From positions 1,116,001 to 1,180,000 of the forward strand of contig NC_012489.1 in NCBI RefSeq assembly GCF_000010305.1: a stretch of DNA of 64,000 nucleotides, written 5' to 3'. Positions 1 through 64,000 of this stretch are shown here, piece by piece; position 1 is the first letter of the stretch, and every line of letters starts with the position of its first letter. Source of the stretch: Gemmatimonas aurantiaca T-27. GTDB taxonomy: Bacteria > Gemmatimonadota > Gemmatimonadetes > Gemmatimonadales > Gemmatimonadaceae. Position numbers and translations under genes: made by a program. Below the pieces are notes generated by a model that saw nothing but the letters and a program-made list of their open reading frames with translations, was not told the origin of the DNA and did not search any database.

Positions 1-54
1 CGCGATATGTGGAATTGGCGCAGCGGCATCGGGGTGGAGCGGTTCGTCGGGTGA
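1..54 (+). CDS. C-terminal end of an unidentified protein (partial)
   Basis: Frame 1 is open from the window edge to a TGA at 52-54 and encodes the last 17 residues of a protein that starts outside the window, ending in GVERFVG. The codon usage is GC-rich like the neighbours. Too little is visible to name a family. It could also be a chance open frame, but the next several hundred bases hold no competing gene, so a gene ending here and transcribed toward nrdJ is reasonable. Confidence 0.4.
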   Translation, partial: RDMWNWRSGIGVERFVG

Positions 55-603
55 GATCCGACTAGGGTGGCTGGTTTTAGGGGTGCGGGTGATAGGTGGT
101 GTGTTTCAGGTGGTAGGTGGGCGCGGGCAATTGTGAGAGGAGGCAAATGCGGGTTTGCTGTGTGAGAGCAGGCAAATTGTGGAGCGAGCTCGTGCAATCG
201 CGCACAAGCAGACCTTTTGACCTCTGTCGAGTTGGTGCGGCGTTGGTGACCGTCCACGAGCCGGACACTCACGCGTAAGGGGCTGTGGTTCAATGACTTG
301 GGTGGTTACATTTGTTGTGTCACCGTGCATGCACTTGGTGACCATATCACAGAACCGTGTGGTTGGGCTCGCTACTATCACACAAAGCTGCGCACGGTGG
401 ACAACTCCACTGCCTTCGCAGGTACGTGATGTGGCAAATGCAAGTGAGCGCCAGGTAAGGCGTTAGCTCGCGACTTGCGCGGCCTCACGAACGGAGGCAC
501 CATACGCCCCCGCTCGGCCCTTAAGCCAGCTTCCGGGGACGCACCTGGAACGCCGCCGGCGGACCGCACCGACACACGCCAACACAGCAGGAGCCCCGTC
601 CGC
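55..603. other. Intergenic region upstream of nrdJ
   Basis: About 550 bases with no convincing gene; the short open frames here have no family features. The base composition is more T/G-rich than the surrounding genes. It holds an imperfect dyad at 319-342 (listed separately). I looked for a cobalamin riboswitch, since nrdJ encodes a B12-dependent enzyme, but found no B12-box-like GCCACTG and no NrdR-box pair. The nrdJ promoter must lie here, but I cannot place it. Confidence 0.5.
319..342. promoter_or_regulatory. Imperfect inverted repeat upstream of nrdJ
   Basis: The arms GTCACC (319-324) and GGTGAC (337-342) enclose the self-complementary core GTGCATGCAC (325-334). The core is offset by one base from the centre of the outer arms. 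The size suits a dimeric regulator's operator, but the sequence does not match the NrdR consensus. The role is unproven. Confidence 0.3.
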
Positions 604-3183
604 ATGCCCTTCTCCGCGACGCCCCCGGAAGGTCTGGTCACGTTGTCCGCGAATGCGCGCACCGTTCTGGAAAAGCGCTACCTCGTCAAGGACAAGTCCG
701 GGAAGCCGGTCGAGAAGCCTGAGGACATGTTCTGGCGTGTGGCCACGACCGTGGCCGAGGCCGACCGCCGGTATGGCGCCTCGGACGGCGCCGTGCAGGC
801 GATTGCGGAGGAATTCTACTTCCTCATGACGCAGCGCCGGTTCGAGCCGAACTCGCCCACGCTCATGAACGCCGGCCGCCCGCTGGGGCAGTTGTCGGCC
901 TGTTTTGTGTTGCCGGTCGACGACGCGCTCAGCAACGGCCAGAGCGGCATCTATGACACGCTGCGCAGCATGGCGCTCATCCATCAGAGCGGCGGCGGCA
1001 CGGGCTTTTCGTTCTCGCGCCTGCGTTCGCGCGGCAGCATGGTGCGCTCGACCACTGGCGTGGCGTCGGGCCCGGTGTCGTTCATGCAGCTCTACGATGC
1101 CAGCACGGATGCGGTGAAGCAGGGCGGCACGCGTCGCGGCGCGAACATGGGCATCCTGCGCGTCGATCACCCCGACGTGATGGAATTCATCGCGTGCAAG
1201 GAAGACCTCACCAAGATCACCAACTTCAACATCTCGGTGGGCATCACCACGAAGTTCATGGACGCCGTGAAGGCCGACGCGAACTACGATCTGGTGGACC
1301 CGGTGTCGAAGAAGGTGACGGGCGAGCTGCGCGCGCGTGAAGTGTGGGACAAGATGATCCTGGGCGCGTGGCGCACGGGTGAGCCGGGTGTGTTCTTCAT
1401 CGACGAGGCCAACCGTTACAACCCGGTGCCGCACCTCGGCGATTACGAAGCCACCAATCCGTGCGGTGAGCAGCCGCTGCTCGCGTACGACGTGTGCAAC
1501 CTCGGCTCGGTGAACGTCGGCCACTACGTCAGCAATGGCGTGGTCGACTGGGAAGCGATGCGCCGCGATATCGCGCTCAGCACGCACTTCCTCGACAACA
1601 TCATCGACGTCAACAAGTACCCGCTCCCCGAGATCGACGCGCTGTCCAAGCGTATCCGTCGTATCGGCCTGGGCGTGATGGGCTTTGCCGACATGCTCGT
1701 GCGTCTCGGCATCCCGTACGACAGCGCCGAAGGCGTGGAGATGGGCCGCAAGGTCATGGAGTTCCTCGACGTCGAGGGCAAGAAGGAAAGCGAGCGCCTG
1801 GCGCGTGAGCGTGGCGCGTTCCCCGAGTGGGCGCAGTCCATCTGGGGCCCGGACGAAACGTGTGCGCGTGATGCCAACGGCCAGCGCATCCGCCCCATGC
1901 AGCTCCTCCGCAATTGCAACGTCACCACGGTGGCGCCCACGGGCACCATCTCCATCATCGCCGGCTGCTCGTCGGGTCTCGAGCCGCTGTTCGCCGTGGC
2001 GTTCATGCGCAATCAGGCCGGCGTGATGATGCCGGATGTGAACGAAGACTTCGTGGCCATCGCGAAGGCCGAAGGCTGGTACAGCGACGAGCTCATGGAG
2101 CGCATCGCCAAGACCGGCAGCGTGCAGCATGCCGAAGTGCCGGCCAAGTGGCAGTCGGTGTTCAACACGGCGAACAACATCTCGCCCGAATACCACATCC
2201 GCATGCAGGCCGCTTACCAGTTGCATTGCGACTCGGCCATCTCCAAGACCACCAACTTCGGCTTCGCCGCCACGGTGGATGACGTACGCGCCATCTACGA
2301 GATGGCGTACGAAATGAAGTGCAAGGGCGTCACCGTGTACCGTGACGGCTCGCGCGACAACCAGGTGCTCAGCACCGGTGCCACGCAGGACGCGGCGGCC
2401 AACCGTGAGAGCGCAAAGGCTGCGGTGAACGGCGAAGCGCCCAAGGTCGATGCAAAGGCCGAGTTGGTGCTCAAGCGCGAGATCGGCGAGCTGCAGGGCA
2501 CGATTGCCGAACTGCAGAACGAACTCGATCGCACGAAGAAGTCGCTGTTCAGCGCCGAGTCGGAGAACGCGAGCCGTCGTGGCAAGCGCGCGCGTCCCGA
2601 CGTCATGCGCGGCACCACCATCCGCAAGGAAACGCCGCTCGGCACGATGTTCGTGAACATCACCGAAGACGAGAAGGGACAGCCGTTCGAAGTGTTCCTC
2701 AGCCTCGGCAAGGCCGGCGGCAGCGCCATGGCCGATGCCGAAGCGATTGGCCGTCTGGTGTCACTCGCGTTGCGCTCCGGCATCTCGGTGCAGGAGATCC
2801 ACCGCCAGTTGCGCGGCATCTCGTCCGACCGTGCGGTGGGCCTGGGCCCGAACAAGGTGTTGTCGATGCCCGACGCCATCGGCATCGCGCTGGAAACGTG
2901 GCTGCGTGAGAAGCAGGGCGTGCAGCAGGACCTGCTGAACGGCGGCAGCCCCGCCGTGGGTCAGGGCCCGGTGAACTCGCTGAGCGCGCCCATGCCGACA
3001 CCGGCTGCCGGTGTGCCGATCACGCGCCCCCCGATGGCGGCCGAGCAGATGCAGCCGCAGATCGAGTTTGGTAATGTCGGTGGCGAGGTGTTCATGGGAA
3101 CGTGCCCCGACTGCGGTTCACAGCTCGAGTTCGCGGAAGGGTGCGTGAAGTGTCACGTGTGTGGGTTCAGCGAGTGCGGGTGA
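604..3183 (+). CDS. nrdJ: Adenosylcobalamin-dependent (class II) ribonucleotide reductase
   Basis: Reduces ribonucleotides to deoxyribonucleotides using a radical generated from adenosylcobalamin, so it needs no oxygen and no NrdB subunit. About 859 residues from the ATG at 604. An upstream in-frame ATG at 475 would add 43 low-complexity residues, so 604 is preferred. Visible hallmarks are the NSPTLMNAG segment, the SACF cysteine (Cys100), the NPCGE finger-loop cysteine (Cys287), the APTGTIS loop, and a C-terminal zinc-ribbon-like tail with CPDCG and CHVCG, all typical of NrdJ. A coiled-coil stretch rich in Glu, Leu and Lys lies near residue 620, followed by the TSCPD-like accessory domain. 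It is transcribed alone and ends in a hairpin terminator at 3216. The family assignment is secure; the start is very likely. Confidence 0.96.
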   Translation: MPFSATPPEGLVTLSANARTVLEKRYLVKDKSGKPVEKPEDMFWRVATTVAEADRRYGASDGAVQAIAEEFYFLMTQRRFEPNSPTLMNAGRPLGQLSACFVLPVDDALSNGQSGIYDTLRSMALIHQSGGGTGFSFSRLRSRGSMVRSTTGVASGPVSFMQLYDASTDAVKQGGTRRGANMGILRVDHPDVMEFIACKEDLTKITNFNISVGITTKFMDAVKADANYDLVDPVSKKVTGELRAREVWDKMILGAWRTGEPGVFFIDEANRYNPVPHLGDYEATNPCGEQPLLAYDVCNLGSVNVGHYVSNGVVDWEAMRRDIALSTHFLDNIIDVNKYPLPEIDALSKRIRRIGLGVMGFADMLVRLGIPYDSAEGVEMGRKVMEFLDVEGKKESERLARERGAFPEWAQSIWGPDETCARDANGQRIRPMQLLRNCNVTTVAPTGTISIIAGCSSGLEPLFAVAFMRNQAGVMMPDVNEDFVAIAKAEGWYSDELMERIAKTGSVQHAEVPAKWQSVFNTANNISPEYHIRMQAAYQLHCDSAISKTTNFGFAATVDDVRAIYEMAYEMKCKGVTVYRDGSRDNQVLSTGATQDAAANRESAKAAVNGEAPKVDAKAELVLKREIGELQGTIAELQNELDRTKKSLFSAESENASRRGKRARPDVMRGTTIRKETPLGTMFVNITEDEKGQPFEVFLSLGKAGGSAMADAEAIGRLVSLALRSGISVQEIHRQLRGISSDRAVGLGPNKVLSMPDAIGIALETWLREKQGVQQDLLNGGSPAVGQGPVNSLSAPMPTPAAGVPITRPPMAAEQMQPQIEFGNVGGEVFMGTCPDCGSQLEFAEGCVKCHVCGFSECG

Positions 3184-3215
3184 GCGGCATCGACTGAATG
3201 ACAGATGTGTGAAAG

Positions 3216-3249
3216 CGCCGCCGGTGTTCCAGTGAGGATACCGGCGGCG
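3216..3249 (+). terminator. Terminator of nrdJ
   Basis: A perfect 10-bp stem (cgccgccggt / accggcggcg) with a 14-nt loop starts 32 bases after the nrdJ stop and is followed by the T-rich ttgttgtct. This is a classical rho-independent arrangement on the plus strand. Confidence 0.8.
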
Positions 3250-3297
3250 TTGTTGTCTCTAAGCGGGAGAGAATCGGAGTCTGCATGAGGAGCCGCG

Positions 3298-4077
3298 ATG
3301 TTCAAGTCGATGGTCGAGTTGCGCGAACGAGCGTGGAAGTTTCTTGAGTCAGCTCGCGCATTGTGTGAGTCGGACCCAGACACGGCTGCATACTTGGGCG
3401 GCTATTCACTCGAGTTGATGCTGAAGCAAAGGTACGCGAGCATTAAGAACTGGACGGACCTTCCAGGTGTTGATGTGATTAAGGCTCGCGGAAGCCGCGA
3501 GATTCTGAGTCACGATTTGAATGAGCTACTGGTCTTAGCTCGTGCCGAAGTACTGAAGTCAGGAGCGATGCTCGACGTCGAATGGGACATGATCGCCAAT
3601 TGGACTGTAGACCAGCGATACCAGGCTCTTGGCTCCCAGTCTGCTGGCAAAGTGAGAGAACGGCTCAATGGACTAGAGCGGGCATTTCACCAGCTCGCAG
3701 ATTTTGCGCTGCTTGACCAGCTACAGGATGTCGAATCGAAAGTCCGTGATCAGGTCGGTCCGTTTCGGTTCCTTGCTTTGGTGAGGAACCATGAGACGGA
3801 AGGTTGGTACTTGCTCGCATCGAGCAAGAGCGCTGATTTCACGTGTGAGCAGATAGGCAAGAGAATTCTTGCCTCGATGGTAGAGGTTGTCGACCATGAT
3901 CTTTGTTCCTCAGTCGCGTTTGTGTCAGTTCAGCCTGCTCAGCATCCGCTGGTGAAAGCATGTGTCGAATCATTCGGAATAGAACCACTTGATCGAGGTA
4001 GCCATGTAATGATCAAAAGTTCTATTGTCATTCCCTATGGTATGCTTCCAGATCTGTACATTCTGACTAGTGACTGA
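3298..4077 (+). CDS. HEPN-like domain protein with unknown C-terminal domain
   Basis: A 259-residue protein. The N-terminal part resembles HEPN domains: AYLGGYSLEL at residues 31-40 fits the 'agYalE.alKa' helix, and HDLNELL at 72-78 fits the conserved His-Asp helix. HEPN proteins are often RNases or their partners in toxin-antitoxin and defence loci. The C-terminal half (about 140-259) is not recognised. No nucleotidyltransferase (MNT) partner is adjacent. The start is supported by GAGGAG at 3287-3292. Codon usage is visibly more AT-rich than the flanking nrdJ and M23 genes, which suggests horizontal acquisition. The HEPN call is motif-based; function is unproven. Confidence 0.6.
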   Translation: MFKSMVELRERAWKFLESARALCESDPDTAAYLGGYSLELMLKQRYASIKNWTDLPGVDVIKARGSREILSHDLNELLVLARAEVLKSGAMLDVEWDMIANWTVDQRYQALGSQSAGKVRERLNGLERAFHQLADFALLDQLQDVESKVRDQVGPFRFLALVRNHETEGWYLLASSKSADFTCEQIGKRILASMVEVVDHDLCSSVAFVSVQPAQHPLVKACVESFGIEPLDRGSHVMIKSSIVIPYGMLPDLYILTSD

Positions 4078-4654
4078 CACGAAGCGTCCGTAGCTGTCAT
4101 TTGAGAGGATCCGGCATCGACACGAATGACTTGCTGAAGGTCGAGCGACGCGATCTGATTGCGAACACTTGAACCATTGGTCGTAGTCGTTGGCTCGACG
4201 CGAAGCCGCCGTTACATGACTCCTGTCGAGAACTCATCTCGGCTGGCCCGCAATCACTTCAATAGCGTGCGGGCTCAGCACCTGGCGCGCGCTTTGCATC
4301 CGATGAGATCGACAGCACACATGTGTTAACGTCGCGTGGGATGTCCTGCCGCACCCCTTCAATGACGGGAAGCAAAGTACAATCAGGCTGAGAGATACAA
4401 ACTCGCCAGTCGTACCTACTATCGGTACAATGCGCAGGGCACACTTGCAGAAAACAAGTAGGCTTTGCCGAAACCGGCGGAGAACCAGCCACGCTGGTGC
4501 TACTTCCCGTTGGGTCACTTGGAAGGACCGTATTGGAAAGTCACCGAAGAAGCTGCCGCTGCGATGGTTCTCCCGCTGTGTCGGTTTCCTGCTGGGTTGG
4601 GATTTGCCACATAAGGCTGGTGCCTGCGAAGCCCATGAATGGTAAGTTTGGGAC
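4078..4654. other. Gene-free stretch between HEPN gene and toxin-antitoxin pair
   Basis: About 580 bases without a gene I can support. Overlapping short open frames occur on both strands (for example around 4234-4794 minus and 4430-4645 plus), but none shows recognisable motifs. Base composition is lower in GC than the chromosome around it. It may hold the promoter of the 4655 gene or decayed remains of another accessory gene. No inverted-repeat pair typical of an IS end was seen. Confidence 0.4.
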
Positions 4655-5824
4655 ATGCCAGTTGTCCGGGTGGACGTGAGTCCTACGATGCTGCGATGGG
4701 CGCGTGCGCGTGCCCGCCTCGAACGCGAAGACCTCGCCAAGGCCTTCCCCAAGCTCGCTGAATGGGAGCAGGGGAAGGTCAAGCCGACGTTCAAGCAGCT
4801 CGAGGCTTTTGCGCATCGTGTCCACGTACCGGTCGGCTACCTGTTCCTGCCCACACCACCCGATGAGCGCCTGCCCATCCCGGATTACCGCACGGTCCGC
4901 AATGCAGGTGTCGAGCAGCCGAGCGCCGACCTGCTCGACACCATTTATGCCTGCCAGAACCGCCAGGGCTGGTACCGCGATTTTGCGGAGCTGAATGGAG
5001 ACGAAAGTCTGGATTTTGTCGGATCCATCGCGGTTCAGAGTGACGTTGTGCGCGCTGGTCGCCTCATCAGAGACGCGCTGAAGCTCACAGTCGAGGCGAG
5101 GCAAGCTGCCAAGACCTGGGAGGACGCGCTGCGTCAGATGGTCGCGCAGGCCGAAGAACTTGGCGTGCTGGTCATGCGGAACGGTGTGGTAGGAAACAAT
5201 ACCCATCGGAAGCTGAATCCCGACGAGTTCCGTGGGTTTGCACTCACTGACCCGCTGGCACCATTGGTGTTCATCAATGCGGCCGACTCGAAGTCGGCTC
5301 AGATGTTCACACTGGCGCACGAACTCGTGCACCTCTTTACCAACCGCGAAGGTGTTTCCGACGCGAGTCCTCGGCATATGCCAACCGGCGCAGTGGAGCA
5401 ATGGTGCAACAACGTCGCTGCAGAGGTTCTCGTACCCCGGCAGGAGTTCGTTGGGGCCTATCGTCAGTCCGCCGATCTTCAGGACGAATTGCCCCGTCTG
5501 GCCCGTGTGTTCAAAGTGAGCACCTTGGTCATCCTTCGTCGGGTGTATGACGTGGGAGGACTATCGCGCGAAGCTTTTGGGAAGGCCTACGGTGCGGAAG
5601 TCGCACGCCTGCAAGCTCTGGCCAAAAATAGGCAGGCGAACACTGAGGCTGGTGGTGACTTTCATCTGACCGAGGCAGTCCGCGTTGGGCGTCGTTTTGC
5701 GAAAGCCCTCGTTTCCAGCACGCTCGAGGGGCGCACGCTATACCGCGATGCGTTCAAGCTGCTCGATATCAAGAAGGTTGAAACCTTCACGGAATTCGGC
5801 ATCTCACTCGGAGTGGCCATCTAG
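4655..5824 (+). CDS. HTH domain + ImmA/IrrE zinc metallopeptidase (antitoxin)
   Basis: A 389-residue protein of the COG2856 type. It has an N-terminal XRE-like helix-turn-helix (about residues 8-70, including LRWARARA and a WEQGKVKPTFKQLE helix) and a central ImmA/IrrE peptidase domain with the zinc motif HELVH at residues 222-226. In characterised members such proteins bind DNA and cleave or regulate repressors. When paired with a small downstream toxin they act as antitoxins. Its TAG stop overlaps the GTG start of the DUF4411 gene by one base (TAGTG), so the two are translationally coupled. The start follows a weak ribosome site, but the N-terminus matches family starts. Confidence 0.88.
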   Translation: MPVVRVDVSPTMLRWARARARLEREDLAKAFPKLAEWEQGKVKPTFKQLEAFAHRVHVPVGYLFLPTPPDERLPIPDYRTVRNAGVEQPSADLLDTIYACQNRQGWYRDFAELNGDESLDFVGSIAVQSDVVRAGRLIRDALKLTVEARQAAKTWEDALRQMVAQAEELGVLVMRNGVVGNNTHRKLNPDEFRGFALTDPLAPLVFINAADSKSAQMFTLAHELVHLFTNREGVSDASPRHMPTGAVEQWCNNVAAEVLVPRQEFVGAYRQSADLQDELPRLARVFKVSTLVILRRVYDVGGLSREAFGKAYGAEVARLQALAKNRQANTEAGGDFHLTEAVRVGRRFAKALVSSTLEGRTLYRDAFKLLDIKKVETFTEFGISLGVAI

Positions 5825-6312
5825 TGAAGTACATTCTGGATGCGAATGTGCTGATCGAGGCCAAGAACCGGTACTACGGTTTCGACATCTGCCCGGGATT
5901 CTGGAATTGGCTGGACCAGCAGTTCGCTGCCGGTACCATCGTGAGCACGGTGGCGATTCGTGATGAACTTCTGGAGCACGGAGACGACCTAACTGAATGG
6001 GCGAAGTCACGGTCAGATTTCTTCCCTGTACTAGATGCCGACTCACTTCCCCATTTGCAGACGCTCGCCGTGTGGGTGAGAGCGCAGCAGTATCGCGCGG
6101 CCGCGGTGACGGAGTTTCTGAGCTCCGCCGACTATCAGCTTATCGCCACCGCCATGGGCAATGGCTATACGATGGTCACGCACGAGGTGCCTTCTGACTC
6201 GGTGAAACGAGTGAAAATCCCCGAACCATGCATTGCACATGGCGTGCCGGTGATCAGTCCGTTCGTGATGCTTCGTCGTTTGGGAGCTCGGTTTGATCTG
6301 CGGACTCCATAA
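5824..6312 (+). CDS. DUF4411 PIN-like toxin
   Basis: A 162-residue protein with a PIN-like RNase fold. The N-terminal YILDANVLI carries the first acidic residue, a central RDELLEHGDDL adds acidic positions, and the SADYQLIATA and MVTHE segments supply the later conserved acid region of DUF4411 proteins. PIN toxins cleave RNA to arrest growth. The start is GTG at 5824, overlapping the antitoxin stop. The arrangement of HTH-ImmA/IrrE followed by DUF4411 is a known toxin-antitoxin configuration. The activity assignment is by family. Confidence 0.85.
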   Translation: MKYILDANVLIEAKNRYYGFDICPGFWNWLDQQFAAGTIVSTVAIRDELLEHGDDLTEWAKSRSDFFPVLDADSLPHLQTLAVWVRAQQYRAAAVTEFLSSADYQLIATAMGNGYTMVTHEVPSDSVKRVKIPEPCIAHGVPVISPFVMLRRLGARFDLRTP

Positions 6313-6372
6313 GCCGTAGGCTGGCGTTCAGCAGGACCGCATCACGGGCAGGTGAACGGTGTAGCATGAGGG

Positions 6373-7248
6373 ATGGTCTCCTTCTCCACTCTGCTCCTCA
6401 CCACGTTGTTGCCGCCACTGTCACTGACATCGGCGCTCCAACAGCCGCCCACATGTCAGTCGGCCACCGTTCGCACCACGCCGGCCGTTCCGCGGGCGGG
6501 CACGCTTTTTCGCATATCGATGCGCTGGGACACGGGCGCAAAACCACCCGCGTCGTCAGTAGCCGGCGAGCCACTGCACTGGCGCACCGCAGGCGACTCG
6601 CTCGTCGCCATCGCGGCGGCCCCCATCGATTCCGCACAGGGCGTGACACTCACGCTCACCTGCGATGGCCAGCCTCCACGCACTCTGCGCCTCACAACCG
6701 ACGCCGGCACATACCGCCTCGAAGCCCTGCGCGTCGCGCCCCGCTTTTCCGCGAAACCAGATTCGGCGCTGGCCGCACGGCAGGCCAGGGAAGCTGAACG
6801 TGCCGCGGCCGTGTCGCGCGCCTCACATGACGTGCCCCGATTGTGGACGCAGCCATTCGTGGTGCCGCGCCCGTCGCGCATCACCAGCGGCTTTGGCAGT
6901 GGCCGCACCTTCAACGGAGCTGTGACCAGCCGGCACATGGGCACCGACTACGCAGGCGCCGTGGGCGCGCCGGTGCGGGCGGTCAACCGCGGGGTGGTGC
7001 GCCTCGTCGACGCGTTCTACCTCGGCGGCAATGTGGTGTACATCGATCACGGCGAGGGGCTGGTGACGGCCTACTTACACCTCAGCAAACAGCGCGTGGC
7101 CGAGGGTGACACGGTGGCACGCGGGCAGATCATCGGCAACGTGGGCGCGACGGGACGCGTGACGGGGCCGCATCTGCATCTCATCACGCGCTTCGGGATG
7201 GTGACCGTCGATCCGCTCAGTGTGATCGGACGGTCACTGGGGAAGTGA
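6373..7248 (+). CDS. M23 (LytM-type) murein endopeptidase, exported
   Basis: 291 residues with an N-terminal hydrophobic signal segment (about 1-22). A beta-rich linker region follows, then a C-terminal M23 peptidase domain (about 175-290). The zinc and catalytic motifs are HMGTDY (H-x3-D) and the late HLHL (H-x-H). Members cleave peptidoglycan cross-links or activate amidases in the periplasm. The linker between signal and peptidase is Ala/Arg-rich and may be helical. The gene is monocistronic and converges with the PEP-CTERM gene. Confidence 0.92.
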   Translation: MVSFSTLLLTTLLPPLSLTSALQQPPTCQSATVRTTPAVPRAGTLFRISMRWDTGAKPPASSVAGEPLHWRTAGDSLVAIAAAPIDSAQGVTLTLTCDGQPPRTLRLTTDAGTYRLEALRVAPRFSAKPDSALAARQAREAERAAAVSRASHDVPRLWTQPFVVPRPSRITSGFGSGRTFNGAVTSRHMGTDYAGAVGAPVRAVNRGVVRLVDAFYLGGNVVYIDHGEGLVTAYLHLSKQRVAEGDTVARGQIIGNVGATGRVTGPHLHLITRFGMVTVDPLSVIGRSLGK

Positions 7249-7272
7249 GCCGAACGTTGCCGCTGTAATCAC

Positions 7273-7995
7273 CTAGGCTGCTTTCTTCCGCTTGCGGTGT
7301 GCGAACGCAATGCCTGCCAGCCCCGCGCACAATAGCGCATAGGTCGATGGCTCCGGCACAACCTGCATGTCATATCTGATGCTGCCACCGACGGCCCAGA
7401 AGTTGTTCTGCCGTTCGTTGTTCAAGGCGGCAAGGCCGGCTGCGTTCAGTTCGATCTCGAACAGATGCTCGTAGTCCATTTTGACGATCGTCGTGGAGCC
7501 GAAAAATGTGCCATCACCCAGGTCCCGAAACATTGCCGTCGAAGGCCCAAGACCCAGCGCCCCATAATTGCCGGAGATCTGATGCAGCAGGTAGTCGAGA
7601 GACGAAGTACCCGCATCGTTGCGATATCCATTGATTGGAGCGCGCAAACGAAGAATGGCACTCGTCACGGTGCTGAACTCACTCAGATCGAAGAGGAACC
7701 AATTGTTCATCACCAGGACGTCATCCAAACAATCGGATTGGCCACAGACGCCCACGAAGAAGCTGTTGACTGCTGATCCACCATTGTTCGCACCGTCATT
7801 GCTGTACCATCCGCGATTCGAGGCATGGATGTCTTTCAGTTTGTTCACCAACAGCATGGCGCTGATGCCAGCATTCGGGGTATTGGCGAGATCTGTGCCG
7901 GCGAATGCGTACTGGCTGGGCTGCGCGTACACTGTGCTGGGTACGCCTGCAAACATTGCAAGACCCATGAGTGCCGACCACATGACTCGTTTCAT
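7273..7995 (-). CDS. PEP-CTERM sorting-signal protein
   Basis: 240 residues. A signal peptide (MKRVMWSALMGLAMFAG...) is cleaved near residue 24. The body is secreted with few charges, and a C-terminal PEP-CTERM motif reads VPEPSTYALL, then a hydrophobic helix, then the basic tail HRKRKK. Exosortase-processed proteins of this kind are surface or exopolysaccharide-associated. No exosortase gene is in this window. The passenger domain is not recognised; two cysteines (GVCGQSDC) could form a disulfide. Confidence 0.88.
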   Translation of the reverse strand: MKRVMWSALMGLAMFAGVPSTVYAQPSQYAFAGTDLANTPNAGISAMLLVNKLKDIHASNRGWYSNDGANNGGSAVNSFFVGVCGQSDCLDDVLVMNNWFLFDLSEFSTVTSAILRLRAPINGYRNDAGTSSLDYLLHQISGNYGALGLGPSTAMFRDLGDGTFFGSTTIVKMDYEHLFEIELNAAGLAALNNERQNNFWAVGGSIRYDMQVVPEPSTYALLCAGLAGIAFAHRKRKKAA

Positions 7996-8139
7996 GATTT
8001 CTATTGGGGAGATTGGATGAGGAGGGCGGGTCTCGATCCAGATCTACCTGTAGCCTGATCCCTGTCAAGGAATTGATCGAGGTGGGCCTGGAGCACGGCT
8101 CTCAAGCTGAACTGCCGAGCTCGATGACTTCGCTCGTGT

Positions 8140-8718
8140 CTATTGTGTGCTGATGTCGAATGTGCCGTTGGTGGCCGTCATCCGTCCGGTGTTACCGGAG
8201 GCGTTGCTGCTCGCGGCCACGAACACCACGGAGAAGGTGCCGGCCAAGCGTGTGGCCGTAACGGTGGTGAACGTGACCGACCCCGAACCCGGGCCAGTAG
8301 CGTCGCTCAGGTTGGCATACCAGAGGTTGGGCGCCGATACGAATTGGCCGATGCCGGAATAGCCGGATCCGGCGGGTTGCTGCTGCGCGGCGGCATCGAG
8401 TCGATAGGTGCCGGGCGTGATGGGGGTGAGTCGTCCGATCGTGATCAGAATCTGCTGCGTGCGCGTGGCGGTGCCGTCCACACAACCCACACCGGACACC
8501 TGCACGATGTTCGGGCCGAGGCTGGTGCTGTTGGAGATGGTCGCGGCGGTGCTGAAGTTGGCCGTGAAGGCGGCGCCGTTCACTTGCGCTGTCATGGTGC
8601 CGCGTGGCGGTACAACCGCGCACTGCGCCGAGGGGCCTGTGGGCTCGCTGCTGCCACCGCACGACGTGAACAACAATGAGGCCAGCACGATACCGGAGAT
8701 CGCGAGACGTGACGACAT
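8140..8718 (-). CDS. Lipoprotein of unknown function
   Basis: 192 residues from the ATG at 8718 (a longer frame to 8880 exists but would bury the signal peptide). The signal ends in the lipobox LFTSC, so it is probably anchored to a membrane. The mature part contains a TAQVNGAAFTA segment, then beta-rich repeats ending in GTFDISTQ. This layout resembles the DUF6252-like lipoproteins that start with an 'a.vnG..f.a' strand. No enzyme motif is seen. A short segment before the 3' end is Gly/Ser/Thr-rich. Confidence 0.7.
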   Translation of the reverse strand: MSSRLAISGIVLASLLFTSCGGSSEPTGPSAQCAVVPPRGTMTAQVNGAAFTANFSTAATISNSTSLGPNIVQVSGVGCVDGTATRTQQILITIGRLTPITPGTYRLDAAAQQQPAGSGYSGIGQFVSAPNLWYANLSDATGPGSGSVTFTTVTATRLAGTFSVVFVAASSNASGNTGRMTATNGTFDISTQ

Positions 8719-8979
8719 GATAGGCGGGGCGTAAGGGGACGGTCGCAGGCGGGACAACACCGCATGATAGCGGGCGTGCCGTGGTGGCTTCCTCCAACCA
8801 TTGCGCAGAACCCCCACCGAAACCGTCATCCGGTTCTCGGCGGAGTCACACGGTCGACTCACAGCGTTTCTGCGTCGCATACGACGCTCCAGGCCGGCGC
8901 CGGGTTCAGTGGCGAATACGAATCACGCCTGAGGCGGTCGCTCTTCGCTAGCCGGACCGTGCATTGGGCGGGTTTGGTC
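8719..8979. other. Upstream region between lipoprotein gene and long hairpin element
   Basis: No gene found. It must contain the promoter of the minus-strand lipoprotein (start 8718). The sequence up to the left arm of the 8980-9125 inverted repeat shows no further structure that I can support. Confidence 0.35.
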
Positions 8980-9125
8980 AACAGCGGGGGGAACACAGAT
9001 CATACAGAAACAGAACAGACAGCACAGATACCAAACAAGAAAGAGATCATTTTCTTGTTTGGTATTTGGTGCAGTATCTGCGAATTCTGTATTGTTTCCG
9101 TGTGATCTGTGTTCCCCCCGCTGTT
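8980..9125. repeat. 146-bp long inverted repeat (hairpin element)
   Basis: Perfect 23-bp terminal arms: 8980-9002 (aacagcggggggaacacagatca) equals the reverse complement of 9103-9125. The innermost arms 9028-9042 and 9051-9065 are perfect over 15 bp, with an 8-nt loop (gagatcat). The middle of the stem is imperfect. The composition (CACAGAT/ACAGAA-rich) is unlike the neighbouring coding DNA. The whole would fold into a single stem of about 70 bp. It encodes no plausible protein; open frames across it are mirror images. It looks like a non-autonomous palindromic mobile or REP/MITE-like element. It could also be a very strong transcription barrier. Confidence 0.85.
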
Positions 9126-9198
9126 AGCCGGCTCCAAGTACGCCGCCGAAACTGCCGAGGCCATTTGTCGTACGGCGCTGCACCTCTCACGGACAGCC

Positions 9199-10149
9199 AT
9201 GCGGCCAATCTCTCTCCTGCTTCTCCTACTCCTCGGCGCCTGCGTCTCTGTGCACACCACCACGCCGAGCAAGGCTGTGCCTCGTGTCGACTACCATCAA
9301 CACTTGGTCAGCGCAGCCTTCGCGCCCATTGCGCAGCTTCCGGCGCGCGATGCGAAGGCGCTGCTGGCCGAGCTCGATGCGGCGGGCATCGAAAAGGCGG
9401 TGGTGCTGTCGGTGGCCTACAGCTTTGCCGACGAACGCAAAAATCTGCCCGACCCGGATCGACTGAGTCGTGAGGAGAATGACTGGACCTCGGCGCAGGT
9501 GACGGCAGGCCGTGGGCGTTTGGTGGGATTCTGCAGTGCCAATCCTCTGCGCCCGGCTGCGCTGGCTGAACTTGGCCGGTGTTTGAACCTGCCCGGTATG
9601 CGCGGGATCAAACTGCACTTCGGAAACAGCGGAGTGACACTGCGGGACACGGCGCATGCCGCGCGTCTTGTGCAGTTGTTTGTCCTGGCGGAACAGCGAC
9701 GGGCAGCGGTGCTGGTGCACATGCGTGCGCGGGGAGGCGCGAATTTTGGGGCAGCGGATGCGCGGTTGTTTCTCGACCGGTTGGTCACTGTGGCGCCGTC
9801 CATCGAGATTGTGGTCGCGCACTTTGGTGGAGCCGGGCCCGGCTATCCCGCGCAGGCCGATTCTGTCATGGACGTGTTTGCGGACGCGGCCGAACGTGGC
9901 GATCCGAGAATGCGCAACGTGTTCTTCGATGTGGCCACGGTCGTCACGGCAGAGACCTCACCGGAAACGGCGGCGCTCATCGCCAAGCGCATCCGTCAGG
10001 TGGGAACGAAGCGGCTGTTGTATGGCTCCGACCTCTCGCCGCCGGGCGGAAGTATACGGACCGGATGGGAACTGTTCCGGGATCGTACGCCGCTTACGGA
10101 GGCGGAAACGCGAGCGATTGCGGGGAACATGACGTACTTTCTCCGATAG
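9199..10149 (+). CDS. Amidohydrolase-family (TIM-barrel) lipoprotein
   Basis: 316 residues from the ATG at 9199, which begins a lipoprotein signal ([15 protein letters not shown]). A longer frame starting at 9109 lies inside the inverted repeat and is disfavoured. The mature protein is an amidohydrolase-2-like metal-dependent hydrolase (COG2159). Motifs are DYHQH near the start (metal H-x-H), the GIKLHFG strand, [15 protein letters not shown] and [10 protein letters not shown] with the late aspartate. The substrate cannot be inferred. Membrane anchoring by lipidation is unusual for this superfamily but common in this window. The long hairpin lies 74 bases upstream and may insulate it from the preceding DNA. 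Confidence 0.8.
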
Positions 10150-10196
10150 TCCGCACCTGCCTGTTGCACGTCCGCCCGAACGTCCGTCCGAACCTC

Positions 10197-10544
10197 ATGA
10201 CCCACCGCATCTTCACCAGTAAAGTCTCCGGCGTCTATCCGCACTACGTCACCAAGGCGGAGAAGAAGAACCGCACGAAGGACGAAGTCGACCAGATCAT
10301 CCGCTGGCTCACGGGTTACGACCAGGCCGCGCTCGAGGGGCATCTTGATGCCGGTACGGACTTCCAGACCTTCTTTGGCAAGGCGCCGGCCATGAACCCC
10401 AACACGGCCCTCATCAAGGGTGTGGTGTGTGGGGTGCGTGTGGAGGAGGTGGAAGATCCGCTCATGCAGCAAATCCGCTGGCTCGACAAACTCATCGACG
10501 AGCTCGCGAAGGGCAAAGCCATGGAGAAGATTCTTCGCCAATGA
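10197..10544 (+). CDS. DUF2200 family protein
   Basis: 115 residues from the ATG at 10197. The sequence begins [17 protein letters not shown] and contains [19 protein letters not shown], both characteristic of the small DUF2200 family. These proteins are cytoplasmic and of unknown function. Its stop overlaps the start of the next gene (ATGA at 10541-10544), so the two are coupled. It lies 47 bases after the amidohydrolase and may share its transcript. Confidence 0.85.
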
Positions 10545-10963
10545 TGACACGGGTCGCATGTCCTGGCCGCGGTGGCGTTACCCGCGTGGCACTCATCGCC
10601 ACTTGTGTGCTGGCCGCGTTGCCCACGGCGCTTTCCGCGCAGGTCAATGAGCCGGTGGCGCTGGCATCCCGGGCGCCGGTCGACAGCGCCCGCACTTCCC
10701 GTGAACGCCCCCGCGAAATGCGTTCGGGGAGCAATGCGGGGCGCGGCATTCTGTTTGGCGCGCTGATCGGCGGGGTGGTGGGATATGTGGCCAGCACGAG
10801 CATGTGCAAGCCCGGGTCGTGCGATGACAGTGCGCCCGTGCTGGTGCCCACCGTGTTGTTTGCCCTCGGGGGTGGTATCGTCGGTGGCATCGTAGGCAGC
10901 CTGACCGGACCATCGCGCAGCCCGGGCAACGCCAAGCTCGCGCCTCAATCCCCCAGCAGGTAA
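10541..10963 (+). CDS. Exported glycine-zipper membrane protein
   Basis: 140 residues. The start ATG overlaps the DUF2200 stop; a second ATG follows directly at 10544. A signal sequence ends at about ALSAQ. A Ser/Arg-rich spacer then precedes two hydrophobic glycine-zipper helices: [19 protein letters not shown] and an [15 protein letters not shown]-type helix. A pair of cysteines (MCKPGSC) sits between the helices. Glycine-zipper proteins insert into or coat membranes. No enzymatic role is evident. Confidence 0.7.
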
Positions 10964-10988
10964 CCCACGAATCACCACCCACTTGATC

Positions 10989-11009
10989 TTTGTGGTAATA
11001 TGTAACAAA
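10989..11009. promoter_or_regulatory. Candidate operator/promoter region of the Rrf2 gene
   Basis: An AT-rich patch directly before the Rrf2 start contains TTTGT (10989-10993) and ACAAA (11005-11009) flanking TAATATG. Rrf2 regulators usually bind AT-rich dyads in their own promoter, so autoregulation is plausible. The inner bases are not symmetrical. Confidence 0.35.
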
Positions 11010-11018
11010 TAAAGTAGC

Positions 11019-11531
11019 ATGAAATCCGACAGCCGTCTGTCCGGGGTCTTGCACGTGCTGCTGCACATGGCCGAGCATGAGGGACCCAGCACCTCCGAGT
11101 CGCTCGCCCGCGCGATGGACACCAACCCGGTGGTGGTGCGACGCGTCATGGCGGGGCTGCGCGACCGGGGCTTTGTGCGCTCGGAGAAAGGGCCCGGTGG
11201 CGGGTGGACCATCGCCTGCGATCTGCGTCGTGTCACGTTGCGCGACGTATACGAAGCGTTGGGTGAGCCGCGGCTGCTGGCCATCGGCAATCGTTCCGAG
11301 GCACCGCAGTGTCTGGTGGAGCAGGCGGTCAATGCCACACTGGGCGATGCATTTGCCGAGGCAGAGGCGCTGCTGCTGCAACGCTTTGGCGAAGTCACCT
11401 TGGCGGCGCTGAGCGCGGACTTTCATGCGCGGTTCGCCAAGCGTGGGCGCTCGGGCAGTCGCAATCACAGCGGCCGGCACAAACACACGCGCCCACACGC
11501 GGTGACCATCGAGGACACCCATGATGCATAA
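11019..11531 (+). CDS. Rrf2-family transcriptional regulator
   Basis: 170 residues. A winged helix covers about residues 8-85: [26 protein letters not shown], then the recognition segment [18 protein letters not shown], then the GPGGGWTIA wing. The C-terminal part carries a single cysteine ([10 protein letters not shown]) instead of the three-cysteine cluster of IscR or NsrR. An Fe-S cluster is therefore unlikely, and a thiol switch is possible. The tail is His/Arg-rich. It overlaps the flavoprotein gene by 11 bases, a pairing repeatedly seen for this Rrf2 subgroup, and probably controls it. Confidence 0.9.
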
Positions 11532-12429
11532 CACGACGTCACACGATGTCCTGGTGATCGGCGGGGCCTTTGCCGGCATGGCGGCGGCCACATACCTGGC
11601 CCGCGCGCGGCGCTCGGTGTGTGTGTTGGACACCGGCAAGCCGCGCAATCGCTTTGCTGAAGCGTCGCATGGATTTCTGGGGCAGGACGGCCGTGCCCCG
11701 CAGGAAATTCTCGATACAGCTCGAGCGCAGTTGCTGGGCTATTGGAACGTGCAGGTGGTGCAGCAGGAGGCCGTCACCGCGCGACGTGCCGATGAAGGGT
11801 TCGTGGTGACACTGGCCAGCGGCGAAGAGCACGAAGCTCGCAAGGTGATTCTGGCGTTCGGGCTACGCGATACGCTGCAGAACATCCCCGGTCTCGAAGA
11901 GCGGTGGGGTCGCTCGGTGTTGCACTGCCCGTACTGTCACGGCATCGAGTTCAGTGAACGTGCATTGGGGGTGTTGTATCGCACGCCCATGTCGGTGCAT
12001 CAGGCGCTGCTCATCGCGGAGTGGGGACCGACTACGCTGTACCTGCACGGCGAAGAACTGGCTGCCGAAGATGCCGAGAAGCTCGCCGTCCGCGGTGTGC
12101 AGGTGGAGCCGGCGCGTATTGCGCAGTTGGTGGGCAACGGTCACACATTGCATGCCGCGCAGTTCGCAGACGGGCGCGAACGCACGCTCGAGGCATTGTA
12201 CGTGGCGCCGCGCTCCTGTCTTTCGAGTCCGATCGCCCAGCAACTCGGTGCCGCCATCGACGACGGGCCGATGGGAGAGATGATCCGGACCGACACCAAC
12301 CGCATGACCACCGTGGACGGGCTGTATGCGGCCGGCGACATCGCCCGTGCGCCGCACAGTGTGAGCTGGGCGGTGGCCGATGGGGTCACGGCGGGCACGT
12401 CGGTACATCGTGCGCTGGTGTTCGGATAG
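11521..12429 (+). CDS. Thioredoxin-reductase-like FAD oxidoreductase
   Basis: 302 residues. The N-terminal FAD-binding motif is [17 protein letters not shown] redox CPYC pair in HCPYCHG lies at about residues 136-139. The C-terminal FAD segment is [14 protein letters not shown]. The NADPH-binding glycine motif expected after the CPYC is degenerate (GVLYRTPMS). The protein may therefore use another electron donor or oxidise a thiol partner directly. Two adjacent ATGs open the gene (11521, 11524). It is co-transcribed with the Rrf2 regulator, pointing to a thiol or redox stress role. Confidence 0.85.
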
Positions 12430-12549
12430 CGTCACACGTCGGTCGCGGGTGGGACCGGCGCTCACGGCACGCTGGCGCGGGACATGACGGACCATCAGCT
12501 TGCGGGCATTCCGATCCACCAGCCCCTCGTCACCCTTGCCCGCATCACC

Positions 12550-13053
12550 ATGGTCCTCAGCAAAGACGAACTCGTTGGCCTCCTGACGCACGAAGTGAAT
12601 GTGTTGCGTCACCTGATCACCAAGATCGACGCCACGTCGGTTGACTACCGTCCCACCGACTCGCAGCGCAGCTCCATCGAGCTGGTGCGCTACCTGGTCA
12701 TGCAGGGACCGGCCATCGTGCAGGCCATCAAGACCGGCACGTTCGATGGCAAGGCGTGGGGCGCGGCGCAGGCCGCCGTGGATGCCAAGGATCTCGCGGC
12801 GCTGGATGCAGAGCTGGCCGAACAGTCGGCGTGGTACGCGGATCACGTGGGTGCCATGACCGACGAAGAGATGCGCGGTGTGATTCAGCTCTTTGGTCCG
12901 CCGGGCACCCGAGGCACGCACTTCGTGAATCTCGTACTCGCCAACTATGCGGCCTATCGCACACAGCTCTTCTGCTATCTCAAGCTGTGTGGCCGCACCG
13001 AGCTGACGACGTCGAATCTGTGGGCCGGTATGGACCCGAAGCCCAAGGCGTGA
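12550..13053 (+). CDS. DinB-like four-helix protein
   Basis: 167 residues from the ATG at 12550. A longer frame from 12484 adds 22 residues without support. The all-helical sequence has DELVGLLTHEVNVLRHLITKI, RPTDSQRSSIELVRYLV and the late HFVNLVLANYAAYRTQLFCYL helix. This is the pattern of DinB/YfiT-like metal-binding four-helix bundles. Such proteins are often thiol transferases. The expected metal histidines are only partly visible, so I give the fold rather than a reaction. Confidence 0.65.
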   Translation: MVLSKDELVGLLTHEVNVLRHLITKIDATSVDYRPTDSQRSSIELVRYLVMQGPAIVQAIKTGTFDGKAWGAAQAAVDAKDLAALDAELAEQSAWYADHVGAMTDEEMRGVIQLFGPPGTRGTHFVNLVLANYAAYRTQLFCYLKLCGRTELTTSNLWAGMDPKPKA

Positions 13054-13064
13054 CGTTCTGACGG

Positions 13065-13087
13065 CCGGCGCCTGGCCCAGGCGCCGG
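13065..13087 (+). terminator. Hairpin after the DinB-like gene
   Basis: A 9-bp GC stem (ccggcgcct / aggcgccgg) with a 5-nt loop lies 11 bases past the stop. No T-run follows, so it may attenuate or terminate only weakly. Confidence 0.45.
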
Positions 13088-13187
13088 TCGATTGGTAAGC
13101 CCAGCTTGATACCGTGCGTCGTGGCAGCCGCTATGTCGCACGCCGTCGGTGGTGCTGTTTCATCAGGTTCCAAGACCCGGAGTCCTG

Positions 13188-14258
13188 ATGTCTGCAACTA
13201 CCATTCCGACGTTCGAAGCACGCGCCTACGCGGCTTCGAGCCCGACTTCTTCGCTTGAACCTCTCACGATCACGCGCCGCGCTCCGCTCGCGCAGGACGT
13301 GCAGATCGAGATTCTGTATTGTGGGGTGTGCCACTCCGACCTGCACACGGTGCGCGACGAGTGGCATAGTGTCATGCCTGCGCAGTACCCGGCCGTGCCT
13401 GGTCATGAGATCGTTGGCCGCGTGACCGCCGTGGGCTCCGCAGTGACCGGTTTCCAACAGGGGGACCTGGTGGCCGTGGGATGTCTGGTGGACTCAGACC
13501 AGTCATGCCCCCACTGTCAGGCCGGTCGTGAACAACACTGTGCGGAGCAGGTGCTCACGTACAACAGCCCCGACAAACACCTCGGCGGCGTGACGCTGGG
13601 AGGCTATTCGGCCAGCGTTGTGGTAGACCAGCATTTTGTGTTGCGTGTACCTGCGCACCTCGATCCGGCTGGCGCGGCCCCGTTGTTGTGTGCCGGTATC
13701 ACCACCTATTCACCGCTGCGCCACTTCGGCGTGACCAAGGGTCACAAGGTGGGTGTGGTGGGGCTTGGTGGACTTGGCCACATGGGCGTCAAGTTTGCCA
13801 AGGCGTTTGGCGCCGAGGTGGTGGTGTTCACCACGTCCCCGCACAAGCGCGATGATGCCCGGCGACTGGGCGCCGACGATGTGGTGGTGTCTACCAGCGC
13901 CGAGGACATGGCGCGGCATGCCGGCACGTTCGATTTCATTCTCGACTGTGTCTCGGCCAAACACGACGTGAACGCCCTGTTGTGGCAGCTCAAGCCAGAT
14001 GGCAAGATGACCCTCGTGGGCGCGCCGGAGCAGCCATTGGAAGTGTCGGCATTCAGCCTGCTGGTGGGTCGCCGATCACTGTCCGGCTCCAATATCGGTG
14101 GCATTGCCGAGACGCAGGAAATGGTCGATTTCTGTGGGGCGCATGGCATCACATCCGATGTGGAAGTGATTCCGGTGCAGCAGGTGAATGACGCCTACGA
14201 GCGTCTGCTGCGTTCAGATGTGAAGTACCGGTTTGTGCTCGATATGAGCACACTCTGA
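13188..14258 (+). CDS. Zinc-dependent NAD(P) alcohol dehydrogenase (CAD/YahK-like)
   Basis: 356 residues from the ATG at 13188. It is a medium-chain dehydrogenase interconverting alcohols and aldehydes or ketones in the cytoplasm. The catalytic zinc site is CGVCHSD with GHEIVG. The cofactor loop is GLGGLGHMGVKFAKAFG. The structural-zinc lobe reads VDSDQSCPHC followed by EQHC. In YahK-like relatives the first of four ligands is Cys in VDSC, whereas here it is Asp. The substrate is probably a broad range of aldehydes. The gene ends in a strong hairpin terminator. Confidence 0.92.
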   Translation: MSATTIPTFEARAYAASSPTSSLEPLTITRRAPLAQDVQIEILYCGVCHSDLHTVRDEWHSVMPAQYPAVPGHEIVGRVTAVGSAVTGFQQGDLVAVGCLVDSDQSCPHCQAGREQHCAEQVLTYNSPDKHLGGVTLGGYSASVVVDQHFVLRVPAHLDPAGAAPLLCAGITTYSPLRHFGVTKGHKVGVVGLGGLGHMGVKFAKAFGAEVVVFTTSPHKRDDARRLGADDVVVSTSAEDMARHAGTFDFILDCVSAKHDVNALLWQLKPDGKMTLVGAPEQPLEVSAFSLLVGRRSLSGSNIGGIAETQEMVDFCGAHGITSDVEVIPVQQVNDAYERLLRSDVKYRFVLDMSTL

Positions 14259-14280
14259 ACACCTTGAGGTCGTAGTCGAA

Positions 14281-14315
14281 CGAAGCCCCCTGATCGAGAT
14301 GATCAGGGGGCTTCG
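14281..14315. terminator. Strong hairpin terminator between convergent genes
   Basis: A perfect 15-bp stem (cgaagccccctgatc / gatcagggggcttcg) with a 5-nt loop (gagat) lies 22 bases after the dehydrogenase stop. It sits between that gene and the convergent lipoprotein, and can serve both strands. Confidence 0.85.
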
Positions 14316-14341
14316 GTGCACATTGGGTGTCAGATGGCAAT

Positions 14342-15196
14342 CTATTGATAAATCTTCTTGATGAGTCGCAGTTGATGCAGCATGGGCGTCTTGAAGGGCG
14401 CGCCGTAGGTGAAGACCCTTGAACCCCATTCACTCGCCGCTGTCGTTTCCACTTCCAGTCGATAGCGGGTGGCGGGCATGTCCCGGAACGATACCGCACC
14501 ATTGCTGTCGGACACGGCGGTGGCCAGCACCACGGGTGCCGTCACAGGCGGGACGTTGGGCGTCAGCGTATCACCCGGCATCGATGGTAACTGCACGAAT
14601 CGCACGGTGGCTCCAGCGATCGGTGGTGCCACCCAATTGGAGTCCGGGCGCAGAACCAGCGAATCGATCCAGTTCTGCGACACGAGCGCGATGACGTCGA
14701 AACGCGATGGACGGGTGACAGGTCCCTGACCACCTGGAATGCTGTCCGGCGGCACCGAATCGCGCGCGGTGACGGTGAATCGCGCCGTATCGGCCTTGTC
14801 GCCGCGCGACACGATGATGAGCGCCACGCCCGCTGCACGGGCCGATACCGCCGCTCGCAGGCCGTCGGTGCCACGCCCCGAGTCTGGCAATACGGTGACG
14901 GTCGCAACGAGTGGATTGGAGCTGGCCCAGGTGGGTCGTACGCCGGAGATGGGATTGCCTGCGGCGTCGAGAATGCGTGCCTGGACCACCGCACCGTATC
15001 CCACTTGCAGCGTGGCGTTGCGTGGGTCGATGACCACCGACTCACCGCTGACACCATTGATGGCCAGTTGCACGTCGAGATCGTCCGCACGGGTGGCGGT
15101 CGGTGCACTGTCCTTGCATCCTGCCAGCACACCTGCACTCAGCAGAGCGGCTGCGGCGAATGTGCGTGCGTAGATGGAATGTCCTGCGTGCAACAT
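14342..15196 (-). CDS. Lipoprotein with bacterial Ig-like (Big-2) domain
   Basis: 284 residues. The signal peptide ends in the lipobox LAGC. Residues about 45-140 read like a BIG2-type domain: NATLQVGYGAVVQARILDA, the TWASSNPLVATV strand pair and an AAGVALIIVSRGDKAD turn. The C-terminal part has a carboxypeptidase-regulatory-like strand pattern (GATVRFVQL ... SDSNGAVSF ... YRLEVE). Probably a surface-exposed adhesion or polysaccharide-binding protein. No catalytic motif is seen. Confidence 0.72.
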   Translation of the reverse strand: MLHAGHSIYARTFAAAALLSAGVLAGCKDSAPTATRADDLDVQLAINGVSGESVVIDPRNATLQVGYGAVVQARILDAAGNPISGVRPTWASSNPLVATVTVLPDSGRGTDGLRAAVSARAAGVALIIVSRGDKADTARFTVTARDSVPPDSIPGGQGPVTRPSRFDVIALVSQNWIDSLVLRPDSNWVAPPIAGATVRFVQLPSMPGDTLTPNVPPVTAPVVLATAVSDSNGAVSFRDMPATRYRLEVETTAASEWGSRVFTYGAPFKTPMLHQLRLIKKIYQ

Positions 15197-15316
15197 GTCC
15201 TGACTCCTCAGAATGGACCCGATGACGATGCCTCACACCGAACCGCGCATGTGGTGGAGGCAGGGGGCGTCTGTGCGTGATACCTCCCGGTTCGCCCCTC
15301 GGGTCACCTGCTCAGA

Positions 15317-15940
15317 TCATTCTGGCGTGCGACCAAGACCATTCAATGTCGAGCGCATTCCGGCGCTCACGGCATCACGTGGTGTGCGGCCTTGCTGCAG
15401 ATCACGTTCGATGGTGTTGCGGAAGGCACTGAGCTCGCCATCGCGTGCGCCGCGCCGCAGCAGCGATTCCACTGACGAGACGGCGAGATCGATGGGCACA
15501 TTGCGCAGTGCGAGCTCCGCCACGATGGTGAGCGGCATGGTCAATGATGCGACTCCACGCCGTCGTTGTGTGTCCACCAGTCGCGCAATGGCCGCCGGTT
15601 CGACACCGGCAAACAACACACTCGCTGCCGCCTTGAGTTCGTCGTCGCTTGCCGTGGCGCCGAGCAACTGCCGCCCTTCCCGCAAGCGCGACGCGAGTGA
15701 TCGCACCGCGGCGAGAATGCGCGCATCATCGGCACCCTTGAGCACACCTTCGGCCACTTTGTCGCGAATGGCGTCACCCGGCAATCGTTCGACGGTGAGC
15801 GAGTCGACCAGTCGATCGATGGTGGTGCGGGTGAGGGCAGACATGCGGCCGGATGACGGGCTTTGTGCCTCGAGCGGACCGGCCGCCATCAGCAAAGCGA
15901 TGCCCACCGCCACGCATGCGGTCGATGCACGATCGATCAT
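15317..15940 (-). CDS. Exported helical protein of the ECF-sigma/CBM48 operon
   Basis: 207 residues with a signal peptide ending at about PLEAQ. The mature part is predominantly helical with no recognised domain. Short helices of Ala, Leu and Arg alternate with turns, and the pattern 'LxxGA..xxLxxxR' recurs. Its ATG overlaps the stop of the CBM48 gene (ATGA at 15937-15940), placing it third in the sigma operon. It is likely periplasmic. The position suggests a partner or accessory sensor for the membrane CBM48 protein. Confidence 0.65.
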   Translation of the reverse strand: MIDRASTACVAVGIALLMAAGPLEAQSPSSGRMSALTRTTIDRLVDSLTVERLPGDAIRDKVAEGVLKGADDARILAAVRSLASRLREGRQLLGATASDDELKAAASVLFAGVEPAAIARLVDTQRRRGVASLTMPLTIVAELALRNVPIDLAVSSVESLLRRGARDGELSAFRNTIERDLQQGRTPRDAVSAGMRSTLNGLGRTPE

Positions 15941-16503
15941 TCTCTGCTGCTCACCAGGACCACCGAGTTGGGCATGCCAAAATCCTCCTCTGCTTCCGCG
16001 GGAGCAACGGGGTCACGGACGATCTGGCCATCGATGACAAATGCATACGTGTGTCGGCCGGCACTCAAAGGCAGCATGGTGGTCCAGGTGCTGCCATCTG
16101 GTGAGAGTACGAGCGGTGTGGCGTCCGCGTCCCATCCGTTGAAATCTCCCACCAGACTGACCCGTTGCACACCCGGCGCCATCACGGCGAACCGGACGCC
16201 CATGGTCGCGGCGGAGGTGGCGGTTGTGAGATGTGTGGAACGGGCACCCTCGTCTGGCGCGCGACGAGACCGTGTGAGGTCGCCGAGCATGGCTCCCACC
16301 ACCATGAATCCGACGGCCGCTGCCAGCCCGGTGAGCGGCGTGATGCGCCAATCCCGCCCATTCGCTGCCACCGACGGTGGTTCGAGCTGTGCGAGTTCGC
16401 TGTGCAGATGTTCCCGCCAGGCGTCACGAACCGGCACCTCGCGGCGCAACTCCGCGATGGCATGCTCCAGGGCTGGTGGCATCTGTTCGTTATTGTCCGG
16501 CAT
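15937..16503 (-). CDS. Membrane-anchored CBM48 (glycogen-binding-like) protein, putative anti-sigma factor
   Basis: 188 residues from the ATG at 16503. Layout: a cytosolic N-terminus of about 55 residues that is charged and helical, a single membrane helix at about 57-75 (LTGLAAAVGFMVVGAMLG), and an outer domain at about 100-185. The outer domain carries AMPK/isoamylase-type CBM48 signatures: VRFAVMAPGVQRVSLVGD, then FNGWD, then a TMLPLSAGRHTYAFVIDG strand. The start lies inside the sigma gene (14-base overlap), the usual arrangement for an anti-sigma factor. I infer that carbohydrate or cell-wall state sensed by CBM48 controls the sigma factor. No classical zinc anti-sigma motif is present. 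Confidence 0.75.
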   Translation of the reverse strand: MPDNNEQMPPALEHAIAELRREVPVRDAWREHLHSELAQLEPPSVAANGRDWRITPLTGLAAAVGFMVVGAMLGDLTRSRRAPDEGARSTHLTTATSAATMGVRFAVMAPGVQRVSLVGDFNGWDADATPLVLSPDGSTWTTMLPLSAGRHTYAFVIDGQIVRDPVAPAEAEEDFGMPNSVVLVSSRE

Positions 16504-17032
16504 TGCCGTACTCTCCGAGTTCCTGTTGCAGGCGGCTGCAGGCCCGTTGTACGCGCATCTTGAGCGCGGATACTCCGGTTCCCGTGATGCGTGCCATCTC
16601 GACGTACTCCAGTTGCTCGACGTGCTTGAGAAGAAAGGCTTCGCGCTGTTCGACGGGCAGTGCCGCGAGGGCACGGGTGAGCTCCAGGCGCAACTCCGTG
16701 TCAGGGCCGTGCGAAGGCACCGCACTGCGTGCCACGGCGTCCGCGTCGGTGTGTACCCACCGTGTTCTGCGCGTGCGTGAGAGCAAGGCGGTGCGACATC
16801 GATTGGCGAGAATGGCGAAGAGCCAGGTGCGAAAGGCCGTGGCCGGATCGTAGCTGCCCAGCGCACGATAGGCCCGCAACAGCGTGTCCTGGGTTGCCTC
16901 TTCGGCATCTTCGCGCGCGCCGAGCATGCGGGTGGCAAATCGCAGGCAACTTGGTGAATGACGATGCACAAGCTCCGTGAATGCGTGAGCATTCCCGTTC
17001 AGCACAGCGCGTACGAGCTCGGCATCGGTCAT
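16490..17032 (-). CDS. ECF RNA polymerase sigma factor
   Basis: 180 residues. Region 2 (about 10-80) reads HAFTELVHRHSPSCLRFATR, DAEEATQDTLLRAYRAL, then FRTWLFAILANRC. Region 4 (about 118-170) reads ALPVEQREAFLLKHVEQLEY, then the HTH segment MARITGTGVSALKMRVQRA. It directs RNA polymerase to a stress or envelope regulon. First gene of a three-gene overlapping operon with the CBM48 membrane protein and an exported protein. A divergent promoter is not evident; the 71 bases up to the next minus-strand gene probably include its promoter. Confidence 0.93.
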   Translation of the reverse strand: MTDAELVRAVLNGNAHAFTELVHRHSPSCLRFATRMLGAREDAEEATQDTLLRAYRALGSYDPATAFRTWLFAILANRCRTALLSRTRRTRWVHTDADAVARSAVPSHGPDTELRLELTRALAALPVEQREAFLLKHVEQLEYVEMARITGTGVSALKMRVQRACSRLQQELGEYGNAGQ

Positions 17033-17103
17033 GGGTTGTGCGTGATACCTTCCGATGTGACGGTCGGGTCACCGTCAACCATTGGTTCGACGCCGTACCG
17101 AGG

Positions 17104-18384
17104 TCATCGCACGGTGATGAGCCCAACCCGTCCGCCAAATTCATCGCGCGCGGTCGGCAATCCCGGAGGCGGCTGCCAGGCCGCTTCGTCGATACTGATG
17201 TTGAGACGATACGTGCCTGGCCCCACCGGCAAGGTGGCTTCCCACCACCCATGCGCGGCGCGGATCATCGGCACCGGTGCCCAATGCGTGGGTTCACCAC
17301 TCACGCGTACCGACGCGGCATCGTCATGACGCAGGCGCAGCCGGAGTTGCCCCGTCTCGTTGAGGATCGCCTCGAAGGCCATACGCGATCGACTGCCCGT
17401 GGCCACACTGTCGCCGCCTGTGTCGCCACGGCGCGGCCATCGGGCGAGTTGCACCCCAAACGAATAGACTGCGCGCACCGGAGACGTCATGTCGGGTTGT
17501 GTGGGCAGTGCCGCGACACCCGCACGCACCATCACCCAACGGGTGATCGGTACCTGCGCCTCGGTCCGGCCCCACAACATGTTCGACCGCGACCGTGCGC
17601 TGGACGAGAACAACGTGTCCTGCATCCATGGCAGTGGTCGTATGCGATGACTGATGGTGCTGCCTCCGGTGATGTCGAACAACACGGGGCCGGCGTGGAA
17701 CTGGAATCGCGAACGCAGGTCCACCAATCGTGATGGCACCTGCGTGATGATCGTCTGCCTGGTGGGGGCAGGAACCGACGCGGAATCGGTGTACACGGCC
17801 AATGGTTCGTTCCACACGGTCCGACCCAATGCCGTCACGCGACCCAGAGCTCGCAGGTCGAGCGACGCGTTCACGCCGCGCACGCGCTGCCACACCCCCA
17901 CCGTGAGCCCCTGTCGATCCCGAGTGGCGTCGAGCGGGGACAGACTTCGATGTCCATATCCCACACTCACGCCGCCGTTGTGAATGGCACGTGAGAGCTG
18001 CAACAGTGCACGCGGTTGACCGGCCAGTGCCATGCAGTCGGATCCGGCAATTCCAACGGCTCCGGACATCATGAGCGTCCATCCACGATGGGCCGGTGTG
18101 CGGGCAGACAGCGCGACGACCGGTGTGCTGGTGCCAAAACGTGTGGCGCGGGCGAGTGGTGCCGAATAGGCCGTGGCCGATACATGCGTCCAGTCGGCCT
18201 GAGTGGCCACCATGGAGGGCGCCTGGCACTGCGGGCCATTGCCGCTGGTGAGCAGTGCCATGGCGCTGACCTGTGGCACCGGTGATTGCGCCGGCAGACG
18301 GCCTGGTGCAACGACACCGAGCAGTGGCAGCGCCATGCGCAGGGCGTGTGGACACCGCAGTCGGGGGACCAGGGTCACGGGCAT
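17104..18384 (-). CDS. Exported protein with C-terminal CBM48 domain
   Basis: 426 residues. The signal peptide is around MALPLLGVVAPGRLPAQ; an internal ATG 17 codons in would give a tidier signal. The long middle (about 40-320) is rich in alternating hydrophobic/polar strands, compatible with a beta-barrel or beta-sandwich. The last 90 residues form a CBM48-like domain: VRVSGEPTHWAPVPM, WWEATLPVGPGTYRLNISID, then a PARDEFGGRVGLI tail. It lies directly upstream of, and in the same direction as, the sigma/CBM48 operon. The shared domain suggests it is a ligand partner or target of that system. Confidence 0.7.
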   Translation of the reverse strand: MPVTLVPRLRCPHALRMALPLLGVVAPGRLPAQSPVPQVSAMALLTSGNGPQCQAPSMVATQADWTHVSATAYSAPLARATRFGTSTPVVALSARTPAHRGWTLMMSGAVGIAGSDCMALAGQPRALLQLSRAIHNGGVSVGYGHRSLSPLDATRDRQGLTVGVWQRVRGVNASLDLRALGRVTALGRTVWNEPLAVYTDSASVPAPTRQTIITQVPSRLVDLRSRFQFHAGPVLFDITGGSTISHRIRPLPWMQDTLFSSSARSRSNMLWGRTEAQVPITRWVMVRAGVAALPTQPDMTSPVRAVYSFGVQLARWPRRGDTGGDSVATGSRSRMAFEAILNETGQLRLRLRHDDAASVRVSGEPTHWAPVPMIRAAHGWWEATLPVGPGTYRLNISIDEAAWQPPPGLPTARDEFGGRVGLITVR

Positions 18385-18553
18385 GGGGTACGCAGTGAGG
18401 GGACTGCAGGAGGGACGGATCGCATCGCGGCTCGCGCCTCTGCTATACCTCCTGACACCGGCCGCGGGTCACATGCATGAGCGGGTTCTTTGGCGAACAG
18501 ACGAGCCCATCACATCGACTTGCGTCAACCTTCGTTGCTCTTCAGACTCCGGT

Positions 18554-18967
18554 ATGCCATTGCGTTCTCGCCGTCTCCGTTCCGCATGCGCACTCGCTGG
18601 AGTGACGCTGCTCATGAGTGCCTGTATGAGCGCCACTGATTCCAGTGGCGGCAGTCAGGACTATTTTGCGCGCATTCGCGGCACGGTCACGCGCGCGGAT
18701 GGTGCATCGACCGCGCGTGCCGGTATTGGTGTCTCCTGTACCGGATCGGATGACCAGCCCTTTGGAGTCACGGCGGACGCCGACGCCAATGGACGCTTCG
18801 AGGTGGATCTGAATATCCCGCCGGTGTTCAGGCCGCTCGAAGGGCCCGTTTTTGCGTGCCGTGTTCTGACGCCCTATAACGGCTTGCCCCTGGTGGAGAA
18901 GACCGTGGTGATTCCGGTCGGGACGGGTACCCGCCCGGTGACTGAGGTTGCCCTGGTCATCCCCTGA
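18554..18967 (+). CDS. Lipoprotein with beta-sandwich domain
   Basis: 137 residues from the ATG at 18554; a longer frame from 18203 overlaps the divergent gene and lacks a signal. The lipobox is LMSAC. The mature part reads IRGTVTRADG, then VSCTGSDDQPFG, then ADANGRFEVDL, a carboxypeptidase-regulatory-like (transthyretin-type) fold pattern. Three cysteines may bond in the mature protein. The role is unknown. It is divergent from the 17104-18384 gene with a 169-base spacer. Confidence 0.65.
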   Translation: MPLRSRRLRSACALAGVTLLMSACMSATDSSGGSQDYFARIRGTVTRADGASTARAGIGVSCTGSDDQPFGVTADADANGRFEVDLNIPPVFRPLEGPVFACRVLTPYNGLPLVEKTVVIPVGTGTRPVTEVALVIP

Positions 18968-19091
18968 TCAGGCCTCTGGCTGGAGCGGCGCGCCCCTCGA
19001 TGCACTGACGGGCGCGCCGTTGTGGTATGGTGGCTCGCCGATCGGTGCCACGCCTCAGCCCGGCCCGACTATCATTGGGCATGGTGAATTC

Positions 19092-20747
19092 ATGACCGAG
19101 CCACTGGAACACCCCCCCGAACAGTCGCCCAGCCCCTCTGCGGCGCCGGCAGGGTTCGAGGACGACCTGCGCGCTGCCGTTCGCCTGCTGGAACAGGTGA
19201 TTGCCGATCGCACTCTGCTCATGACGGTGCCCAACGACGACCGCCGCCGTTTCGACGAGGCCGTGGCCACCGTGTTCCAGCCCGATGTGCGGGCGCGCCG
19301 GGCCATGGTGAAAGCCACGGCCCGCCAGCGGAAACTCGAGGCGGCGCTACGCGACGATAGTGTGTTGCATGAGACAGGCATTCGAGCCCTGCGCCGCAAG
19401 CCGGTGTTCACCACGCCCAATGTGTACCTGCTGGGTGATGCCACTTCAGGCACCTCGTCGGTCACGGCCGAAGAAGTGGACGGCGCACCCATGCCGGAGG
19501 AAGAGAGCAGCCGGCCGCACAATGGCCCCGAAGCCGTCGTGCCCCAGCACTGCTACATCTGCAAGCAGAAGTACACGAAGATCCATCACTTCTACGACCA
19601 GATGTGCACCGAATGCGCCGACTTCAATTTCCGGAAGCGCACGGAGCTGGTCGACCTGAGCGGGCGCACGGCGCTGCTCACCGGTGGTCGTGTGAAGATC
19701 GGCTATCAGGCCGGTCTCAAACTGCTGCGGTGTGGCGCGCGTCTGTTGGTGACCACGCGTTTCCCACGTGATTCGGCCATGCGGTATGCCGCTGAACCCG
19801 ATTTCGAACAGTGGAAGGATCGTCTCGAGATCTTTGGCCTCGACCTGCGGCACACCCCCAGCGTGGAAGCGTTTTGTCGGGAGTTGCTGCAGACGGAATC
19901 ACGACTCGATTTCATCGTGAACAACGCCTGCCAGACGGTGCGGCGTCCACCCGCCTTCTACGCGCACATGATGGAGGGGGAACGCGCGGCGTCGGGCACA
20001 TTGCCTTCGACCACGCGTGCCCTGCTGGGCAGCTACGAAGGTATGCGTGACGCCGATGCCGGGCGTGTGGCTTCCGCCGTCACCGGAGCCGGTGTGGTGA
20101 GCGCAGAAACCATCGAAGAACTGGCGCTCGATCGTGTGGGGCTCACGCATGCGGCGGCCTTGTCGCAGGTGGCGTTGTTGCCGGACGATCTGGATGTGGG
20201 TGAGCAGCTCTTTCCGAGTGGCAAACTCGATCAGGATCTGCAACAGATCGACCTGCGCTCACGCAATTCCTGGCGTCTGTTGATGGACGAGGTGCCCAGC
20301 GTGGAGTTGCTGGAAGTGCAGCTCGTGAACGCGATCGCGCCGTTCCTCATCAACGCGCGTCTCAAGCCCCTGATGCTGCGGACCGACAACCGCGACAAAC
20401 ACATCGTCAATGTGTCGGCGGTGGAAGGACAGTTCTATCGCAACAACAAGACCACACGGCACCCGCACACCAACATGGCCAAGGCGGCGCTCAACATGAT
20501 GACGCGCACGTCGGCTGCCGACTATCAGCAGGATGGTATCCACATGAACAGCGTGGATACCGGATGGGTGACCGACGAAGACGTGGCCGAGATTGCTGCG
20601 CGCAAGGTGGAGAACCATCGCTTCCATCCACCGCTCGATATCGTGGATGGTGCAGCGCGCATCGTGGACCCGATCATCGTCGGGGTGGCCACCGGCGAAC
20701 ATGTCTGGGGCCAGTTCCTCAAGGACTACGTGCCCACCGACTGGTAG
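19092..20747 (+). CDS. Short-chain dehydrogenase/reductase with zinc-binding N-terminus
   Basis: 551 residues from the ATG at 19092 (a longer frame from 18948 adds an unlikely extension). The N-terminal 155 residues are helical. A zinc-binding module follows with CYIC and CTEC spaced by 16 residues. The SDR Rossmann fold then starts at ALLTGGRVKIGYQAG, with NNACQT and the late strand IVNVSAVEG. At the usual YxxxK catalytic position the sequence is TNMAK (within HPHTNMAKAALNMM), so the catalytic tyrosine appears replaced by threonine while the lysine is kept. A segment of about 110 residues is inserted between NNACQT and the active-site strand. The substrate is unknown. Confidence 0.82.
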   Translation: MTEPLEHPPEQSPSPSAAPAGFEDDLRAAVRLLEQVIADRTLLMTVPNDDRRRFDEAVATVFQPDVRARRAMVKATARQRKLEAALRDDSVLHETGIRALRRKPVFTTPNVYLLGDATSGTSSVTAEEVDGAPMPEEESSRPHNGPEAVVPQHCYICKQKYTKIHHFYDQMCTECADFNFRKRTELVDLSGRTALLTGGRVKIGYQAGLKLLRCGARLLVTTRFPRDSAMRYAAEPDFEQWKDRLEIFGLDLRHTPSVEAFCRELLQTESRLDFIVNNACQTVRRPPAFYAHMMEGERAASGTLPSTTRALLGSYEGMRDADAGRVASAVTGAGVVSAETIEELALDRVGLTHAAALSQVALLPDDLDVGEQLFPSGKLDQDLQQIDLRSRNSWRLLMDEVPSVELLEVQLVNAIAPFLINARLKPLMLRTDNRDKHIVNVSAVEGQFYRNNKTTRHPHTNMAKAALNMMTRTSAADYQQDGIHMNSVDTGWVTDEDVAEIAARKVENHRFHPPLDIVDGAARIVDPIIVGVATGEHVWGQFLKDYVPTDW

Positions 20748-20792
20748 TCACTCGGCATATCATCATCTCCATTCGCACTTGCCCCTGCTGAC

Positions 20793-21980
20793 ATGACCTG
20801 GGATGCCTTGCAGACACGACGGGAATTTCTGACGGCGGCCGCTGTGGCGGGATTTGTCGTGGCGCGACGAACTCCTCCGCATGCGGAGACAGCCGCCGAG
20901 CGGCATGTGCCGTGGACGATGTACATCGGCACGTACACCAAGACGGGGAAGAGCAAGGGTATCTATCGCGTGTCGGTGGATCCGGTCACGCTGCAGTTCG
21001 GGACACTCGAACTCGCCTCGGAGACACCCGATCCTTCGTTCCTGGCCATCACCCCCGATGGCCGGGCATTGGTGGCCGTGAATGAACTCGTCGAGTTCGG
21101 TGGACAGGCGTCGGGTAGCGTGACGGTGTTTGCACGCAATGCGGCCAGCGGTGCGCTGACGGTGCTGTCACCCTCGCGCGCATCACGCGGTGCGGCGCCG
21201 TGTTATGTGTCGATCGATCGCACGGGTCGACAGGTGATGGTGGCCAACTATGTGGGTGGCAATGTGGCCGTGCTGCCGTTGGCCACGAGTGGTGCACTCG
21301 GAGAAGCGGGCACGGTGCTCGCGCGCACGGGCAAAGGCCCACATCCGGTGCGTCAGGTGGCGCCCCACGCGCATTGCATTCTGCCCGATCCGGGCAATCG
21401 GTTTGTGCTGATGTCGGATCTGGGCACGGACAAGATCCATGTGGCACGTCTCGACGCGGCCACGGGTGCGCTGACGCCGGCCGATGTGCCGGAAGTATCA
21501 CTGCGACCGGGGTCTGGCCCGCGACATCTCGCCTTCTCGCCGGATGGGCAGACGCTGTATGTGGTGACCGAGCTCGACTCGACCATCGTGGCGTTTGCGT
21601 ACAATCGGGCAACGGGCGGCCTCACCGAGCGGCAGCGCATCTCCACCCGTCCGGCGGGTGCGACCATCGAGAATTTCCCCGCCGACCTGCATGTGCATCC
21701 CACCGGGCGCACGGTGTATGCGTCGAATCGGGGAGACGACACCATTGCCGTGTTCGCGGTGGATGCCACGAGCAAGGCCCTGAGCCTGGTGCAGTCGGTG
21801 CCCACCGGTGGCAGTGGTCCACGCAACTTCACGCTCACGCCCGATGGCACGGGCTTGTTGGTGGCCAACCAGCGTTCCGATTCCATTCTGGCGTTTCAGG
21901 TGGATGCGGTGACGGGGCAGTTGGCGGCTACGGGGCAGGTGCTCGACGCGCCGGTTCCGGTGTGCCTCACGTTCGCCTGA
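20793..21980 (+). CDS. Lactonase-family beta-propeller protein, Tat-exported
   Basis: 395 residues. The N-terminus has a twin-arginine signal (TRREFLTAAAVAGFV). The mature part is a seven-bladed propeller of the 6-phosphogluconolactonase (Pgl/YbhE-like) type. Repeated motifs include YIGTYTKTGKSKGIY, FLAITPDGRALVAVNE, CYVSIDRTGRQVMVANY and NFTLTPDGTGLLVANQ. The cytoplasmic enzyme hydrolyses 6-phosphogluconolactone. This exported version more likely acts on extracellular lactones or sugar derivatives. The start ATG at 20793 is the first that includes the twin-arginine. Confidence 0.85.
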   Translation: MTWDALQTRREFLTAAAVAGFVVARRTPPHAETAAERHVPWTMYIGTYTKTGKSKGIYRVSVDPVTLQFGTLELASETPDPSFLAITPDGRALVAVNELVEFGGQASGSVTVFARNAASGALTVLSPSRASRGAAPCYVSIDRTGRQVMVANYVGGNVAVLPLATSGALGEAGTVLARTGKGPHPVRQVAPHAHCILPDPGNRFVLMSDLGTDKIHVARLDAATGALTPADVPEVSLRPGSGPRHLAFSPDGQTLYVVTELDSTIVAFAYNRATGGLTERQRISTRPAGATIENFPADLHVHPTGRTVYASNRGDDTIAVFAVDATSKALSLVQSVPTGGSGPRNFTLTPDGTGLLVANQRSDSILAFQVDAVTGQLAATGQVLDAPVPVCLTFA

Positions 21981-22016
21981 TGCCGGGCCCGACGAACCTG
22001 CACGGGGAGGCCAAGT

Positions 22017-22703
22017 ATGCGCGGGCTTGATTTCAGTTCCTGGTCGACCGTGCTCACCACGTTCGTCAGTCTGGCGCTGGTCACACTCATCGGCGTGGGC
22101 ATTCGCCTGCTGGCGATGCAGACCATTCAGCAACGACGGGAGCGTGAGAACCGGCAGGTCAATGAACGGCTGCGCATTCTCATCGCGGCCTACAAGACCT
22201 TGGGCGGTTCGTTCACCGGCAACCTGTTGGTGGATCCCACGCACCTGCGGGATTTGCGGGAATCGGGACTGCTCGATGAACCCGCGATGACTGCCGGCGA
22301 TCGGGCTCGACGCACTCGTGATGCGGTGGAAGGGGCGCTGTCGGATGTGCTGCTGCTCGGCACCGAAGAGCAGGTGCATCTGGCCACGCAGGTGATCAAC
22401 GAACTGGTGGCGGGGCGTCAGGTGGAGACGGCAGCGCTGGTTGTCTCGTTGCGGGACTTCATCCGCCGTGTGCTCGATCTGGAGCCGGTGCCGGCGATCG
22501 TGGCCACGCTGCGACAGGGGCCAACACGACCGGGTTCAGGCACGGGTGGTGGCAAGGGCCGCGATGGCGGTGGCAAGGACGAGGGACGCGGCGGCGGTGG
22601 AGGAGGGAAAGGCGGCGGCATGGGCGCCGGTGGACTTGGGGCGGGATTGGGTCTCGGGATGGGTCTTGATGATCATGCCGATGACACACAGCCCGACCGA
22701 TAG
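22017..22703 (+). CDS. Membrane-anchored protein with glycine-rich tail
   Basis: 228 residues, preceded by a clear ggggagg ribosome site. One N-terminal membrane helix (about 10-33, VLTTFVSLALVTLIGVGIRLL) is followed by a basic/polar helix (QTIQQRRERENRQVNERL). A cytosolic alpha-helical region follows (about 60-165). The C-terminus (about 170-220) is dominated by Gly with Lys/Asp. The helical part contains GTEEQVHLATQVINELVAG. No family is recognised. It may be a membrane-tethered scaffold. It converges with recQ with only 11 bases between stops. Confidence 0.6.
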   Translation: MRGLDFSSWSTVLTTFVSLALVTLIGVGIRLLAMQTIQQRRERENRQVNERLRILIAAYKTLGGSFTGNLLVDPTHLRDLRESGLLDEPAMTAGDRARRTRDAVEGALSDVLLLGTEEQVHLATQVINELVAGRQVETAALVVSLRDFIRRVLDLEPVPAIVATLRQGPTRPGSGTGGGKGRDGGGKDEGRGGGGGGKGGGMGAGGLGAGLGLGMGLDDHADDTQPDR

Positions 22704-22714
22704 CCGCTGATGGT

Positions 22715-24289
22715 TCAGGGCTGGTGGTTGCCGATGGCTTCGAGGAAGTAGTCGCCGTACTTCTCCAGCTTGGCCTGACCCACACCGGGGACCTGCAACA
22801 GGGCACTGTGTGTTTCCGGCCGCCGGGCGACCATCTCGAGCAACACCCGGTCACCGAACACGATGTACGCCGGTACACGCGCTTCGTCGGCGAGCTCACG
22901 CCGCAGCGCGCGCAGGGCATCGAACAACTCACGGTCGTCGGCGCTCAATTCGTGTGCATCGAGTGACGACGAGGATGTGCCACGCGCCGTTTGTGCACGA
23001 CGCCACGGCCCCTGCGCCACCCGCTCCTGCTCGGCCGCTTCGGCAATGCGATCCTCCACCGACTCACCGGTGCAGTGATCGCACGACGTACCGCACGGTT
23101 CCACTGCTTCATCGAAGTGGCGCACCAGTGCCTGATGCCGGCAGCTCGAACGTTCGATGAGATTGAACAGCGCCTTGGTCGCCGCGTGGGTGCGTTCGCG
23201 TAGCGCTTCGTCTTCGAGGCGGTCGAGAAAACGCTCGTGCGCAATGACATCGGCCCACGAGTAGAACATGATGCAGTCGCTGGGCAGCCCATCGCGACCG
23301 GCGCGGCCGATCTCCTGATACCACGACTCGATGTCCTTGGGCATATCGCGGTGGATCACGAAGCGCACATTCGACTTGTCGATGCCCATGCCAAATGCCA
23401 CCGTGGCCACCATCACGTCGATATCGTCGCGCTGAAAGGCTTCCTGGTTGCGCGCGCGTTCTTCGGCGTCGAGACCGGCATGATACGACAGCGCCTTCAC
23501 ACCCTGCTGCACCAGAAACTCGGCGGTCTGCTCCACGCCCTTCCGACTCTGGCAATACACAATGCCACTCTCACCGGCGTGCGCGCGCACCAGCGTGAGG
23601 ATTTCCCGGCGTGTGTTGCCACCCTGGCCCTTTTTGCGCACACCGATCCGCAGATTGGGCCGGAAGAACGAGCCCTTGAAACCAGCGGGCTTTTTCATGC
23701 CGAGCTGGCGCAGGATGTCGCGTGCCACGTCGCGGGTGGCGGTGGCCGTGAGCGCGAGCACCGGCACATCGAGCTGCTGCTTGAGCCCCTGCAGGCGGCG
23801 ATAGCTCGGCCGGAAGTCGTGTCCCCACTGACTGATGCAGTGCGCTTCGTCGACCACGAGCAGCGAGATGGGACAGCCCTGCACGAAGTCGCCGAGGTAT
23901 CCGTCGAGCGCTTCGGGGGCGAGGTACACCAGTTCGTAGGCCCCCGCACGGAACGCATCGAGGCGGGCGCGACGTTCGTTGGGTTCGAGCGTGGAGTTGA
24001 TGGCCGTCACGCGGTACCCGAGACTGGCCACCGCGTCCACCTGGTCCTTCATGAGCGAGATGAGCGGCGAGATGACGAGCACCGTGCCACCCAGCAGGCG
24101 CGCCGGAATCTGGTAGGTGAGCGACTTGCCCGCGCCGGTGGGCATGAGCGCGATGCAATCGCGGCCCGCCAGCACCGCGTCGATGACTTCACGCTGGCCA
24201 GGACGGAATTCCGTGTAGCCAAAAACGTCGTGAAGGACGTCGTCAGGCGTATGGCCGACGTGAGCGAGCGACGGGTGAGCGGAGGACAC
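22715..24289 (-). CDS. recQ: RecQ-family DNA helicase lacking the winged-helix domain
   Basis: 524 residues with a GTG start; no better start is upstream. It unwinds DNA 3'-5' in recombination and repair. Walker A MPTGAGKS is at 49-56, DEAH at 147-150 within [18 protein letters not shown], and helicase motif V/VI region is [14 protein letters not shown] and [10 protein letters not shown]. The zinc-binding part has four cysteines ending in [10 protein letters not shown]-terminal HRDC-like domain reads [16 protein letters not shown] ... [13 protein letters not shown]. Only about 45 linker residues separate the zinc and HRDC parts, so the usual winged helix is missing. Confidence 0.9.
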
Positions 24290-24350
24290 GCTGCATTCTA
24301 GTCACTTGCCGCGCGTGATGCGGGTGGGTTGAGTAGAAAGGTACCGGGGG

Positions 24351-24908
24351 CTAGCGGAAGGAAATTCCGAGGCCCAATGACCAGGCGAACAATCGCTCGC
24401 CCGCATATGACGGCAAGTACGTGACGCGGGCCGTCGGGACCATCCCGAAATGGCGATGGATCTGCAGGGCGATGTCGCCGCGCATCTGCACACCCCACAC
24501 GGAGGCACTATCGCCAGCGTACTGCGCGGCACCGATCAGGACTCGGGCCGTCTTGTGATCGAGATCCCGGGCCATACCCACCAACATGCTGGTGACCACA
24601 AACCACTGTGACTCCTCGCAACCGCCACTGGGTGTGGGCGTGCACATATCGTTGAGAGAGAAGTTGCCGGCGACACCGATCCCCGCACCGCCGACGATAT
24701 GCGTGGTCGGACTGATTCGTCTGCCACCGGTGAGGAGTGCATCGGCGAACACGCCTCCCTTTTTGAACTCCTTGGCGCCGGCGAGACGGTGTCCACCCAA
24801 GGTGATGTCGGTGCCCCAGGCGCCGTAGCCTTGCGCGGTCGCTGTATTGGATAGGCATGGTATGGCCATCGCCAATACCAGACCACGTATCGATTGTCCG
24901 AGTGGCAT
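24351..24908 (-). CDS. Envelope beta-barrel-like protein (paralogue of next gene)
   Basis: 185 residues from the ATG at 24908. A signal sequence ends near TATAQ. The mature part is strand-rich with alternating residues and ends in an aromatic-hydrophobic strand (FAWSLGLGISFR), typical of outer-membrane insertion signals. A cysteine pair lies in MCTPTPSGGC. The sequence TARVLIGAAQYAGDSASVWGVQMRGDIAL matches the neighbour's TARLFIGPAVYSHSGNTDWGTQVRADLAL, so the two genes are tandem duplicates. Function is unknown. Confidence 0.68.
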   Translation of the reverse strand: MPLGQSIRGLVLAMAIPCLSNTATAQGYGAWGTDITLGGHRLAGAKEFKKGGVFADALLTGGRRISPTTHIVGGAGIGVAGNFSLNDMCTPTPSGGCEESQWFVVTSMLVGMARDLDHKTARVLIGAAQYAGDSASVWGVQMRGDIALQIHRHFGMVPTARVTYLPSYAGERLFAWSLGLGISFR

Positions 24909-24928
24909 TGGTCGGGTGGGTGTTGGGC

Positions 24929-25510
24929 CTACTGCCCCCGGAAGGACAGGCTGACGCCCAGTGCCCACATGGTGGCGGTCTCCCCACGGTGGTCGGGGAG
25001 CAGCGTGAGGCGTGCCATCGGACCGATGCCGACGCGATTGCCCAATATGAGCGCCAGATCCGCTCGCACCTGCGTGCCCCAGTCGGTATTGCCACTGTGC
25101 GAATACACCGCCGGACCGATGAACAATCGTGCCGTCGTGCTGGCGTCGAGTTGGCGGGCAATACCGATCAACGCACTGCCCATCCACAATTGCTGCGTCG
25201 GCGCGCAGCCGCCATCGGGCAGGAACGTGCAGGAGTCATTCGAGGCCAACGTGGCAGTCGTACCTGCGCTGCCGGCGGCGACCAGCGACCATTGTGCGCC
25301 CCGATGCACACGGATGGCGAGCAAGGCCTCGAGCAGCGGGACCGTGCGCTCTTTGTACATCACACCCGATACGCCATGCGCACCCACGGTGAGGTCGAGG
25401 CCGGCTGCGTGCGCCACTTGCGCGCGAAGTGTGCGCAGCGGTGCGGTGCTGGCGGCAAACAGCAGCGCTGCGGTGACGAACAGGGCACGCGTCATGGAAG
25501 GCATTGTCAT
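24929..25510 (-). CDS. Envelope beta-barrel-like protein (tandem paralogue)
   Basis: About 193 residues if it starts at the ATG at 25510. ATGs at 25504 and 25495 also fit, and 25495 gives the cleanest signal peptide (MTRALFVTAALLFAAS). The mature protein resembles the product of 24351-24908 along its whole length, including a matching cysteine pair (SCTFLPDGGC) and the C-terminal MWALGVSLSFR. It lies 20 bases upstream of that gene on the same strand, so the pair probably forms one transcript. Probably an outer-membrane barrel of unknown ligand. Confidence 0.65.
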   Translation of the reverse strand: MTMPSMTRALFVTAALLFAASTAPLRTLRAQVAHAAGLDLTVGAHGVSGVMYKERTVPLLEALLAIRVHRGAQWSLVAAGSAGTTATLASNDSCTFLPDGGCAPTQQLWMGSALIGIARQLDASTTARLFIGPAVYSHSGNTDWGTQVRADLALILGNRVGIGPMARLTLLPDHRGETATMWALGVSLSFRGQ

Positions 25511-25648
25511 GCGGGAATAGGGTCTTCTTCTCAAATACTCCCCTGCGTGGCCACCGGCAATGCCCTAGATTGGCACGAATCACACACTGTTGTCCGATCG
25601 CGTCGTTCGATCCCGAACCGGCGTCCTCATCCGCCTGGAGATCCTCCC

Positions 25649-26110
25649 GTGCGTCGTCTTCCGATTCTGGCTGTCGCCACCGCCGTGTCGTTCGTGTCCG
25701 CTTGCTCGGGCGCCGACAAAGCACCTGTAGCCGACAGCGTGGCCGCTGTGCCTGTGGCGGCACCGGCTGTCGTGGCCATCGGTATTGCCTCGCCGGCCGA
25801 AGGTGACTCGGTCATGCAGCCGTTCACGATTCGCCTCGAGGCGATGGGCGTGGAAGTGGTGCCCGCGACGGGAACGGCCGAGCCGGGCAAGGGACATCAT
25901 CACCTCATCATCGATGGGGATGTGCCGTCGGACTCGCTGCCGCTGCCGGCGGCGCCGATCGTGATTCACATGGGTGACGCGTCCACCGAGCGGAACATCG
26001 AGGGGCTCAAGCCCGGCCCGCATCGCATCATCGCGGTGTTCGCCGATGGCGCGCACGTGCCGATGGCCTCGGTGAAGCGCGATACGCTCAACATCACCGT
26101 CATCAAGTAA
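25649..26110 (+). CDS. DUF4399 lipoprotein
   Basis: 153 residues with GTG start at 25649, supported by GGAG 8 bases upstream. The lipobox is VSAC. The mature domain shows the DUF4399 signatures: IRLEAMGVEVVPA, GHHHLIIDGD, HMGDASTERNI, and a LKPGPHRIIAVFADGAHVP strand. These are small periplasmic domains whose His-rich motif may bind metal. It converges with hipA; the spacer is 14 bases and contains a small hairpin. Confidence 0.82.
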   Translation: MRRLPILAVATAVSFVSACSGADKAPVADSVAAVPVAAPAVVAIGIASPAEGDSVMQPFTIRLEAMGVEVVPATGTAEPGKGHHHLIIDGDVPSDSLPLPAAPIVIHMGDASTERNIEGLKPGPHRIIAVFADGAHVPMASVKRDTLNITVIK

Positions 26111-26111
26111 C

Positions 26112-26129
26112 CCTGAGCCGTCGCTCAGG
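26112..26129. terminator. Small hairpin at convergent DUF4399/hipA ends
   Basis: A 7-bp stem (cctgagc / gctcagg) with a 4-nt loop (cgtc), overlapping the hipA stop codon. It has no T-run on the plus strand. It may end transcription weakly in either direction. Confidence 0.35.
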
Positions 26130-27516
26130 CAAAATGACGGAATAGCCGCGCGCGCTCGTCGATGTCGTGGCGGTCCAGGTCGACCGCTTTCGCGGATGAC
26201 TCCCACAGGGCGAGTCCTTCCTCGATATCATCGACGATGCGCGCGCCGGCATCCGGCACATCGAATGCCTTGCCCACCTGCAGCAGATCGCCGCGGGTGA
26301 AATGATCGTCCTTGCCACGCACGGTCATCTGGTGCGTGCGTGTCCATGTGCCGCCCACAGCCCACGTGAGGTCATAGGCCGGCGCGAGTGACCAATGACC
26401 TGCGTCGTCCATCAGGAACGCGATGTTCTTGACGTGGTCGTCCTGGTTGCGTGCGGCGAGGTTGAACACCATGCGTCGGTACGCCTGATCGATGGCCGCC
26501 TGTCCGAGCTGCAGTGCCCGAATGGTGCGGAACCAGTCTTCGTACGAGAGCAGTTGGCGCACGTTGTAGTCGGTGTGTTCGAGCCCACCGAGTGTGTGCA
26601 TGTGGAGACGGGCCATCGGCTCGGTGCCCGCGGCAGCGAGTGTCGACACGGAGGTCTCCTGCTCGGCGGCCGTTGCCAGCGATACGCCACGCTGCACCCG
26701 ATCGAAGCGCCGTGTCATGAAGTGCGCGAAGTCGCGTTCGCGCAGCAGATGCGTCTCGCTCATGTCGATCCCCGCACGACGCGCCATCTGCGAGTAGGCA
26801 TATTCGATGCGCCCGTAGGGCTGCGGCTGGAAATTGCGCGTGACACTGTGGCCGCCTTCGCCGGCCGCCACGCCATCGAACTTGATCATCCAGTGTTCGT
26901 CGCCAACCGTGGCCGGCGCAAATCCCGAACGCACGCGGGTGACGGCACGGTTCCACAGAATGAGCGCTTTGGCGCGTGCCCCACCCGCTGTAGCCCCCAC
27001 CTGCATCATCTCGGGAATGGCCACGCTGGTGTCCCCTTCGATCACACGCCGCGCTTGCTCCACCAGCATGGAGATTTCGAGCGCTTCCTTCGTGGCATCG
27101 TTGCGCACGGCATCGATGGGCGGCGTGAACTCGAGCGCGCCCATTGCCCGCTGTCCGATGTACAGCAGGCGCTGCACGGGGCTCATGGCGTCCTGGGGAC
27201 GTCCGCGTTGTTCGAAGTAACGACGGATGACCGCATTGCCGTATGCGTCGGGCAGGCTGTCGGCGAGCACGCCCGGCAGACCCAGGAAAGCATCGGAGCG
27301 CGCGAGTTCGGGGAATGTGATCGGTCCGCGACGATGGAGTGGCAGATGACGCGGCGAGATCTCCAGGCCGGTGGTGCGAAAACCCTCCGTGTACTCGAAG
27401 ATGACCGTGCCGGTGGACGGATCTTCCGCCACCACGCCCACGTCATGTCCCCACAATCGCACCGTGGCGAGCGCCGCACCGGAGGCACGCCGAGCTGCAG
27501 TCCTCGCGCCGGTCAT
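26125..27516 (-). CDS. hipA: HipA-family serine/threonine kinase toxin
   Basis: 463 residues. HipA toxins phosphorylate an aminoacyl-tRNA synthetase or similar target and induce dormancy. The kinase core is visible: GATAGGARAKALI, EHWMIKF, the catalytic loop NLAARNQDDHVKNIAFL with Asp and Asn, and the metal-binding LAPAYDLTWAVG. The N-terminal subdomain contains GVLADSLPDAYG, as in other HipA proteins. Its ATG overlaps the hipB stop (27513-27516), so it is translationally coupled to the antitoxin. The pair is likely autoregulated through the operators at 27909-28022. Confidence 0.92.
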   Translation of the reverse strand: MTGARTAARRASGAALATVRLWGHDVGVVAEDPSTGTVIFEYTEGFRTTGLEISPRHLPLHRRGPITFPELARSDAFLGLPGVLADSLPDAYGNAVIRRYFEQRGRPQDAMSPVQRLLYIGQRAMGALEFTPPIDAVRNDATKEALEISMLVEQARRVIEGDTSVAIPEMMQVGATAGGARAKALILWNRAVTRVRSGFAPATVGDEHWMIKFDGVAAGEGGHSVTRNFQPQPYGRIEYAYSQMARRAGIDMSETHLLRERDFAHFMTRRFDRVQRGVSLATAAEQETSVSTLAAAGTEPMARLHMHTLGGLEHTDYNVRQLLSYEDWFRTIRALQLGQAAIDQAYRRMVFNLAARNQDDHVKNIAFLMDDAGHWSLAPAYDLTWAVGGTWTRTHQMTVRGKDDHFTRGDLLQVGKAFDVPDAGARIVDDIEEGLALWESSAKAVDLDRHDIDERARLFRHFA

Positions 27517-27884
27517 GGATCGCGGGCGCCGCGTTCACGTTCGGTGGCGGGGGTGCTATCGCGTGATGCGGAGGTCTTGCGCGGTCGGCTGGCCCGCTGT
27601 CGCACCTGTCCGCTCAGTGCCGCGAGTTGGATGGGCGAGAGCGTGGGCACCGGGAGGAAGGCCTCCAGTGCATCGAGGCGCCCCAGTGCCCGGAGTACCC
27701 GCACCACGGTTTCGAGCGTGGAGTTCTCTCCCGCCTCGAGCCGATTGATGGTGCGCGACGGGAGCCCGGATAGTCTGGCGACATCGATCACCCGCAGGTT
27801 CTGCTGCAAACGATATCCCCGGATCCGCTCGCCGAGCTCACCGAGTACATCCGGGGTGCTTGTTTCGTTGCCTATTCTGGACAT
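27513..27884 (-). CDS. hipB: HipB-like XRE antitoxin
   Basis: 123 residues. A helix-turn-helix covers about residues 14-72: LGERIRGYRLQQNLRVIDVA, LSGLPSRTINRLEAG, then TLETVVRVLRALG. The C-terminal tail (PRKTSASRDSTPATERERG) is disordered and charged, as is usual for antitoxins degraded by proteases. It binds HipA and represses the operon. It is the first gene of the hipBA operon. The AT-rich upstream island carries repeated GGCG-centred motifs. Confidence 0.9.
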   Translation of the reverse strand: MSRIGNETSTPDVLGELGERIRGYRLQQNLRVIDVARLSGLPSRTINRLEAGENSTLETVVRVLRALGRLDALEAFLPVPTLSPIQLAALSGQVRQRASRPRKTSASRDSTPATERERGARDP

Positions 27885-27908
27885 GGAATGCGACGTATAG
27901 GTTCCTTT

Positions 27909-28022
27909 GTCGCCATATATTCATTCAATGTGACTTTAATGGCGTATTTAGTCAATTGATGAATATGGCGACTTGTACGGCGCATTTTGCTGCAAGCAAA
28001 TCTTTATGCGACTTATGTGGCG
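27909..28022. promoter_or_regulatory. hipBA promoter island with repeated operator-like sites
   Basis: An AT-rich, low-GC stretch directly upstream of hipB. GTCGCCATAT (27909-27918) and ATATGGCGAC (27963-27972) form a perfect 10-bp inverted repeat. Further copies of the GGCG-centred motif occur at 27941 (aatggcgtattt), 27979 (acggcgcatttt) and 28019 (gtggcgcttt), and tgcgactt occurs near 28007. Iterated sites suit cooperative binding by the HipB dimer. This also marks a composition break against the GC-rich neighbours. Confidence 0.6.
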
Positions 28023-28024
28023 CT

Positions 28025-29260
28025 TTAATTGGTCTTTGATCGCAGAGCATCCGGGGTGTAGGACATCCACTCCACCGGCAGGGCGTCCGAGCCCAGAAAC
28101 TCTTTCACCAGCGGGGCAAAGGCCCACTCGCCGTTGTCGCTGTTGGTCATCAACACGAGGCACTGCTGCTGCCTGGCGAAGCACACCATCAGCGTTTGTG
28201 CACCGTCACCGTGCCCTTGTTTGAAGAAGCCCGGGCCGTGCGGGGTGGTGGTCATCAGCCCCCATCCCAGCCCATAGGCCACACCCAGGCGCTTGGCCTC
28301 CGCGTTGGTACCGGTGTCACCAGGCATGGGGAATTCATGCTGGGTGTTCGGCACGATCTGCGGACGCAGCATCTCGGCGCGTGTGCGCTCACCGAGCACC
28401 CGCCCCTGCATCAATGCGATCCCGAAGTGTGCGAGATCTTCGGCGGTGGAGACCATCGACCCTGCCGCACGGGCTGGTGAGCGTCGCGTGGCGGCGAGAA
28501 ACTGCTCCTCTTTGCCGAACCGATCTGCCATGCGCTCGGTGAACGGTGCACGATGAATCATCGTCGTGCTCGACATGCCGAGTGGCTGCAGAAGCTGTTG
28601 CTCCATGAGCACCTCGAGCTTCTGGCCTTCGCGCTGTTCGATGACGAGCTGCAGGATGTTGAGCCCATCACCCGAGTAGCGATACGCCGTGCCCGGCTCA
28701 TGGTGCAACTGCATGCGTCCATCGGGCTCGAGGAAGGCAAAGTTGGCCAGCCCCGATGAGTGACTGAGCAGCATGCGCGGCGTGACGTGTGCCCAGCGTG
28801 GATCCTTCACCAAGGCGCTCGCGCTCTCCTTGTAGGCCGGCACCTGGTCGAGCGGCGTCTGAAGCAGTGCGACGACCGGCGTATCGAGCGGCAGGCGTCC
28901 ACGTTCCACCAATTGCATGGCATAGGCGGCAAACACGCCCTTGGTGATGGACGCTGCCCACAGGATGGAGCCCGTGGTGAGTGGGCGATCGGGGGCTTTG
29001 TTCTGCAGGCCGTACGCGGCACTCCACGCAAGACGGCCACCGTTCACGACGGCAATCTGCAACCCGGTGATGTGGTGTTGCGCCACGAGCGTACGCACGA
29101 GCGAGTCGGCACGGGTGACGCTGAGTGTGGAGCCATCGAGGCGGCGCACGGTGCTGTCGCTATGGAAATGACTGCCATGGTGATCGACACGCGGCGAACC
29201 GACGTCCGTCATGGCGAGCAGTGTCATCGCCCCAATGTGCAGTGCCATCGTCGGGATCAT
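28025..29260 (-). CDS. Class C beta-lactamase-like serine hydrolase, exported
   Basis: About 411 residues from the ATG at 29260; a GTG at 29299 would add 13 residues. A hydrophobic N-terminus suggests export. Catalytic signatures are SITK (the S-x-x-K motif), the Tyr-containing YRYSGDG, and a late GHGDGAQ block in place of the KTG triad. This is the beta-lactamase/D-aminopeptidase/esterase superfamily (Pfam Beta-lactamase). Substrates range from peptidoglycan peptides to esters, so antibiotic hydrolysis should not be assumed. It is followed by the hipBA operator island. Confidence 0.85.
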   Translation of the reverse strand: MIPTMALHIGAMTLLAMTDVGSPRVDHHGSHFHSDSTVRRLDGSTLSVTRADSLVRTLVAQHHITGLQIAVVNGGRLAWSAAYGLQNKAPDRPLTTGSILWAASITKGVFAAYAMQLVERGRLPLDTPVVALLQTPLDQVPAYKESASALVKDPRWAHVTPRMLLSHSSGLANFAFLEPDGRMQLHHEPGTAYRYSGDGLNILQLVIEQREGQKLEVLMEQQLLQPLGMSSTTMIHRAPFTERMADRFGKEEQFLAATRRSPARAAGSMVSTAEDLAHFGIALMQGRVLGERTRAEMLRPQIVPNTQHEFPMPGDTGTNAEAKRLGVAYGLGWGLMTTTPHGPGFFKQGHGDGAQTLMVCFARQQQCLVLMTNSDNGEWAFAPLVKEFLGSDALPVEWMSYTPDALRSKTN

Positions 29261-29396
29261 TCCTGGTCGCTTGAGGAGGTTGTGTCTCTCTACGACCACG
29301 CGGGATCGGCTGTTTCACCGATACGGCGCCCTGCAAGACCCGTGATGCCATATTGACCATCGTCGGTGAAATCCCGACGGCGGACGGTGGCACCAA

Positions 29397-30641
29397 CTAG
29401 TGTCCGGCCCCTACCCGCACGCCACCGATCCACACCGAGTGTTGCTTTCGGATGTTGCTGATGCGTTCCAGTGGTGATGCGTCGAGTACCACGAAGTCGG
29501 CCACCTTGCCCGCTTCGAGTGTGCCGAGATCCGCGTCGAGCTTGAGGCAGCGTGCGGCATCACGTGTGGCGCTCTGCAGGGCCTGGGTCGGCGTGAGGCC
29601 GGCGTCCACCATCATCTCGATTTCCATGAGCTCGAAATAGCCCTGGAAACGTCCCACCGGGCCGGTGTCGGTACCCATCGCAATCGGTACACCGGCCTGG
29701 TGCAGCGCCTTCATGTTGCGCATGGCGAGAGGCAACTGCGCTTTGTAGCGCTGTGCACTCGCACTGGTGCGTGTGGCTTCCTGTCGGGCCGGCTGCTGCG
29801 CGGTGGCCATCCATTCCCGATTGGCATGCGCCAGGAACAGCGAGTCCTTGAAAAACGGCGGTGTGCTTTCGTACACGAACGTGGAAACTTCGCGCATCAG
29901 CGTGGGTGAGTAACACACCTTCGACTGCACGAGCTGGCGCGTGAAATCGGCGTCGACGGCCTTGTCACGCACACTGTGGGCGATGTAGTCGGCCCCGGCC
30001 GCGAGCAGATCCTTGGCATCGTCGAGATAGTAGAGATGCACCGCGACACGCAGCCCACGCGCGTGAGCCGCATCGATCACGGCGCGATAGATCTCGGGTT
30101 TCATCTTGGGCGCCGTGCCGAGGTTGTCGTCGACGCGAATCTTCACGATATCGACTTTCCGATCGGCCACGGCAGCGACCTGCGCGCGCGCATCATCGGG
30201 TGATGATGGGTTGAGCACCGGTCCGGCGACATACACACGGGCGTGAGATGGAGCGGTGGTGCGTTGGGCATCGCGGGCGGCGAACACGTCGGGCGATTCA
30301 TCGCCGAGTGAGTAGACGGTGGTCACGCCGTACGCCGCGTAGGTGCGCAGATTGGCAACACTCGAGGCGTGTCCGTGGGCGTTGATGAGCCCGGGGATGA
30401 TCACCTTGCCGGCGAGCGGCACACGTTCGGCGTTTGCCGGGATGGTCACCCGCGCGGCGGGGCCGGCGGCGACGATGCGTCCGTCACGCACGAGCAGTGT
30501 GGCGTTGGTGACGGGGGTACGGCCGGTGCCATCGATGAGAGTGGCACCGGTGAAAGCGCGGGGGACCGGCTGGGCCACTGCGAGCGCAGGAAGCACTGCG
30601 GCAACACCGCACACGCGGAGAAGGCGGGAGGTCAAGGACAT
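29397..30641 (-). CDS. Exported amidohydrolase (imidazolonepropionase-like)
   Basis: 414 residues. A signal peptide ends near ALAVAQ. The composite amidohydrolase layout is visible: the N-terminal small domain (FTGATLIDGTGRTPVTNATLLVRDGRIVAAG-like, shown in parts), the metal motif INAHGHA, YYLDDAKDLLAAGADYIAHS with His, and the late GTDTGPVG aspartate. Exported members of this family hydrolyse dipeptides or cyclic amides. Its gene follows the M14 peptidase gene by 59 bases on the same strand, with a hairpin between. Confidence 0.88.
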   Translation of the reverse strand: MSLTSRLLRVCGVAAVLPALAVAQPVPRAFTGATLIDGTGRTPVTNATLLVRDGRIVAAGPAARVTIPANAERVPLAGKVIIPGLINAHGHASSVANLRTYAAYGVTTVYSLGDESPDVFAARDAQRTTAPSHARVYVAGPVLNPSSPDDARAQVAAVADRKVDIVKIRVDDNLGTAPKMKPEIYRAVIDAAHARGLRVAVHLYYLDDAKDLLAAGADYIAHSVRDKAVDADFTRQLVQSKVCYSPTLMREVSTFVYESTPPFFKDSLFLAHANREWMATAQQPARQEATRTSASAQRYKAQLPLAMRNMKALHQAGVPIAMGTDTGPVGRFQGYFELMEIEMMVDAGLTPTQALQSATRDAARCLKLDADLGTLEAGKVADFVVLDASPLERISNIRKQHSVWIGGVRVGAGH

Positions 30642-30652
30642 GAAACGAGTTT

Positions 30653-30691
30653 AGCGAAAGAACACCCGAGATAGCGAGGTGCTCTTTCGCT
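30653..30691 (-). terminator. Terminator of the M14 peptidase gene
   Basis: A 14-bp stem (agcgaaagaacacc / ggtgctctttcgct) with an 11-nt loop lies just past the minus-strand M14 stop. On the minus RNA the single imperfect pair is a G-U wobble. No long U-run follows, so it may be partly leaky into the downstream amidohydrolase. Confidence 0.6.
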
Positions 30692-30699
30692 AGTGGGGA

Positions 30700-33417
30700 T
30701 CACCGGTACAATCCGTTGAACAGGAACTTGAACGTGCCATGCGGTTGCGCACGCTGGGTGATTTGCGGGCCGTACAGCAGCACACGCCCCTGACCAACCT
30801 TGGCTTCCACGCCGGCCACGCCCTTGTCGAGCAGCTCCTGTCCCCATGCCCAGCCACTGCGCAGCGGGGTGGTGCCTTCGAACCAGGCAATGGGTCGTAC
30901 ACCGCGTGATGCGGCATCGGCGCCCAGGGTGAACACCGGGCTCGCATCGAAGAACACATCGGCCTGGCCCGGCATACCGAAGGCGGCTGCGGCGGTGGTA
31001 TCGACCTTCACGCGCAGCACACTGCCTGGCACGTAGAACTGTGTGCGCGGATAGGGCGTGCCGTCCTTCGCGAGGTGATTGCCGACGGGCAATTGCAGGA
31101 ATGCTGCGAGATTCACCGCCGAATTGCCGATGGCGACCACGGTGCCACCTTGTTCGATGAACGCCTTGAGTGCGGGCAGGCTCTTGTCCACGTTCATCCG
31201 ACCGAACTGCCCCTTGAATTCGGCCGGCAGATTGGCCGGTTCGTCGAGCACACCGCCACTACCACCACCACGGCTCGCTGCCTGCACACCGGGAATCGCA
31301 CCGTCCACGAACACCAGTGCATCGTACTTCGTCCGTAGATTGCCGGCGTCGATCTCGGGTGCAAACACACGCGAGAACGAATAGTTGAACTGCTCGAGAA
31401 TCCAACGTGCCCAACCCGATGGCATCGAGCCGCCATAGGTGTCCCAAAGTCCTATGCGCGCGGCACGCAGTGGTGTGGTGGCCGTGGGCGCCGACGTTGC
31501 ACCTGTGGCGTTCACGCCAAGTTCTGTCGCGGCGGTGCGCAACACATTCAACGCGGCGCTGCTGGCCGGTATCCAGAACGCACCGGCCGGCAGCGCGGTG
31601 GCATTGGCGCCCGCGCCGACGGTCACGGCCTGCGTAGCGCGTGCCACTGATACCTTGGCGGCCAGCAGGCGATTCACGACGGTGAATGCATCGTTCACGC
31701 GCGGATCGATCCAGTAGCCTTTCGCGCCCGTGCTCACCGTGCCGGCCGGCGGTGCGACGTTCCAATCCGTCACGTTGGTGAATGGTCCGCTGAATGGCTC
31801 GAGCAGGCGATCGAAACGAATGCCCATCTGATACGCCCATGTCCACCCGGCGTTGTCATACGGCGGTGTTGGTGGTGAGCCCGGATACGGGAACACATCC
31901 GGGTGCACCTGCGGTTCGAACATGTCGATCACATGCGGCCGGAATGCCTGCGCCGTCTGCACCACGAACGAACCGGTGGGATACGATTTGCCGTTCACGG
32001 TGAACGCCTGCGTGGCGCGCTGCACGGTGATGCCGGTTTCGCGCAGGCCATTGATGAACTTGATAGCCGTGAGGAAATCGGGCTGATCACTCGGAATGAT
32101 GTACCCGCGCGGATCGCGGTAGTCGGGCGCGTGCTGGGCGGCCCAGATGAGTGAGTCGGCGCCCTTCACCCGCTTGGCCACTTCGGCATCGCGCCGCGGG
32201 TTGGGCGTCCAGGTGTCGCGACCACCGCGCTCGATGGAGTTCTTGCCCATGCGGTAGATGTTGAACAACAGGTTCTCGCGCAGGCGCGACGCGTGATCGA
32301 GCACGGCGCGATTGAGCGACACCGAATAGTCCACCGACTGACGCAGATGCCATAGCTGCGGCGCCACGGGCAGGGCCATATCACCGCGCGGAATCTGCCG
32401 ATCGGCGATGAGTGGAATGCGCATCGGTGTGGGACTGCCGATCATCTCCGTCAGCACCGCGATGGTGTTGTGGAACGTGGCCGTATTGCGGATGCCGCCG
32501 TTCCACCAGCCGTCGTACGGTGCGCCATTGCGCATGGTGGCACCGGGCTTGCCCTCGATGGCCAACCGCGAGTGCATCGCGGTGCCCAGCGCCTGGATGC
32601 CCAGCAGCATCGACGGGTCGAGATTGTAGTTGTACGGATCGCGGAACGGTGGCGAATACACGACCGTGCCGGCCGGCGCGCTCTGATGGTGATTGTAGAG
32701 CAGTTGCGGGAACCATTCATGGTACAGCGCACGATTGATGTTCTCCGTCTCCTTCTGCGTGGAGGTGAAGAACTCACGGTTGTTGTCGTGGCCGATGTAC
32801 TTCTGATACAGGCGCGGCAGCCCCGTCAGCGTGCGTTCCTTGGGATCGCTGGTGCGCATGTACCAGTTGGCCACCAGATCGTTGCCATCCGGGTTGGCAT
32901 GCACGAACAGGATGATGACGTCGTCGAGAAACCGCATGGTCTCGGCGTCGGTGCGGCTGGCCATCTGGTACACGGTCTCGCCAAGCTGCTGCGCGCCCAG
33001 TGTTTCGGTGGCGTGCAGGCCTCCATCGATCCACACGATGGCCTTGCCTTCCTTGGCCAGGGCGCGTGCTTCGTCGTCGGTCAGGTTCTCGGCCTTCGCG
33101 AGGCGTTCAGCGATCTGCCGATAGCGCTCGAGATTGCGATGGTTTTCCGGCGATGTGATGATGGCCATCAACTGGTCGCGGCCTTCGGTGGTCTTGCCCA
33201 TCACGCGCAGCTTTACACGCGGTGATTGCTGCTCGAGCGTGCGCCAGTAGCTGCTGATCTGCTGGTAATTGGCGAGGAAGTAGTCGTCGCCATAGTTGGC
33301 GCCGAAGGCTTCCTTGGGCGTGGTGATGCGACCCTGGGCTTGAACCTGAGCCGGTGCGGCAGCACCGAGGAGAGACGCCAGTGACAGAGCGGTCAGCGGG
33401 GCGAAGACACGACGCAT
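30700..33417 (-). CDS. M14-family zinc carboxypeptidase, exported
   Basis: 905 residues from the ATG at 33417 (an upstream ATG at 33441 adds 8 residues). A signal peptide ends near QVQAQG. The M14 peptidase domain (about 45-350) has the zinc motif HATE in GGLHATETLG, NPDGND, and a later His in LYNHHQSAPAGTV. The C-terminal half resembles the accessory domain of large exported M14 proteins, with a class I glutamine amidotransferase-like stretch (GLWDTYGGSMPSGW, then ALVFVDGAIPG). It probably digests extracellular peptides. It is followed by the hairpin at 30653. Confidence 0.9.
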   Translation of the reverse strand: MRRVFAPLTALSLASLLGAAAPAQVQAQGRITTPKEAFGANYGDDYFLANYQQISSYWRTLEQQSPRVKLRVMGKTTEGRDQLMAIITSPENHRNLERYRQIAERLAKAENLTDDEARALAKEGKAIVWIDGGLHATETLGAQQLGETVYQMASRTDAETMRFLDDVIILFVHANPDGNDLVANWYMRTSDPKERTLTGLPRLYQKYIGHDNNREFFTSTQKETENINRALYHEWFPQLLYNHHQSAPAGTVVYSPPFRDPYNYNLDPSMLLGIQALGTAMHSRLAIEGKPGATMRNGAPYDGWWNGGIRNTATFHNTIAVLTEMIGSPTPMRIPLIADRQIPRGDMALPVAPQLWHLRQSVDYSVSLNRAVLDHASRLRENLLFNIYRMGKNSIERGGRDTWTPNPRRDAEVAKRVKGADSLIWAAQHAPDYRDPRGYIIPSDQPDFLTAIKFINGLRETGITVQRATQAFTVNGKSYPTGSFVVQTAQAFRPHVIDMFEPQVHPDVFPYPGSPPTPPYDNAGWTWAYQMGIRFDRLLEPFSGPFTNVTDWNVAPPAGTVSTGAKGYWIDPRVNDAFTVVNRLLAAKVSVARATQAVTVGAGANATALPAGAFWIPASSAALNVLRTAATELGVNATGATSAPTATTPLRAARIGLWDTYGGSMPSGWARWILEQFNYSFSRVFAPEIDAGNLRTKYDALVFVDGAIPGVQAASRGGGSGGVLDEPANLPAEFKGQFGRMNVDKSLPALKAFIEQGGTVVAIGNSAVNLAAFLQLPVGNHLAKDGTPYPRTQFYVPGSVLRVKVDTTAAAAFGMPGQADVFFDASPVFTLGADAASRGVRPIAWFEGTTPLRSGWAWGQELLDKGVAGVEAKVGQGRVLLYGPQITQRAQPHGTFKFLFNGLYR

Positions 33418-33496
33418 CGTGGGGCGGGGCAGAGGACACATGCAGTGGACCTGCCCAAACTACGATTGGGGCCCTGGTCTCGCGAACCCAGAGGGG

Positions 33497-34465
33497 TCAG
33501 CGGAGATCGTGCGGACAGAAGGCGTTGCCGTGACTCTCCGAGGGAACGCGCTTCGGCTTGCGCCCTTCGGGGTACGGAGTCTTCACCTCGAGGCGCAGGT
33601 GCACCGGGCTGCTCACCGCGCGTGTGTTCCGGATGGCCACCACCGATGAATCGGTCATCACGCAGGAGCGCGCACGATAGGCCTGCCGGTAGTTGGCACA
33701 ATTGGCATTCAGAATGCCGAATTTCATGGCGGATGAGGCATTGGGTGCGAGGGCGGGCTCGGACAGCAGATGCACGTAGGTGAGTCCGGCCGGCGGACGC
33801 CAGGACCGTAGTTCACCCGGAGCCAGCATGATCTGTGTTTCGTACGGACGATTGCGGGCGATCGCGTCCGGGGTATCCACGGCGTCTTCCACCACCACAC
33901 GGACTGCCACGTCGCAATCGCCGGCCTGTACCCGCAGGTGTGTCTCCCCCACGGCACGCGCAACGATTCGCCCGTCGCGTAACGCGGCGACGCTGGTATC
34001 AGCCATGGTGGCCACACCGGCGACCTGGTACACCGGGACACGCTGTGCGGTGAGCGCACCGATGCTGTACTCCGTGGGTGCGTCGCCCAACTGCAGCACC
34101 ACCGCCGGCATGGCCTGCACCGTGGCGATGGGGCGACAGAGCACGGTGAAAGTTCTCGAGGCGCTGCCGCTGCGTGCTTCCACCTGCAGATCGCCCGTGG
34201 TCTGGCAGTCCACCTTGCCACTGTCGCTCAGTGCCATGTCCGTGTTGCTGCCCGCGCTGCCCACCCGGCGCCACTGCACCGGTGCATTCTCCAGCACCGA
34301 CCCGTTGCGTGTGCGCACCACCGCGGGGAGTGGAGTGGGACGCTGCGTATTGACCACCACCGTGTCGGAATCGGTGACGGTGGTCGTGATGCGCGCGGGC
34401 GTAGCATCGCAGGCCGCGAGGACAATCACCAGCGTGAGCAACAGGGTACTGCGGGAGTGGCACAT
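33497..34465 (-). CDS. Lipoprotein with Ig-like repeats
   Basis: 322 residues. The lipobox is LAAC. The mature sequence is beta-rich, with NTQRPTPLPAVVRTRNGSVLE and ADTSVAALRDGRIVARAVGETHLRV, both in the style of bacterial Ig-like (Big) domains. The 'A.V...R...A..VG.T.L.V' pattern is typical. Several cysteines (VDCQTTG, VLCRPI, AGDCDV) could form disulfides. No catalytic motif. It follows the DUF4287 gene on the same strand. Confidence 0.65.
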   Translation of the reverse strand: MCHSRSTLLLTLVIVLAACDATPARITTTVTDSDTVVVNTQRPTPLPAVVRTRNGSVLENAPVQWRRVGSAGSNTDMALSDSGKVDCQTTGDLQVEARSGSASRTFTVLCRPIATVQAMPAVVLQLGDAPTEYSIGALTAQRVPVYQVAGVATMADTSVAALRDGRIVARAVGETHLRVQAGDCDVAVRVVVEDAVDTPDAIARNRPYETQIMLAPGELRSWRPPAGLTYVHLLSEPALAPNASSAMKFGILNANCANYRQAYRARSCVMTDSSVVAIRNTRAVSSPVHLRLEVKTPYPEGRKPKRVPSESHGNAFCPHDLR

Positions 34466-34489
34466 GGCACGCCTTGGAGAAAGGACTGC

Positions 34490-35083
34490 TCAGGCGCCCT
34501 CGTAGGCGAGGGCGATCCACGCGATCAGTTCATCGTCGACCTGCGATACATCGGTCACTCGCACCTTGTACTGACACATCTGCCCGGCAGGCAGCTCCTC
34601 CAGTCGATCCTGGGCTTGCAGACCGCGCACATTGAGACCCACTTCGACTCGCGAATTGGTCGCCGGTCCGATCATGCAGAATTGTTTGCTGCGCCGATAG
34701 CTCACGTAGGATTTTTTCGGCGACGATTCGAATGCCCCGAGCGTGTGCATGCGGACCAGCAGCGCGTCGTGAATGGGCCGAAGTGCGGTCTTGGCTCCAC
34801 TGTAGAGCGCGTCGAGCACGTCGGACGGGACGCTTTCCGCGCGGTCCGTCGAGGGTGCCCGAGCGCTACTGGCCGTTCCTGCGACAGCCAGTTGTTTCAC
34901 CGTGTGCACCACCGTGTTGGCGTCTCCATGGCCCATGCCCAGGCTGGTCTTGAGCATGTTCACGCACTCACCGTGTTTGGTGAGACCACTGGCCTGCACA
35001 ATGGCCTGGAGTTCTGCCAGCGTTTTCCCCGTGCGCTTCTCGATATTCGCCAGTTGGGTGGCCAGGGCTTTGTCGACGTCCAT
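34490..35083 (-). CDS. DUF4287/DUF5655 domain protein
   Basis: 197 residues from the ATG at 35083; a longer frame to 35458 runs into the PEP-CTERM gene region and is not used. The N-terminal part is DUF4287: IEKRTGKTLAELQAIV, then LGMGHGDANTVVHTV. The C-terminal part is DUF5655: KTALRPIHDALLVRMHTLG, then KKSYVSYRRSKQFCMIGP, then VTDVSQVDDELIAWIALAYE. Both are small alpha/beta domains of unknown function. It is cytoplasmic (no signal). Confidence 0.85.
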   Translation of the reverse strand: MDVDKALATQLANIEKRTGKTLAELQAIVQASGLTKHGECVNMLKTSLGMGHGDANTVVHTVKQLAVAGTASSARAPSTDRAESVPSDVLDALYSGAKTALRPIHDALLVRMHTLGAFESSPKKSYVSYRRSKQFCMIGPATNSRVEVGLNVRGLQAQDRLEELPAGQMCQYKVRVTDVSQVDDELIAWIALAYEGA

Positions 35084-35125
35084 GGATGTCTTCCCTACGC
35101 AGTTGGGTGTGGGCGCAAAAAAAGA

Positions 35126-35161
35126 GCGGGGCATCACCTCATCGAGAAGGTGGTGCCCCGC
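35126..35161 (-). terminator. Rho-independent terminator of the PEP-CTERM gene
   Basis: A 14-bp stem (gcggggcatcacct / aggtggtgccccgc) with one imperfect pair and an 8-nt loop. On the minus strand it is followed by tctttttttt (complement of aaaaaaaaga at 35117-35125), a textbook U-tract. Confidence 0.88.
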
Positions 35162-35211
35162 TGCACAATGCTCAACAAATCCTGTCGTGCGGCTTGTCTG
35201 CCGCCGGCGGA

Positions 35212-35814
35212 TCAGGACCTGGTCGTGCGCCGCCGCCGCGCGACGATGCCCATTGCGACCAGGCCCGATGCCATCAGCGCCCACGTTGATGGCTCCGGTA
35301 CCGTGCTGCCCCGCCCGGTTTCGGTGAACGTGATACCCTGAATGCCGTTGAGATTCTCGCCCCGCGCTCCGTTGAATGCACCGATGCGATTGTAGTTCGC
35401 GGGGCAGCCGTACAGTCCATCCGGCGTCAGATTGAACAACGATCCGCTGTTGGCGCACACGGTGTATTGGTCGGGCATGCTGACGGCGCCAAACTGGAAT
35501 GCGGTCACGACGCCATTTACGAAGGTGAAGGAATTACTCGCCACGTTTGCCCACAACGTGGCGTCCCAGCCTTGCGCGGGCGCACTGATGCCTGCCGGCA
35601 CGGCGGTGGTCAAAAATGAAGACGCGGCGCCAGTGCCGGACCCGCCGCTGTTGAGCCAATTGAAGACCGCGTACCCACTCCACGTCCCATTGCTGGCGCC
35701 GCTGCTCCCCAGAAGTGCAGCCGAAAATTCATAGGTGACCTGAGCGCCTGCCGGCACGGCGAATGCGATCAGCAGGGCGGCGGCAGAACACGTGCGGCGG
35801 ATGAGCGGCAGCAT
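35212..35814 (-). CDS. PEP-CTERM sorting-signal protein
   Basis: 200 residues from the ATG at 35814. A signal peptide (IRRTCSAAALLIAFAVPAGAQ) is followed by a passenger with a cysteine pair (VCANSG and YGCPANY), and by the C-terminal VPEPSTWALMASGLVAMG helix with the basic tail ARRRRTT. It should be recognised by exosortase and placed in the outer membrane or matrix. The passenger has no recognised domain. It has a strong terminator. Confidence 0.88.
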   Translation of the reverse strand: MLPLIRRTCSAAALLIAFAVPAGAQVTYEFSAALLGSSGASNGTWSGYAVFNWLNSGGSGTGAASSFLTTAVPAGISAPAQGWDATLWANVASNSFTFVNGVVTAFQFGAVSMPDQYTVCANSGSLFNLTPDGLYGCPANYNRIGAFNGARGENLNGIQGITFTETGRGSTVPEPSTWALMASGLVAMGIVARRRRTTRS

Positions 35815-35932
35815 GGCAATCACTCCGGGGATGAATGCGGCAGGTAAATGCGGCCACCTCACGCGCGGGCGGCGAGCAAGCCTATGGCCCACCCGGAAGG
35901 ACCGTCAACTGGGCCTTGGACGTAGTGTGTGA

Positions 35933-37069
35933 TCAAAATCGCAATCGCAGCGTGGCGCCGGGGGTCAGGGCCGTCCATCGTCCACCCTGATAGCGCTCCA
36001 CCACGTGCACCAGTTCGCTTCCCCGGATACCGCGCACGATACGCGGCGGCTTTTCGGACGACCGAAAGAAGTCTTCCCAGTGACCGAAGATCACATGGTC
36101 GGGCGCCAGATGTGCCAGCAGGATATCGGGATAGGCGTGCGCCTGATCGAAGTTGGCTGCGGCGATGATCGCGACGGTGTGCCTTGCGGCCGGCATGGCG
36201 CGCAGGACACTGGCGGCGCGTCGCACCACGTCCGGTGATCCGGCTGCATCGTGCACAAACACCCGCACATCCACCGTGTCGGCTCGTGTGCCGATGTCGA
36301 TGGTGTACGCGTGCACCCGCCCAAGCTTCCAGCCATGGACGGTGCGTGGCAGCTTCGTGCGCGGCGCGCGTTCGGTGTCATTCGCAATGACGATGTTGCC
36401 GATGTTGGGCGCATGATCCCACGCGATGGCCCGTACCCGCAAATGCGGGGCGACCACGATCTCCTGCCCGGTGTGGGTGTCATCGGTAGCCGCCAGCGAG
36501 TCGACCGCTCGCACATGCCACGGTGCGATTGTCTCGAGCGGTGCGAGCAGATGCTGCACAGTGCGGCTGCCATACACCGTCGCATTGGCCAACAACGGAG
36601 ACAGCGGCGGCAGATCCATCAGATGATCGTAGTGTCCGTGACCGACGAGCACGGCCCGTACCCGTGACAGGCGATCGGGGCCGGCGTTGGGCAGGGCGGC
36701 CAGGCGTCGGTTGATGCGGCCCGCATTGGGTGATGAACCCAACCACCAGTCACCCAGCGCCATCCACCACAGCGTGGGGTTGGTGAAGGACGGCGGGGTC
36801 ATGACCAGTTGCGTCGTATCCTGCCACGGCATCAGCAGATACCCACCGACACCCATCGCGACGATATCCAGCGAGTCGGTGCAGCCGCTGGGGCATTCCC
36901 CGATGCGTTTCACCGTCTGCCCGGCCACGGGTGCAAACGGCTCCGGCCGGCCGGTGCGCAGCCAGTGACAACCCGCGAGCATGACCAGGAGTGCGCACAG
37001 AAGCCCTCGGGCGGCGCGGGCACCGCCTGTGACGACGCCGGTGGGCATGGCGGGATGTGGAACGGGCAT
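35933..37069 (-). CDS. MBL-fold metallo-hydrolase lipoprotein
   Basis: 378 residues. The lipobox is LAGC. The metallo-beta-lactamase-fold motif is VLVGHGHYDHLMDLP (HxHxDH). A DHAPNIG region carries a second His ligand and IFGHWEDFF a third. Relatives include the UlaG/N-acyl-phosphatidylethanolamine phospholipase D-like group, which hydrolyse phosphoesters or lactones. The reaction cannot be settled from sequence alone. It is divergent from the LVIVD lipoprotein with a 237-base spacer. Confidence 0.85.
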   Translation of the reverse strand: MPVPHPAMPTGVVTGGARAARGLLCALLVMLAGCHWLRTGRPEPFAPVAGQTVKRIGECPSGCTDSLDIVAMGVGGYLLMPWQDTTQLVMTPPSFTNPTLWWMALGDWWLGSSPNAGRINRRLAALPNAGPDRLSRVRAVLVGHGHYDHLMDLPPLSPLLANATVYGSRTVQHLLAPLETIAPWHVRAVDSLAATDDTHTGQEIVVAPHLRVRAIAWDHAPNIGNIVIANDTERAPRTKLPRTVHGWKLGRVHAYTIDIGTRADTVDVRVFVHDAAGSPDVVRRAASVLRAMPAARHTVAIIAAANFDQAHAYPDILLAHLAPDHVIFGHWEDFFRSSEKPPRIVRGIRGSELVHVVERYQGGRWTALTPGATLRLRF

Positions 37070-37306
37070 GGTGCATGGGAAGCTACATCACCCGCCACAT
37101 CGCCAGCGGCATCCACAATTCGTGCCAGGCACGAAACGCATCGAAAAAGCGACCGTAGGGACGAGCGCCCCTGTCGATTCCTGCAGGATCGGGTATCGTC
37201 AGGGGATGCCCGGGAAGGTGCCGCGATTGCGGGCCTCCGATGCCGGATGGCATGCCGCATCATGCGGCTGACTGTCCGGCGTTCACCTCTTGTCCCACGC
37301 CTCCTC

Positions 37307-39271
37307 ATGCACGTTTCTCTCTCGCGCGGCACGGTCGCGCTGGTGGTTTCGGCAGCGCTCACGGCGCTCTCCGCCTGCGCCAAAGCCAAGCCGAACACGG
37401 GGGCCTCGCCGGCCACCGATCCGCGCAACAACCTCAAGGCCGGTCTGTTCGACGCTGGCGAGTACACCTCGAATCTCAAGGTCGTCGGCAAGGCCGTCTC
37501 GCCGCAGGGCTTCCTCGGGCAGACGAACTCCGATCTGGCGTTCACGGGTAACTACGTCATCCAGGGCAACTACAACGGCCCCGTGGTGTGGGACATCAGC
37601 AATCCGTCGGCGCCGAAGTTGGTGGTGGCCTACGAATGCCCGGCGTCGCAGAACGACGTATCGGTGTACAAGAACCTGATGTTCATGTCGGCCGAAGCCA
37701 TGAACGGCCGCATCGATTGCAAGCCGGGTGGTGTGCGGGAGACGGTGAGCAAGGAGCGCATGCGTGGCGTGCGCATCTTCGACATCACCAACATCCGTGA
37801 GCCCAAGCTCGTGGCCAATGTGCAGACGTGCCGCGGTTCACACACGCACACGGTGCTCGAAGATCCGAAGGACAAGCAGAATATCTACATCTACGTGTCG
37901 GGTTCATCGGGCATCCGCCCGGGCGGTGAACTGACGGAGTGCGCCAACACGGCCAGCGCCGATGCCAACTCGGCGCGTCTGCGCATCGAAATCATCAAGG
38001 TGCCGCTGGCTGATCCGGCCAAGTCGGCGGTCGTGGGTCGGGCCAATATCTTCGCTGGCCTCAATGCACCCAGCTCGCACGGTGCTTCAGAAGCCGACAA
38101 GGCCGACATCGCGGCGATCAAGGCCAAGGGCGCGTTCATGATCATGATCCCGGCCATGGGTCAGGAAATGGAAGTGCCGAGCCAGTTCGTGAAGCCGGTG
38201 CTCGACAGTGTGATGAAGGCGCGCGGTGCCACCGTGGCCAATGCGGCGGACTCCGCGGCCGCACGCCCGGTCATCGATGCCAACATGAAGCGGTTGCTGA
38301 CGGCCAACGGCATGATGACGCCGCCGACCAAGGGCGGTGCCATTCATGAAACGTCGCAGTGCCACGACATCACCGTGTATCCGGCGCTCGGTCTGGCCGG
38401 TGGCGCGTGTGAAGGGCACGGCCTGCTGCTCGACATCAGCAACCCGGTCGCGCCGGTGCGTCTCGACGCGGTGGCCGATTCGAACTTCGCCTACTGGCAT
38501 TCGGCCACGTTCAACAACGATGGCACGAAGCTGCTGTTCTCCGACGAATGGGGCGGCGGTGGTTCACCGAAGTGCCGTCCGCTCGACAAGCCGGAGTGGG
38601 GCGCCAATGCCATCTTCGAGGTGGTGAACAAGAAGCTGGTGTTCAAGAGCTACTACAAGATCCCGACGTACCAGACGGCCAACGAAAACTGCGTGGCGCA
38701 CAATGGCTCGCTGATCCCGATCCCGGGGCGCGATGTGATGGTGCAGTCGTGGTACCAGGGCGGCATTTCGGTGTTCGACTGGACGGACGCGTCGAACCCG
38801 AAGGAAATCGCCTCGTTCGATCGCGGCCCGGTGGACGGCACGCGTATGCAGATGGGCGGTTCGTGGTCGGTGTACTGGTACAACGGCAGCATCGTGAGCT
38901 CGGAAATCGCCCGCGGTATGGACGTGGCCGAGTTGGTGCCGAGCGAATTCATCTCGCAGAACGAGATCGATGCCGCGAAGACGGTGAAGTGGGACCAGCT
39001 CAACGCGCAGGGTCAGCCGAAGATCGTGTGGCCGCCCAGCTTCTCGCTGGCCAAGGCCTTCACCGATCAGCTCGAGCGCAAGGGCTGCTCGGCGAGCACG
39101 GTGAGCGCGCTGCGTTCGCAGATCTCGGCGGCTGAAAAGGCCAACGGTGCAGACCGCAACACCGCGCTGGCCAAGGCCGTGACCGACGCCGAAGGTGCCC
39201 GCAGTTGCGATGGTGCCAAGGTCGACATGCTCAAGAAGTCGCTGCAGGACCTGCGCGCCCTGGCGATGTAA
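37307..39271 (+). CDS. LVIVD-repeat lipoprotein
   Basis: 654 residues from the ATG at 37307, where a lipoprotein signal starts (lipobox LSAC). Upstream frames to 36809 have no signal and overlap the divergent gene. The mature part is a beta-propeller of LVIVD-type repeats: VVWDISNPSAPKLVVAYE, VRIFDITNIREPKLVANV, LLLDISNPVAPVRLDAV, ISVFDWTDASNPKEIASF. A His-containing segment (CRGSHTHTV) and cysteine pairs occur between blades. The C-terminus (about 580-654) is helical. The role is unknown; such proteins are usually surface-located. Confidence 0.85.
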   Translation: MHVSLSRGTVALVVSAALTALSACAKAKPNTGASPATDPRNNLKAGLFDAGEYTSNLKVVGKAVSPQGFLGQTNSDLAFTGNYVIQGNYNGPVVWDISNPSAPKLVVAYECPASQNDVSVYKNLMFMSAEAMNGRIDCKPGGVRETVSKERMRGVRIFDITNIREPKLVANVQTCRGSHTHTVLEDPKDKQNIYIYVSGSSGIRPGGELTECANTASADANSARLRIEIIKVPLADPAKSAVVGRANIFAGLNAPSSHGASEADKADIAAIKAKGAFMIMIPAMGQEMEVPSQFVKPVLDSVMKARGATVANAADSAAARPVIDANMKRLLTANGMMTPPTKGGAIHETSQCHDITVYPALGLAGGACEGHGLLLDISNPVAPVRLDAVADSNFAYWHSATFNNDGTKLLFSDEWGGGGSPKCRPLDKPEWGANAIFEVVNKKLVFKSYYKIPTYQTANENCVAHNGSLIPIPGRDVMVQSWYQGGISVFDWTDASNPKEIASFDRGPVDGTRMQMGGSWSVYWYNGSIVSSEIARGMDVAELVPSEFISQNEIDAAKTVKWDQLNAQGQPKIVWPPSFSLAKAFTDQLERKGCSASTVSALRSQISAAEKANGADRNTALAKAVTDAEGARSCDGAKVDMLKKSLQDLRALAM

Positions 39272-39310
39272 TCGGCCGCGGCAGACCGTGTGATAGCAGG
39301 AAGCACCAGC

Positions 39311-39345
39311 ACGACCAGGTACGTCCATGTGACGTGCCTGGTCGT
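39311..39345 (+). terminator. Terminator of the LVIVD gene
   Basis: A 14-bp stem (acgaccaggtacgt / acgtgcctggtcgt) with a 7-nt loop lies 39 bases after the stop. On the plus RNA its one imperfect pair is a G-U wobble. It is followed by tgtgcattg, a weak U-tract. Confidence 0.6.
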
Positions 39346-39479
39346 TGTGCATTGAACGGGCTGGCATACGAAACCCATACAGATTCCGGCGCGTGATCCC
39401 CCGGAGTCGAGCGATCGCCGTCTAGTTTCCCTGCCAACCGTGCGGACCGCCGCGGTGACTCACGACATGTTCCCCATCT

Positions 39480-39484
39480 GGAGG
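39480..39484 (+). promoter_or_regulatory. Ribosome binding site deciding the regulator start
   Basis: GGAGG, five bases before an in-frame ACG (39490). The frame is open from the stop at 39394-39396 without any ATG, GTG or TTG before the receiver, so this site fixes translation at ACG (or, less likely, at the CTG at 39478). Confidence 0.6.
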
Positions 39485-39489
39485 TTGGC

Positions 39490-40191
39490 ACGTCTGCGCG
39501 CGTTCTGATTGTCGAAGACAATACCGATCTGGCCTTCGGCCTCAGTCGTACGCTGGAAGCCTACGGCCATCGGGTGGCCGTCGTCTCCGACAGCACGGCG
39601 GCGGTTGGGCAGGTGCGTGCGTTTGAACCGCATCTGGTGATTCTCGACCTCATGATGCCAGGGCTGGACGGGTTCTCGGTCCTCGAGCGCCTGCGGGCCG
39701 ATGGCTTTGGTGTGCCGGTGCTGATTCTCAGCGCGCGCAGTGAAGAAGCCGACAAGGTGCGCGGCTTTCGCAGTGGGGCCGATGACTTTGTCACCAAGCC
39801 CTTTGGCGTGCTGGAGTTGGTCGAGCGGGTTTCGGCGCTGTTGCGGCGCACGCGCTCCGCGTCGCCCCCCGACGACGAGAGCACCCTGCCGGCCTTTGTG
39901 CGATTCAGCGATGTGGTCGTGGACGTCGCGGCGCGCCGTGTGTCGCGCGCCGATGAAGCCGTGCCACTGACGCCCAAGGAATTCGACTTGCTCCTCGCAC
40001 TGGTGCGGCAGCCGGAGAAAGCGCTCGCGCGCGCGACGTTGCTGCGGGATGTGTGGGGGCATGCGCCCGATATCCAGACGCGCACGGTGGACCTGCATGT
40101 GGTGGAGCTGCGACGTAAACTCGAGCGCATTCCTTCCCGGCCACGTCATATCCGCACTGTCTGGAAGACCGGCTATCGGTTTGATCCATGA
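39490..40191 (+). CDS. OmpR-family response regulator with apparent ACG start
   Basis: 233 residues if it starts at ACG 39490. The receiver begins SARVLIVEDNTDLAFGLSRTLE; the phosphorylated Asp is at about residue 53 (LVILDLMMPG), with LILSARS and VTKPFG. The C-terminal winged helix reads LTPKEFDLLLALVRQ, ATLLRDVWG, RTVDLHVVELRRKLE. There is no ATG, GTG or TTG in frame upstream. The first canonical start, GTG 39574, would remove the acidic pocket, so it is rejected. The stop overlaps the kinase start (ATGA). It should control genes with its kinase; targets are unknown. Confidence 0.9.
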   Translation, partial: TSARVLIVEDNTDLAFGLSRTLEAYGHRVAVVSDSTAAVGQVRAFEPHLVILDLMMPGLDGFSVLERLRADGFGVPVLILSARSEEADKVRGFRSGADDFVTKPFGVLELVERVSALLRRTRSASPPDDESTLPAFVRFSDVVVDVAARRVSRADEAVPLTPKEFDLLLALVRQPEKALARATLLRDVWGHAPDIQTRTVDLHVVELRRKLERIPSRPRHIRTVWKTGYRFDP

Positions 40192-41804
40192 AGGCGAGCG
40201 CAGGTGCGCCCGTGATCGTTCCCGTAGCCGCCTGGCTCACCACGAGGCGTTTGGTGGGCGTGGTGGTCTTTGCCGTGGTGAGTGTGGCCGGCATCGCGTG
40301 GTTGCACGCCCGCAGCCAGCGTGGGTTTGTGGCGCAGATGCTCGAAGCCTTGCCGCTGTCGGCCGCACTCTCGGCCGATGTGCTGGGCGACTGGGTGGCG
40401 ATGCGGGATGCCCAGGTAGCGTCGCTGGCAGCGCTGCATGCGACCGGGGGGCGCGGTACAGCGACGCTGGCGCTGCAGGAGCAATCCGTGCTCGCCATGA
40501 TGCGATCGGGCGGCTTCGTGCGTGGCGTGGTGAGCGACAGTCTGCTGCCGTCGATGCGTCGGGTGCGGCGCATCGATTCCGTCACCGTGATCGATTTCAT
40601 CGCTCCCATAGACGACCATGGGCGGATCCGCGGGAGTGTGATCCTGACGGCTGTGGCCAACCCGGCGGCCTTCTCACATTTCAACGTGGCCGCGCCTGAC
40701 GATCTCACGCAGCGTACAGCTCTATTCGATCTTGCGGATGGTCGTGTGACGCCGATGACGGTGAGTGCGCCGGGTGGCGCCGTGCCGCAGCCCACCACGG
40801 CATCGATGGCTGGCGGTGCGCGGCCAACGGCCCAGTATCTCGAAGATCTGCTGCGTGATGGTCAGCGCGCATCACGTGGTATTGGTCGTGGTCTCACCGG
40901 GCGTACGGTGGTCTACGGCCGGACGCCGGTGCCGGGTACGACCTGGTTGCTGGTGCGCGAGCGGGAAGTGGCCGAGCTGATGGTGCTGCTGCAGGGATCC
41001 CTCTGGTTCACCGATGCCGTTCTGTCGGCGGTGGTGCTGCTGATCATCGGTGTGCTGTTGCTGCGTTGGCGCGCCGATCATCTGCGTCAACAGCACGAAG
41101 CGATGCACTTGCGGGCCACCTTCGTGTCGTCGGTCTCGCACGAGCTGCGCACGCCGCTGACCCAGATCCGACTGTACGCCGAGATGCTGCGACTCGGATT
41201 GCTGCCCGCCGTGGCCGATGCATCGCGAGCCCTGTCGATCATCGAGAAAGAGGCCGACCGGTTGTCGATCTTGGTGGAGCGATCACTGACATTCGTACGC
41301 GCGGGTACAGTGGTGGAACCTACTGTGCCCGCGCCGGTGAACCTCGGCGATGCGGTGCAACGCGCGATGGCCACGATGGCGCCCCTCGCCGCAGAACGGG
41401 ATGTCACGCTGCAACTCGAAGTGATCACCGATGTGTCGGCGCGGATCGAACGCGACGACCTGCAGCAGATTCTGCTCAACCTGCTGGACAACGCCATCAA
41501 GTACGGTCCCAATGGTCAGCAGGTCCTGCTGCGCGTGGCGGGAGATGCGGAGGTGGTACACATCGCCGTCGTCGATGAGGGGCCTGGCATTCCACTGGAA
41601 GAGCGTGAGATGGTCTGGCAACCGTTTGCCCGAGGGCGGGACGCACAACGCGGAAACCAGATCGGTTCAGGGATCGGGCTTGCGGTGGTACAGGATCTGG
41701 TGCGCCGCGCCGGTGGTACTGCCGATGTCGACGACGCGGAACGCCATGGGGCGCGGTCGGCTGTCCGCGGGACATGCATCAACGTGCGACTGCCCGCAGC
41801 GTGA
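40188..41804 (+). CDS. Two-component sensor histidine kinase
   Basis: 538 residues. Membrane helices at about 17-35 and 271-295 enclose a periplasmic sensor of about 230 residues. The HisKA box is SVSHELRTPL with His318. The ATPase shows LLDNAIKYGPNG (N box), DEGPGIP (G1) and GSGIGLAV (G2). It phosphorylates the regulator encoded immediately upstream. The sensory domain is not a recognised family; it is Ala/Arg-rich with RRIDSVTVIDFIAPID. Cognate pairing is supported by the ATGA overlap. Confidence 0.92.
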   Translation: MKASAGAPVIVPVAAWLTTRRLVGVVVFAVVSVAGIAWLHARSQRGFVAQMLEALPLSAALSADVLGDWVAMRDAQVASLAALHATGGRGTATLALQEQSVLAMMRSGGFVRGVVSDSLLPSMRRVRRIDSVTVIDFIAPIDDHGRIRGSVILTAVANPAAFSHFNVAAPDDLTQRTALFDLADGRVTPMTVSAPGGAVPQPTTASMAGGARPTAQYLEDLLRDGQRASRGIGRGLTGRTVVYGRTPVPGTTWLLVREREVAELMVLLQGSLWFTDAVLSAVVLLIIGVLLLRWRADHLRQQHEAMHLRATFVSSVSHELRTPLTQIRLYAEMLRLGLLPAVADASRALSIIEKEADRLSILVERSLTFVRAGTVVEPTVPAPVNLGDAVQRAMATMAPLAAERDVTLQLEVITDVSARIERDDLQQILLNLLDNAIKYGPNGQQVLLRVAGDAEVVHIAVVDEGPGIPLEEREMVWQPFARGRDAQRGNQIGSGIGLAVVQDLVRRAGGTADVDDAERHGARSAVRGTCINVRLPAA

Positions 41805-41875
41805 GGTGGTAGATTTCGCAGCCGTCCTCTGCTGCGTACCGCGTTCCTTTCCGCCGCCCTTCACCGGGAAATCTC

Positions 41876-42268
41876 ATGTCCGGTCCTCGTCCCCTGCGCG
41901 CCATTCTGGTTGCGTCTGTGCTGTCCTTTGCAGCCGGCGCCGGTGTTATGCGCGCCCAGCAGCAGGCGACCACGCGTCGCGAACCGCAGTTCGAGAACGA
42001 CGAGATGAAGGTGTGGAAGTCCATCATCATGCCCAACCAGCCATTGACCCAGCACCGGCACGAACATGGCCGCGCCCTGGTCGCTCTCACTGATGGCACA
42101 CTGGATGTGGTGAATCCGGCCGGCAAGGTGGTGAACACCTACCATTGGCAGAAGGGCAGGGCGTACTGGCTTGGTGCCGATCCGAAGGGTGAGACTCATG
42201 CGGACGTGAACAACACCAAGCAACCCATCGAAGTGATCGTGGTGGAACTCAAGAAGGACCAGCCGTAG
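41876..42268 (+). CDS. Exported cupin-domain protein
   Basis: 130 residues. A signal peptide ends near VMRAQ. The mature part is a single cupin barrel: EMKVWKSIIMPNQPLTQHRHEHGRALVALTDGTLDVV (shown here as the HRHEHGR metal segment), then GRAYWLGADPKGETHADVNN. The His-rich motif HRHEH with a later His could bind a metal. No enzyme function can be assigned. It precedes the hydrolase by two bases, so the three genes 41876-43271 probably form an operon. Confidence 0.8.
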   Translation: MSGPRPLRAILVASVLSFAAGAGVMRAQQQATTRREPQFENDEMKVWKSIIMPNQPLTQHRHEHGRALVALTDGTLDVVNPAGKVVNTYHWQKGRAYWLGADPKGETHADVNNTKQPIEVIVVELKKDQP

Positions 42269-42270
42269 TC

Positions 42271-42957
42271 GTGGCTGACACCATTCGCCTGTATTCCCGC
42301 GACACGGTGAAGACCGGGCGCTACGCGATGATCGGGGCGGAACCGGTAACAGCGCAGCGCGTGTGGTTTGTGCTGCATGGATACGGACAACTCGCACCAG
42401 ACATCCTTCGGCCATTCGATGGTGTGGTGCCCGCCGACACCTGCGTGGTGGCTCCCGAAGGGTTGTCGCGTTTCTATCGCGACATGCCACGTCCCGATGG
42501 CAGTCACCTGCAACGGGTGGGCGCGACGTGGATGACCCGCGAGGCGCGGGAAGACGATATCACGGATGCCGTGCGGTGGTTACAGGACGTGCACGACGCG
42601 GTGATGGCCGAGGCGCAGCAGGTCACCGCTACTGGGGTGCTTGCGTTCTCGCAGGGCGTGGCCACCGCGACACGATGGCTGGCGGCGGGTCATGTCCAAC
42701 CGCAGCAGTGGGTGGTGTGGGCGGGGGGCTTGGCCACCGACATCGATCACGAACGTCTGCGTAAGCAGCTCGCACATACACAGGTCACGCTGGTGGCAGG
42801 CAACGCCGATCCGTTTGTGTCGGAGGAGGCGCTACAACTGTCGCTGGATCGTCTGCGTTCGTGGCAACCCACTGCCGTGGCACAGTGTTTTGTCGGTGAA
42901 CACCGCCTGGATGGGTCGGTGCTCGCCACCTTGCTGGCGGGTCTACGCGCATCATGA
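42271..42957 (+). CDS. Alpha/beta hydrolase (carboxylesterase/phospholipase-like)
   Basis: 228 residues with GTG start directly after the cupin stop. The oxyanion region is WFVLHGYGQ and the nucleophile Ser sits in LAFSQGVAT (G-x-S-x-G variant). Candidate Asp and His lie near NADPFV and GEHRLDG. These match the carboxylesterase/phospholipase branch (Abhydrolase_2). No signal peptide is seen, so it is cytoplasmic. It overlaps the next gene by four bases (ATGA). Confidence 0.8.
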   Translation: MADTIRLYSRDTVKTGRYAMIGAEPVTAQRVWFVLHGYGQLAPDILRPFDGVVPADTCVVAPEGLSRFYRDMPRPDGSHLQRVGATWMTREAREDDITDAVRWLQDVHDAVMAEAQQVTATGVLAFSQGVATATRWLAAGHVQPQQWVVWAGGLATDIDHERLRKQLAHTQVTLVAGNADPFVSEEALQLSLDRLRSWQPTAVAQCFVGEHRLDGSVLATLLAGLRAS

Positions 42958-43271
42958 ATCTGGAGCGACTGGCCCTGGCTGCCCTGATTGCCGAGTGGGC
43001 GCGGGCGGTGGACCGTATCGAGCGCCGTGACGTGACACTGCTCGACGGGGTGCCGGACTATCTCGACGATCTGGCCGTGCGCCATGAGATATCGCGTCGT
43101 ATCCGGGCGCGTCCGGTCACGGCCGACACGCGCGAAACGATGGCCGAGCTGGACGGGATCTATCGCGACGCGACCGTGGAGAGCGCCGAATGTGTGCCCG
43201 GCATACACGACGCGGCGGCCCAGGAGTGGACCGCCGCGCGTGAGTGGTACTATTGGCGCCGGCTACGCTGA
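42954..43271 (+). CDS. Small hypothetical protein
   Basis: 105 residues, translationally coupled to the hydrolase. The sequence is acidic and helical: LAALIAEWARAVDRIERRD, GVPDYLDDLAVRHEISRRI, then the end EWTAAREWYYWRRLR. No family is recognised. It could be a small partner of the hydrolase. Confidence 0.6.
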   Translation: MNLERLALAALIAEWARAVDRIERRDVTLLDGVPDYLDDLAVRHEISRRIRARPVTADTRETMAELDGIYRDATVESAECVPGIHDAAAQEWTAAREWYYWRRLR

Positions 43272-43298
43272 CGCACACGCCGCCGACGCTGCAAGAAT

Positions 43299-43550
43299 TC
43301 AGGCCTTTTTGCCGGCGACCATTCGGTAGACAAACAACAGCAGCAGGGCGCCCAGCACGCTGGCGATGAAGCCGGCCTGCGCTCCCGCCGCGTACAGCCC
43401 CAGCATCTGCCCGAGCCACGTGCCGACAAAGGCACCGGCAATGCCGAGCAGGATGGTGATGATGAAGCCACCCGGGTCCCTACCGGGCATCAGGAACTTC
43501 GCAACAGCACCCACGATGAGCCCGATCAGGCACGTGTACAGAAGACCCAT
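43299..43550 (-). CDS. GlsB/YeaQ/YmgE-type membrane protein
   Basis: 83 residues from the ATG at 43550. Three membrane helices with glycines: LLYTCLIGLIVGAVAKFLMPG, then GGFIITILLGIAGAFVGTWLG, then AGFIASVLGALLLLFVY. The GRDPGG loop is the hallmark of this transglycosylase-associated/stress-response family. The function is unknown; members are induced under general stress. It is divergent from the BlaI-like gene and shares its 133-base intergenic region, so the operators there could also affect it. Confidence 0.9.
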   Translation of the reverse strand: MGLLYTCLIGLIVGAVAKFLMPGRDPGGFIITILLGIAGAFVGTWLGQMLGLYAAGAQAGFIASVLGALLLLFVYRMVAGKKA

Positions 43551-43631
43551 GTTTTGCTCCAGGAAGTGAGAACGTCCGCCGCCATGGCGGACATGCCTAC
43601 GTACACCCGGGGTTGACATCGGGGGAAGACT

Positions 43632-43663
43632 GTTGAAATATCAGCATGGTTGAAAAATCAGCA
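43632..43663. promoter_or_regulatory. Two operator-like repeats before the BlaI-type gene
   Basis: Direct repeats GTTGAAATATCAGCA (43632-43646) and GTTGAAAAATCAGCA (43649-43663), 17 bases apart. They fit the consensus GTTGAAAwwTCAGCA. The TTGAAA in each resembles a -35 hexamer, so binding there would block transcription. A third, inverted copy precedes the HEAT gene at 46422. Confidence 0.7.
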
Positions 43664-43683
43664 GACTTTCTCCCCTGATATCC

Positions 43684-44100
43684 ATGGCCACCCCCCAAGA
43701 CTCTGATTCTGCCCCCGGCAGTCTTTCCCGCCGCGAACGGCAGGTGATGGACATCCTGCACCGGCGTGGTGAGGCGACGGTGGCTGAAATCATGGCCGAA
43801 CTGCCGGATCCGCCCACCTACTCGGCGGTGCGGTCCATTGTGCGCATTCTGGCCGAGAAGGGCACGATCCTGTTCCGCGAGGATGGCCCCCGGTACGTGT
43901 ACTACCCCGCGGTGGACGGCGACGCCGTGCGCGAGAACGCGCTCAATCACCTGGTGGAGACGTACTTCGGTGGGTCACCCGAACTGGCCGTAACCGCGCT
44001 GCTGCGGCGCGGCGATCTCGGGCTCGATGCCCGTGATGTGTCACGGTTGCGCGATGCCATTGCCAAGGCTCGTCGCACGGAAGGAGGAAACGATGTCTGA
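43684..44100 (+). CDS. BlaI/MecI-family transcriptional repressor
   Basis: 138 residues. A winged helix covers residues 14-85: LSRRERQVMDILHRRGEATVAEIM, then PPTYSAVRSIVRILAEKG, then EDGPRYVYYPAVD. The C-terminal helix dimerises. BlaI-type repressors are inactivated when their M56 partner protease is triggered. The gene overlaps the M56 gene by 8 bases, and the GTTGAAAwwTCAGCA repeats lie in its promoter. No beta-lactamase gene is linked, so a cell-envelope role other than resistance is likely. Confidence 0.92.
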   Translation: MATPQDSDSAPGSLSRRERQVMDILHRRGEATVAEIMAELPDPPTYSAVRSIVRILAEKGTILFREDGPRYVYYPAVDGDAVRENALNHLVETYFGGSPELAVTALLRRGDLGLDARDVSRLRDAIAKARRTEGGNDV

Positions 44101-46300
44101 CACCTTCCTGCTGTCCATTAATACATCGGCCTTGTTGCTGGTGATTGCCAAGATCACGCTGTTGCTGGGCCTCGCGGTGTTGGGCGCCCGGCTTCTGCAG
44201 CGTGCTACGGCGGGTTTCCGCCATCTCTGGTGGTTGGTGGTGCTGGTGGCCACGCTGATGATTCCGGTGCTCGAGTTTGCGCAGCCGATGCGGTTCGGGG
44301 TGATTCCGAACGGCGTGTTCACGTCGGCCGGCACGATCGCATCAACGGATCGGGTGACGCCGAATCAGGCGCCTGCCACGATTGCGGATGTGGCGGCACC
44401 CTCGGACAACGCCGCGGACAAGTCTTTGGTCGACGTGCCGGAATCTGCTGCGCCTGATGCGCCGGCCGCGAGCGTCGCACCCAGCGTGTTGACGCGTGTG
44501 ATGTCGTACGTGCAGTCGCTCTCGCCGCTGGCGATGATCGCCATGGTGTGGTGTGTTGGCATGTTCATCACGGCCGCGTGGTTGCTGCGGAGCTGGGTGG
44601 CTGCGGCGCGCATCGTACGGCGCGCGACGCCCGTGGCGGCGTCCGATTGGCTCGACCCACTCTATGAAGTGGCCGATCGCATCGGACTCGACGATGTGCC
44701 GCGTGTGGTGCGGTCGGCCGATGTGCGCATGCCCTTTGCCTGTGGTGTGCGCACGCCGACCATCGTGTTGCCGCTGTCGTCCGATACCTGGAGTGTCGAG
44801 CGTCGTCAGGCGGTGTTGCTGCATGAACTCGCGCACGTGCGCCGCAACGATTTGTTGGGGCACACCTTCGCGCGGCTTGTGTGTGTGGTGTACTGGTTTC
44901 ATCCGATGGTCTGGATGGCCGCTGGTGCCCTGCGCGCCGAAAGCGAGCAGGCGTGTGATGATCTGGCGGTGTCGTCGGGCACCCGCGCGTCGGACTATGC
45001 CGAACATCTGCTGGATATCGTGACGTCGGTGAAGGGTGACGCCACGCCTGCGGTGGGTATCGCGATGGCCCGTCGCAGCGAGTTCGAAGGGCGCATGCTC
45101 GCCATTCTCGATCCCGAGCGTCCCCGGCGCAACACGACGCGTCGTCAGGCGATCACGCTGGCGGGGCTCATCGGCGCGGTGACGTTGCTGGTGGGTGCTG
45201 CGGCGCCCGTCGCTCCGGGCGCTGCCGCCGCCGCGCAAGGCATGATGACGGACTCGCTGGCTTCGAGCGCGGCGCAGACCGTGGCGCAGCACTCGATGGG
45301 GGATTCAGGTCGGCGTGGTACGCAGCGCGCATCCCGGCCGATGATGGATGCTGTGGCCACGCCGGAATCGGCTGCCATGCCGGAGATGCAAGGGCGGGTG
45401 TTGCCCGTCCAGCCGCCGGCCGGTCCGTCTGGGCGTCTCGATCGTCGTACGAACGACGCCATCCGGGATCTCGTGGCGCAGTTCTCTGTCGAGGTGAGCA
45501 CTGGCATCGCGAGTGCGTTCGGTCCCGGTGCGCGGCAGGGATTTGCGAAGACGCCCCTTTCGGGCCTCGACAGCCTATCGGCGAACGAGCGGGTGCGCCT
45601 GCTGGTACGCCTGCTGACGACCGACAGCAGCGGGTCGATCCGCCGCGTGGCTGCGTGGGGTTTGAACGAGTACCAGATGGTCGATGGCACGCGCGCGGCG
45701 CTGATGAACGCACTGCGCCGGGACGCCGACGCGGGTGTGCGTGAGATGGCTGCCTGGTCGCTGGCTCAGGAGCACACCGCATCGGGTGGGGTCGGCAGTG
45801 CGCTGATCGAAGCGGTGCGCAGTGAAGCCGGTACCAAGGCGCGCGGCACGGCGGCGTGGGCGATCGGCACGCTCGATGTACGCGACGCAGAAGCCGTGCT
45901 GCTCAAGGCCCTCGACGATCCCGAGGCCTCGGTGCGCTATCGTGCCGCGTGGGCATTGGGCAGTGTCAGACCGGCCGCGTTGCCGGCGGGGCTCGTGGGG
46001 CATCTCGCTGACAGCAGTCGCAATGTGCGGCGCGCGGTGACGTGGGTGATTCACCAGGTCGGCGACGAGAAGGCCGCGCCGGCGCTGCAGCGTGCACTGC
46101 GGTCCGAAAAAGATCCCACCGTGCGTCGTGACATGTTCCGCACGCTGGTCTCGCTTGGCGAGAGTTCGACGGAGTTCGTCAAGGAGATGATCGACAGCAA
46201 CGATCGGGAGATTCGTGAACAGGCCATCACGTTGCTGGCAGGACATCGTGTGCCGACGCCATGGCCATGGCCATGGCCGGATCCGCGCCCGTATCCCTGA
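44093..46300 (+). CDS. M56 (BlaR1-like) membrane protease with HEAT-repeat C-terminus
   Basis: 735 residues, starting at the ATG at 44093 after AAGGAGG (44081-44087). Membrane helices at about 10-32, 40-62 and 143-165 are followed by the zinc-protease motif HELAHVRRNDLLG (His244-His248), with the later Glu in ESEQACDDLAV. A fourth helix is at about 353-375. Instead of a penicillin-binding sensor, residues about 495-722 are HEAT repeats (IRRVAAWGLNEY, VREMAAWSLAQ, VRYRAAWALGSV). By BlaR1 topology these face the periplasm. The C-terminus ends TPWPWPWPDPRPYP. It should sense via the HEAT domain and cleave or trigger cleavage of the repressor. Confidence 0.88.
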   Translation: MSDTFLLSINTSALLLVIAKITLLLGLAVLGARLLQRATAGFRHLWWLVVLVATLMIPVLEFAQPMRFGVIPNGVFTSAGTIASTDRVTPNQAPATIADVAAPSDNAADKSLVDVPESAAPDAPAASVAPSVLTRVMSYVQSLSPLAMIAMVWCVGMFITAAWLLRSWVAAARIVRRATPVAASDWLDPLYEVADRIGLDDVPRVVRSADVRMPFACGVRTPTIVLPLSSDTWSVERRQAVLLHELAHVRRNDLLGHTFARLVCVVYWFHPMVWMAAGALRAESEQACDDLAVSSGTRASDYAEHLLDIVTSVKGDATPAVGIAMARRSEFEGRMLAILDPERPRRNTTRRQAITLAGLIGAVTLLVGAAAPVAPGAAAAAQGMMTDSLASSAAQTVAQHSMGDSGRRGTQRASRPMMDAVATPESAAMPEMQGRVLPVQPPAGPSGRLDRRTNDAIRDLVAQFSVEVSTGIASAFGPGARQGFAKTPLSGLDSLSANERVRLLVRLLTTDSSGSIRRVAAWGLNEYQMVDGTRAALMNALRRDADAGVREMAAWSLAQEHTASGGVGSALIEAVRSEAGTKARGTAAWAIGTLDVRDAEAVLLKALDDPEASVRYRAAWALGSVRPAALPAGLVGHLADSSRNVRRAVTWVIHQVGDEKAAPALQRALRSEKDPTVRRDMFRTLVSLGESSTEFVKEMIDSNDREIREQAITLLAGHRVPTPWPWPWPDPRPYP

Positions 46301-46383
46301 TCGCGTTTCGCGTTGGTCCATGAAGGTGTAGTGGTAGCAGGTCGTCGCAGGACGCTGACGACAGCAGCAACAATCGAATAGTG

Positions 46384-46410
46384 GAGAGCGGCGCCTCGGC
46401 GCCGACTCTC
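46384..46410 (+). terminator. Hairpin between the M56 and HEAT genes
   Basis: Arms gagagcggcgcc (46384-46395) and ggcgccgactctc (46398-46410) pair with one bulged base, followed by ttgtccc. It lies past the M56 stop and before the operator, so it probably insulates the two transcripts. Confidence 0.55.
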
Positions 46411-46421
46411 TTGTCCCTGAG

Positions 46422-46436
46422 TGCTGAAATTTCAAC
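46422..46436. promoter_or_regulatory. Inverted copy of the BlaI-type operator before the HEAT gene
   Basis: TGCTGAAATTTCAAC, whose reverse complement GTTGAAATTTCAGCA matches the two sites at 43632 and 43649. It sits within the near-palindrome GTGCTGAAATTTCAACAC (46421-46438), 28 bases upstream of the start codon. It links this gene to the same repressor. Confidence 0.65.
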
Positions 46437-46464
46437 ACTGCCGCGTGAGGCGGTGGAGGCGACG

Positions 46465-47817
46465 ATGAAAAACTTCCTGGCGGGTGTGGTGGTGGCCAGC
46501 ACGCTGACGGTTGGTGGATCCGACGTGCGATCGGGAGCACCGGTGGTTGAGGCGCGCGCGGCCGTTGACGTGGAGGCACTGTTGACCGGTGCACGTGGCG
46601 CCCCGGCACTGCTGTGTCAGTATGCTTCGCGCGCGGTGCGCAGCATGGGATGGGGCAACGGCGCCGAACCGCCGGTGACGCGTCTGCCGGTGATGGCGCC
46701 CGAACGCAACGAAGTCCTGTCGGCATCGGCGGTGAACCGCGTGGTGCAGGCATTGGGTGATACCGATCCCTGCGTGGGCGAGGTGGCCTCGCAGTTGTTG
46801 GCGACGCAGCCTGATTCGCTGATCATGGAGCCCATGGTGGAGCGTCTGTCGTCGCGCGATTCGGTGGTACGGGCGTCGGCGCTGACCGTGTTGGGCCGAG
46901 GCGATGTGCGTGATGCGGCTTCGGCGGTGCGCCGTGTGTTGCGTGACGACGTGGTGAGCGTGCGGGCCAATGCCGCGTGGGCTTCTGGTCGCATGCGTGA
47001 CGGCGCAGCGTTGCGCGCATTGCATGATCTGGTGGGTGACCGCAACACCACGGTGCGCCTCGCGGCCGTGACGTCGCTGGGGCAGATCGATTCCACACGC
47101 AGTGTGGCCACGCTGGTGCCGCTGCTCGCGAATGACCCGAGCCCGCAGGTCCGTCGCACGGCGGCGTGGGCCATCGGCAATATCGATCCGCGCGAAGGCA
47201 GTGCGGCGCTGGCCCGGGCCCTGCGTGACCGGGATGCATCGGTGCGCGAGATGTCTGCATGGGCACTCGGACAGCAACGGCGTCTCACCGATGACGCCGG
47301 GGACGCGTTGATGACCATGGTGTCGCGCGATGAAGATCCCGACGCGCGCGAGTCGGCGGCGTGGACGTTGGGCAATACCAATCACCGCGCGGCAGCGAGT
47401 GTGCTGGCAACAGCGGCGGCGGATGATCGCAGTGCCGATGTACGGGAGATTGCCGCGTGGGCCGTGGGGTCGATCGGCAATGGCAACGGCGGCACGGCAC
47501 CATCGGCGCTGCTGCGCGCGCTCAAGGACAAGGAGCCGAAGGTGCGTCGCGCCACGGCGTGGGCCCTCAAGGAACTGCGCGATCCGGCGACCCTGGATGC
47601 TGTCGTCGATGCATTGGAGCGGGAAGATGTGGATCGGGTGCGTCAGGCGCTGATTCGTGCGGCTGCGGACATGGGCGGCGGCAGTGATCGTGCGGTGCGT
47701 GCACTGGTGTCGTCGTCCGATGCCAAGGTGCGGGAGTTGGCGGTGCGTTCGCTGGTGCGTGGTCGGACCATCGATCCCTGGCCGTGGCCGATGCCGCGTC
47801 CGCGTCCATTTCCCTGA
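46465..47817 (+). CDS. Exported HEAT-repeat protein with Pro/Trp tail
   Basis: 450 residues from the ATG at 46465, after GGAGG at 46455-46459; a frame to 46381 is not needed. A weak signal sequence (MKNFLAGVVVASTLTVGG) suggests export. Residues about 95-435 are at least ten HEAT repeats with the pattern VR..AAWA.G (VRRTAAWAIGNID, VREMSAWALGQQ, ARESAAWTLGNT, VREIAAWAVGSI). The C-terminus ends DPWPWPMPRPRPFP, nearly the same tail as the M56 protein. The gene is 15 bases from the DUF5916 gene. I infer that it is a soluble partner of the M56 HEAT domain. Confidence 0.82.
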   Translation: MKNFLAGVVVASTLTVGGSDVRSGAPVVEARAAVDVEALLTGARGAPALLCQYASRAVRSMGWGNGAEPPVTRLPVMAPERNEVLSASAVNRVVQALGDTDPCVGEVASQLLATQPDSLIMEPMVERLSSRDSVVRASALTVLGRGDVRDAASAVRRVLRDDVVSVRANAAWASGRMRDGAALRALHDLVGDRNTTVRLAAVTSLGQIDSTRSVATLVPLLANDPSPQVRRTAAWAIGNIDPREGSAALARALRDRDASVREMSAWALGQQRRLTDDAGDALMTMVSRDEDPDARESAAWTLGNTNHRAAASVLATAAADDRSADVREIAAWAVGSIGNGNGGTAPSALLRALKDKEPKVRRATAWALKELRDPATLDAVVDALEREDVDRVRQALIRAAADMGGGSDRAVRALVSSSDAKVRELAVRSLVRGRTIDPWPWPMPRPRPFP

Positions 47818-47832
47818 GGCGCGACTTCTCCA

Positions 47833-50469
47833 ATGATCTTTTCATTCACGCGCACGGCCGCATTTGCCGTGCGCGAGGGGCGGGCGCGTGCTTTCGCGTC
47901 GCTCGCAGCGATTGCGGCGATCGTGACCTGTGCCGGCAGTGCGAGCGCTCAGACCACGGGCAACGTACGTGGCGAGGGGACGGGGGCTGCGGCCGTGGTG
48001 CCTGGTGCACCTTTGCGATTGCCGGCGACGGCGGTGCGTGCCACCTCCACGCCTACCCTCGATGGCCTCGACAATGACGCGGTCTGGCAAGGCGCGCCGA
48101 TGGTCGATGCCTTCCAGGAGTATCAGCCGCGTGTCGGTGGTGAGCCGCGCTTTCGTACGGAGGTGCGTGTGGCCTACGATGATCGCGCCCTGTATGTGTT
48201 TGCGCGCATGCATGATTCGGCGCCTGACAGCATCATCGCGCTGCTGAGTCGTCGGGATGTGCGCACGTCCAGCGATCACTTCATCGTGGTTTTGGATTCC
48301 TACCACGACCGGCGCACCGGCTATGAATTTGCCGTCAATCCTGCGGGCGTGAAACGTGACTATCTCGTGTACAACGACAGCAACGAAGACGGCACCTGGG
48401 ACGCCATCTGGGACGTGGCAACCCGTGTCGATTCGTTGGGATGGACGGCCGAGTTTCGGCTGCCCTTCAGTCAATTTCGTTTTCCAGAGCAATCGGCTCA
48501 CACGTTCGGTCTGATGTTCCTTCGGGAGATCGCGCGCACGGGCGAGCGTGTCAGTTGGCCGCTGTTTCGCCGCGACGCGCAGGGGTTCATCTCGCAGGCG
48601 GGTGATCTGGTCGGTCTGCAGAACATCCCGTCGCCGCGTCGCCTCGAAGTGACCCCGTATGTGCTCACCAAGAACACCACCCGGGCTTCAGATGGTGGTG
48701 CGCGCACACACCCGCAGCAGAGTACGGTCGGTGCCGATCTGAAGATGGGCCTGGCATCGAACCTGACGCTCGACGCCGCGGTGAATCCCGACTTCGGACA
48801 GGTGGAAGCCGATCCGTCGGTGCTCAATCTGTCGGCGTTCGAACAGTACTTCGAAGAGCGACGTCCGTTTTTCCTCGAGGGCGCCGGCATTTTTGAGTTC
48901 CGCAACTTCTGCGGCGATATCGATACCGGCTGCCGGGGTCTTCTGTACTCTCGGCGCATCGGACGTGCGCCGCAGTTGATGGGTCGTTACGGTGATGCCG
49001 CCAGTCCACAGCAGTCCACCATCCTCGGCGCGGCCAAGGTCACCGGTCGCACGCGAAGCGGTCTATCGGTGGGCATGCTGGATGTCGTCACCGAACGCAT
49101 GGTGGGGGCAGAGGGTCGTACCATCGAGCCGATGACCAACTATGCGGTGGCGCGCCTGCAGCAGGATCTGGCCAACGGGCAGAGCGGTGTGGGGGCCATG
49201 GTCACGGCGGTGCACCGCTCGCTCGATGAATGGACGACCCCGTGGTTACGTCGCGAAGCGTACACCGGCGGCATCGATGGACGTCATCGATTCGGGGGGC
49301 GCAACTACGAGGCGACCTTCTCGCTTTCGGGCAGTATGGTGCGCGGAGATGCGCGCAGTATTCACCAACTGCAGACCGATGGTGTGCACCGCTATCAGCG
49401 CCCCGATGATGGGCTCACCGTGGACTCCACCCGGACTTCGTTGGCCGGTCTCGCGCAGCGTGTCTCGCTGAGCAAGTTCGGCGGTGGGGTCACACGGTTC
49501 CAGTTTGTCTACCAGCGCTTCACGCCGGGCTACGAAACCAATGATCTGGGCTTTCAGGCACGAGCCGATGAACAGATCGCGCGCGGATGGTACGCGTTTC
49601 AGTTGCTCAAGCCCACGACGTACTATCGGCGCGCGTTCATCAATTCGAACATCGGCACCAACTGGTCGGCCGCTGGGCTCAACACGTGGAACAGTTTCAA
49701 TACGAACTGGCACATCGAGTTGCCCACCCAATGGTGGCTGCATTGGGGCATCACGGCGCAGAGCATCGCACCGGCCTATGACGATCGTGTGGCGCGTGGC
49801 GGGCCCGCCGTTCGTGTGCCGTCGGGATTCAACTACAGCGTGGGGGTGGAGGGCGACCCGCGGCGGGTGCTGATTCCAACGCTGTTCATCGGCGGGCGCC
49901 GGGGCGATGAGGGGCGTCATCGCAGTTTCTGGGTGGAACCCAACCTGCAGTTCCGGGCGTCCTCACGATTCTCCACGTCGCTCAGTGCGAGTTGGCAGCG
50001 TGCCGATATCAGTGCGCAGTGGGTGCGCAATCGCACGGACAATGTCACCGGCGCGTTGCAGTCGCTCTTTGCGCCGCTCGACCAGACCACCTTTTCGAGC
50101 AGCATCCGTCTCAATTTCACGGCCACACCGACGCTGTCGTTGCAGGTGTGGGGGCAGCCCTATCTGTCCACCGGTGACTACGACCGGCTGATGCTGCCGG
50201 CGGCACCACGGGCGGCGAAATACGCTGACCGCTGGCGTGTCACGGCTGAAGATGGCGGTGGGTTCCAGTTCCGTGAGTGGCGCTCGAATGTCGTGGCGCG
50301 CTGGGAGTATCGTCCCGGTTCAACGGTGTTTCTGGTGTGGCAGCACGGACGCAGCGGCTACGAAGACCAGTCGGGGCAGTTTGCCTTCGGCCCCGAGATG
50401 CGTGACCTGTTCGGATTGCCGCCAAACAACACGTTCCTGCTCAAGGTGTCCTACTGGCTCAACCCATGA
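47833..50469 (+). CDS. DUF5916 outer-membrane protein with CBM9-like N-terminus
   Basis: 878 residues. A signal peptide ends near ASAQT. Residues about 65-240 are a carbohydrate-binding-family-9-like domain (TPTLDGLDNDAVWQGAPMV, then FRTEVRVAYDDRALYVFARM, then HFIVVLDSYHDRRTGYEF). The rest (about 255-878) is the DUF5916 region with VNPDFGQVEADPSVLNLS, FFEERRPFFLEGAGIF-like motif and many barrel strands, ending in LLKVSYWLNP. It is the downstream gene of the HEAT transcription unit and probably the effector or target at the surface. Substrate unknown. Confidence 0.88.
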   Translation: MIFSFTRTAAFAVREGRARAFASLAAIAAIVTCAGSASAQTTGNVRGEGTGAAAVVPGAPLRLPATAVRATSTPTLDGLDNDAVWQGAPMVDAFQEYQPRVGGEPRFRTEVRVAYDDRALYVFARMHDSAPDSIIALLSRRDVRTSSDHFIVVLDSYHDRRTGYEFAVNPAGVKRDYLVYNDSNEDGTWDAIWDVATRVDSLGWTAEFRLPFSQFRFPEQSAHTFGLMFLREIARTGERVSWPLFRRDAQGFISQAGDLVGLQNIPSPRRLEVTPYVLTKNTTRASDGGARTHPQQSTVGADLKMGLASNLTLDAAVNPDFGQVEADPSVLNLSAFEQYFEERRPFFLEGAGIFEFRNFCGDIDTGCRGLLYSRRIGRAPQLMGRYGDAASPQQSTILGAAKVTGRTRSGLSVGMLDVVTERMVGAEGRTIEPMTNYAVARLQQDLANGQSGVGAMVTAVHRSLDEWTTPWLRREAYTGGIDGRHRFGGRNYEATFSLSGSMVRGDARSIHQLQTDGVHRYQRPDDGLTVDSTRTSLAGLAQRVSLSKFGGGVTRFQFVYQRFTPGYETNDLGFQARADEQIARGWYAFQLLKPTTYYRRAFINSNIGTNWSAAGLNTWNSFNTNWHIELPTQWWLHWGITAQSIAPAYDDRVARGGPAVRVPSGFNYSVGVEGDPRRVLIPTLFIGGRRGDEGRHRSFWVEPNLQFRASSRFSTSLSASWQRADISAQWVRNRTDNVTGALQSLFAPLDQTTFSSSIRLNFTATPTLSLQVWGQPYLSTGDYDRLMLPAAPRAAKYADRWRVTAEDGGGFQFREWRSNVVARWEYRPGSTVFLVWQHGRSGYEDQSGQFAFGPEMRDLFGLPPNNTFLLKVSYWLNP

Positions 50470-50522
50470 GCTTCTGCATCACACTCTGGTTTTTTGTGTT
50501 GCTGTTTGCTGGTGGGTGACAC

Positions 50523-51158
50523 TCAGCGCCGCACGCGTTCGATGCGCACGATCTCGATGGGTGGCTTGAGACTCTGGCCATCGGCCGGCCGTTTCTGGAT
50601 GGACCGCACGATGTCCATGCCTTGTGTGACCTGACCGAACGCGGCGAACCCCTGGCCATCGAGATTGCGATGGCCGCCGAAGTCGAGCGACGGTTGATCG
50701 CCGATGCAGATGAAAAAGTCCGAGGTGGCCGAATCGGGGCCGCCTCGGGCCATGCTGAGTGTGCCATTGCGGTGCTTGAGACCGGTGGCGTTGGTGCGCT
50801 CGAGCGGGATGGCGGGAAAGCGCGTGCGTGTGGGGGCCGGGTTGGCGCCACCCTGGATCACTTCGATGCGCACCGTATCGCGCGGCTGATTGTCCATCGT
50901 GACCGTGCGATGGAAACGGCCGCCCGTATAGGCGCTCGAGTCGACGTAGCGCAGGAAGTTGCGTGCGCTGATCGGTGCCCGCGCACTGTCGATTTCGGCC
51001 AGGATGGTACCGAGTGACGTTTCGATGCGCACGGCGACGGTACCGGGCGTCGGCTGCTGGGCGTGCGCCGTGGCCGGATGTGCCGCGATGCCGAACACGG
51101 AACCGAACAGCAGGGCACAGGCGGCGGGGCGTACACGCCGCAGGAGGGAGGTGATCAT
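50523..51158 (-). CDS. Exported cyclophilin-type peptidyl-prolyl isomerase
   Basis: 211 residues. A signal peptide ends near TAHAQQ. The cyclophilin core reads GTILAEIDSARAPISARNFLRYVDS, GGRFHRTV, then SDFFICIGDQPSLDFGG and FAAFGQVTQGMDIV. It catalyses proline isomerisation of folding proteins in the periplasm. Arg in RFHR and the Phe/Gly motif around FAAFG are the catalytic region. The start region overlaps a perfect inverted repeat shared with the gdx promoter (51158-51194). Confidence 0.93.
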   Translation of the reverse strand: MITSLLRRVRPAACALLFGSVFGIAAHPATAHAQQPTPGTVAVRIETSLGTILAEIDSARAPISARNFLRYVDSSAYTGGRFHRTVTMDNQPRDTVRIEVIQGGANPAPTRTRFPAIPLERTNATGLKHRNGTLSMARGGPDSATSDFFICIGDQPSLDFGGHRNLDGQGFAAFGQVTQGMDIVRSIQKRPADGQSLKPPIEIVRIERVRR

Positions 51159-51194
51159 GGCCTCAAGAATGGCTATATTTCAGTCTTGAGGCCA
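51158..51194. promoter_or_regulatory. Perfect 11-bp inverted repeat in the divergent ppiase/gdx region
   Basis: Arms TGGCCTCAAGA (51158-51168) and TCTTGAGGCCA (51184-51194), with a 15-nt spacer carrying tatatt. The spacer likely holds a -10 element. It may be an operator, or a stem competing with the downstream RNA elements. Confidence 0.5.
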
Positions 51195-51255
51195 CGCCCT
51201 CACCCAAATCGGGAAAAGTCCGGGACGGCCCGGCCCTACTTCACTGGAGGGCCGT
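51184..51255 (+). promoter_or_regulatory. Candidate guanidine-II-like riboswitch leader of gdx
   Basis: Just before gdx, CCGGG-ACGG-CCCGG (51220-51233) is a hairpin closed by an ACGR tetraloop, the hallmark of mini-ykkC/guanidine-II riboswitches. A second hairpin upstream (tgagg...cctca, 51187-51202) has ACG in a six-base loop and only partly fits. CGGCCCT (51231-51237) can pair with AGGGCCG (51248-51254), hiding the GGAGGG ribosome site. This pairing overlaps the ACGG stem, giving two exclusive folds. Confidence 0.5.
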
Positions 51256-51573
51256 ATGGCCGCCTGGGTTTCATTGCTGGTCGCTGGCGTGTTGGAAGTG
51301 GTGTGGGCCTACTTCATGAAGCAGTCGCAGGGGTTCACGCGACTGTGGCCCTCCGTGATCACGCTGAGCACGATGATCGCCAGCTTCGCGCTGCTGTCAC
51401 TCGCCATGAAGACGCTGCCGTTGGGTACGGCCTACACCGTGTGGACCGGGATTGGTGCCATCGGCGCTTTTCTGGTGGGCATTCTGGTGCTTGGCGAAAC
51501 GGTGAGCCCCATGCGCATCACGGCTGCCGTGTTGATCGTGGCTGGGCTGGTGCTGATGAAGCTCTCGTCCTGA
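51256..51573 (+). CDS. gdx: SMR guanidinium exporter (Gdx/SugE type)
   Basis: 105 residues with four membrane helices. The N-terminal [20 protein letters not shown] segment and the [17 protein letters not shown] helix mark the SugE/Gdx branch of the small multidrug resistance family, not the EmrE branch. Glu14, the conserved acidic residue of helix 1, is present. It exports guanidinium in exchange for protons across the inner membrane as a dual-topology dimer. Candidate riboswitch upstream; ribosome site GGAGGG at 51246-51251. Confidence 0.92.
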
Positions 51574-51603
51574 TCACGGTCGGTTGTGGCACGCGCGTCC
51601 GGC

Positions 51604-52053
51604 TCAGGGATGGGCCTTGAGCGTGAGCCAGGCGGTGTACCCCTCGGTGGGAGGGCGCGAGCCGGGGGTTTCTGGCCACGGTGTCACGGAGTCGAGTGAC
51701 ACTCGCGTTCCAGCGATCACCGTGTCCGACGGCGGCGCGCCCCACCGCAGTGTGAAGGGCACGGTTGCTCCACCGCCAACACGATAGCCCAGTGTCACGT
51801 CGACATCGCCCATGCGTACGCAGACCACACTGCGCGGGCAGCGGGAGTCCTGATCCACGGACAGCAGGGAGAAGGATGGCGCACCGCTCGTCGGCTGAAT
51901 GACCTGACCAATGCGCACGGATTGTGACCGTGGCGTATCAGCGGGGCCGGCGGCGGTGCCGCTCGAGGAGCATGCGACCAGCAGAGCGGTTGCCGCGGTC
52001 ATGGAGACCGACACGGGGCGACTCGGTGGTGTGAAAGATCGAGAGGCGCGCAT
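51604..52053 (-). CDS. Lipoprotein of unknown function
   Basis: 149 residues from the ATG at 52053; a longer frame to 52578 has no signal. The signal has a charged N-terminus and the lipobox LVAC followed by SSS. The mature part has a cysteine pair (RCPRSVVC), a GDVDVTLGYRV strand and an RVSLDSVTPWPETPG end. It could be a small beta-sandwich. No family recognised. It converges with gdx. Confidence 0.65.
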   Translation of the reverse strand: MRASRSFTPPSRPVSVSMTAATALLVACSSSGTAAGPADTPRSQSVRIGQVIQPTSGAPSFSLLSVDQDSRCPRSVVCVRMGDVDVTLGYRVGGGATVPFTLRWGAPPSDTVIAGTRVSLDSVTPWPETPGSRPPTEGYTAWLTLKAHP

Positions 52054-52263
52054 GGGGCCCTGATAGAGAGGGGACCGATCGAAGCGGACACGGGGCCATA
52101 CCCAAGCGTGGCGGGACCAGTCACCGCAGGGCCGATGATTTCTGGGACGAATGTGGTGATCTGCGTGCGAGGTTGCTGGGGGCTGTCCGCCGTTGAACGA
52201 ACATGCTTGACGATTGCGCGGCCCGATGAAAGACTGGGATGGTTGCTCACGAATGGAGTCACG

Positions 52264-53304
52264 ATGAATCCCAAACAGCGCTCGGTGCGAGCCTCCTGGA
52301 CTGCGTACGTCGCTGCAGGCGCGTTGCTGTTGGCCTCGGCATGTGGTGGAGACAGCGCCGAGCCGACCACGCCCGTTGGCGTGACGGAGATGAGCGCACG
52401 CGCTGCGTCCTACATCGAAGAGTACATCGGGCTGATGCAGCGCCATGTGCACAGCACCCATCGCGTCGATTGGACGCAGGTGCGCGCCCGTGCCCGCGCT
52501 GCGGCGGCCGGTGCGCAGTCGCTCGACGACGCGCGTGTCGGCATCCAGGAGGCACTGCTGGCGATCGGTGAGTGGCACAGCTTCTATACCGGGCCCAATG
52601 GCGTCACATTCAGCGTGCCTAGTGTGCCGTGTGGGGCTGCGTCGTCCTGGCTACCACTGCAGCCGCCCAGCGATGTGGGCTACGTGCGGATTCGCGAGTT
52701 TTCTGGTGGTGTTGTCGAATCGATCGCATATGCGGACTCGGTGCATCGGATGATCGCGCGTGCCGACAAGCCTGACCTGAGTGGCTGGGTTGTGGATTTG
52801 CGTGGGAACCGAGGCGGGAACATGTATCCCATGTTTGTCGGTATCGGTGCGCTCATGGGGCCCGGTCGCTATATCGATTTCATCGATGCCGATGGTGGGC
52901 GCATTCCCGTCAGCTATCGGAACGGTGGAGTCTTCTACGGCGCGGAGGAATTGGTTCGCATTGAGCGACCATACCATGTCCGCGATCACAACATCCCGAT
53001 TGCGGTGATTGTCGATGGTCTCGTGGCGAGCTCTGGCGAAGCTACCGCATTGGCGTTCCGCGGCAGGCCGCGCACGCGCCTCTTCGGGACACCGACGTGT
53101 GGCATGGCCTCGGGGAACATCACCCTGTTCATGTCCGACGGCGCGCGGGTCGTGATCACTCGCTCACTCATTCATGACCGGATGAGCACGGGCGACGGCG
53201 GTCCGATCCAGCCGGATGTCCGGGCAGAAACGGGTGATGAGGCGATCGCGCAAGCGGTGTGGTGGCTGCGCTCACAGCACTCGGCGACTGAACGCGAGGA
53301 CTAG
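52264..53304 (+). CDS. S41-family C-terminal processing peptidase-like lipoprotein
   Basis: 346 residues from the ATG at 52264 (an upstream frame to 52108 lacks a signal). The lipobox is ASAC. The tail-specific protease domain shows GYVRIREFSGG, WVVDLRGNRGGNMYPM, IPIAVIVDGLVASSGEATALAFRG and GTPTCGMASGNITLFM. The catalytic Ser is in ASSGEA; a canonical Lys follows differently from CtpA, so activity should be checked. There is no PDZ domain. The stop shares CTAG with the convergent gene's stop. Confidence 0.82.
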   Translation: MNPKQRSVRASWTAYVAAGALLLASACGGDSAEPTTPVGVTEMSARAASYIEEYIGLMQRHVHSTHRVDWTQVRARARAAAAGAQSLDDARVGIQEALLAIGEWHSFYTGPNGVTFSVPSVPCGAASSWLPLQPPSDVGYVRIREFSGGVVESIAYADSVHRMIARADKPDLSGWVVDLRGNRGGNMYPMFVGIGALMGPGRYIDFIDADGGRIPVSYRNGGVFYGAEELVRIERPYHVRDHNIPIAVIVDGLVASSGEATALAFRGRPRTRLFGTPTCGMASGNITLFMSDGARVVITRSLIHDRMSTGDGGPIQPDVRAETGDEAIAQAVWWLRSQHSATERED

Positions 53305-54716
53305 CGTGTCTGCAGCGCCCGCCGGGTACAACGGGCAATGCGTGGTGTGCGCGTCACCCAGGCCACGACATCGGCGACCGCACTCCACGCCTTGTCTGTG
53401 GTGGTCACCGCAGCGGGACCGGCCGGCGTGGTGACGAGTGGAGTGGCGGGCCCCTGTGTGAGCGAAGCGTCGATGGCGTCGAAGAACACATGGTCGGCCG
53501 GAGTCTGTGTCAGTGTCTGACGGGCGGCATGCACGGTGGCGCGCATATCGGCATTGGCGCCAAAGAAAGAGGTCCGGACTTCGTCGCAGGTCGTGAGCAC
53601 CAGCGATTGCAACGCCTGCAACCGCAGCACCCGAGGGAGAGTGGAGTCCGACACGGCATCGGTGAGCTCGCGTCGGAGCTGCCGGGTTGGGGTCTCCGCC
53701 GACTGATTCATCATGCTCTCGATAAACGCCATCCGCGGGCGAGCCAGCGATGTGCGATTCATCGAGGCGGCCGGTGAGTCGGGCGCACGCAATTGTTGCA
53801 AGCCGTCGCGTGCCATATCCACCAGCGTGGCACCAGCGAGGGCATCCATCGCGCCTGTGCCCACGTCGATGATGGCAAACCCCACCATGAGCGTGCGCCG
53901 CAACGTGCGTTCCGCCGCAAGAGAGTCGTGCATGGCCAGCGACCACGCCGCGCGATAGATCGACGCAATCGCCAACTGGCGCGCGTCGCCAAAGGCGACC
54001 AGCGGTGGAAGCGGCACGCGTGCACTGTCACCCGATGGTACAACGGGCTGCATCAGGCCGATGGCGGGCGACAGATGTGCCAGTTGCTCGAAGTCGTTCC
54101 ACAGCGGCGCCTGCGCCATGGCGCCCAGGTATGAAAGTTCGGCGTTGGTGAACCCTTCGCGTGCGCGCGCCACGATCATCGAAGGATTTGGACCTCGATA
54201 TTGCGCCGAACGCATGCCCGAGAACATGCCCGCGTCCGGTGCCAGCGCATTCCACGGGCGCGCGCCGGGATTGATACCGCGACGACGGCTCGGCAGAATG
54301 GGCTGCGCCGCGCCCAACTGCTGCAAGGCGTTCGTCAGCGTCTGGCGCGAAGTACCGGCGGCCGGCGGCATGCCAGTGGACGCCGATGGTGGCCCGTCGA
54401 TGTCGAGCGGGGGCGTGTCAGCGCCCAGACTGCGGAGGGAGTCGAGCGCTGCCAACCGCGCGCCGATGCGGTCGAGATCGAAGGTGCGTGTGGGACGGGA
54501 GGTGCCGATGGCGACCACCGGCACGAGCACCATGAGTACCACCACGACCGCCACGGCCTGGATGGCCCACACCCGTGCTGCCGCCAAACGCGTGGGGCGG
54601 CGTTCAGCGGTGGGCGCGTCATTTTCGGGGGCCGCGTGCATCGGGGGCATGCTGCAATCTGTGCAGATGTACCGGGCACCGTCATGGTCGTGCGGACAGC
54701 GAAATGGCGATGTCAC
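53301..54716 (-). CDS. Zinc-ribbon membrane protein of unknown function
   Basis: About 471 residues from the GTG at 54716; TTG at 54719 adds one codon. The N-terminus has CPHDHDG ... YICTDC, a short zinc-ribbon-like pair (C-x13-C-x2-C). A membrane helix lies at about 50-72 (VWAIQAVAVVVVLMVLVPVVA). The long extracytoplasmic part is helical and Ala/Leu-rich (LYRAAWSLAMHDSLAAERTL-like). Its stop TAG and the S41 stop TAG share the palindrome CTAG. No known domain. A zinc ribbon before a single helix suggests a membrane-tethered assembly factor. Confidence 0.7.
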   Translation of the reverse strand: MTSPFRCPHDHDGARYICTDCSMPPMHAAPENDAPTAERRPTRLAAARVWAIQAVAVVVVLMVLVPVVAIGTSRPTRTFDLDRIGARLAALDSLRSLGADTPPLDIDGPPSASTGMPPAAGTSRQTLTNALQQLGAAQPILPSRRRGINPGARPWNALAPDAGMFSGMRSAQYRGPNPSMIVARAREGFTNAELSYLGAMAQAPLWNDFEQLAHLSPAIGLMQPVVPSGDSARVPLPPLVAFGDARQLAIASIYRAAWSLAMHDSLAAERTLRRTLMVGFAIIDVGTGAMDALAGATLVDMARDGLQQLRAPDSPAASMNRTSLARPRMAFIESMMNQSAETPTRQLRRELTDAVSDSTLPRVLRLQALQSLVLTTCDEVRTSFFGANADMRATVHAARQTLTQTPADHVFFDAIDASLTQGPATPLVTTPAGPAAVTTTDKAWSAVADVVAWVTRTPRIARCTRRALQTR

Positions 54717-54872
54717 CAACGCCGCACGCCCCGGCAGCGTTGGTACGCGCCTGGGGCGTGATCGGGTGTGGCTGTATGACTGCAGCGTGCGGGAGACAGT
54801 CCGGACGCAATCGAGAGGAAGTGCGGCCCGCCGAGCCTATTGCCCGGCGATGGCCGCGCGGGGAACGGAGGA

Positions 54873-55721
54873 TCAGCGCAGCGTGACGCCGACGGCGATG
54901 GGCACCCAGCGAATCGCATTGCGGTTCCCGATGCCCTGATCGCGGTCGAGATAGTCCTTCGTGTTGCCGAAGACGTTCACGAATCGCGATTCGACAAACA
55001 GTGCCGCGCCGCCGATGCCGAACTCCATGCCGCCACCGAGCTGCGCACCAAAGGCGTTCTGACGGATGCGGTTGGCATTGTTGAATTCCACCACGGGTGT
55101 TTCGCCGTCGCCGATGGCTTGATCAATCGGAGAGTTCGTTCCGAACGAGCGGAACTGATACATGCCTGCGCCACCCACGCCATAGATGCCGAACGCACCA
55201 AGCTGTCCACGCGCGGTCATGTTGAGTGTCGCGGAATAGATCTGCGGGCGATTGGCTGGAATCGCGAGCCCTTGGCCCGAGGCGTTACGCGCCACGACCC
55301 TGCGATCGCTGCCGAGGCGATTGTATCCCAGATCGAGACGCACACCCAGGAGCTGATTCGGTCGATGGAAACCGATTGGTACCTGCACATTGAAACCCGG
55401 CTCGTAGCCCCGGTCCTTCAATTCCAGCGAAGGCAGGGACGTACCGCCGCCGAGCGACAGATAGAAGCCGCTGTTGCGAAAGAGCGCAGTGCTGGGCCGT
55501 GGTGGCTGGACCGACGTAATGCTGTCCTTCGTATCGATGGTGCGGGTGGGGGCCGCAACAACGTTGATGGTTGCTGACTGATTGGGCAGTGCCACCGGTG
55601 CGGCGCTTTGCGCCCACAGCGCGACCGGGGTACCGATGGAGCAGGCGACCGCCGCGCAGGTGCACGCAGTGGAGAGACCGCGGCGCGCGCGCGAGATCAA
55701 GAAAGAAATTGAATACGTCAT
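54873..55721 (-). CDS. Outer-membrane beta-barrel (porin-like) protein
   Basis: 282 residues. A signal peptide ends near ALWAQ. The mature part has an N-terminal linker of about 60 residues, then about eight predicted strands: FYLSLGGGTSLPSLEL, GVRLDLGYNRLG, SATLNMTARGQLGAFGIYGVGGAGMYQF, FGAQLGGGMEFGIGGAALFVESRF and the terminal WVPIAVGVTLR. This matches OmpW/OprB-like small barrels (Pfam OMP_b-brl-type). The ligand is unknown. A 295-base spacer separates it from the next gene upstream. Confidence 0.82.
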   Translation of the reverse strand: MTYSISFLISRARRGLSTACTCAAVACSIGTPVALWAQSAAPVALPNQSATINVVAAPTRTIDTKDSITSVQPPRPSTALFRNSGFYLSLGGGTSLPSLELKDRGYEPGFNVQVPIGFHRPNQLLGVRLDLGYNRLGSDRRVVARNASGQGLAIPANRPQIYSATLNMTARGQLGAFGIYGVGGAGMYQFRSFGTNSPIDQAIGDGETPVVEFNNANRIRQNAFGAQLGGGMEFGIGGAALFVESRFVNVFGNTKDYLDRDQGIGNRNAIRWVPIAVGVTLR

Positions 55722-56016
55722 GTTCGCCTCCGTGGGAATCGTTGCGGTTCCGTGCTGCGATCAGGATAGGGGTCTCCTGTCCCGTTCGCGCGTTCCCACA
55801 CGAGTGATCTTTGCCACACCCTTTGGCAGGGGCGGGACCTGCCCAAAAGGGGGAGACAAAGACTCCGCTGGCGGCTACTGGTTGGCGTAGCAGGCAACTC
55901 CTATTCTGCCTCTGTGTCTGATGGTGATCTCACGGAGCGCCACGCGGCTGCATCGCGGGACACTGTCACCAACTCACCGACCGACGGTACCGGTCGTCTA
56001 CATACAGGAGGCTTCC
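55722..56016. other. Divergent promoter region of the barrel and small membrane genes
   Basis: About 295 bases without a gene. It should contain the minus-strand promoter of the barrel gene and the plus-strand promoter of the small membrane protein. The ribosome site AGGAGG is at 56006-56011. The string ttggcgtagc occurs here and tctggcgtagc occurs upstream of csbD, but no clear promoter consensus emerged. Confidence 0.35.
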
Positions 56017-56169
56017 ATGTTGACCACACTGGCCATTGTCCTGCTCGTGCTCTGGGCACTCGGTATGGTGTCCGCCTACACCATCGGCGGTTTCATCCAC
56101 ATTCTGCTGGTGATTGCCATCATCATGGTGCTGGTGCGTGTCATCCAGGGTCGTAGGCCGATCCCTTGA
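56017..56169 (+). CDS. lmo0937-family small membrane protein
   Basis: 50 residues from the ATG at 56017 after AGGAGG (56006-56011). Two hydrophobic segments form almost the whole protein: LTTLAIVLLVLWALGMVSAYTI and a FIHILLVIAIIMVLVRVI helix, with a basic end RRPIP. This is the lmo0937 family, associated with general stress regulons in several phyla. The strong terminator after it makes it monocistronic. Confidence 0.9.
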   Translation: MLTTLAIVLLVLWALGMVSAYTIGGFIHILLVIAIIMVLVRVIQGRRPIP

Positions 56170-56191
56170 CGATGACCGCAGGACAGCAAGT

Positions 56192-56230
56192 GGGGCCGCA
56201 TACACCAGGTATGCGGCCCCGCTTGTTTTT
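56192..56230 (+). terminator. Rho-independent terminator of the small membrane gene
   Basis: A perfect 12-bp stem (ggggccgcatac / gtatgcggcccc) with a 5-nt loop (accag), then gcttgttttt. A clear terminator 22 bases after the stop. Confidence 0.93.
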
Positions 56231-56277
56231 GTAGAACCTTCAGTGCCAAACGCGGAGGTGATATCCGTCGCCTGCGG

Positions 56278-56670
56278 TCAGCGAGGGCGCACCGCGTCCA
56301 GCAAGCTGCTCAACCGGGTCATATCCAGCGGCTTGACGACATGTGCATCAAACCCCTCGGAGAGGGCGCGCTCCCGATCCCGTTCAGCGCCCCAGCCCGT
56401 CATGGCAATCAGCATGGCCTTGCGGGGAACATGCCTGGCGCGGACGATACGGGCGAGTTCGTACCCGGACATCCCGAGCAACGAGACATCGACAAACGCA
56501 ATGTGGATAGGAGCGTCGACTGGTTGCTCTTCCGTCAGAAACGGAAGGGCCTCTTCTGCCGATGACAAGGCCATTGCATGGCACCCCATCAGTTCGAGTA
56601 CCATTACCATGCTATCGCGTACATCCTGATTGTCATCGATGACCAGTGCACGGATTTCAGTAGGCGGCAT
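56278..56670 (-). CDS. Stand-alone receiver-domain response regulator
   Basis: 130 residues from the ATG at 56670 (a longer frame to 56745 is unnecessary). The receiver shows VIDDNQD, FVDVSLLGMSG with the phospho-Asp, IAMTGWG and VVKPLD. There is no output domain, so it relays phosphate or binds a partner (CheY-like). The ALTGWG...SGFDHHLVKP stretch in the hybrid kinase's receiver (59863-62880) closely resembles its AMTGWG...SEGFDAHVVKP, suggesting common origin and possible shared partners. Confidence 0.88.
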   Translation of the reverse strand: MPPTEIRALVIDDNQDVRDSMVMVLELMGCHAMALSSAEEALPFLTEEQPVDAPIHIAFVDVSLLGMSGYELARIVRARHVPRKAMLIAMTGWGAERDRERALSEGFDAHVVKPLDMTRLSSLLDAVRPR

Positions 56671-56875
56671 GCGTGTGTTGTGAGGGAAGCCGGCGATCAC
56701 ATGATCGGGCCCGGCATGCAAACACGAGCCGTGCATCGGTTGCACGGCAAGTGCGTTTCAACGTGGCGCACCGGGCGCTGGCAATCCGCACGACCGATCC
56801 GCATCTTCTACCGCTACGGTCCGGAATAGTGCTCCGGAATATGTGTGCGCAGTCACGTGGAGGCACGGGCGGACG

Positions 56876-57517
56876 ATGGGTGGTGCGACGGATGATGTGA
56901 CGACGTTATTGCACGAATTGCGCAACCGCCTGATGCCCATGCAGTTGCGAGTCGATGCCGGCCGTCACCTGGCGGCTGGTACAGCACTCGAGCCCCTGAT
57001 GGTCTCGCTGCAGGCCTCGATGCAGGACCTCGCGCAGTGGGTAGATGCCAAGCAGCGTGTGAACCCCGTCGGAGAAGGGGCCGAGCAACGTACCGGGATG
57101 CAGAAGGGGCACATCCTCATGCCGGTCACGCCCCTGCATGTGCTGCTGGTGGATGACAACGACATGCTGGCGAGTGCGTTGTGCGATTTTGCATCGGGCG
57201 ACCCGCGTTTTGCGTCGATGCGGCAGGTACGCTGTGCGGCGGACGCGTGGGAGTATCTGTCGTCGTATGCGCCGGATGTCGTCGTGCTCGACGTGCACTT
57301 GCCGGATGCCGATGGCATCGCCCTGTGTGTGGCTCTGCGCGAACGCTACCCTACCGTGCCCGTGGCCATCCTCTCCGGGACGTTCGACGCCATTCTGGTC
57401 GACGAGTCCCGTGTCGCGGGGGCGGCCGGATTCATTGCCAAAGGCAGTGATCCCCACGCCACGCTGGAAGCGTTCGTGGCCGTGTCCCGAGGGGGATGGA
57501 CGACACTACTCCCCTGA
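56876..57517 (+). CDS. H-box + receiver fusion protein without kinase ATPase
   Basis: 213 residues from the ATG at 56876; an ATG at 56843 would add 11. The N-terminal 60 residues contain LLHELRNRLMPMQLRVDA, an HisKA-like H-box (HELRN). The C-terminal receiver has LLVDDNDML, VVLDVHLPDADG, AILSGTFDA and FIAKGSDP. No ATP-binding lid or N/G boxes are present. It is probably a phosphotransfer intermediate: the His would take phosphate from another kinase and the Asp could pass it on. It lies between the stand-alone receiver and the hybrid kinase locus. Confidence 0.78.
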   Translation: MGGATDDVTTLLHELRNRLMPMQLRVDAGRHLAAGTALEPLMVSLQASMQDLAQWVDAKQRVNPVGEGAEQRTGMQKGHILMPVTPLHVLLVDDNDMLASALCDFASGDPRFASMRQVRCAADAWEYLSSYAPDVVVLDVHLPDADGIALCVALRERYPTVPVAILSGTFDAILVDESRVAGAAGFIAKGSDPHATLEAFVAVSRGGWTTLLP

Positions 57518-57598
57518 CGGCACCGTGCAGGCACCGGCAGGGGAGTTGGTCCAAGCGCTATGACGCCGCTGTGACGCGTGGGAACTGCGGCTGACGCC

Positions 57599-58348
57599 TC
57601 AGTTCATCGGCGCATCGGCAAACCAGAAGAGATCCACCTTACCCTGCCGGTTACGCGACAGGACCAGCGTGTAGGCCTTGCCCGCTTCGAAGTTCATCTT
57701 GGGCGTGGACAGCAGCGATTCGTTGCGGTTGTCGGCACGCACTTCCAGCACGCCCGACCACGGGTCGATCATCTTGTAGGCGTGCTCTTCACCGTAGTCG
57801 AGGCCTTCCACCAGACGGTCGCCATTGCGCGGTTGCACGATCACCTCACGCACGCCCGGCGCGGCGTGGACGAAGCGGATAGCAGCCTTGCCTGGCTCCT
57901 GCACCAACTGGTCGCGCACGACGAGCGTCTCGAACTTCGTGCCATCCTGATTCTTGAGCACGATGAGACTGTAGCGGTCACCGTTGGTCAGCAGCTCGCG
58001 ATTGGTGTTGAGCGGCACAAAGGTTCCGCCCACGGTATCGCCCACCTGGAACGAGGCCCAGGTCTGATCGATGGGTTGATAGGCACTGGCCGCCTGGAAC
58101 TTCACGGACGGCAACACGTGCATCTCGTCGGCGCGGATCATGAGTTCACGCGACATCGGCACGGCATTCACGACACGCACGAGGGCGACACCACGCTCGT
58201 CGGCGCTGTCGGCCGACATGGTGTTGGCCAGCGTTCCGTCTTCCGAACGGGTCTCAACGGCACGATCGTCGCCGGCTTCACGGCTGCAAGCCTGCGTGGC
58301 AATGACCGCAGCAGCGACGAGGATCAGGGAGCGCGTATGATTCAACAT
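57599..58348 (-). CDS. DUF4397 lipoprotein
   Basis: 249 residues from the ATG at 58348 (a frame to 58465 has no signal). The lipobox is TQAC. The mature sequence has two DUF4397-like beta-propeller or beta-sandwich repeats: RVVNAVPMSRELMIRADEM and AAIRFVHAAPGVREVIVQPRNGDRL, then YKMIDPWSGVLEVRADN. Such domains are carried on surface lipoproteins. No enzyme motif. The strand is opposite to the H-box+receiver gene. Confidence 0.78.
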   Translation of the reverse strand: MLNHTRSLILVAAAVIATQACSREAGDDRAVETRSEDGTLANTMSADSADERGVALVRVVNAVPMSRELMIRADEMHVLPSVKFQAASAYQPIDQTWASFQVGDTVGGTFVPLNTNRELLTNGDRYSLIVLKNQDGTKFETLVVRDQLVQEPGKAAIRFVHAAPGVREVIVQPRNGDRLVEGLDYGEEHAYKMIDPWSGVLEVRADNRNESLLSTPKMNFEAGKAYTLVLSRNRQGKVDLFWFADAPMN

Positions 58349-58529
58349 GGCGGGATCTCCATAGAGGCGGGAGTTGCTCGAGGGACTGCACCGGTCCGTC
58401 GCATCGCTGTGGACGCACCGCGCAGTTCGCACTGCAGTATCCTCACTTGCCATGGCCGCAACCATTGTACGCCTGACACATCTTTCACTGCCTCCTGAGG
58501 GCAGCGAGGCATGGCTCAGAGGTCAGTGT

Positions 58530-58555
58530 GCGCCTACCTCCTGAGAGATAGGCGC
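58530..58555 (-). terminator. Candidate hairpin downstream of the NarL-type regulator
   Basis: A 7-bp stem (gcgccta / taggcgc) with a 12-nt loop, 26 bases past the minus-strand stop. No T-run follows. The sequence cctcctgag in its loop is repeated just upstream near 58487-58495. Confidence 0.4.
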
Positions 58556-58580
58556 CCGGGTTTGCCCGACAGAGTGGATC

Positions 58581-59210
58581 CTACAATTCCCGAATCAGCC
58601 CGCGTTTGATACCGATGGTGACGGCCTGCGTGCGATCGCGCGCGCCAAGCTTCTGCAGGATCGCCTTGATGTGGGCTTTCACGGTGCCTTCGCTGATATA
58701 GAGCGTATTGGCAATCTCGATGTTGGAGCGACCTTCGGCCAGGCTCCGCAACACCTCGAGCTGGCGGGCCGTGAGCGCGTCGCTGGCGACATGTTCCGCC
58801 AGCTTGGCCGCGATGCTGGGATCGATCGCCTTGCGGCCGGCGTACACCGCGTGCACGGTGTCGATCAGTTGCGCCGGCTCGACATCTTTGAGAAGATAGC
58901 TGGACGCGCCGGCGCGCAGCCCGCGGAACACTTCTTCGTCGGTGTCGTACGTGGTCAACAGGATCACGCGGGCCGCCGGGAATTCGGCGCGGATGGTGCT
59001 CGTCACTTCCGTGCCATCCATCGGCACCATGCGCAGGTCGCAGATGACCACGTCGGGAAGCAGATTGCGATACAGGTCGATGGCGGTCGCCCCGTCACCG
59101 GCCTGACCGATCACCTGCATCCCGTCCACGCCATTGAGCAGCGCGGCCAGCCCCTCGCGCAGGATGGCGTGATCGTCTACCAGCAGGATGCGAATCGTCA
59201 TTGCCGACAT
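58581..59210 (-). CDS. NarL/LuxR-family response regulator
   Basis: 209 residues from the ATG at 59210 (59201 is a second ATG in frame). The receiver shows ILLVDDHAILREGLAAL, VVICDLRMVP with phospho-Asp, LLTTYD and YLLKDV. The C-terminal HTH is LTARQLEVLRSLAEGRSNIEIANTLYIS. It activates or represses genes when phosphorylated. It is divergent from the H-box protein gene, only 18 bases apart, so they share one promoter region. Confidence 0.93.
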   Translation of the reverse strand: MSAMTIRILLVDDHAILREGLAALLNGVDGMQVIGQAGDGATAIDLYRNLLPDVVICDLRMVPMDGTEVTSTIRAEFPAARVILLTTYDTDEEVFRGLRAGASSYLLKDVEPAQLIDTVHAVYAGRKAIDPSIAAKLAEHVASDALTARQLEVLRSLAEGRSNIEIANTLYISEGTVKAHIKAILQKLGARDRTQAVTIGIKRGLIREL

Positions 59211-59228
59211 CAGGCGAGTTCTCCGGAG

Positions 59229-59903
59229 ATGGGGATGCCGTTGGATAACACAGAAACTGCACAATTGCAGCGGGACATCGTCAGTGTTGTCACGCACGAT
59301 CTGGGAAGTATCGCCGGAGCGCTCGCTCTTCGCGCGGAAATTCCCGGATCGACCGAAGCCGTGGCCCAGGAGCGCCAGCGCGCCGTGCTCAAGTCACTCG
59401 CCGATCAGGTACGCGCGGCGATGCGCATGCTCGAAGTCATTCGGGGCGGGGAGGGGCGATCCGGACTGGGCGCTGCGCGGACGGCGCCCGAAGGGTGGTG
59501 GCTGGAGCAACTGCGGCGTTTGTGCCATGCGACCCTGCCGCGCGGTGCCTCGGTGCAGTGTACCGCCAGTGACGCGATCGCGCCGCTCAGCGAACGGGAT
59601 GTTGCCGGACTGACCATGCTGATGCTGGCGGCACTTCGTCACCTGCAGCCGGAGCGCCTGACGGGCGCGCTGTCGCTCGACATCGGGGTGCACGTCGCAA
59701 ACGACGATCGGGTGCCAGCGGTGCTGGTGTCGATGGCCATGCGTGGCGTTCCGCTTCGTGCGTCGCGGTCCCGTCGCACGCGGTGGCAGCGTTTCTGCGA
59801 TGCCCAGAGCGCCGAACGGGCATGGCCCGTAACCTGGTGGCACGAGTCGGCACCGGATCAGCTCAACTGGCACTGCCACCTGCGGCTTTCCGCTGCCGAC
59901 TGA
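59229..59903 (+). CDS. H-box protein with no recognisable kinase ATPase
   Basis: 224 residues from the ATG at 59229; a second ATG is at 59235. The N-terminus contains VVTHDLGSIAGALALRAEI, an H-box-like motif with His23 preceded by a VV pair. Further on I see no N box (N-x4-N) and no G boxes, so it is probably not a kinase by itself. It may transfer phosphate or bind the NarL regulator. Its end overlaps the end of the hybrid kinase by 41 bases, tail to tail. Homology to HisKA is only suggested by the motif. Confidence 0.6.
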   Translation: MGMPLDNTETAQLQRDIVSVVTHDLGSIAGALALRAEIPGSTEAVAQERQRAVLKSLADQVRAAMRMLEVIRGGEGRSGLGAARTAPEGWWLEQLRRLCHATLPRGASVQCTASDAIAPLSERDVAGLTMLMLAALRHLQPERLTGALSLDIGVHVANDDRVPAVLVSMAMRGVPLRASRSRRTRWQRFCDAQSAERAWPVTWWHESAPDQLNWHCHLRLSAAD

Positions 59904-62880
59904 TGCGGGTCAGCAGTTCACCCAGCAGGCGCGGATCGGCCGGCTTGACGAGGTGATGATCGAACCCCGATGCCCGGGCGCGTTGACGGTATTCCTCGTT
60001 GCCCCATCCGGTCAGGGCGATGAGCACGGTGGCCTTGCCATTCGGCAAGGCCCGGATGCGTTCGGCCGTTTCGAAACCACTGAGTCCGGGCATTCCCAGG
60101 TCGAGCACCATGACATGGGGATGTGCGGAGGCGGCGAGTTCCACCGCCTCGAGTCCGTCGTGTACCGTCGTGACCGTGTGGCCCGCCACGCGCAGAATGG
60201 TTTCCAGGGTCGTGGACGCATCGACATTGTCATCGCAGATCACGATGGACAGCGTGCCGGCCGACGGCTGGCTCGGGTTCGTGTTTCGTTTGTCGAGGCC
60301 GCCGGCGGCGGTTGTCGCGAGGGGCAGCACGACGGTGAAGGTGCTCCCCTGGCTTTCGCCTGGGCTGTCGGCCGTGATGCTGCCGCCATGCATCTCCACG
60401 AGGCGTTTCACCAGCGTCAGTCCGATGCCGAGCCCTCCGGTGGTGCGCTCCAGCGTTCGATCTACCTGAGCGAACAGGTCGAAGACCTTGTGCAACAGAT
60501 GGCGTGGGATGCCCTGGCCGGCGTCCTGCACGGTCACGATGGCCTGATCATCGCGCGTGGTGATGGTGACGTGAATGTCCGTATTGGGCGGGCTGTACTT
60601 GGAGGCGTTGTCGAGCAGGTTGGCAAAGATCTGCGACAGGCGAGCCGCGTCTCCCTCCACCACCACCGGCGCATCGGGCGCGTTGATGTGCAATCGTTGG
60701 GAGCGCGCCGTGAGCGTGGGACCACTGGCTTCGGCCGCGTTGGTGAGTTTGATCTGCAGGGTGAGCAGGTCATGCCGCAGCTCCAGTTTGCCACTGGTGA
60801 TGCGGGAGACATCGAGGAGATCGTCGACCAGTCGCACGAGTTGCCCGAGCTGACGCTCCATCATGCCGCGGGTGCGCTCGATGATCTCCGGAGACGGCGC
60901 GGCGAGCCGCAGGATCTCCACGCCATTGCGCAGCGGGGCGAGCGGATTGCGGAGTTCGTGCGCGAGTGTGGCGAGGAATTCGTCTTTGCGACGATCGGCG
61001 TCCGAAAGATCCGAGGCCAATGACCGCAATTCGTTCTCGAGCTGCTTGCGGTCTTCGATATCCAGCACGGAACCGATGAAACCCAGAAATTCCCCGTCGT
61101 CGCCAAACCGTGGCGTGGCCGTGTTGATCACCCATCGGTAGCTGCCGTCATGACGACGCATGCGCAGCTCCTGCCGGAACGTGCGATGGGCCTCCAACGC
61201 CTCATGAAAATAGCGAAGCTGGTCCTCCCGATCGTCGGGATGCACACGGGCAAATGGCACGAGGGTGGCCAGATCGACGGATCCGATGCCGGTGAAGTCG
61301 TGCCACCGCTGATTGACGTAGGTGATGGAGCCATCCGAAGCTGCCATCCAGATCATCACGGGGGCGCTGTCGGCCATGCTGCGGAAGCGCTCTTCGCTTT
61401 CGCGGAGCGACATCTCGACGGCGCGGCGCGCGGTCACGTCGAGGACGAGGCCAGTGAGCAGCTTCTTGCCTTCACGGGTGAGCTGCACCTCGCCGCGAAC
61501 TTCCACCCAGCCGATATCGCCAGGCACTTCGCGTCGGATGCGACAGGCCACGAGGAACGACTCGCCTGGTTCGTCGACACTTTGCAACGCTTCGATCACT
61601 GCAGGCAGATCTTCGGGGTGCACGATGGCCAGCGCGTCGTCGAGCGTGCGTAGCACATGCCCGGGCGCGAGACCGAAGACATCGGTGCCGTTTTCGGAGA
61701 GTGTCAGCTCACGAGTATCCCGTGCGATATCGAACGAGACGAGACGTGCCGACCGCAGCGCGAGCTGCAATCGCTGCTGGCCGTAGCGGATGCGCTGTTG
61801 CGCGGCCTGTTGTTCCGAGACATCGCGAAACACGAGCACCCCGCCCAGACGTTCCCCCGATGGCGTGACGATGGCTGCCGCCGTCTGGTCGATGGGACGC
61901 GCCGTGCCGTCATGGGCCCGGAGGGTGAGCGAATGCAACTCCGTGCGAGCGCGGCGACCGGCGAGCACGGCGCGCACGGGATGTTCCGCATGGCTGGCCG
62001 ACGGGTCGAAGGGGATGCGATACACTTCTTCGAGCGGCTTGCCTACGGCAGCCATCGCCGGCAGACCAGTCAGTTGCTCCGCCAACGCGTTCATCGTGAT
62101 GATGTTGCCGGAGGTATCGGTGGTGATGACGGCATCGCCGATGCTGCGCAGCGTGGTGTCGAGTCGTTCGCGCTCGGCCACCAACTGGTCGGCGGCCTGA
62201 CCACGAGCCGCCAGTTCACGACGCAAGACGATCACGAACCCGAGAAAGGCGACCAAGGCGGCCAGCCCCGCAAAGACGCCACTGCGTGCGGCCTGTTTGT
62301 AGGTGCGGTCGGCCACCGCCTCACGGACGTGCAGGAGCTCCCGCTCGTTACTGACCATCGCGTTGACGAGGGTCCGCAGTGAGTCACTGAGACGATTCCC
62401 CTCCCGCCCCACCATTACGCGCTGCGCGGCGGCGAAGCCCTGCCGGGCGGCGGTCTCCTGCAATCGACTCAATGCGTCCAGGCGTACGTTGGCAAATGCC
62501 TCGATGCTCTCGAGCCGACCACGTTGCAGGGTATTGTCCACGACCAGGGTGTCGAGGACACGAACGCGTTGTTCCAGTGCGGTGCGTACGTCGGCAATCT
62601 GCACAAAGTCGAGCGAATCGCGGGTGACCACAAACGCACGTGCCCGTGTTTCCGCGTCGTTGACGAGCAACAACAGGTTCGACAGCTCGTTGACCACCTG
62701 ATGGCTATGCTCCAGCCAACCGGCGTTCTGTTCGGTCTCACGCGTATTGCGAACCGTGAGCGGAACGTTGATCGCCAAGACGGCCGCTGCCACGATCGCG
62801 CCCCACGTGAGGGAGCGTGTGGTGAGGCGGTCGAACGGGTTGATGAGGGATTTCTGGGAACCGCGCGGCAGCAGCGACAT
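59863..62880 (-). CDS. Hybrid sensor histidine kinase (CHASE3-PAS-HisKA-HATPase-REC)
   Basis: 1005 residues. A helix at about 24-44, a CHASE3-type sensor (about 50-190, TRETEQNAGWLEHSHQVV and AFVVTRDS), a second helix at about 198-217, then three PAS-like domains (TLRSIGDAVITTDTSGNIITM; a second around 375-490; ERFRSMADSAPVMIWMAASDGS). The HisKA box is LATLAHELRNPLAPL (His641). The ATPase has LLDNASKYSP and GTGLGIGLTLV-type motifs. A C-terminal receiver (VICDDNVDA, MVLDLGMPG, LIALTGWG) ends the protein. It probably feeds the nearby receivers. Located downstream of the SRPBCC gene by 18 bases. Confidence 0.9.
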   Translation of the reverse strand: MSLLPRGSQKSLINPFDRLTTRSLTWGAIVAAAVLAINVPLTVRNTRETEQNAGWLEHSHQVVNELSNLLLLVNDAETRARAFVVTRDSLDFVQIADVRTALEQRVRVLDTLVVDNTLQRGRLESIEAFANVRLDALSRLQETAARQGFAAAQRVMVGREGNRLSDSLRTLVNAMVSNERELLHVREAVADRTYKQAARSGVFAGLAALVAFLGFVIVLRRELAARGQAADQLVAERERLDTTLRSIGDAVITTDTSGNIITMNALAEQLTGLPAMAAVGKPLEEVYRIPFDPSASHAEHPVRAVLAGRRARTELHSLTLRAHDGTARPIDQTAAAIVTPSGERLGGVLVFRDVSEQQAAQQRIRYGQQRLQLALRSARLVSFDIARDTRELTLSENGTDVFGLAPGHVLRTLDDALAIVHPEDLPAVIEALQSVDEPGESFLVACRIRREVPGDIGWVEVRGEVQLTREGKKLLTGLVLDVTARRAVEMSLRESEERFRSMADSAPVMIWMAASDGSITYVNQRWHDFTGIGSVDLATLVPFARVHPDDREDQLRYFHEALEAHRTFRQELRMRRHDGSYRWVINTATPRFGDDGEFLGFIGSVLDIEDRKQLENELRSLASDLSDADRRKDEFLATLAHELRNPLAPLRNGVEILRLAAPSPEIIERTRGMMERQLGQLVRLVDDLLDVSRITSGKLELRHDLLTLQIKLTNAAEASGPTLTARSQRLHINAPDAPVVVEGDAARLSQIFANLLDNASKYSPPNTDIHVTITTRDDQAIVTVQDAGQGIPRHLLHKVFDLFAQVDRTLERTTGGLGIGLTLVKRLVEMHGGSITADSPGESQGSTFTVVLPLATTAAGGLDKRNTNPSQPSAGTLSIVICDDNVDASTTLETILRVAGHTVTTVHDGLEAVELAASAHPHVMVLDLGMPGLSGFETAERIRALPNGKATVLIALTGWGNEEYRQRARASGFDHHLVKPADPRLLGELLTRISRQRKAAGGSAS

Positions 62881-62898
62881 GCGACAGAAGAAAGGAGA

Positions 62899-63402
62899 TC
62901 AGGGCGACAGTGCCAGCCGTGTCTGCCAGAGGGCAATCAATCGATCGAGGGCGCGTTCCGGATCGGGATCGAGCAGCGGGTCGTGGATGGCCCCCGATTC
63001 GGTTGGCTCAAGGTGCAGCGACGGGCTGGGATTGCCAACCGGATGGTGTGTCGCCGGCGGCTGGATATCCGCCGCATCGAGCACCACCACCAGTTCGATA
63101 TCGGTGCCCCATCCATCTGCACGCTCGGCAAACCACAAATCCCAACTGTGCCGTGCGTATTCGGAGGTGACGGTGGTCCAGGTCAGCAACCGGCCAGGCA
63201 CATCGGCCGTGCACACGGTTTCCCAGGTGCAGGGGACCGCGTTGCAGAGCGCGCGCCAGCGAGTCCGGGCGCCGTACATGACGGCCTGCACATCGGGCGC
63301 GAAGTCAGACGCCAGCGTGGCGTGGTCCCGCCAATGGGCGTAGGCCACCTGCGCGGAAGCCCGCACGGCAAATGATCGGATGTAGCGGCGAACTGGAGAC
63401 AC
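62899..63402 (-). CDS. SRPBCC (START)-like protein
   Basis: 167 residues with GTG start. The sequence resembles polyketide-cyclase/START-like proteins: RSFAVRASAQVAYAHWRDH near the start, a Trp in TRWRALCNAV, ETVCTADVPGRLLTWTTVTSE, and the WDLWFAERADGWGTDIELVVVLD strand. Such proteins bind hydrophobic ligands in a pocket. A Pro/His-rich linker is followed by an acidic helical tail (about 140-165). It lies 18 bases upstream of the hybrid kinase gene on the same strand and could present a ligand to it. Confidence 0.65.
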   Translation of the reverse strand: MSPVRRYIRSFAVRASAQVAYAHWRDHATLASDFAPDVQAVMYGARTRWRALCNAVPCTWETVCTADVPGRLLTWTTVTSEYARHSWDLWFAERADGWGTDIELVVVLDAADIQPPATHHPVGNPSPSLHLEPTESGAIHDPLLDPDPERALDRLIALWQTRLALSP

Positions 63403-63820
63403 TCACACACCGGCGCGGGCGAATGCAGGAGCCACACATACCTCGCGGGGCATGCTGTGACGACGCAATGCTGTCGATCGCCTGTGCGACCGTTCCGGAA
63501 AGTCGTCACCGGGACTGACGCGGGACACTATCCAAAAGGGATAGAACCGAAGTCCCGGTTCGGGGTCCCTACGGGATCGCCCTGTGTCTCGGCGTCGCCG
63601 CGCCATTCCCCGAAAGGATCAGTTTCACATCGTCGAAAGGGTCAGCGCAAAGATCGGTCGGCGGGCCAACTGTCTGGACCGCGCATCTGTACGAACCTTC
63701 TGGCGTAGCGAATGCGGTACCGAACCTGATGGCCATATGGCGTGATCGCATCACGTGGTGTCCTCAGGATCGATCTGCCGCATTGCACACATCTCTCCGA
63801 CCCGACAAAGGAGGACTGCC
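63403..63820. other. Upstream region of csbD with short repeats
   Basis: About 420 bases without a supported gene. It holds a 6-bp hairpin ctatcc/ggatag (63528-63544) with a 5-nt loop, and two copies of a CGAAAGGrTCAG motif, 63611-63622 and 63634-63645. The ribosome site AAAGGAGG is at 63807-63814. These elements probably form the csbD promoter and regulator sites. Confidence 0.4.
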
Positions 63821-64000
63821 ATGAATACGGATCGCGCCATGGGTGCCTGGACGCAGGTCAAAGGCAAGATGAAGGAGCAGTGGGGCAAGCTCACCGACGA
63901 TGAGCTGGACCAGATGGAAGGCAAGTGGGAGCAGCTCTCCGGTCTGATCCAGCAGCGCTACGGCGAAGCAAAGGACAAGGTCGAGGAAGAGCTCAATCGC
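63821..64000 (+). CDS. CsbD-family stress protein (partial)
   Basis: The first 60 residues from the ATG at 63821, cut by the window end with no stop. The sequence reads TQVKGKMKEQWGKLTDDELDQMEGKWEQLSGLIQQRYG in parts, typical of CsbD/YjbJ proteins (about 60-70 residues, helical, acidic). They are abundant under general stress in many bacteria, with unknown molecular role. The ribosome site AAAGGAGG is 6 bases upstream. Confidence 0.9.
   Translation, partial: MNTDRAMGAWTQVKGKMKEQWGKLTDDELDQMEGKWEQLSGLIQQRYGEAKDKVEEELNR

Follow-up and report, generated by a model that had tools for sequence, protein, structure and literature searches.

An ECF sigma factor cassette with a CBM48-bearing probable anti-sigma factor in Gemmatimonas aurantiaca and its relatives

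The genome of Gemmatimonas aurantiaca T-27 carries a four-gene cassette, all on the minus strand, that codes for an ECF sigma factor, a membrane-anchored CBM48 protein (B) that is probably its anti-sigma factor, an exported orphan protein (C), and a predicted outer-membrane barrel with a CBM48 domain of its own (D). We consider it probable (about 0.7) that these genes form a self-contained, autoregulated sigma/anti-sigma cassette that couples transcription to the periplasm and the outer membrane. The gene order, the overlaps, the three cassettes in the genome, the phylum-wide linkage, and the bipartite motif 5' of three genes or operons are established at the level of sequence.

Results

Cassette organization and conservation

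The window, the whole 64,000-nucleotide stretch analysed here, contains one copy of the cassette (Table 1), in which the sigma and B genes overlap by 14 nt and the B and C genes by 4 nt (ATGA); two paralogous four-gene cassettes elsewhere bring the total in the T-27 genome to three. The arrangement is real and far beyond chance, because of these paralogs and its recurrence across the phylum. A preliminary description of this DNA had reported a sigma gene, an overlapping gene for a CBM48 membrane protein, an overlapping gene for an exported protein, and an upstream gene for a second exported CBM48 protein, all of which the coordinates and Pfam matches confirm. New relative to that description are the paralogs, the membership of D in the cassette and its predicted barrel, the promoter motif common to several genes of the locus, and the lipoprotein gene at 15196..14342(-).

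Table 1. Features of the cassette locus (window coordinates)
Feature	Position	Strand	Evidence
ECF sigma factor, 180 aa	16490..17032	-	Sigma70_r2 1.2e-16, Sigma70_r4_2 6.6e-13, TIGR02937 5e-27
B (188 aa), probable anti-sigma factor with a membrane anchor and a CBM48 domain	15937..16503	-	Pfam, AlphaFold, synteny
C, exported orphan protein, 207 aa, third gene	15317..15940	-	signal-peptide-like start, conserved family
D, predicted outer-membrane barrel with C-terminal CBM48	17104..18384	-	AlphaFold, AMPK1_CBM
Lipoprotein gene, putative regulon member	14342..15196	-	shared promoter motif, weak Pfam domains
Promoter-like motif TGACCCGACCGTCACATCGGAAGGTAT	17045..17071	-	5' of sigma operon; exact pattern match
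Promoter-like motif TGACCCGCGGCCGGTGTCAGGAGGTAT	18445..18471	-	5' of D; exact pattern match
Promoter-like motif TGACCCGAGGGGCGAACCGGGAGGTAT	15280..15306	-	5' of lipoprotein gene; exact pattern match

Among 80 Gemmatimonadota loci selected through homology to C alone, a same-strand sigma gene is present at 73, B at 78, and D at 66. All seven loci without a sigma gene are cut by a contig end, and where the contig reaches, the sigma gene is present in 73/73. The C family is found in 125 of the 200 Gemmatimonadota genomes sampled, and the cassette is, as judged by homology, carried by most of the phylum; B relatives in other phyla are still paired with ECF genes. Unlinked CBM48 and sigma genes in relatives had been named beforehand as a finding that would speak against the preliminary description, and the two are linked throughout Gemmatimonadota.

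The sigma factor and protein B

The sigma factor has the organization of the ECF family, with sigma2 and sigma4 domains only (Sigma70_r2 and Sigma70_r4_2, both above cut-offs) in a protein of about 180 aa (180 aa here). In the AlphaFold model, B comprises two short N-terminal helices (residues 10-20 and 27-39), a membrane helix at about 62-79, and a CBM48 domain at about 98-188, and the charge bias across 161 family members (K/R 2.98 before versus 1.78 after the membrane helix) predicts a cytoplasmic N-terminus. B resembles a class I anti-sigma factor in adjoining an ECF gene and in combining a predicted cytoplasmic N-terminus with a membrane helix.

The N-terminus of window B itself has no Pfam match to an ASDI or zf-HC2 domain and lacks the zinc motif; its cytoplasmic part spans only ∼55 residues and falls short of a complete class I domain, and the AlphaFold model has two cytoplasmic helices there and not a three-helix bundle plus helix 4. 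Several B relatives, designated here by locus, do match zf-HC2 (L098 at 1.7e-5, above the cut-off, L070 at 5.7e-4, L092 at 1e-3, and L115 at 6e-3), the Hx3Cx2C motif is kept in L115, L098, and L084, and degenerate YLDGE-type N-termini are present in L302-L326. Helix 2 of window B aligns with the end of the zf-HC2 domain of these relatives, and the Gemmatimonas B proteins have a shortened zf-HC2-type domain. B is very probably the anti-sigma factor for the adjoining ECF sigma factor, because its ECF-paired relatives in other phyla keep zf-HC2. The pairing put forward in the preliminary description is accordingly well supported by comparative sequence evidence: the conserved linkage, the overlapping genes, the predicted N-in topology, the relatives that carry zf-HC2, and a putative autoregulatory promoter.

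Covariation between the two proteins is compatible with this pairing. Sigma residue 26 and B residue 30 rank first among all inter-protein pairs, but the signal of this pair is not significant once relatedness is corrected for (5-7 independent contrasts, median p 0.5); cytoplasmic B columns are enriched in the top sigma-B covarying pairs (82/200, versus about 59 expected from column counts). Independent changes were too few for the tree-based test, and we therefore take this pair as supporting evidence only; it is in line with the interface in which helix 4 of class I anti-sigma domains contacts sigma2 (PMC7406223). B-C and B-D covariation yielded nothing above background.

The predicted periplasmic part of window B matches CBM_48 (3.9e-9) and AMPK1_CBM (5e-9) in Pfam, as do all 91 B proteins (91/91 for both families), and its model superimposes on the AMPK beta1 CBM (Z 13.4, rmsd 1.4, 31% identity), placing it in the AMPK-type CBM48 family by sequence and fold; cyclodextrin-bound structures are among the structural matches. 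The CBM48 fold of B is real, and the glycogen-contact residues are only partly kept: the AMPK W100 equivalent is present in 91/91 B and 91/91 D proteins and that of W133 in 71/91 and 87/91, respectively (window B has Ile there), whereas the K126 equivalent is replaced throughout B, mostly by Ala. B and D share with AMPK beta subunits the fold and part of the sugar platform, and differ in being bacterial and either membrane-anchored (B) or barrel-fused (D), as well as in not keeping K126. No carbohydrate enzymes are present among the window neighbours or the putative regulon genes read.

Proteins C and D

C has a start resembling a signal peptide and no convincing relatives in Pfam, NCBIfam, or PDB sequences, among which no RseB-type match was found either; it is tied to B solely by conserved linkage, which holds throughout the phylum. 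D is exported and is predicted to form a 14-stranded, porin-type barrel (residues 38-314; strands counted on the AlphaFold model, pLDDT 79.5), followed by a linker and a C-terminal CBM48 (336-425). The AMPK1_CBM match of window D (9.7e-5) is below the Pfam cut-off, and the domain is found in 83/91 family members. The best structural match, CymA (Z 20.9), and OmpG (Z 20.0) resemble D in barrel architecture and size but lack its C-terminal CBM48, and at 5-8% identity (5% for CymA) the relation to CymA is one of common barrel architecture only. Porin_4 is matched in 8/91 D members (best 2.9e-4), and none of the 91 D proteins matches a TonB plug or STN domain. The upstream CBM48 protein had been suggested as a ligand-binding partner; D is a partner by its conserved linkage and shared promoter motif, but the prediction is of a barrel in the outer membrane and not of a binding protein that acts freely.

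Promoter motif and putative regulon

The pattern TGACCCG-N12-GRAGGTAT occurs at exactly three sites in the 4.64-Mb T-27 genome, with none at one mismatch, and all three are at the window locus, 5' of the sigma operon, D, and the lipoprotein gene. It is built like an ECF promoter, with constant spacing and a position near the start codon. A matching motif is present at all three orthologous places in a second species (G008). Phylum-wide, GTGAC-N16..18-(GGTA|TGTTG) is found in 45/119 sigma upstream regions, compared with 0.54 in shuffles, and eight soil genomes contain 53 sites versus 6 for the reversed pattern. The cassette thus appears to be autoregulated through a shared promoter-like motif. 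Four exact sites outside cassettes, read in soil relatives, each lie 9-37 nt 5' of a gene; three of these genes code for lipoproteins and the fourth for an exported, apparently outer-membrane protein. The lipoprotein at the window locus has weak Big_2 and carboxypeptidase-regulatory-like domains (Pfam 0.0032 and 0.00046), and these two domain types recur in the divergent lipoprotein of relatives.

One paralogous cassette type (L006) has its own motif, GTGACG-N16-TGTTGT, with three exact sites in the T-27 genome; we do not claim a wider regulon for it, because one site (L200) is some 300 nt 5' of the gene for a SusC-like receptor and another (L202) has no evident gene. No promoter motif was recognised in L007-type cassettes with the patterns used.

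Discussion

In the resting state, the N-terminal helices of B would retain the sigma factor at the inner membrane, with helix 27-39 as the counterpart of helix 4 of class I anti-sigma domains, the binder of sigma region 2. The CBM48 of B would lie in the periplasm and receive the signal, perhaps jointly with C, whose gene belongs to the sigma operon just as that of RseB belongs to the rpoE operon. An altered periplasmic or outer-membrane state would then inactivate B, probably by membrane proteolysis, and the freed sigma factor would drive transcription of its own operon, of the gene for D (the barrel whose CBM48 would face the periplasm), and of surface lipoprotein genes; since D would be co-expressed, the cassette would alter the compartment that it senses.

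Several known systems resemble parts of this cassette. In FecA-FecR-FecI, an ECF sigma factor and its anti-sigma factor are coupled to an outer-membrane barrel that has an additional domain in the periplasm, and D is similarly linked to B and its sigma factor, but D is a porin-type 14-stranded match without a TonB plug or STN match, FecR is absent among the Pfam matches listed for the 91 B proteins, and both B and D carry CBM48. Class I (ASDI) anti-sigma factors of ECF sigma factors, such as RsiW, ChrR, RseA, and RskA (PMC7406223), share with B the adjoining, overlapping gene and, in B relatives, Hx3Cx2C or zf-HC2; window B differs in retaining just a short part of the domain and in having CBM48 as its putative sensor. 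The polysaccharide-sensing SigI/RsgI pairs of Clostridium thermocellum likewise have an anti-sigma factor in the membrane that bears a carbohydrate-binding-type module on its outer side, and they occur as several paralogous pairs per genome, but SigI is not an ECF sigma factor and lacks a normal sigma4 domain, which the window sigma factor has (Sigma70_r4_2); SigI regulons include cellulosome genes, and RsgI modules face the outside of a Gram-positive cell and are accompanied by an extra autoproteolysis domain (PMC10575876). RpoE-RseA-RseB (PMC8103513), whose rpoE operon also codes for the periplasmic regulator RseB, is similar in its operon order of sigma, membrane anti-sigma, and exported protein, and in its autoregulation and its envelope-protein targets (both putative here); it is dissimilar in that C is not recognisably related to RseB, the outer domain of B is a CBM48, and T-27 has only three exact target sites. 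A literature search found no CBM48 anti-sigma factor described, though an ECF reclassification survey outside its scope might mention one.

It is very improbable that B is a co-transcribed envelope protein and not an anti-sigma factor, with the sigma factor regulated at the level of its synthesis or through a different protein: the N-terminus of window B, taken alone, has no recognisable anti-sigma domain, but zf-HC2 relatives occupy the same sigma-linked position, the sigma and B genes overlap, and the pairing is phylum-wide. The shared motif could instead serve another regulator, as promoter or operator, leaving the cassette without autoregulation, and the different or unrecognised motifs of the two other T-27 cassettes agree with this; we regard it as improbable, given the ECF promoter form of the motif, its fixed spacing near the start codon, its following of the sigma gene across the phylum, and its confinement in T-27 to the window locus.

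As to the input, we prefer an envelope state (outer-membrane proteins, lipoproteins, or periplasmic glucan) over a nutrient polysaccharide. An outer-membrane quality switch with the logic of RpoE-RseA-RseB, in which CBM48 acts as a protein-binding Ig-like module and C, misassembled D, or the D CBM48 controls B, has a little less than an even chance; the parallel operon order (PMC8103513), the lipoproteins and outer-membrane proteins among the putative targets, and the C-B linkage throughout the phylum argue for it, while the lack of relation of C to known families, the very few exact sites per genome (three in T-27), unlike a broad stress regulon, and B-C and B-D covariation not above background argue against it. 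The carbohydrate or polysaccharide sensing proposed in the preliminary description fares less well and seems doubtful. Here the B CBM48 would bind an alpha-glucan-like ligand, perhaps arriving through D, and free the sigma factor as in Clostridium RsgI; the AMPK-type fold, the cyclodextrin-bound structures matched, the kept W100 and W133 equivalents, and the cyclodextrin channel CymA as best match of D are set against the loss of K126, the Ile of window B, the purely architectural likeness to CymA, and the absence of carbohydrate enzymes noted above. Less likely still, the twin CBM48 domains, B at the inner membrane and D at the outer-membrane channel, would form a relay across the periplasm, with a shared imported or periplasmic glucan or direct domain contact reporting the state of the channel to the sigma factor.

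Gemmatimonadota abound in soil, and little is known of their signalling. The cassette brings an input domain that seems not to have been reported before in ECF anti-sigma factors, together with an orphan exported family (C) and a predicted outer-membrane barrel (D), linked as one unit. With just three exact sites in 4.6 Mb, the putative promoter is specific enough to make the whole regulon directly testable. If true, the twin-CBM48 relay would add to FecARI and RpoE-RseAB a third type of ECF signalling across the envelope, in use in most of a phylum.

Organization and distribution of the cassette

The locus is organized as four genes coding for D, a predicted 14-stranded outer-membrane barrel with a C-terminal CBM48; an ECF sigma factor; B, a single-pass membrane protein with a CBM48; and C, an exported protein without a family match in the domain search of the window proteins. 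Gene positions, overlaps, and domain matches bear out the arrangement given in the preliminary description. Surrounding genes code for an Rrf2 regulator, oxidoreductases, and a lactonase. The small lipoprotein divergent to D may be part of D's cassette unit; a motif copy (see below) is absent from its own (+) strand.

Cassette genes and other features of the window
Feature	Coordinates	Strand	Remarks
D	18384..17104	-	First of four genes; weaker C-terminal AMPK1_CBM
Sigma	17032..16490	-	After D; sigma2 and sigma4 domains
B	16503..15937	-	After sigma, 14-nt overlap with it; CBM48/AMPK1_CBM domain
C	15940..15317	-	After B, 4-nt overlap with it
Lipoprotein gene	15196..14342		Promoter-like motif 5′
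Small lipoprotein gene	18557-18967	+	Divergent to D; weak carboxypeptidase-regulatory-like domain
Short-chain dehydrogenase gene	18948-20747	+	599 aa; N-terminal extension cysteine-rich, zinc-ribbon-like

The closed host genome (4,636,964 bases) has AMPK1_CBM at five places: two are in the window, a pair lies at 3.09 Mb, and a single one lies at 4.60 Mb. Each of the last two loci holds another four-gene cassette (gene order, sigma, B, C, D), so this genome carries three copies. All four proteins are homologous among the copies, with identities to the window copy of 40-49% (sigma), 30-38% (B), 28-30% (C), and 23-28% (D). D lies in front of sigma in the window, in a second Gemmatimonas species (G008, locus L180), and in a Gemmatimonas MAG contig (L050). 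A B homologue (E < 1e-34) is present in 29 of 30 Gemmatimonas genomes, and C, the sole bait in a survey of 200 Gemmatimonadota genomes (each at least 90% complete), occurs in 125 of them and in 60/91 genera. Among 80 C loci read with flanks, a same-strand sigma gene is found at 73, B at 78, and D at 66, and all seven loci lacking sigma are cut by a contig end; the CBM48 genes are thus linked to sigma genes in relatives, as the preliminary description required. Five cassettes (L258, L270, L283, L315, and L326) have a second, diverged C-like gene 3′ of D. Verrucomicrobia (L072, L079, L095, L096, L112, L113, and others) code for short CBM48 proteins matching that of B, with no adjoining sigma gene.

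B as a probable anti-sigma factor

The relatives of B and its charge distribution make an anti-sigma role very probable, which supports the sigma/anti-sigma pairing proposed at the outset. Window B has ∼55 residues ahead of its membrane helix, with no recognizable anti-sigma domain by domain search or in its AlphaFold model, but relatives in other lineages, each adjoining an ECF sigma gene, carry one. The zf-HC2 match is above cutoff in L098 (1.7e-5) and weaker in L070, L092, and L115; an Hx3Cx2C motif is present in L115, L098, and L084, and a Gemmatimonadota group (L302-L326) is intermediate, with a YLDGE-type start without cysteines. Class I anti-sigma domains without zinc are common (PMC7406223). 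Lysines and arginines around the membrane helix average 2.98 before and 1.78 after (n = 161 members), placing the N terminus in the cytoplasm and the CBM48 in the periplasm. The top covarying interprotein pair is sigma residue 26 and B residue 30 (score, 0.49; runner-up across all protein combinations, 0.39), the latter within helix 27-39, in agreement with the helix 4-sigma2 contact of class I pairs (PMC7406223), although it is taken as support only because it is not significant once corrected for relatedness.

The AlphaFold model of B has two short helices, the membrane helix, and a CBM48 (pLDDT, ∼97) that superposes over 80 residues on the glycogen-binding domain of AMPK beta1 (rmsd, 1.4; Z, 13.4). 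In the D model, a linker joins a 14-stranded barrel to a CBM48, and the barrel shares 5-8% sequence identity with its structural matches CymA (Z, 20.9) and OmpG (Z, 20.0). An established rule gives the position of the terminal domain in barrels of this kind with an even strand number, and the D CBM48 is accordingly predicted to share the periplasm with that of B.

In its predicted mode of working the cassette resembles membrane anti-sigma circuits. On a strict domain definition, window B falls outside the class I anti-sigma factors; its relatives indicate descent from that group. C has no detectable relation to RseB of the RpoE-RseA-RseB system. Identity with SigI/RsgI is rejected, as the cassette sigma has a normal sigma4, and so is identity with FecIRA, there being no FecR match in B proteins and no plug or STN match in D proteins. 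A literature search outside the central ECF reclassification paper found no description of a CBM48 anti-sigma factor.

Promoter-like motif and putative regulon

The motif TGACCCG-N12-GRAGGTAT, with constant spacing, lies 5′ of sigma, D, and the lipoprotein gene following C; these are its only exact matches genome-wide, with no one-mismatch matches, a uniqueness that is descriptive only, since these same sites were the source of the motif. Independent tests were made in other genomes. A looser GTGACC-N17-GGTAY is present at all three orthologous positions in G008. Phylum-wide, GTGAC-N16..18-(GGTA or TGTTG) is found 5′ of sigma in 45/119 nonredundant regions, whereas dinucleotide shuffles average 0.54 (maximum, 3). 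In 13 of the regions the opposite strand carries it as well. In many loci, including the window (17045-17032) and relatives such as L081 and L053, only ∼7-13 nt separate the end of the -10 element from the start codon of sigma, which suggests leaderless or near-leaderless sigma mRNAs.

In the soil genomes read, the gene divergent from sigma codes for a DUF4382-type lipoprotein, with additional carboxypeptidase-regulatory and Big_2 domains in L055, to which the window lipoprotein (15196..14342) has weak matches. At L053, L055, L061, L074, L081, L101, and L093, the divergent DUF4382/carboxypeptidase-regulatory lipoprotein gene has a mirrored sigma promoter for its transcription. GTGACG-N15-TGGGTAT (≤1 mismatch) has 53 matches in eight soil genomes versus 6 for the reversed pattern, and of the four exact sites read outside cassettes, three precede lipoprotein genes and one precedes a gene for an exported, apparently outer-membrane, protein, at distances of 9-37 nt. 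A SusC-like TonB-dependent receptor gene in the window's genome has an exact motif of one paralogous cassette type (L006) ∼300 nt upstream (L200; G000:C1:2436631-2436658, -), possibly by chance.

Candidate inputs of the proposed switch

Carbohydrate, the input proposed in the preliminary description, is a serious rival here, as B and D widely retain the counterparts of the AMPK tryptophans W100 and W133. However, the K126 equivalent is not conserved, window B has isoleucine at the W133 position, and the window neighbors are the Rrf2, oxidoreductase, and lactonase genes; moreover, among the putative targets read in relatives, envelope proteins predominate and carbohydrate enzymes are absent. 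For these reasons, envelope state is the favored input to the switch.
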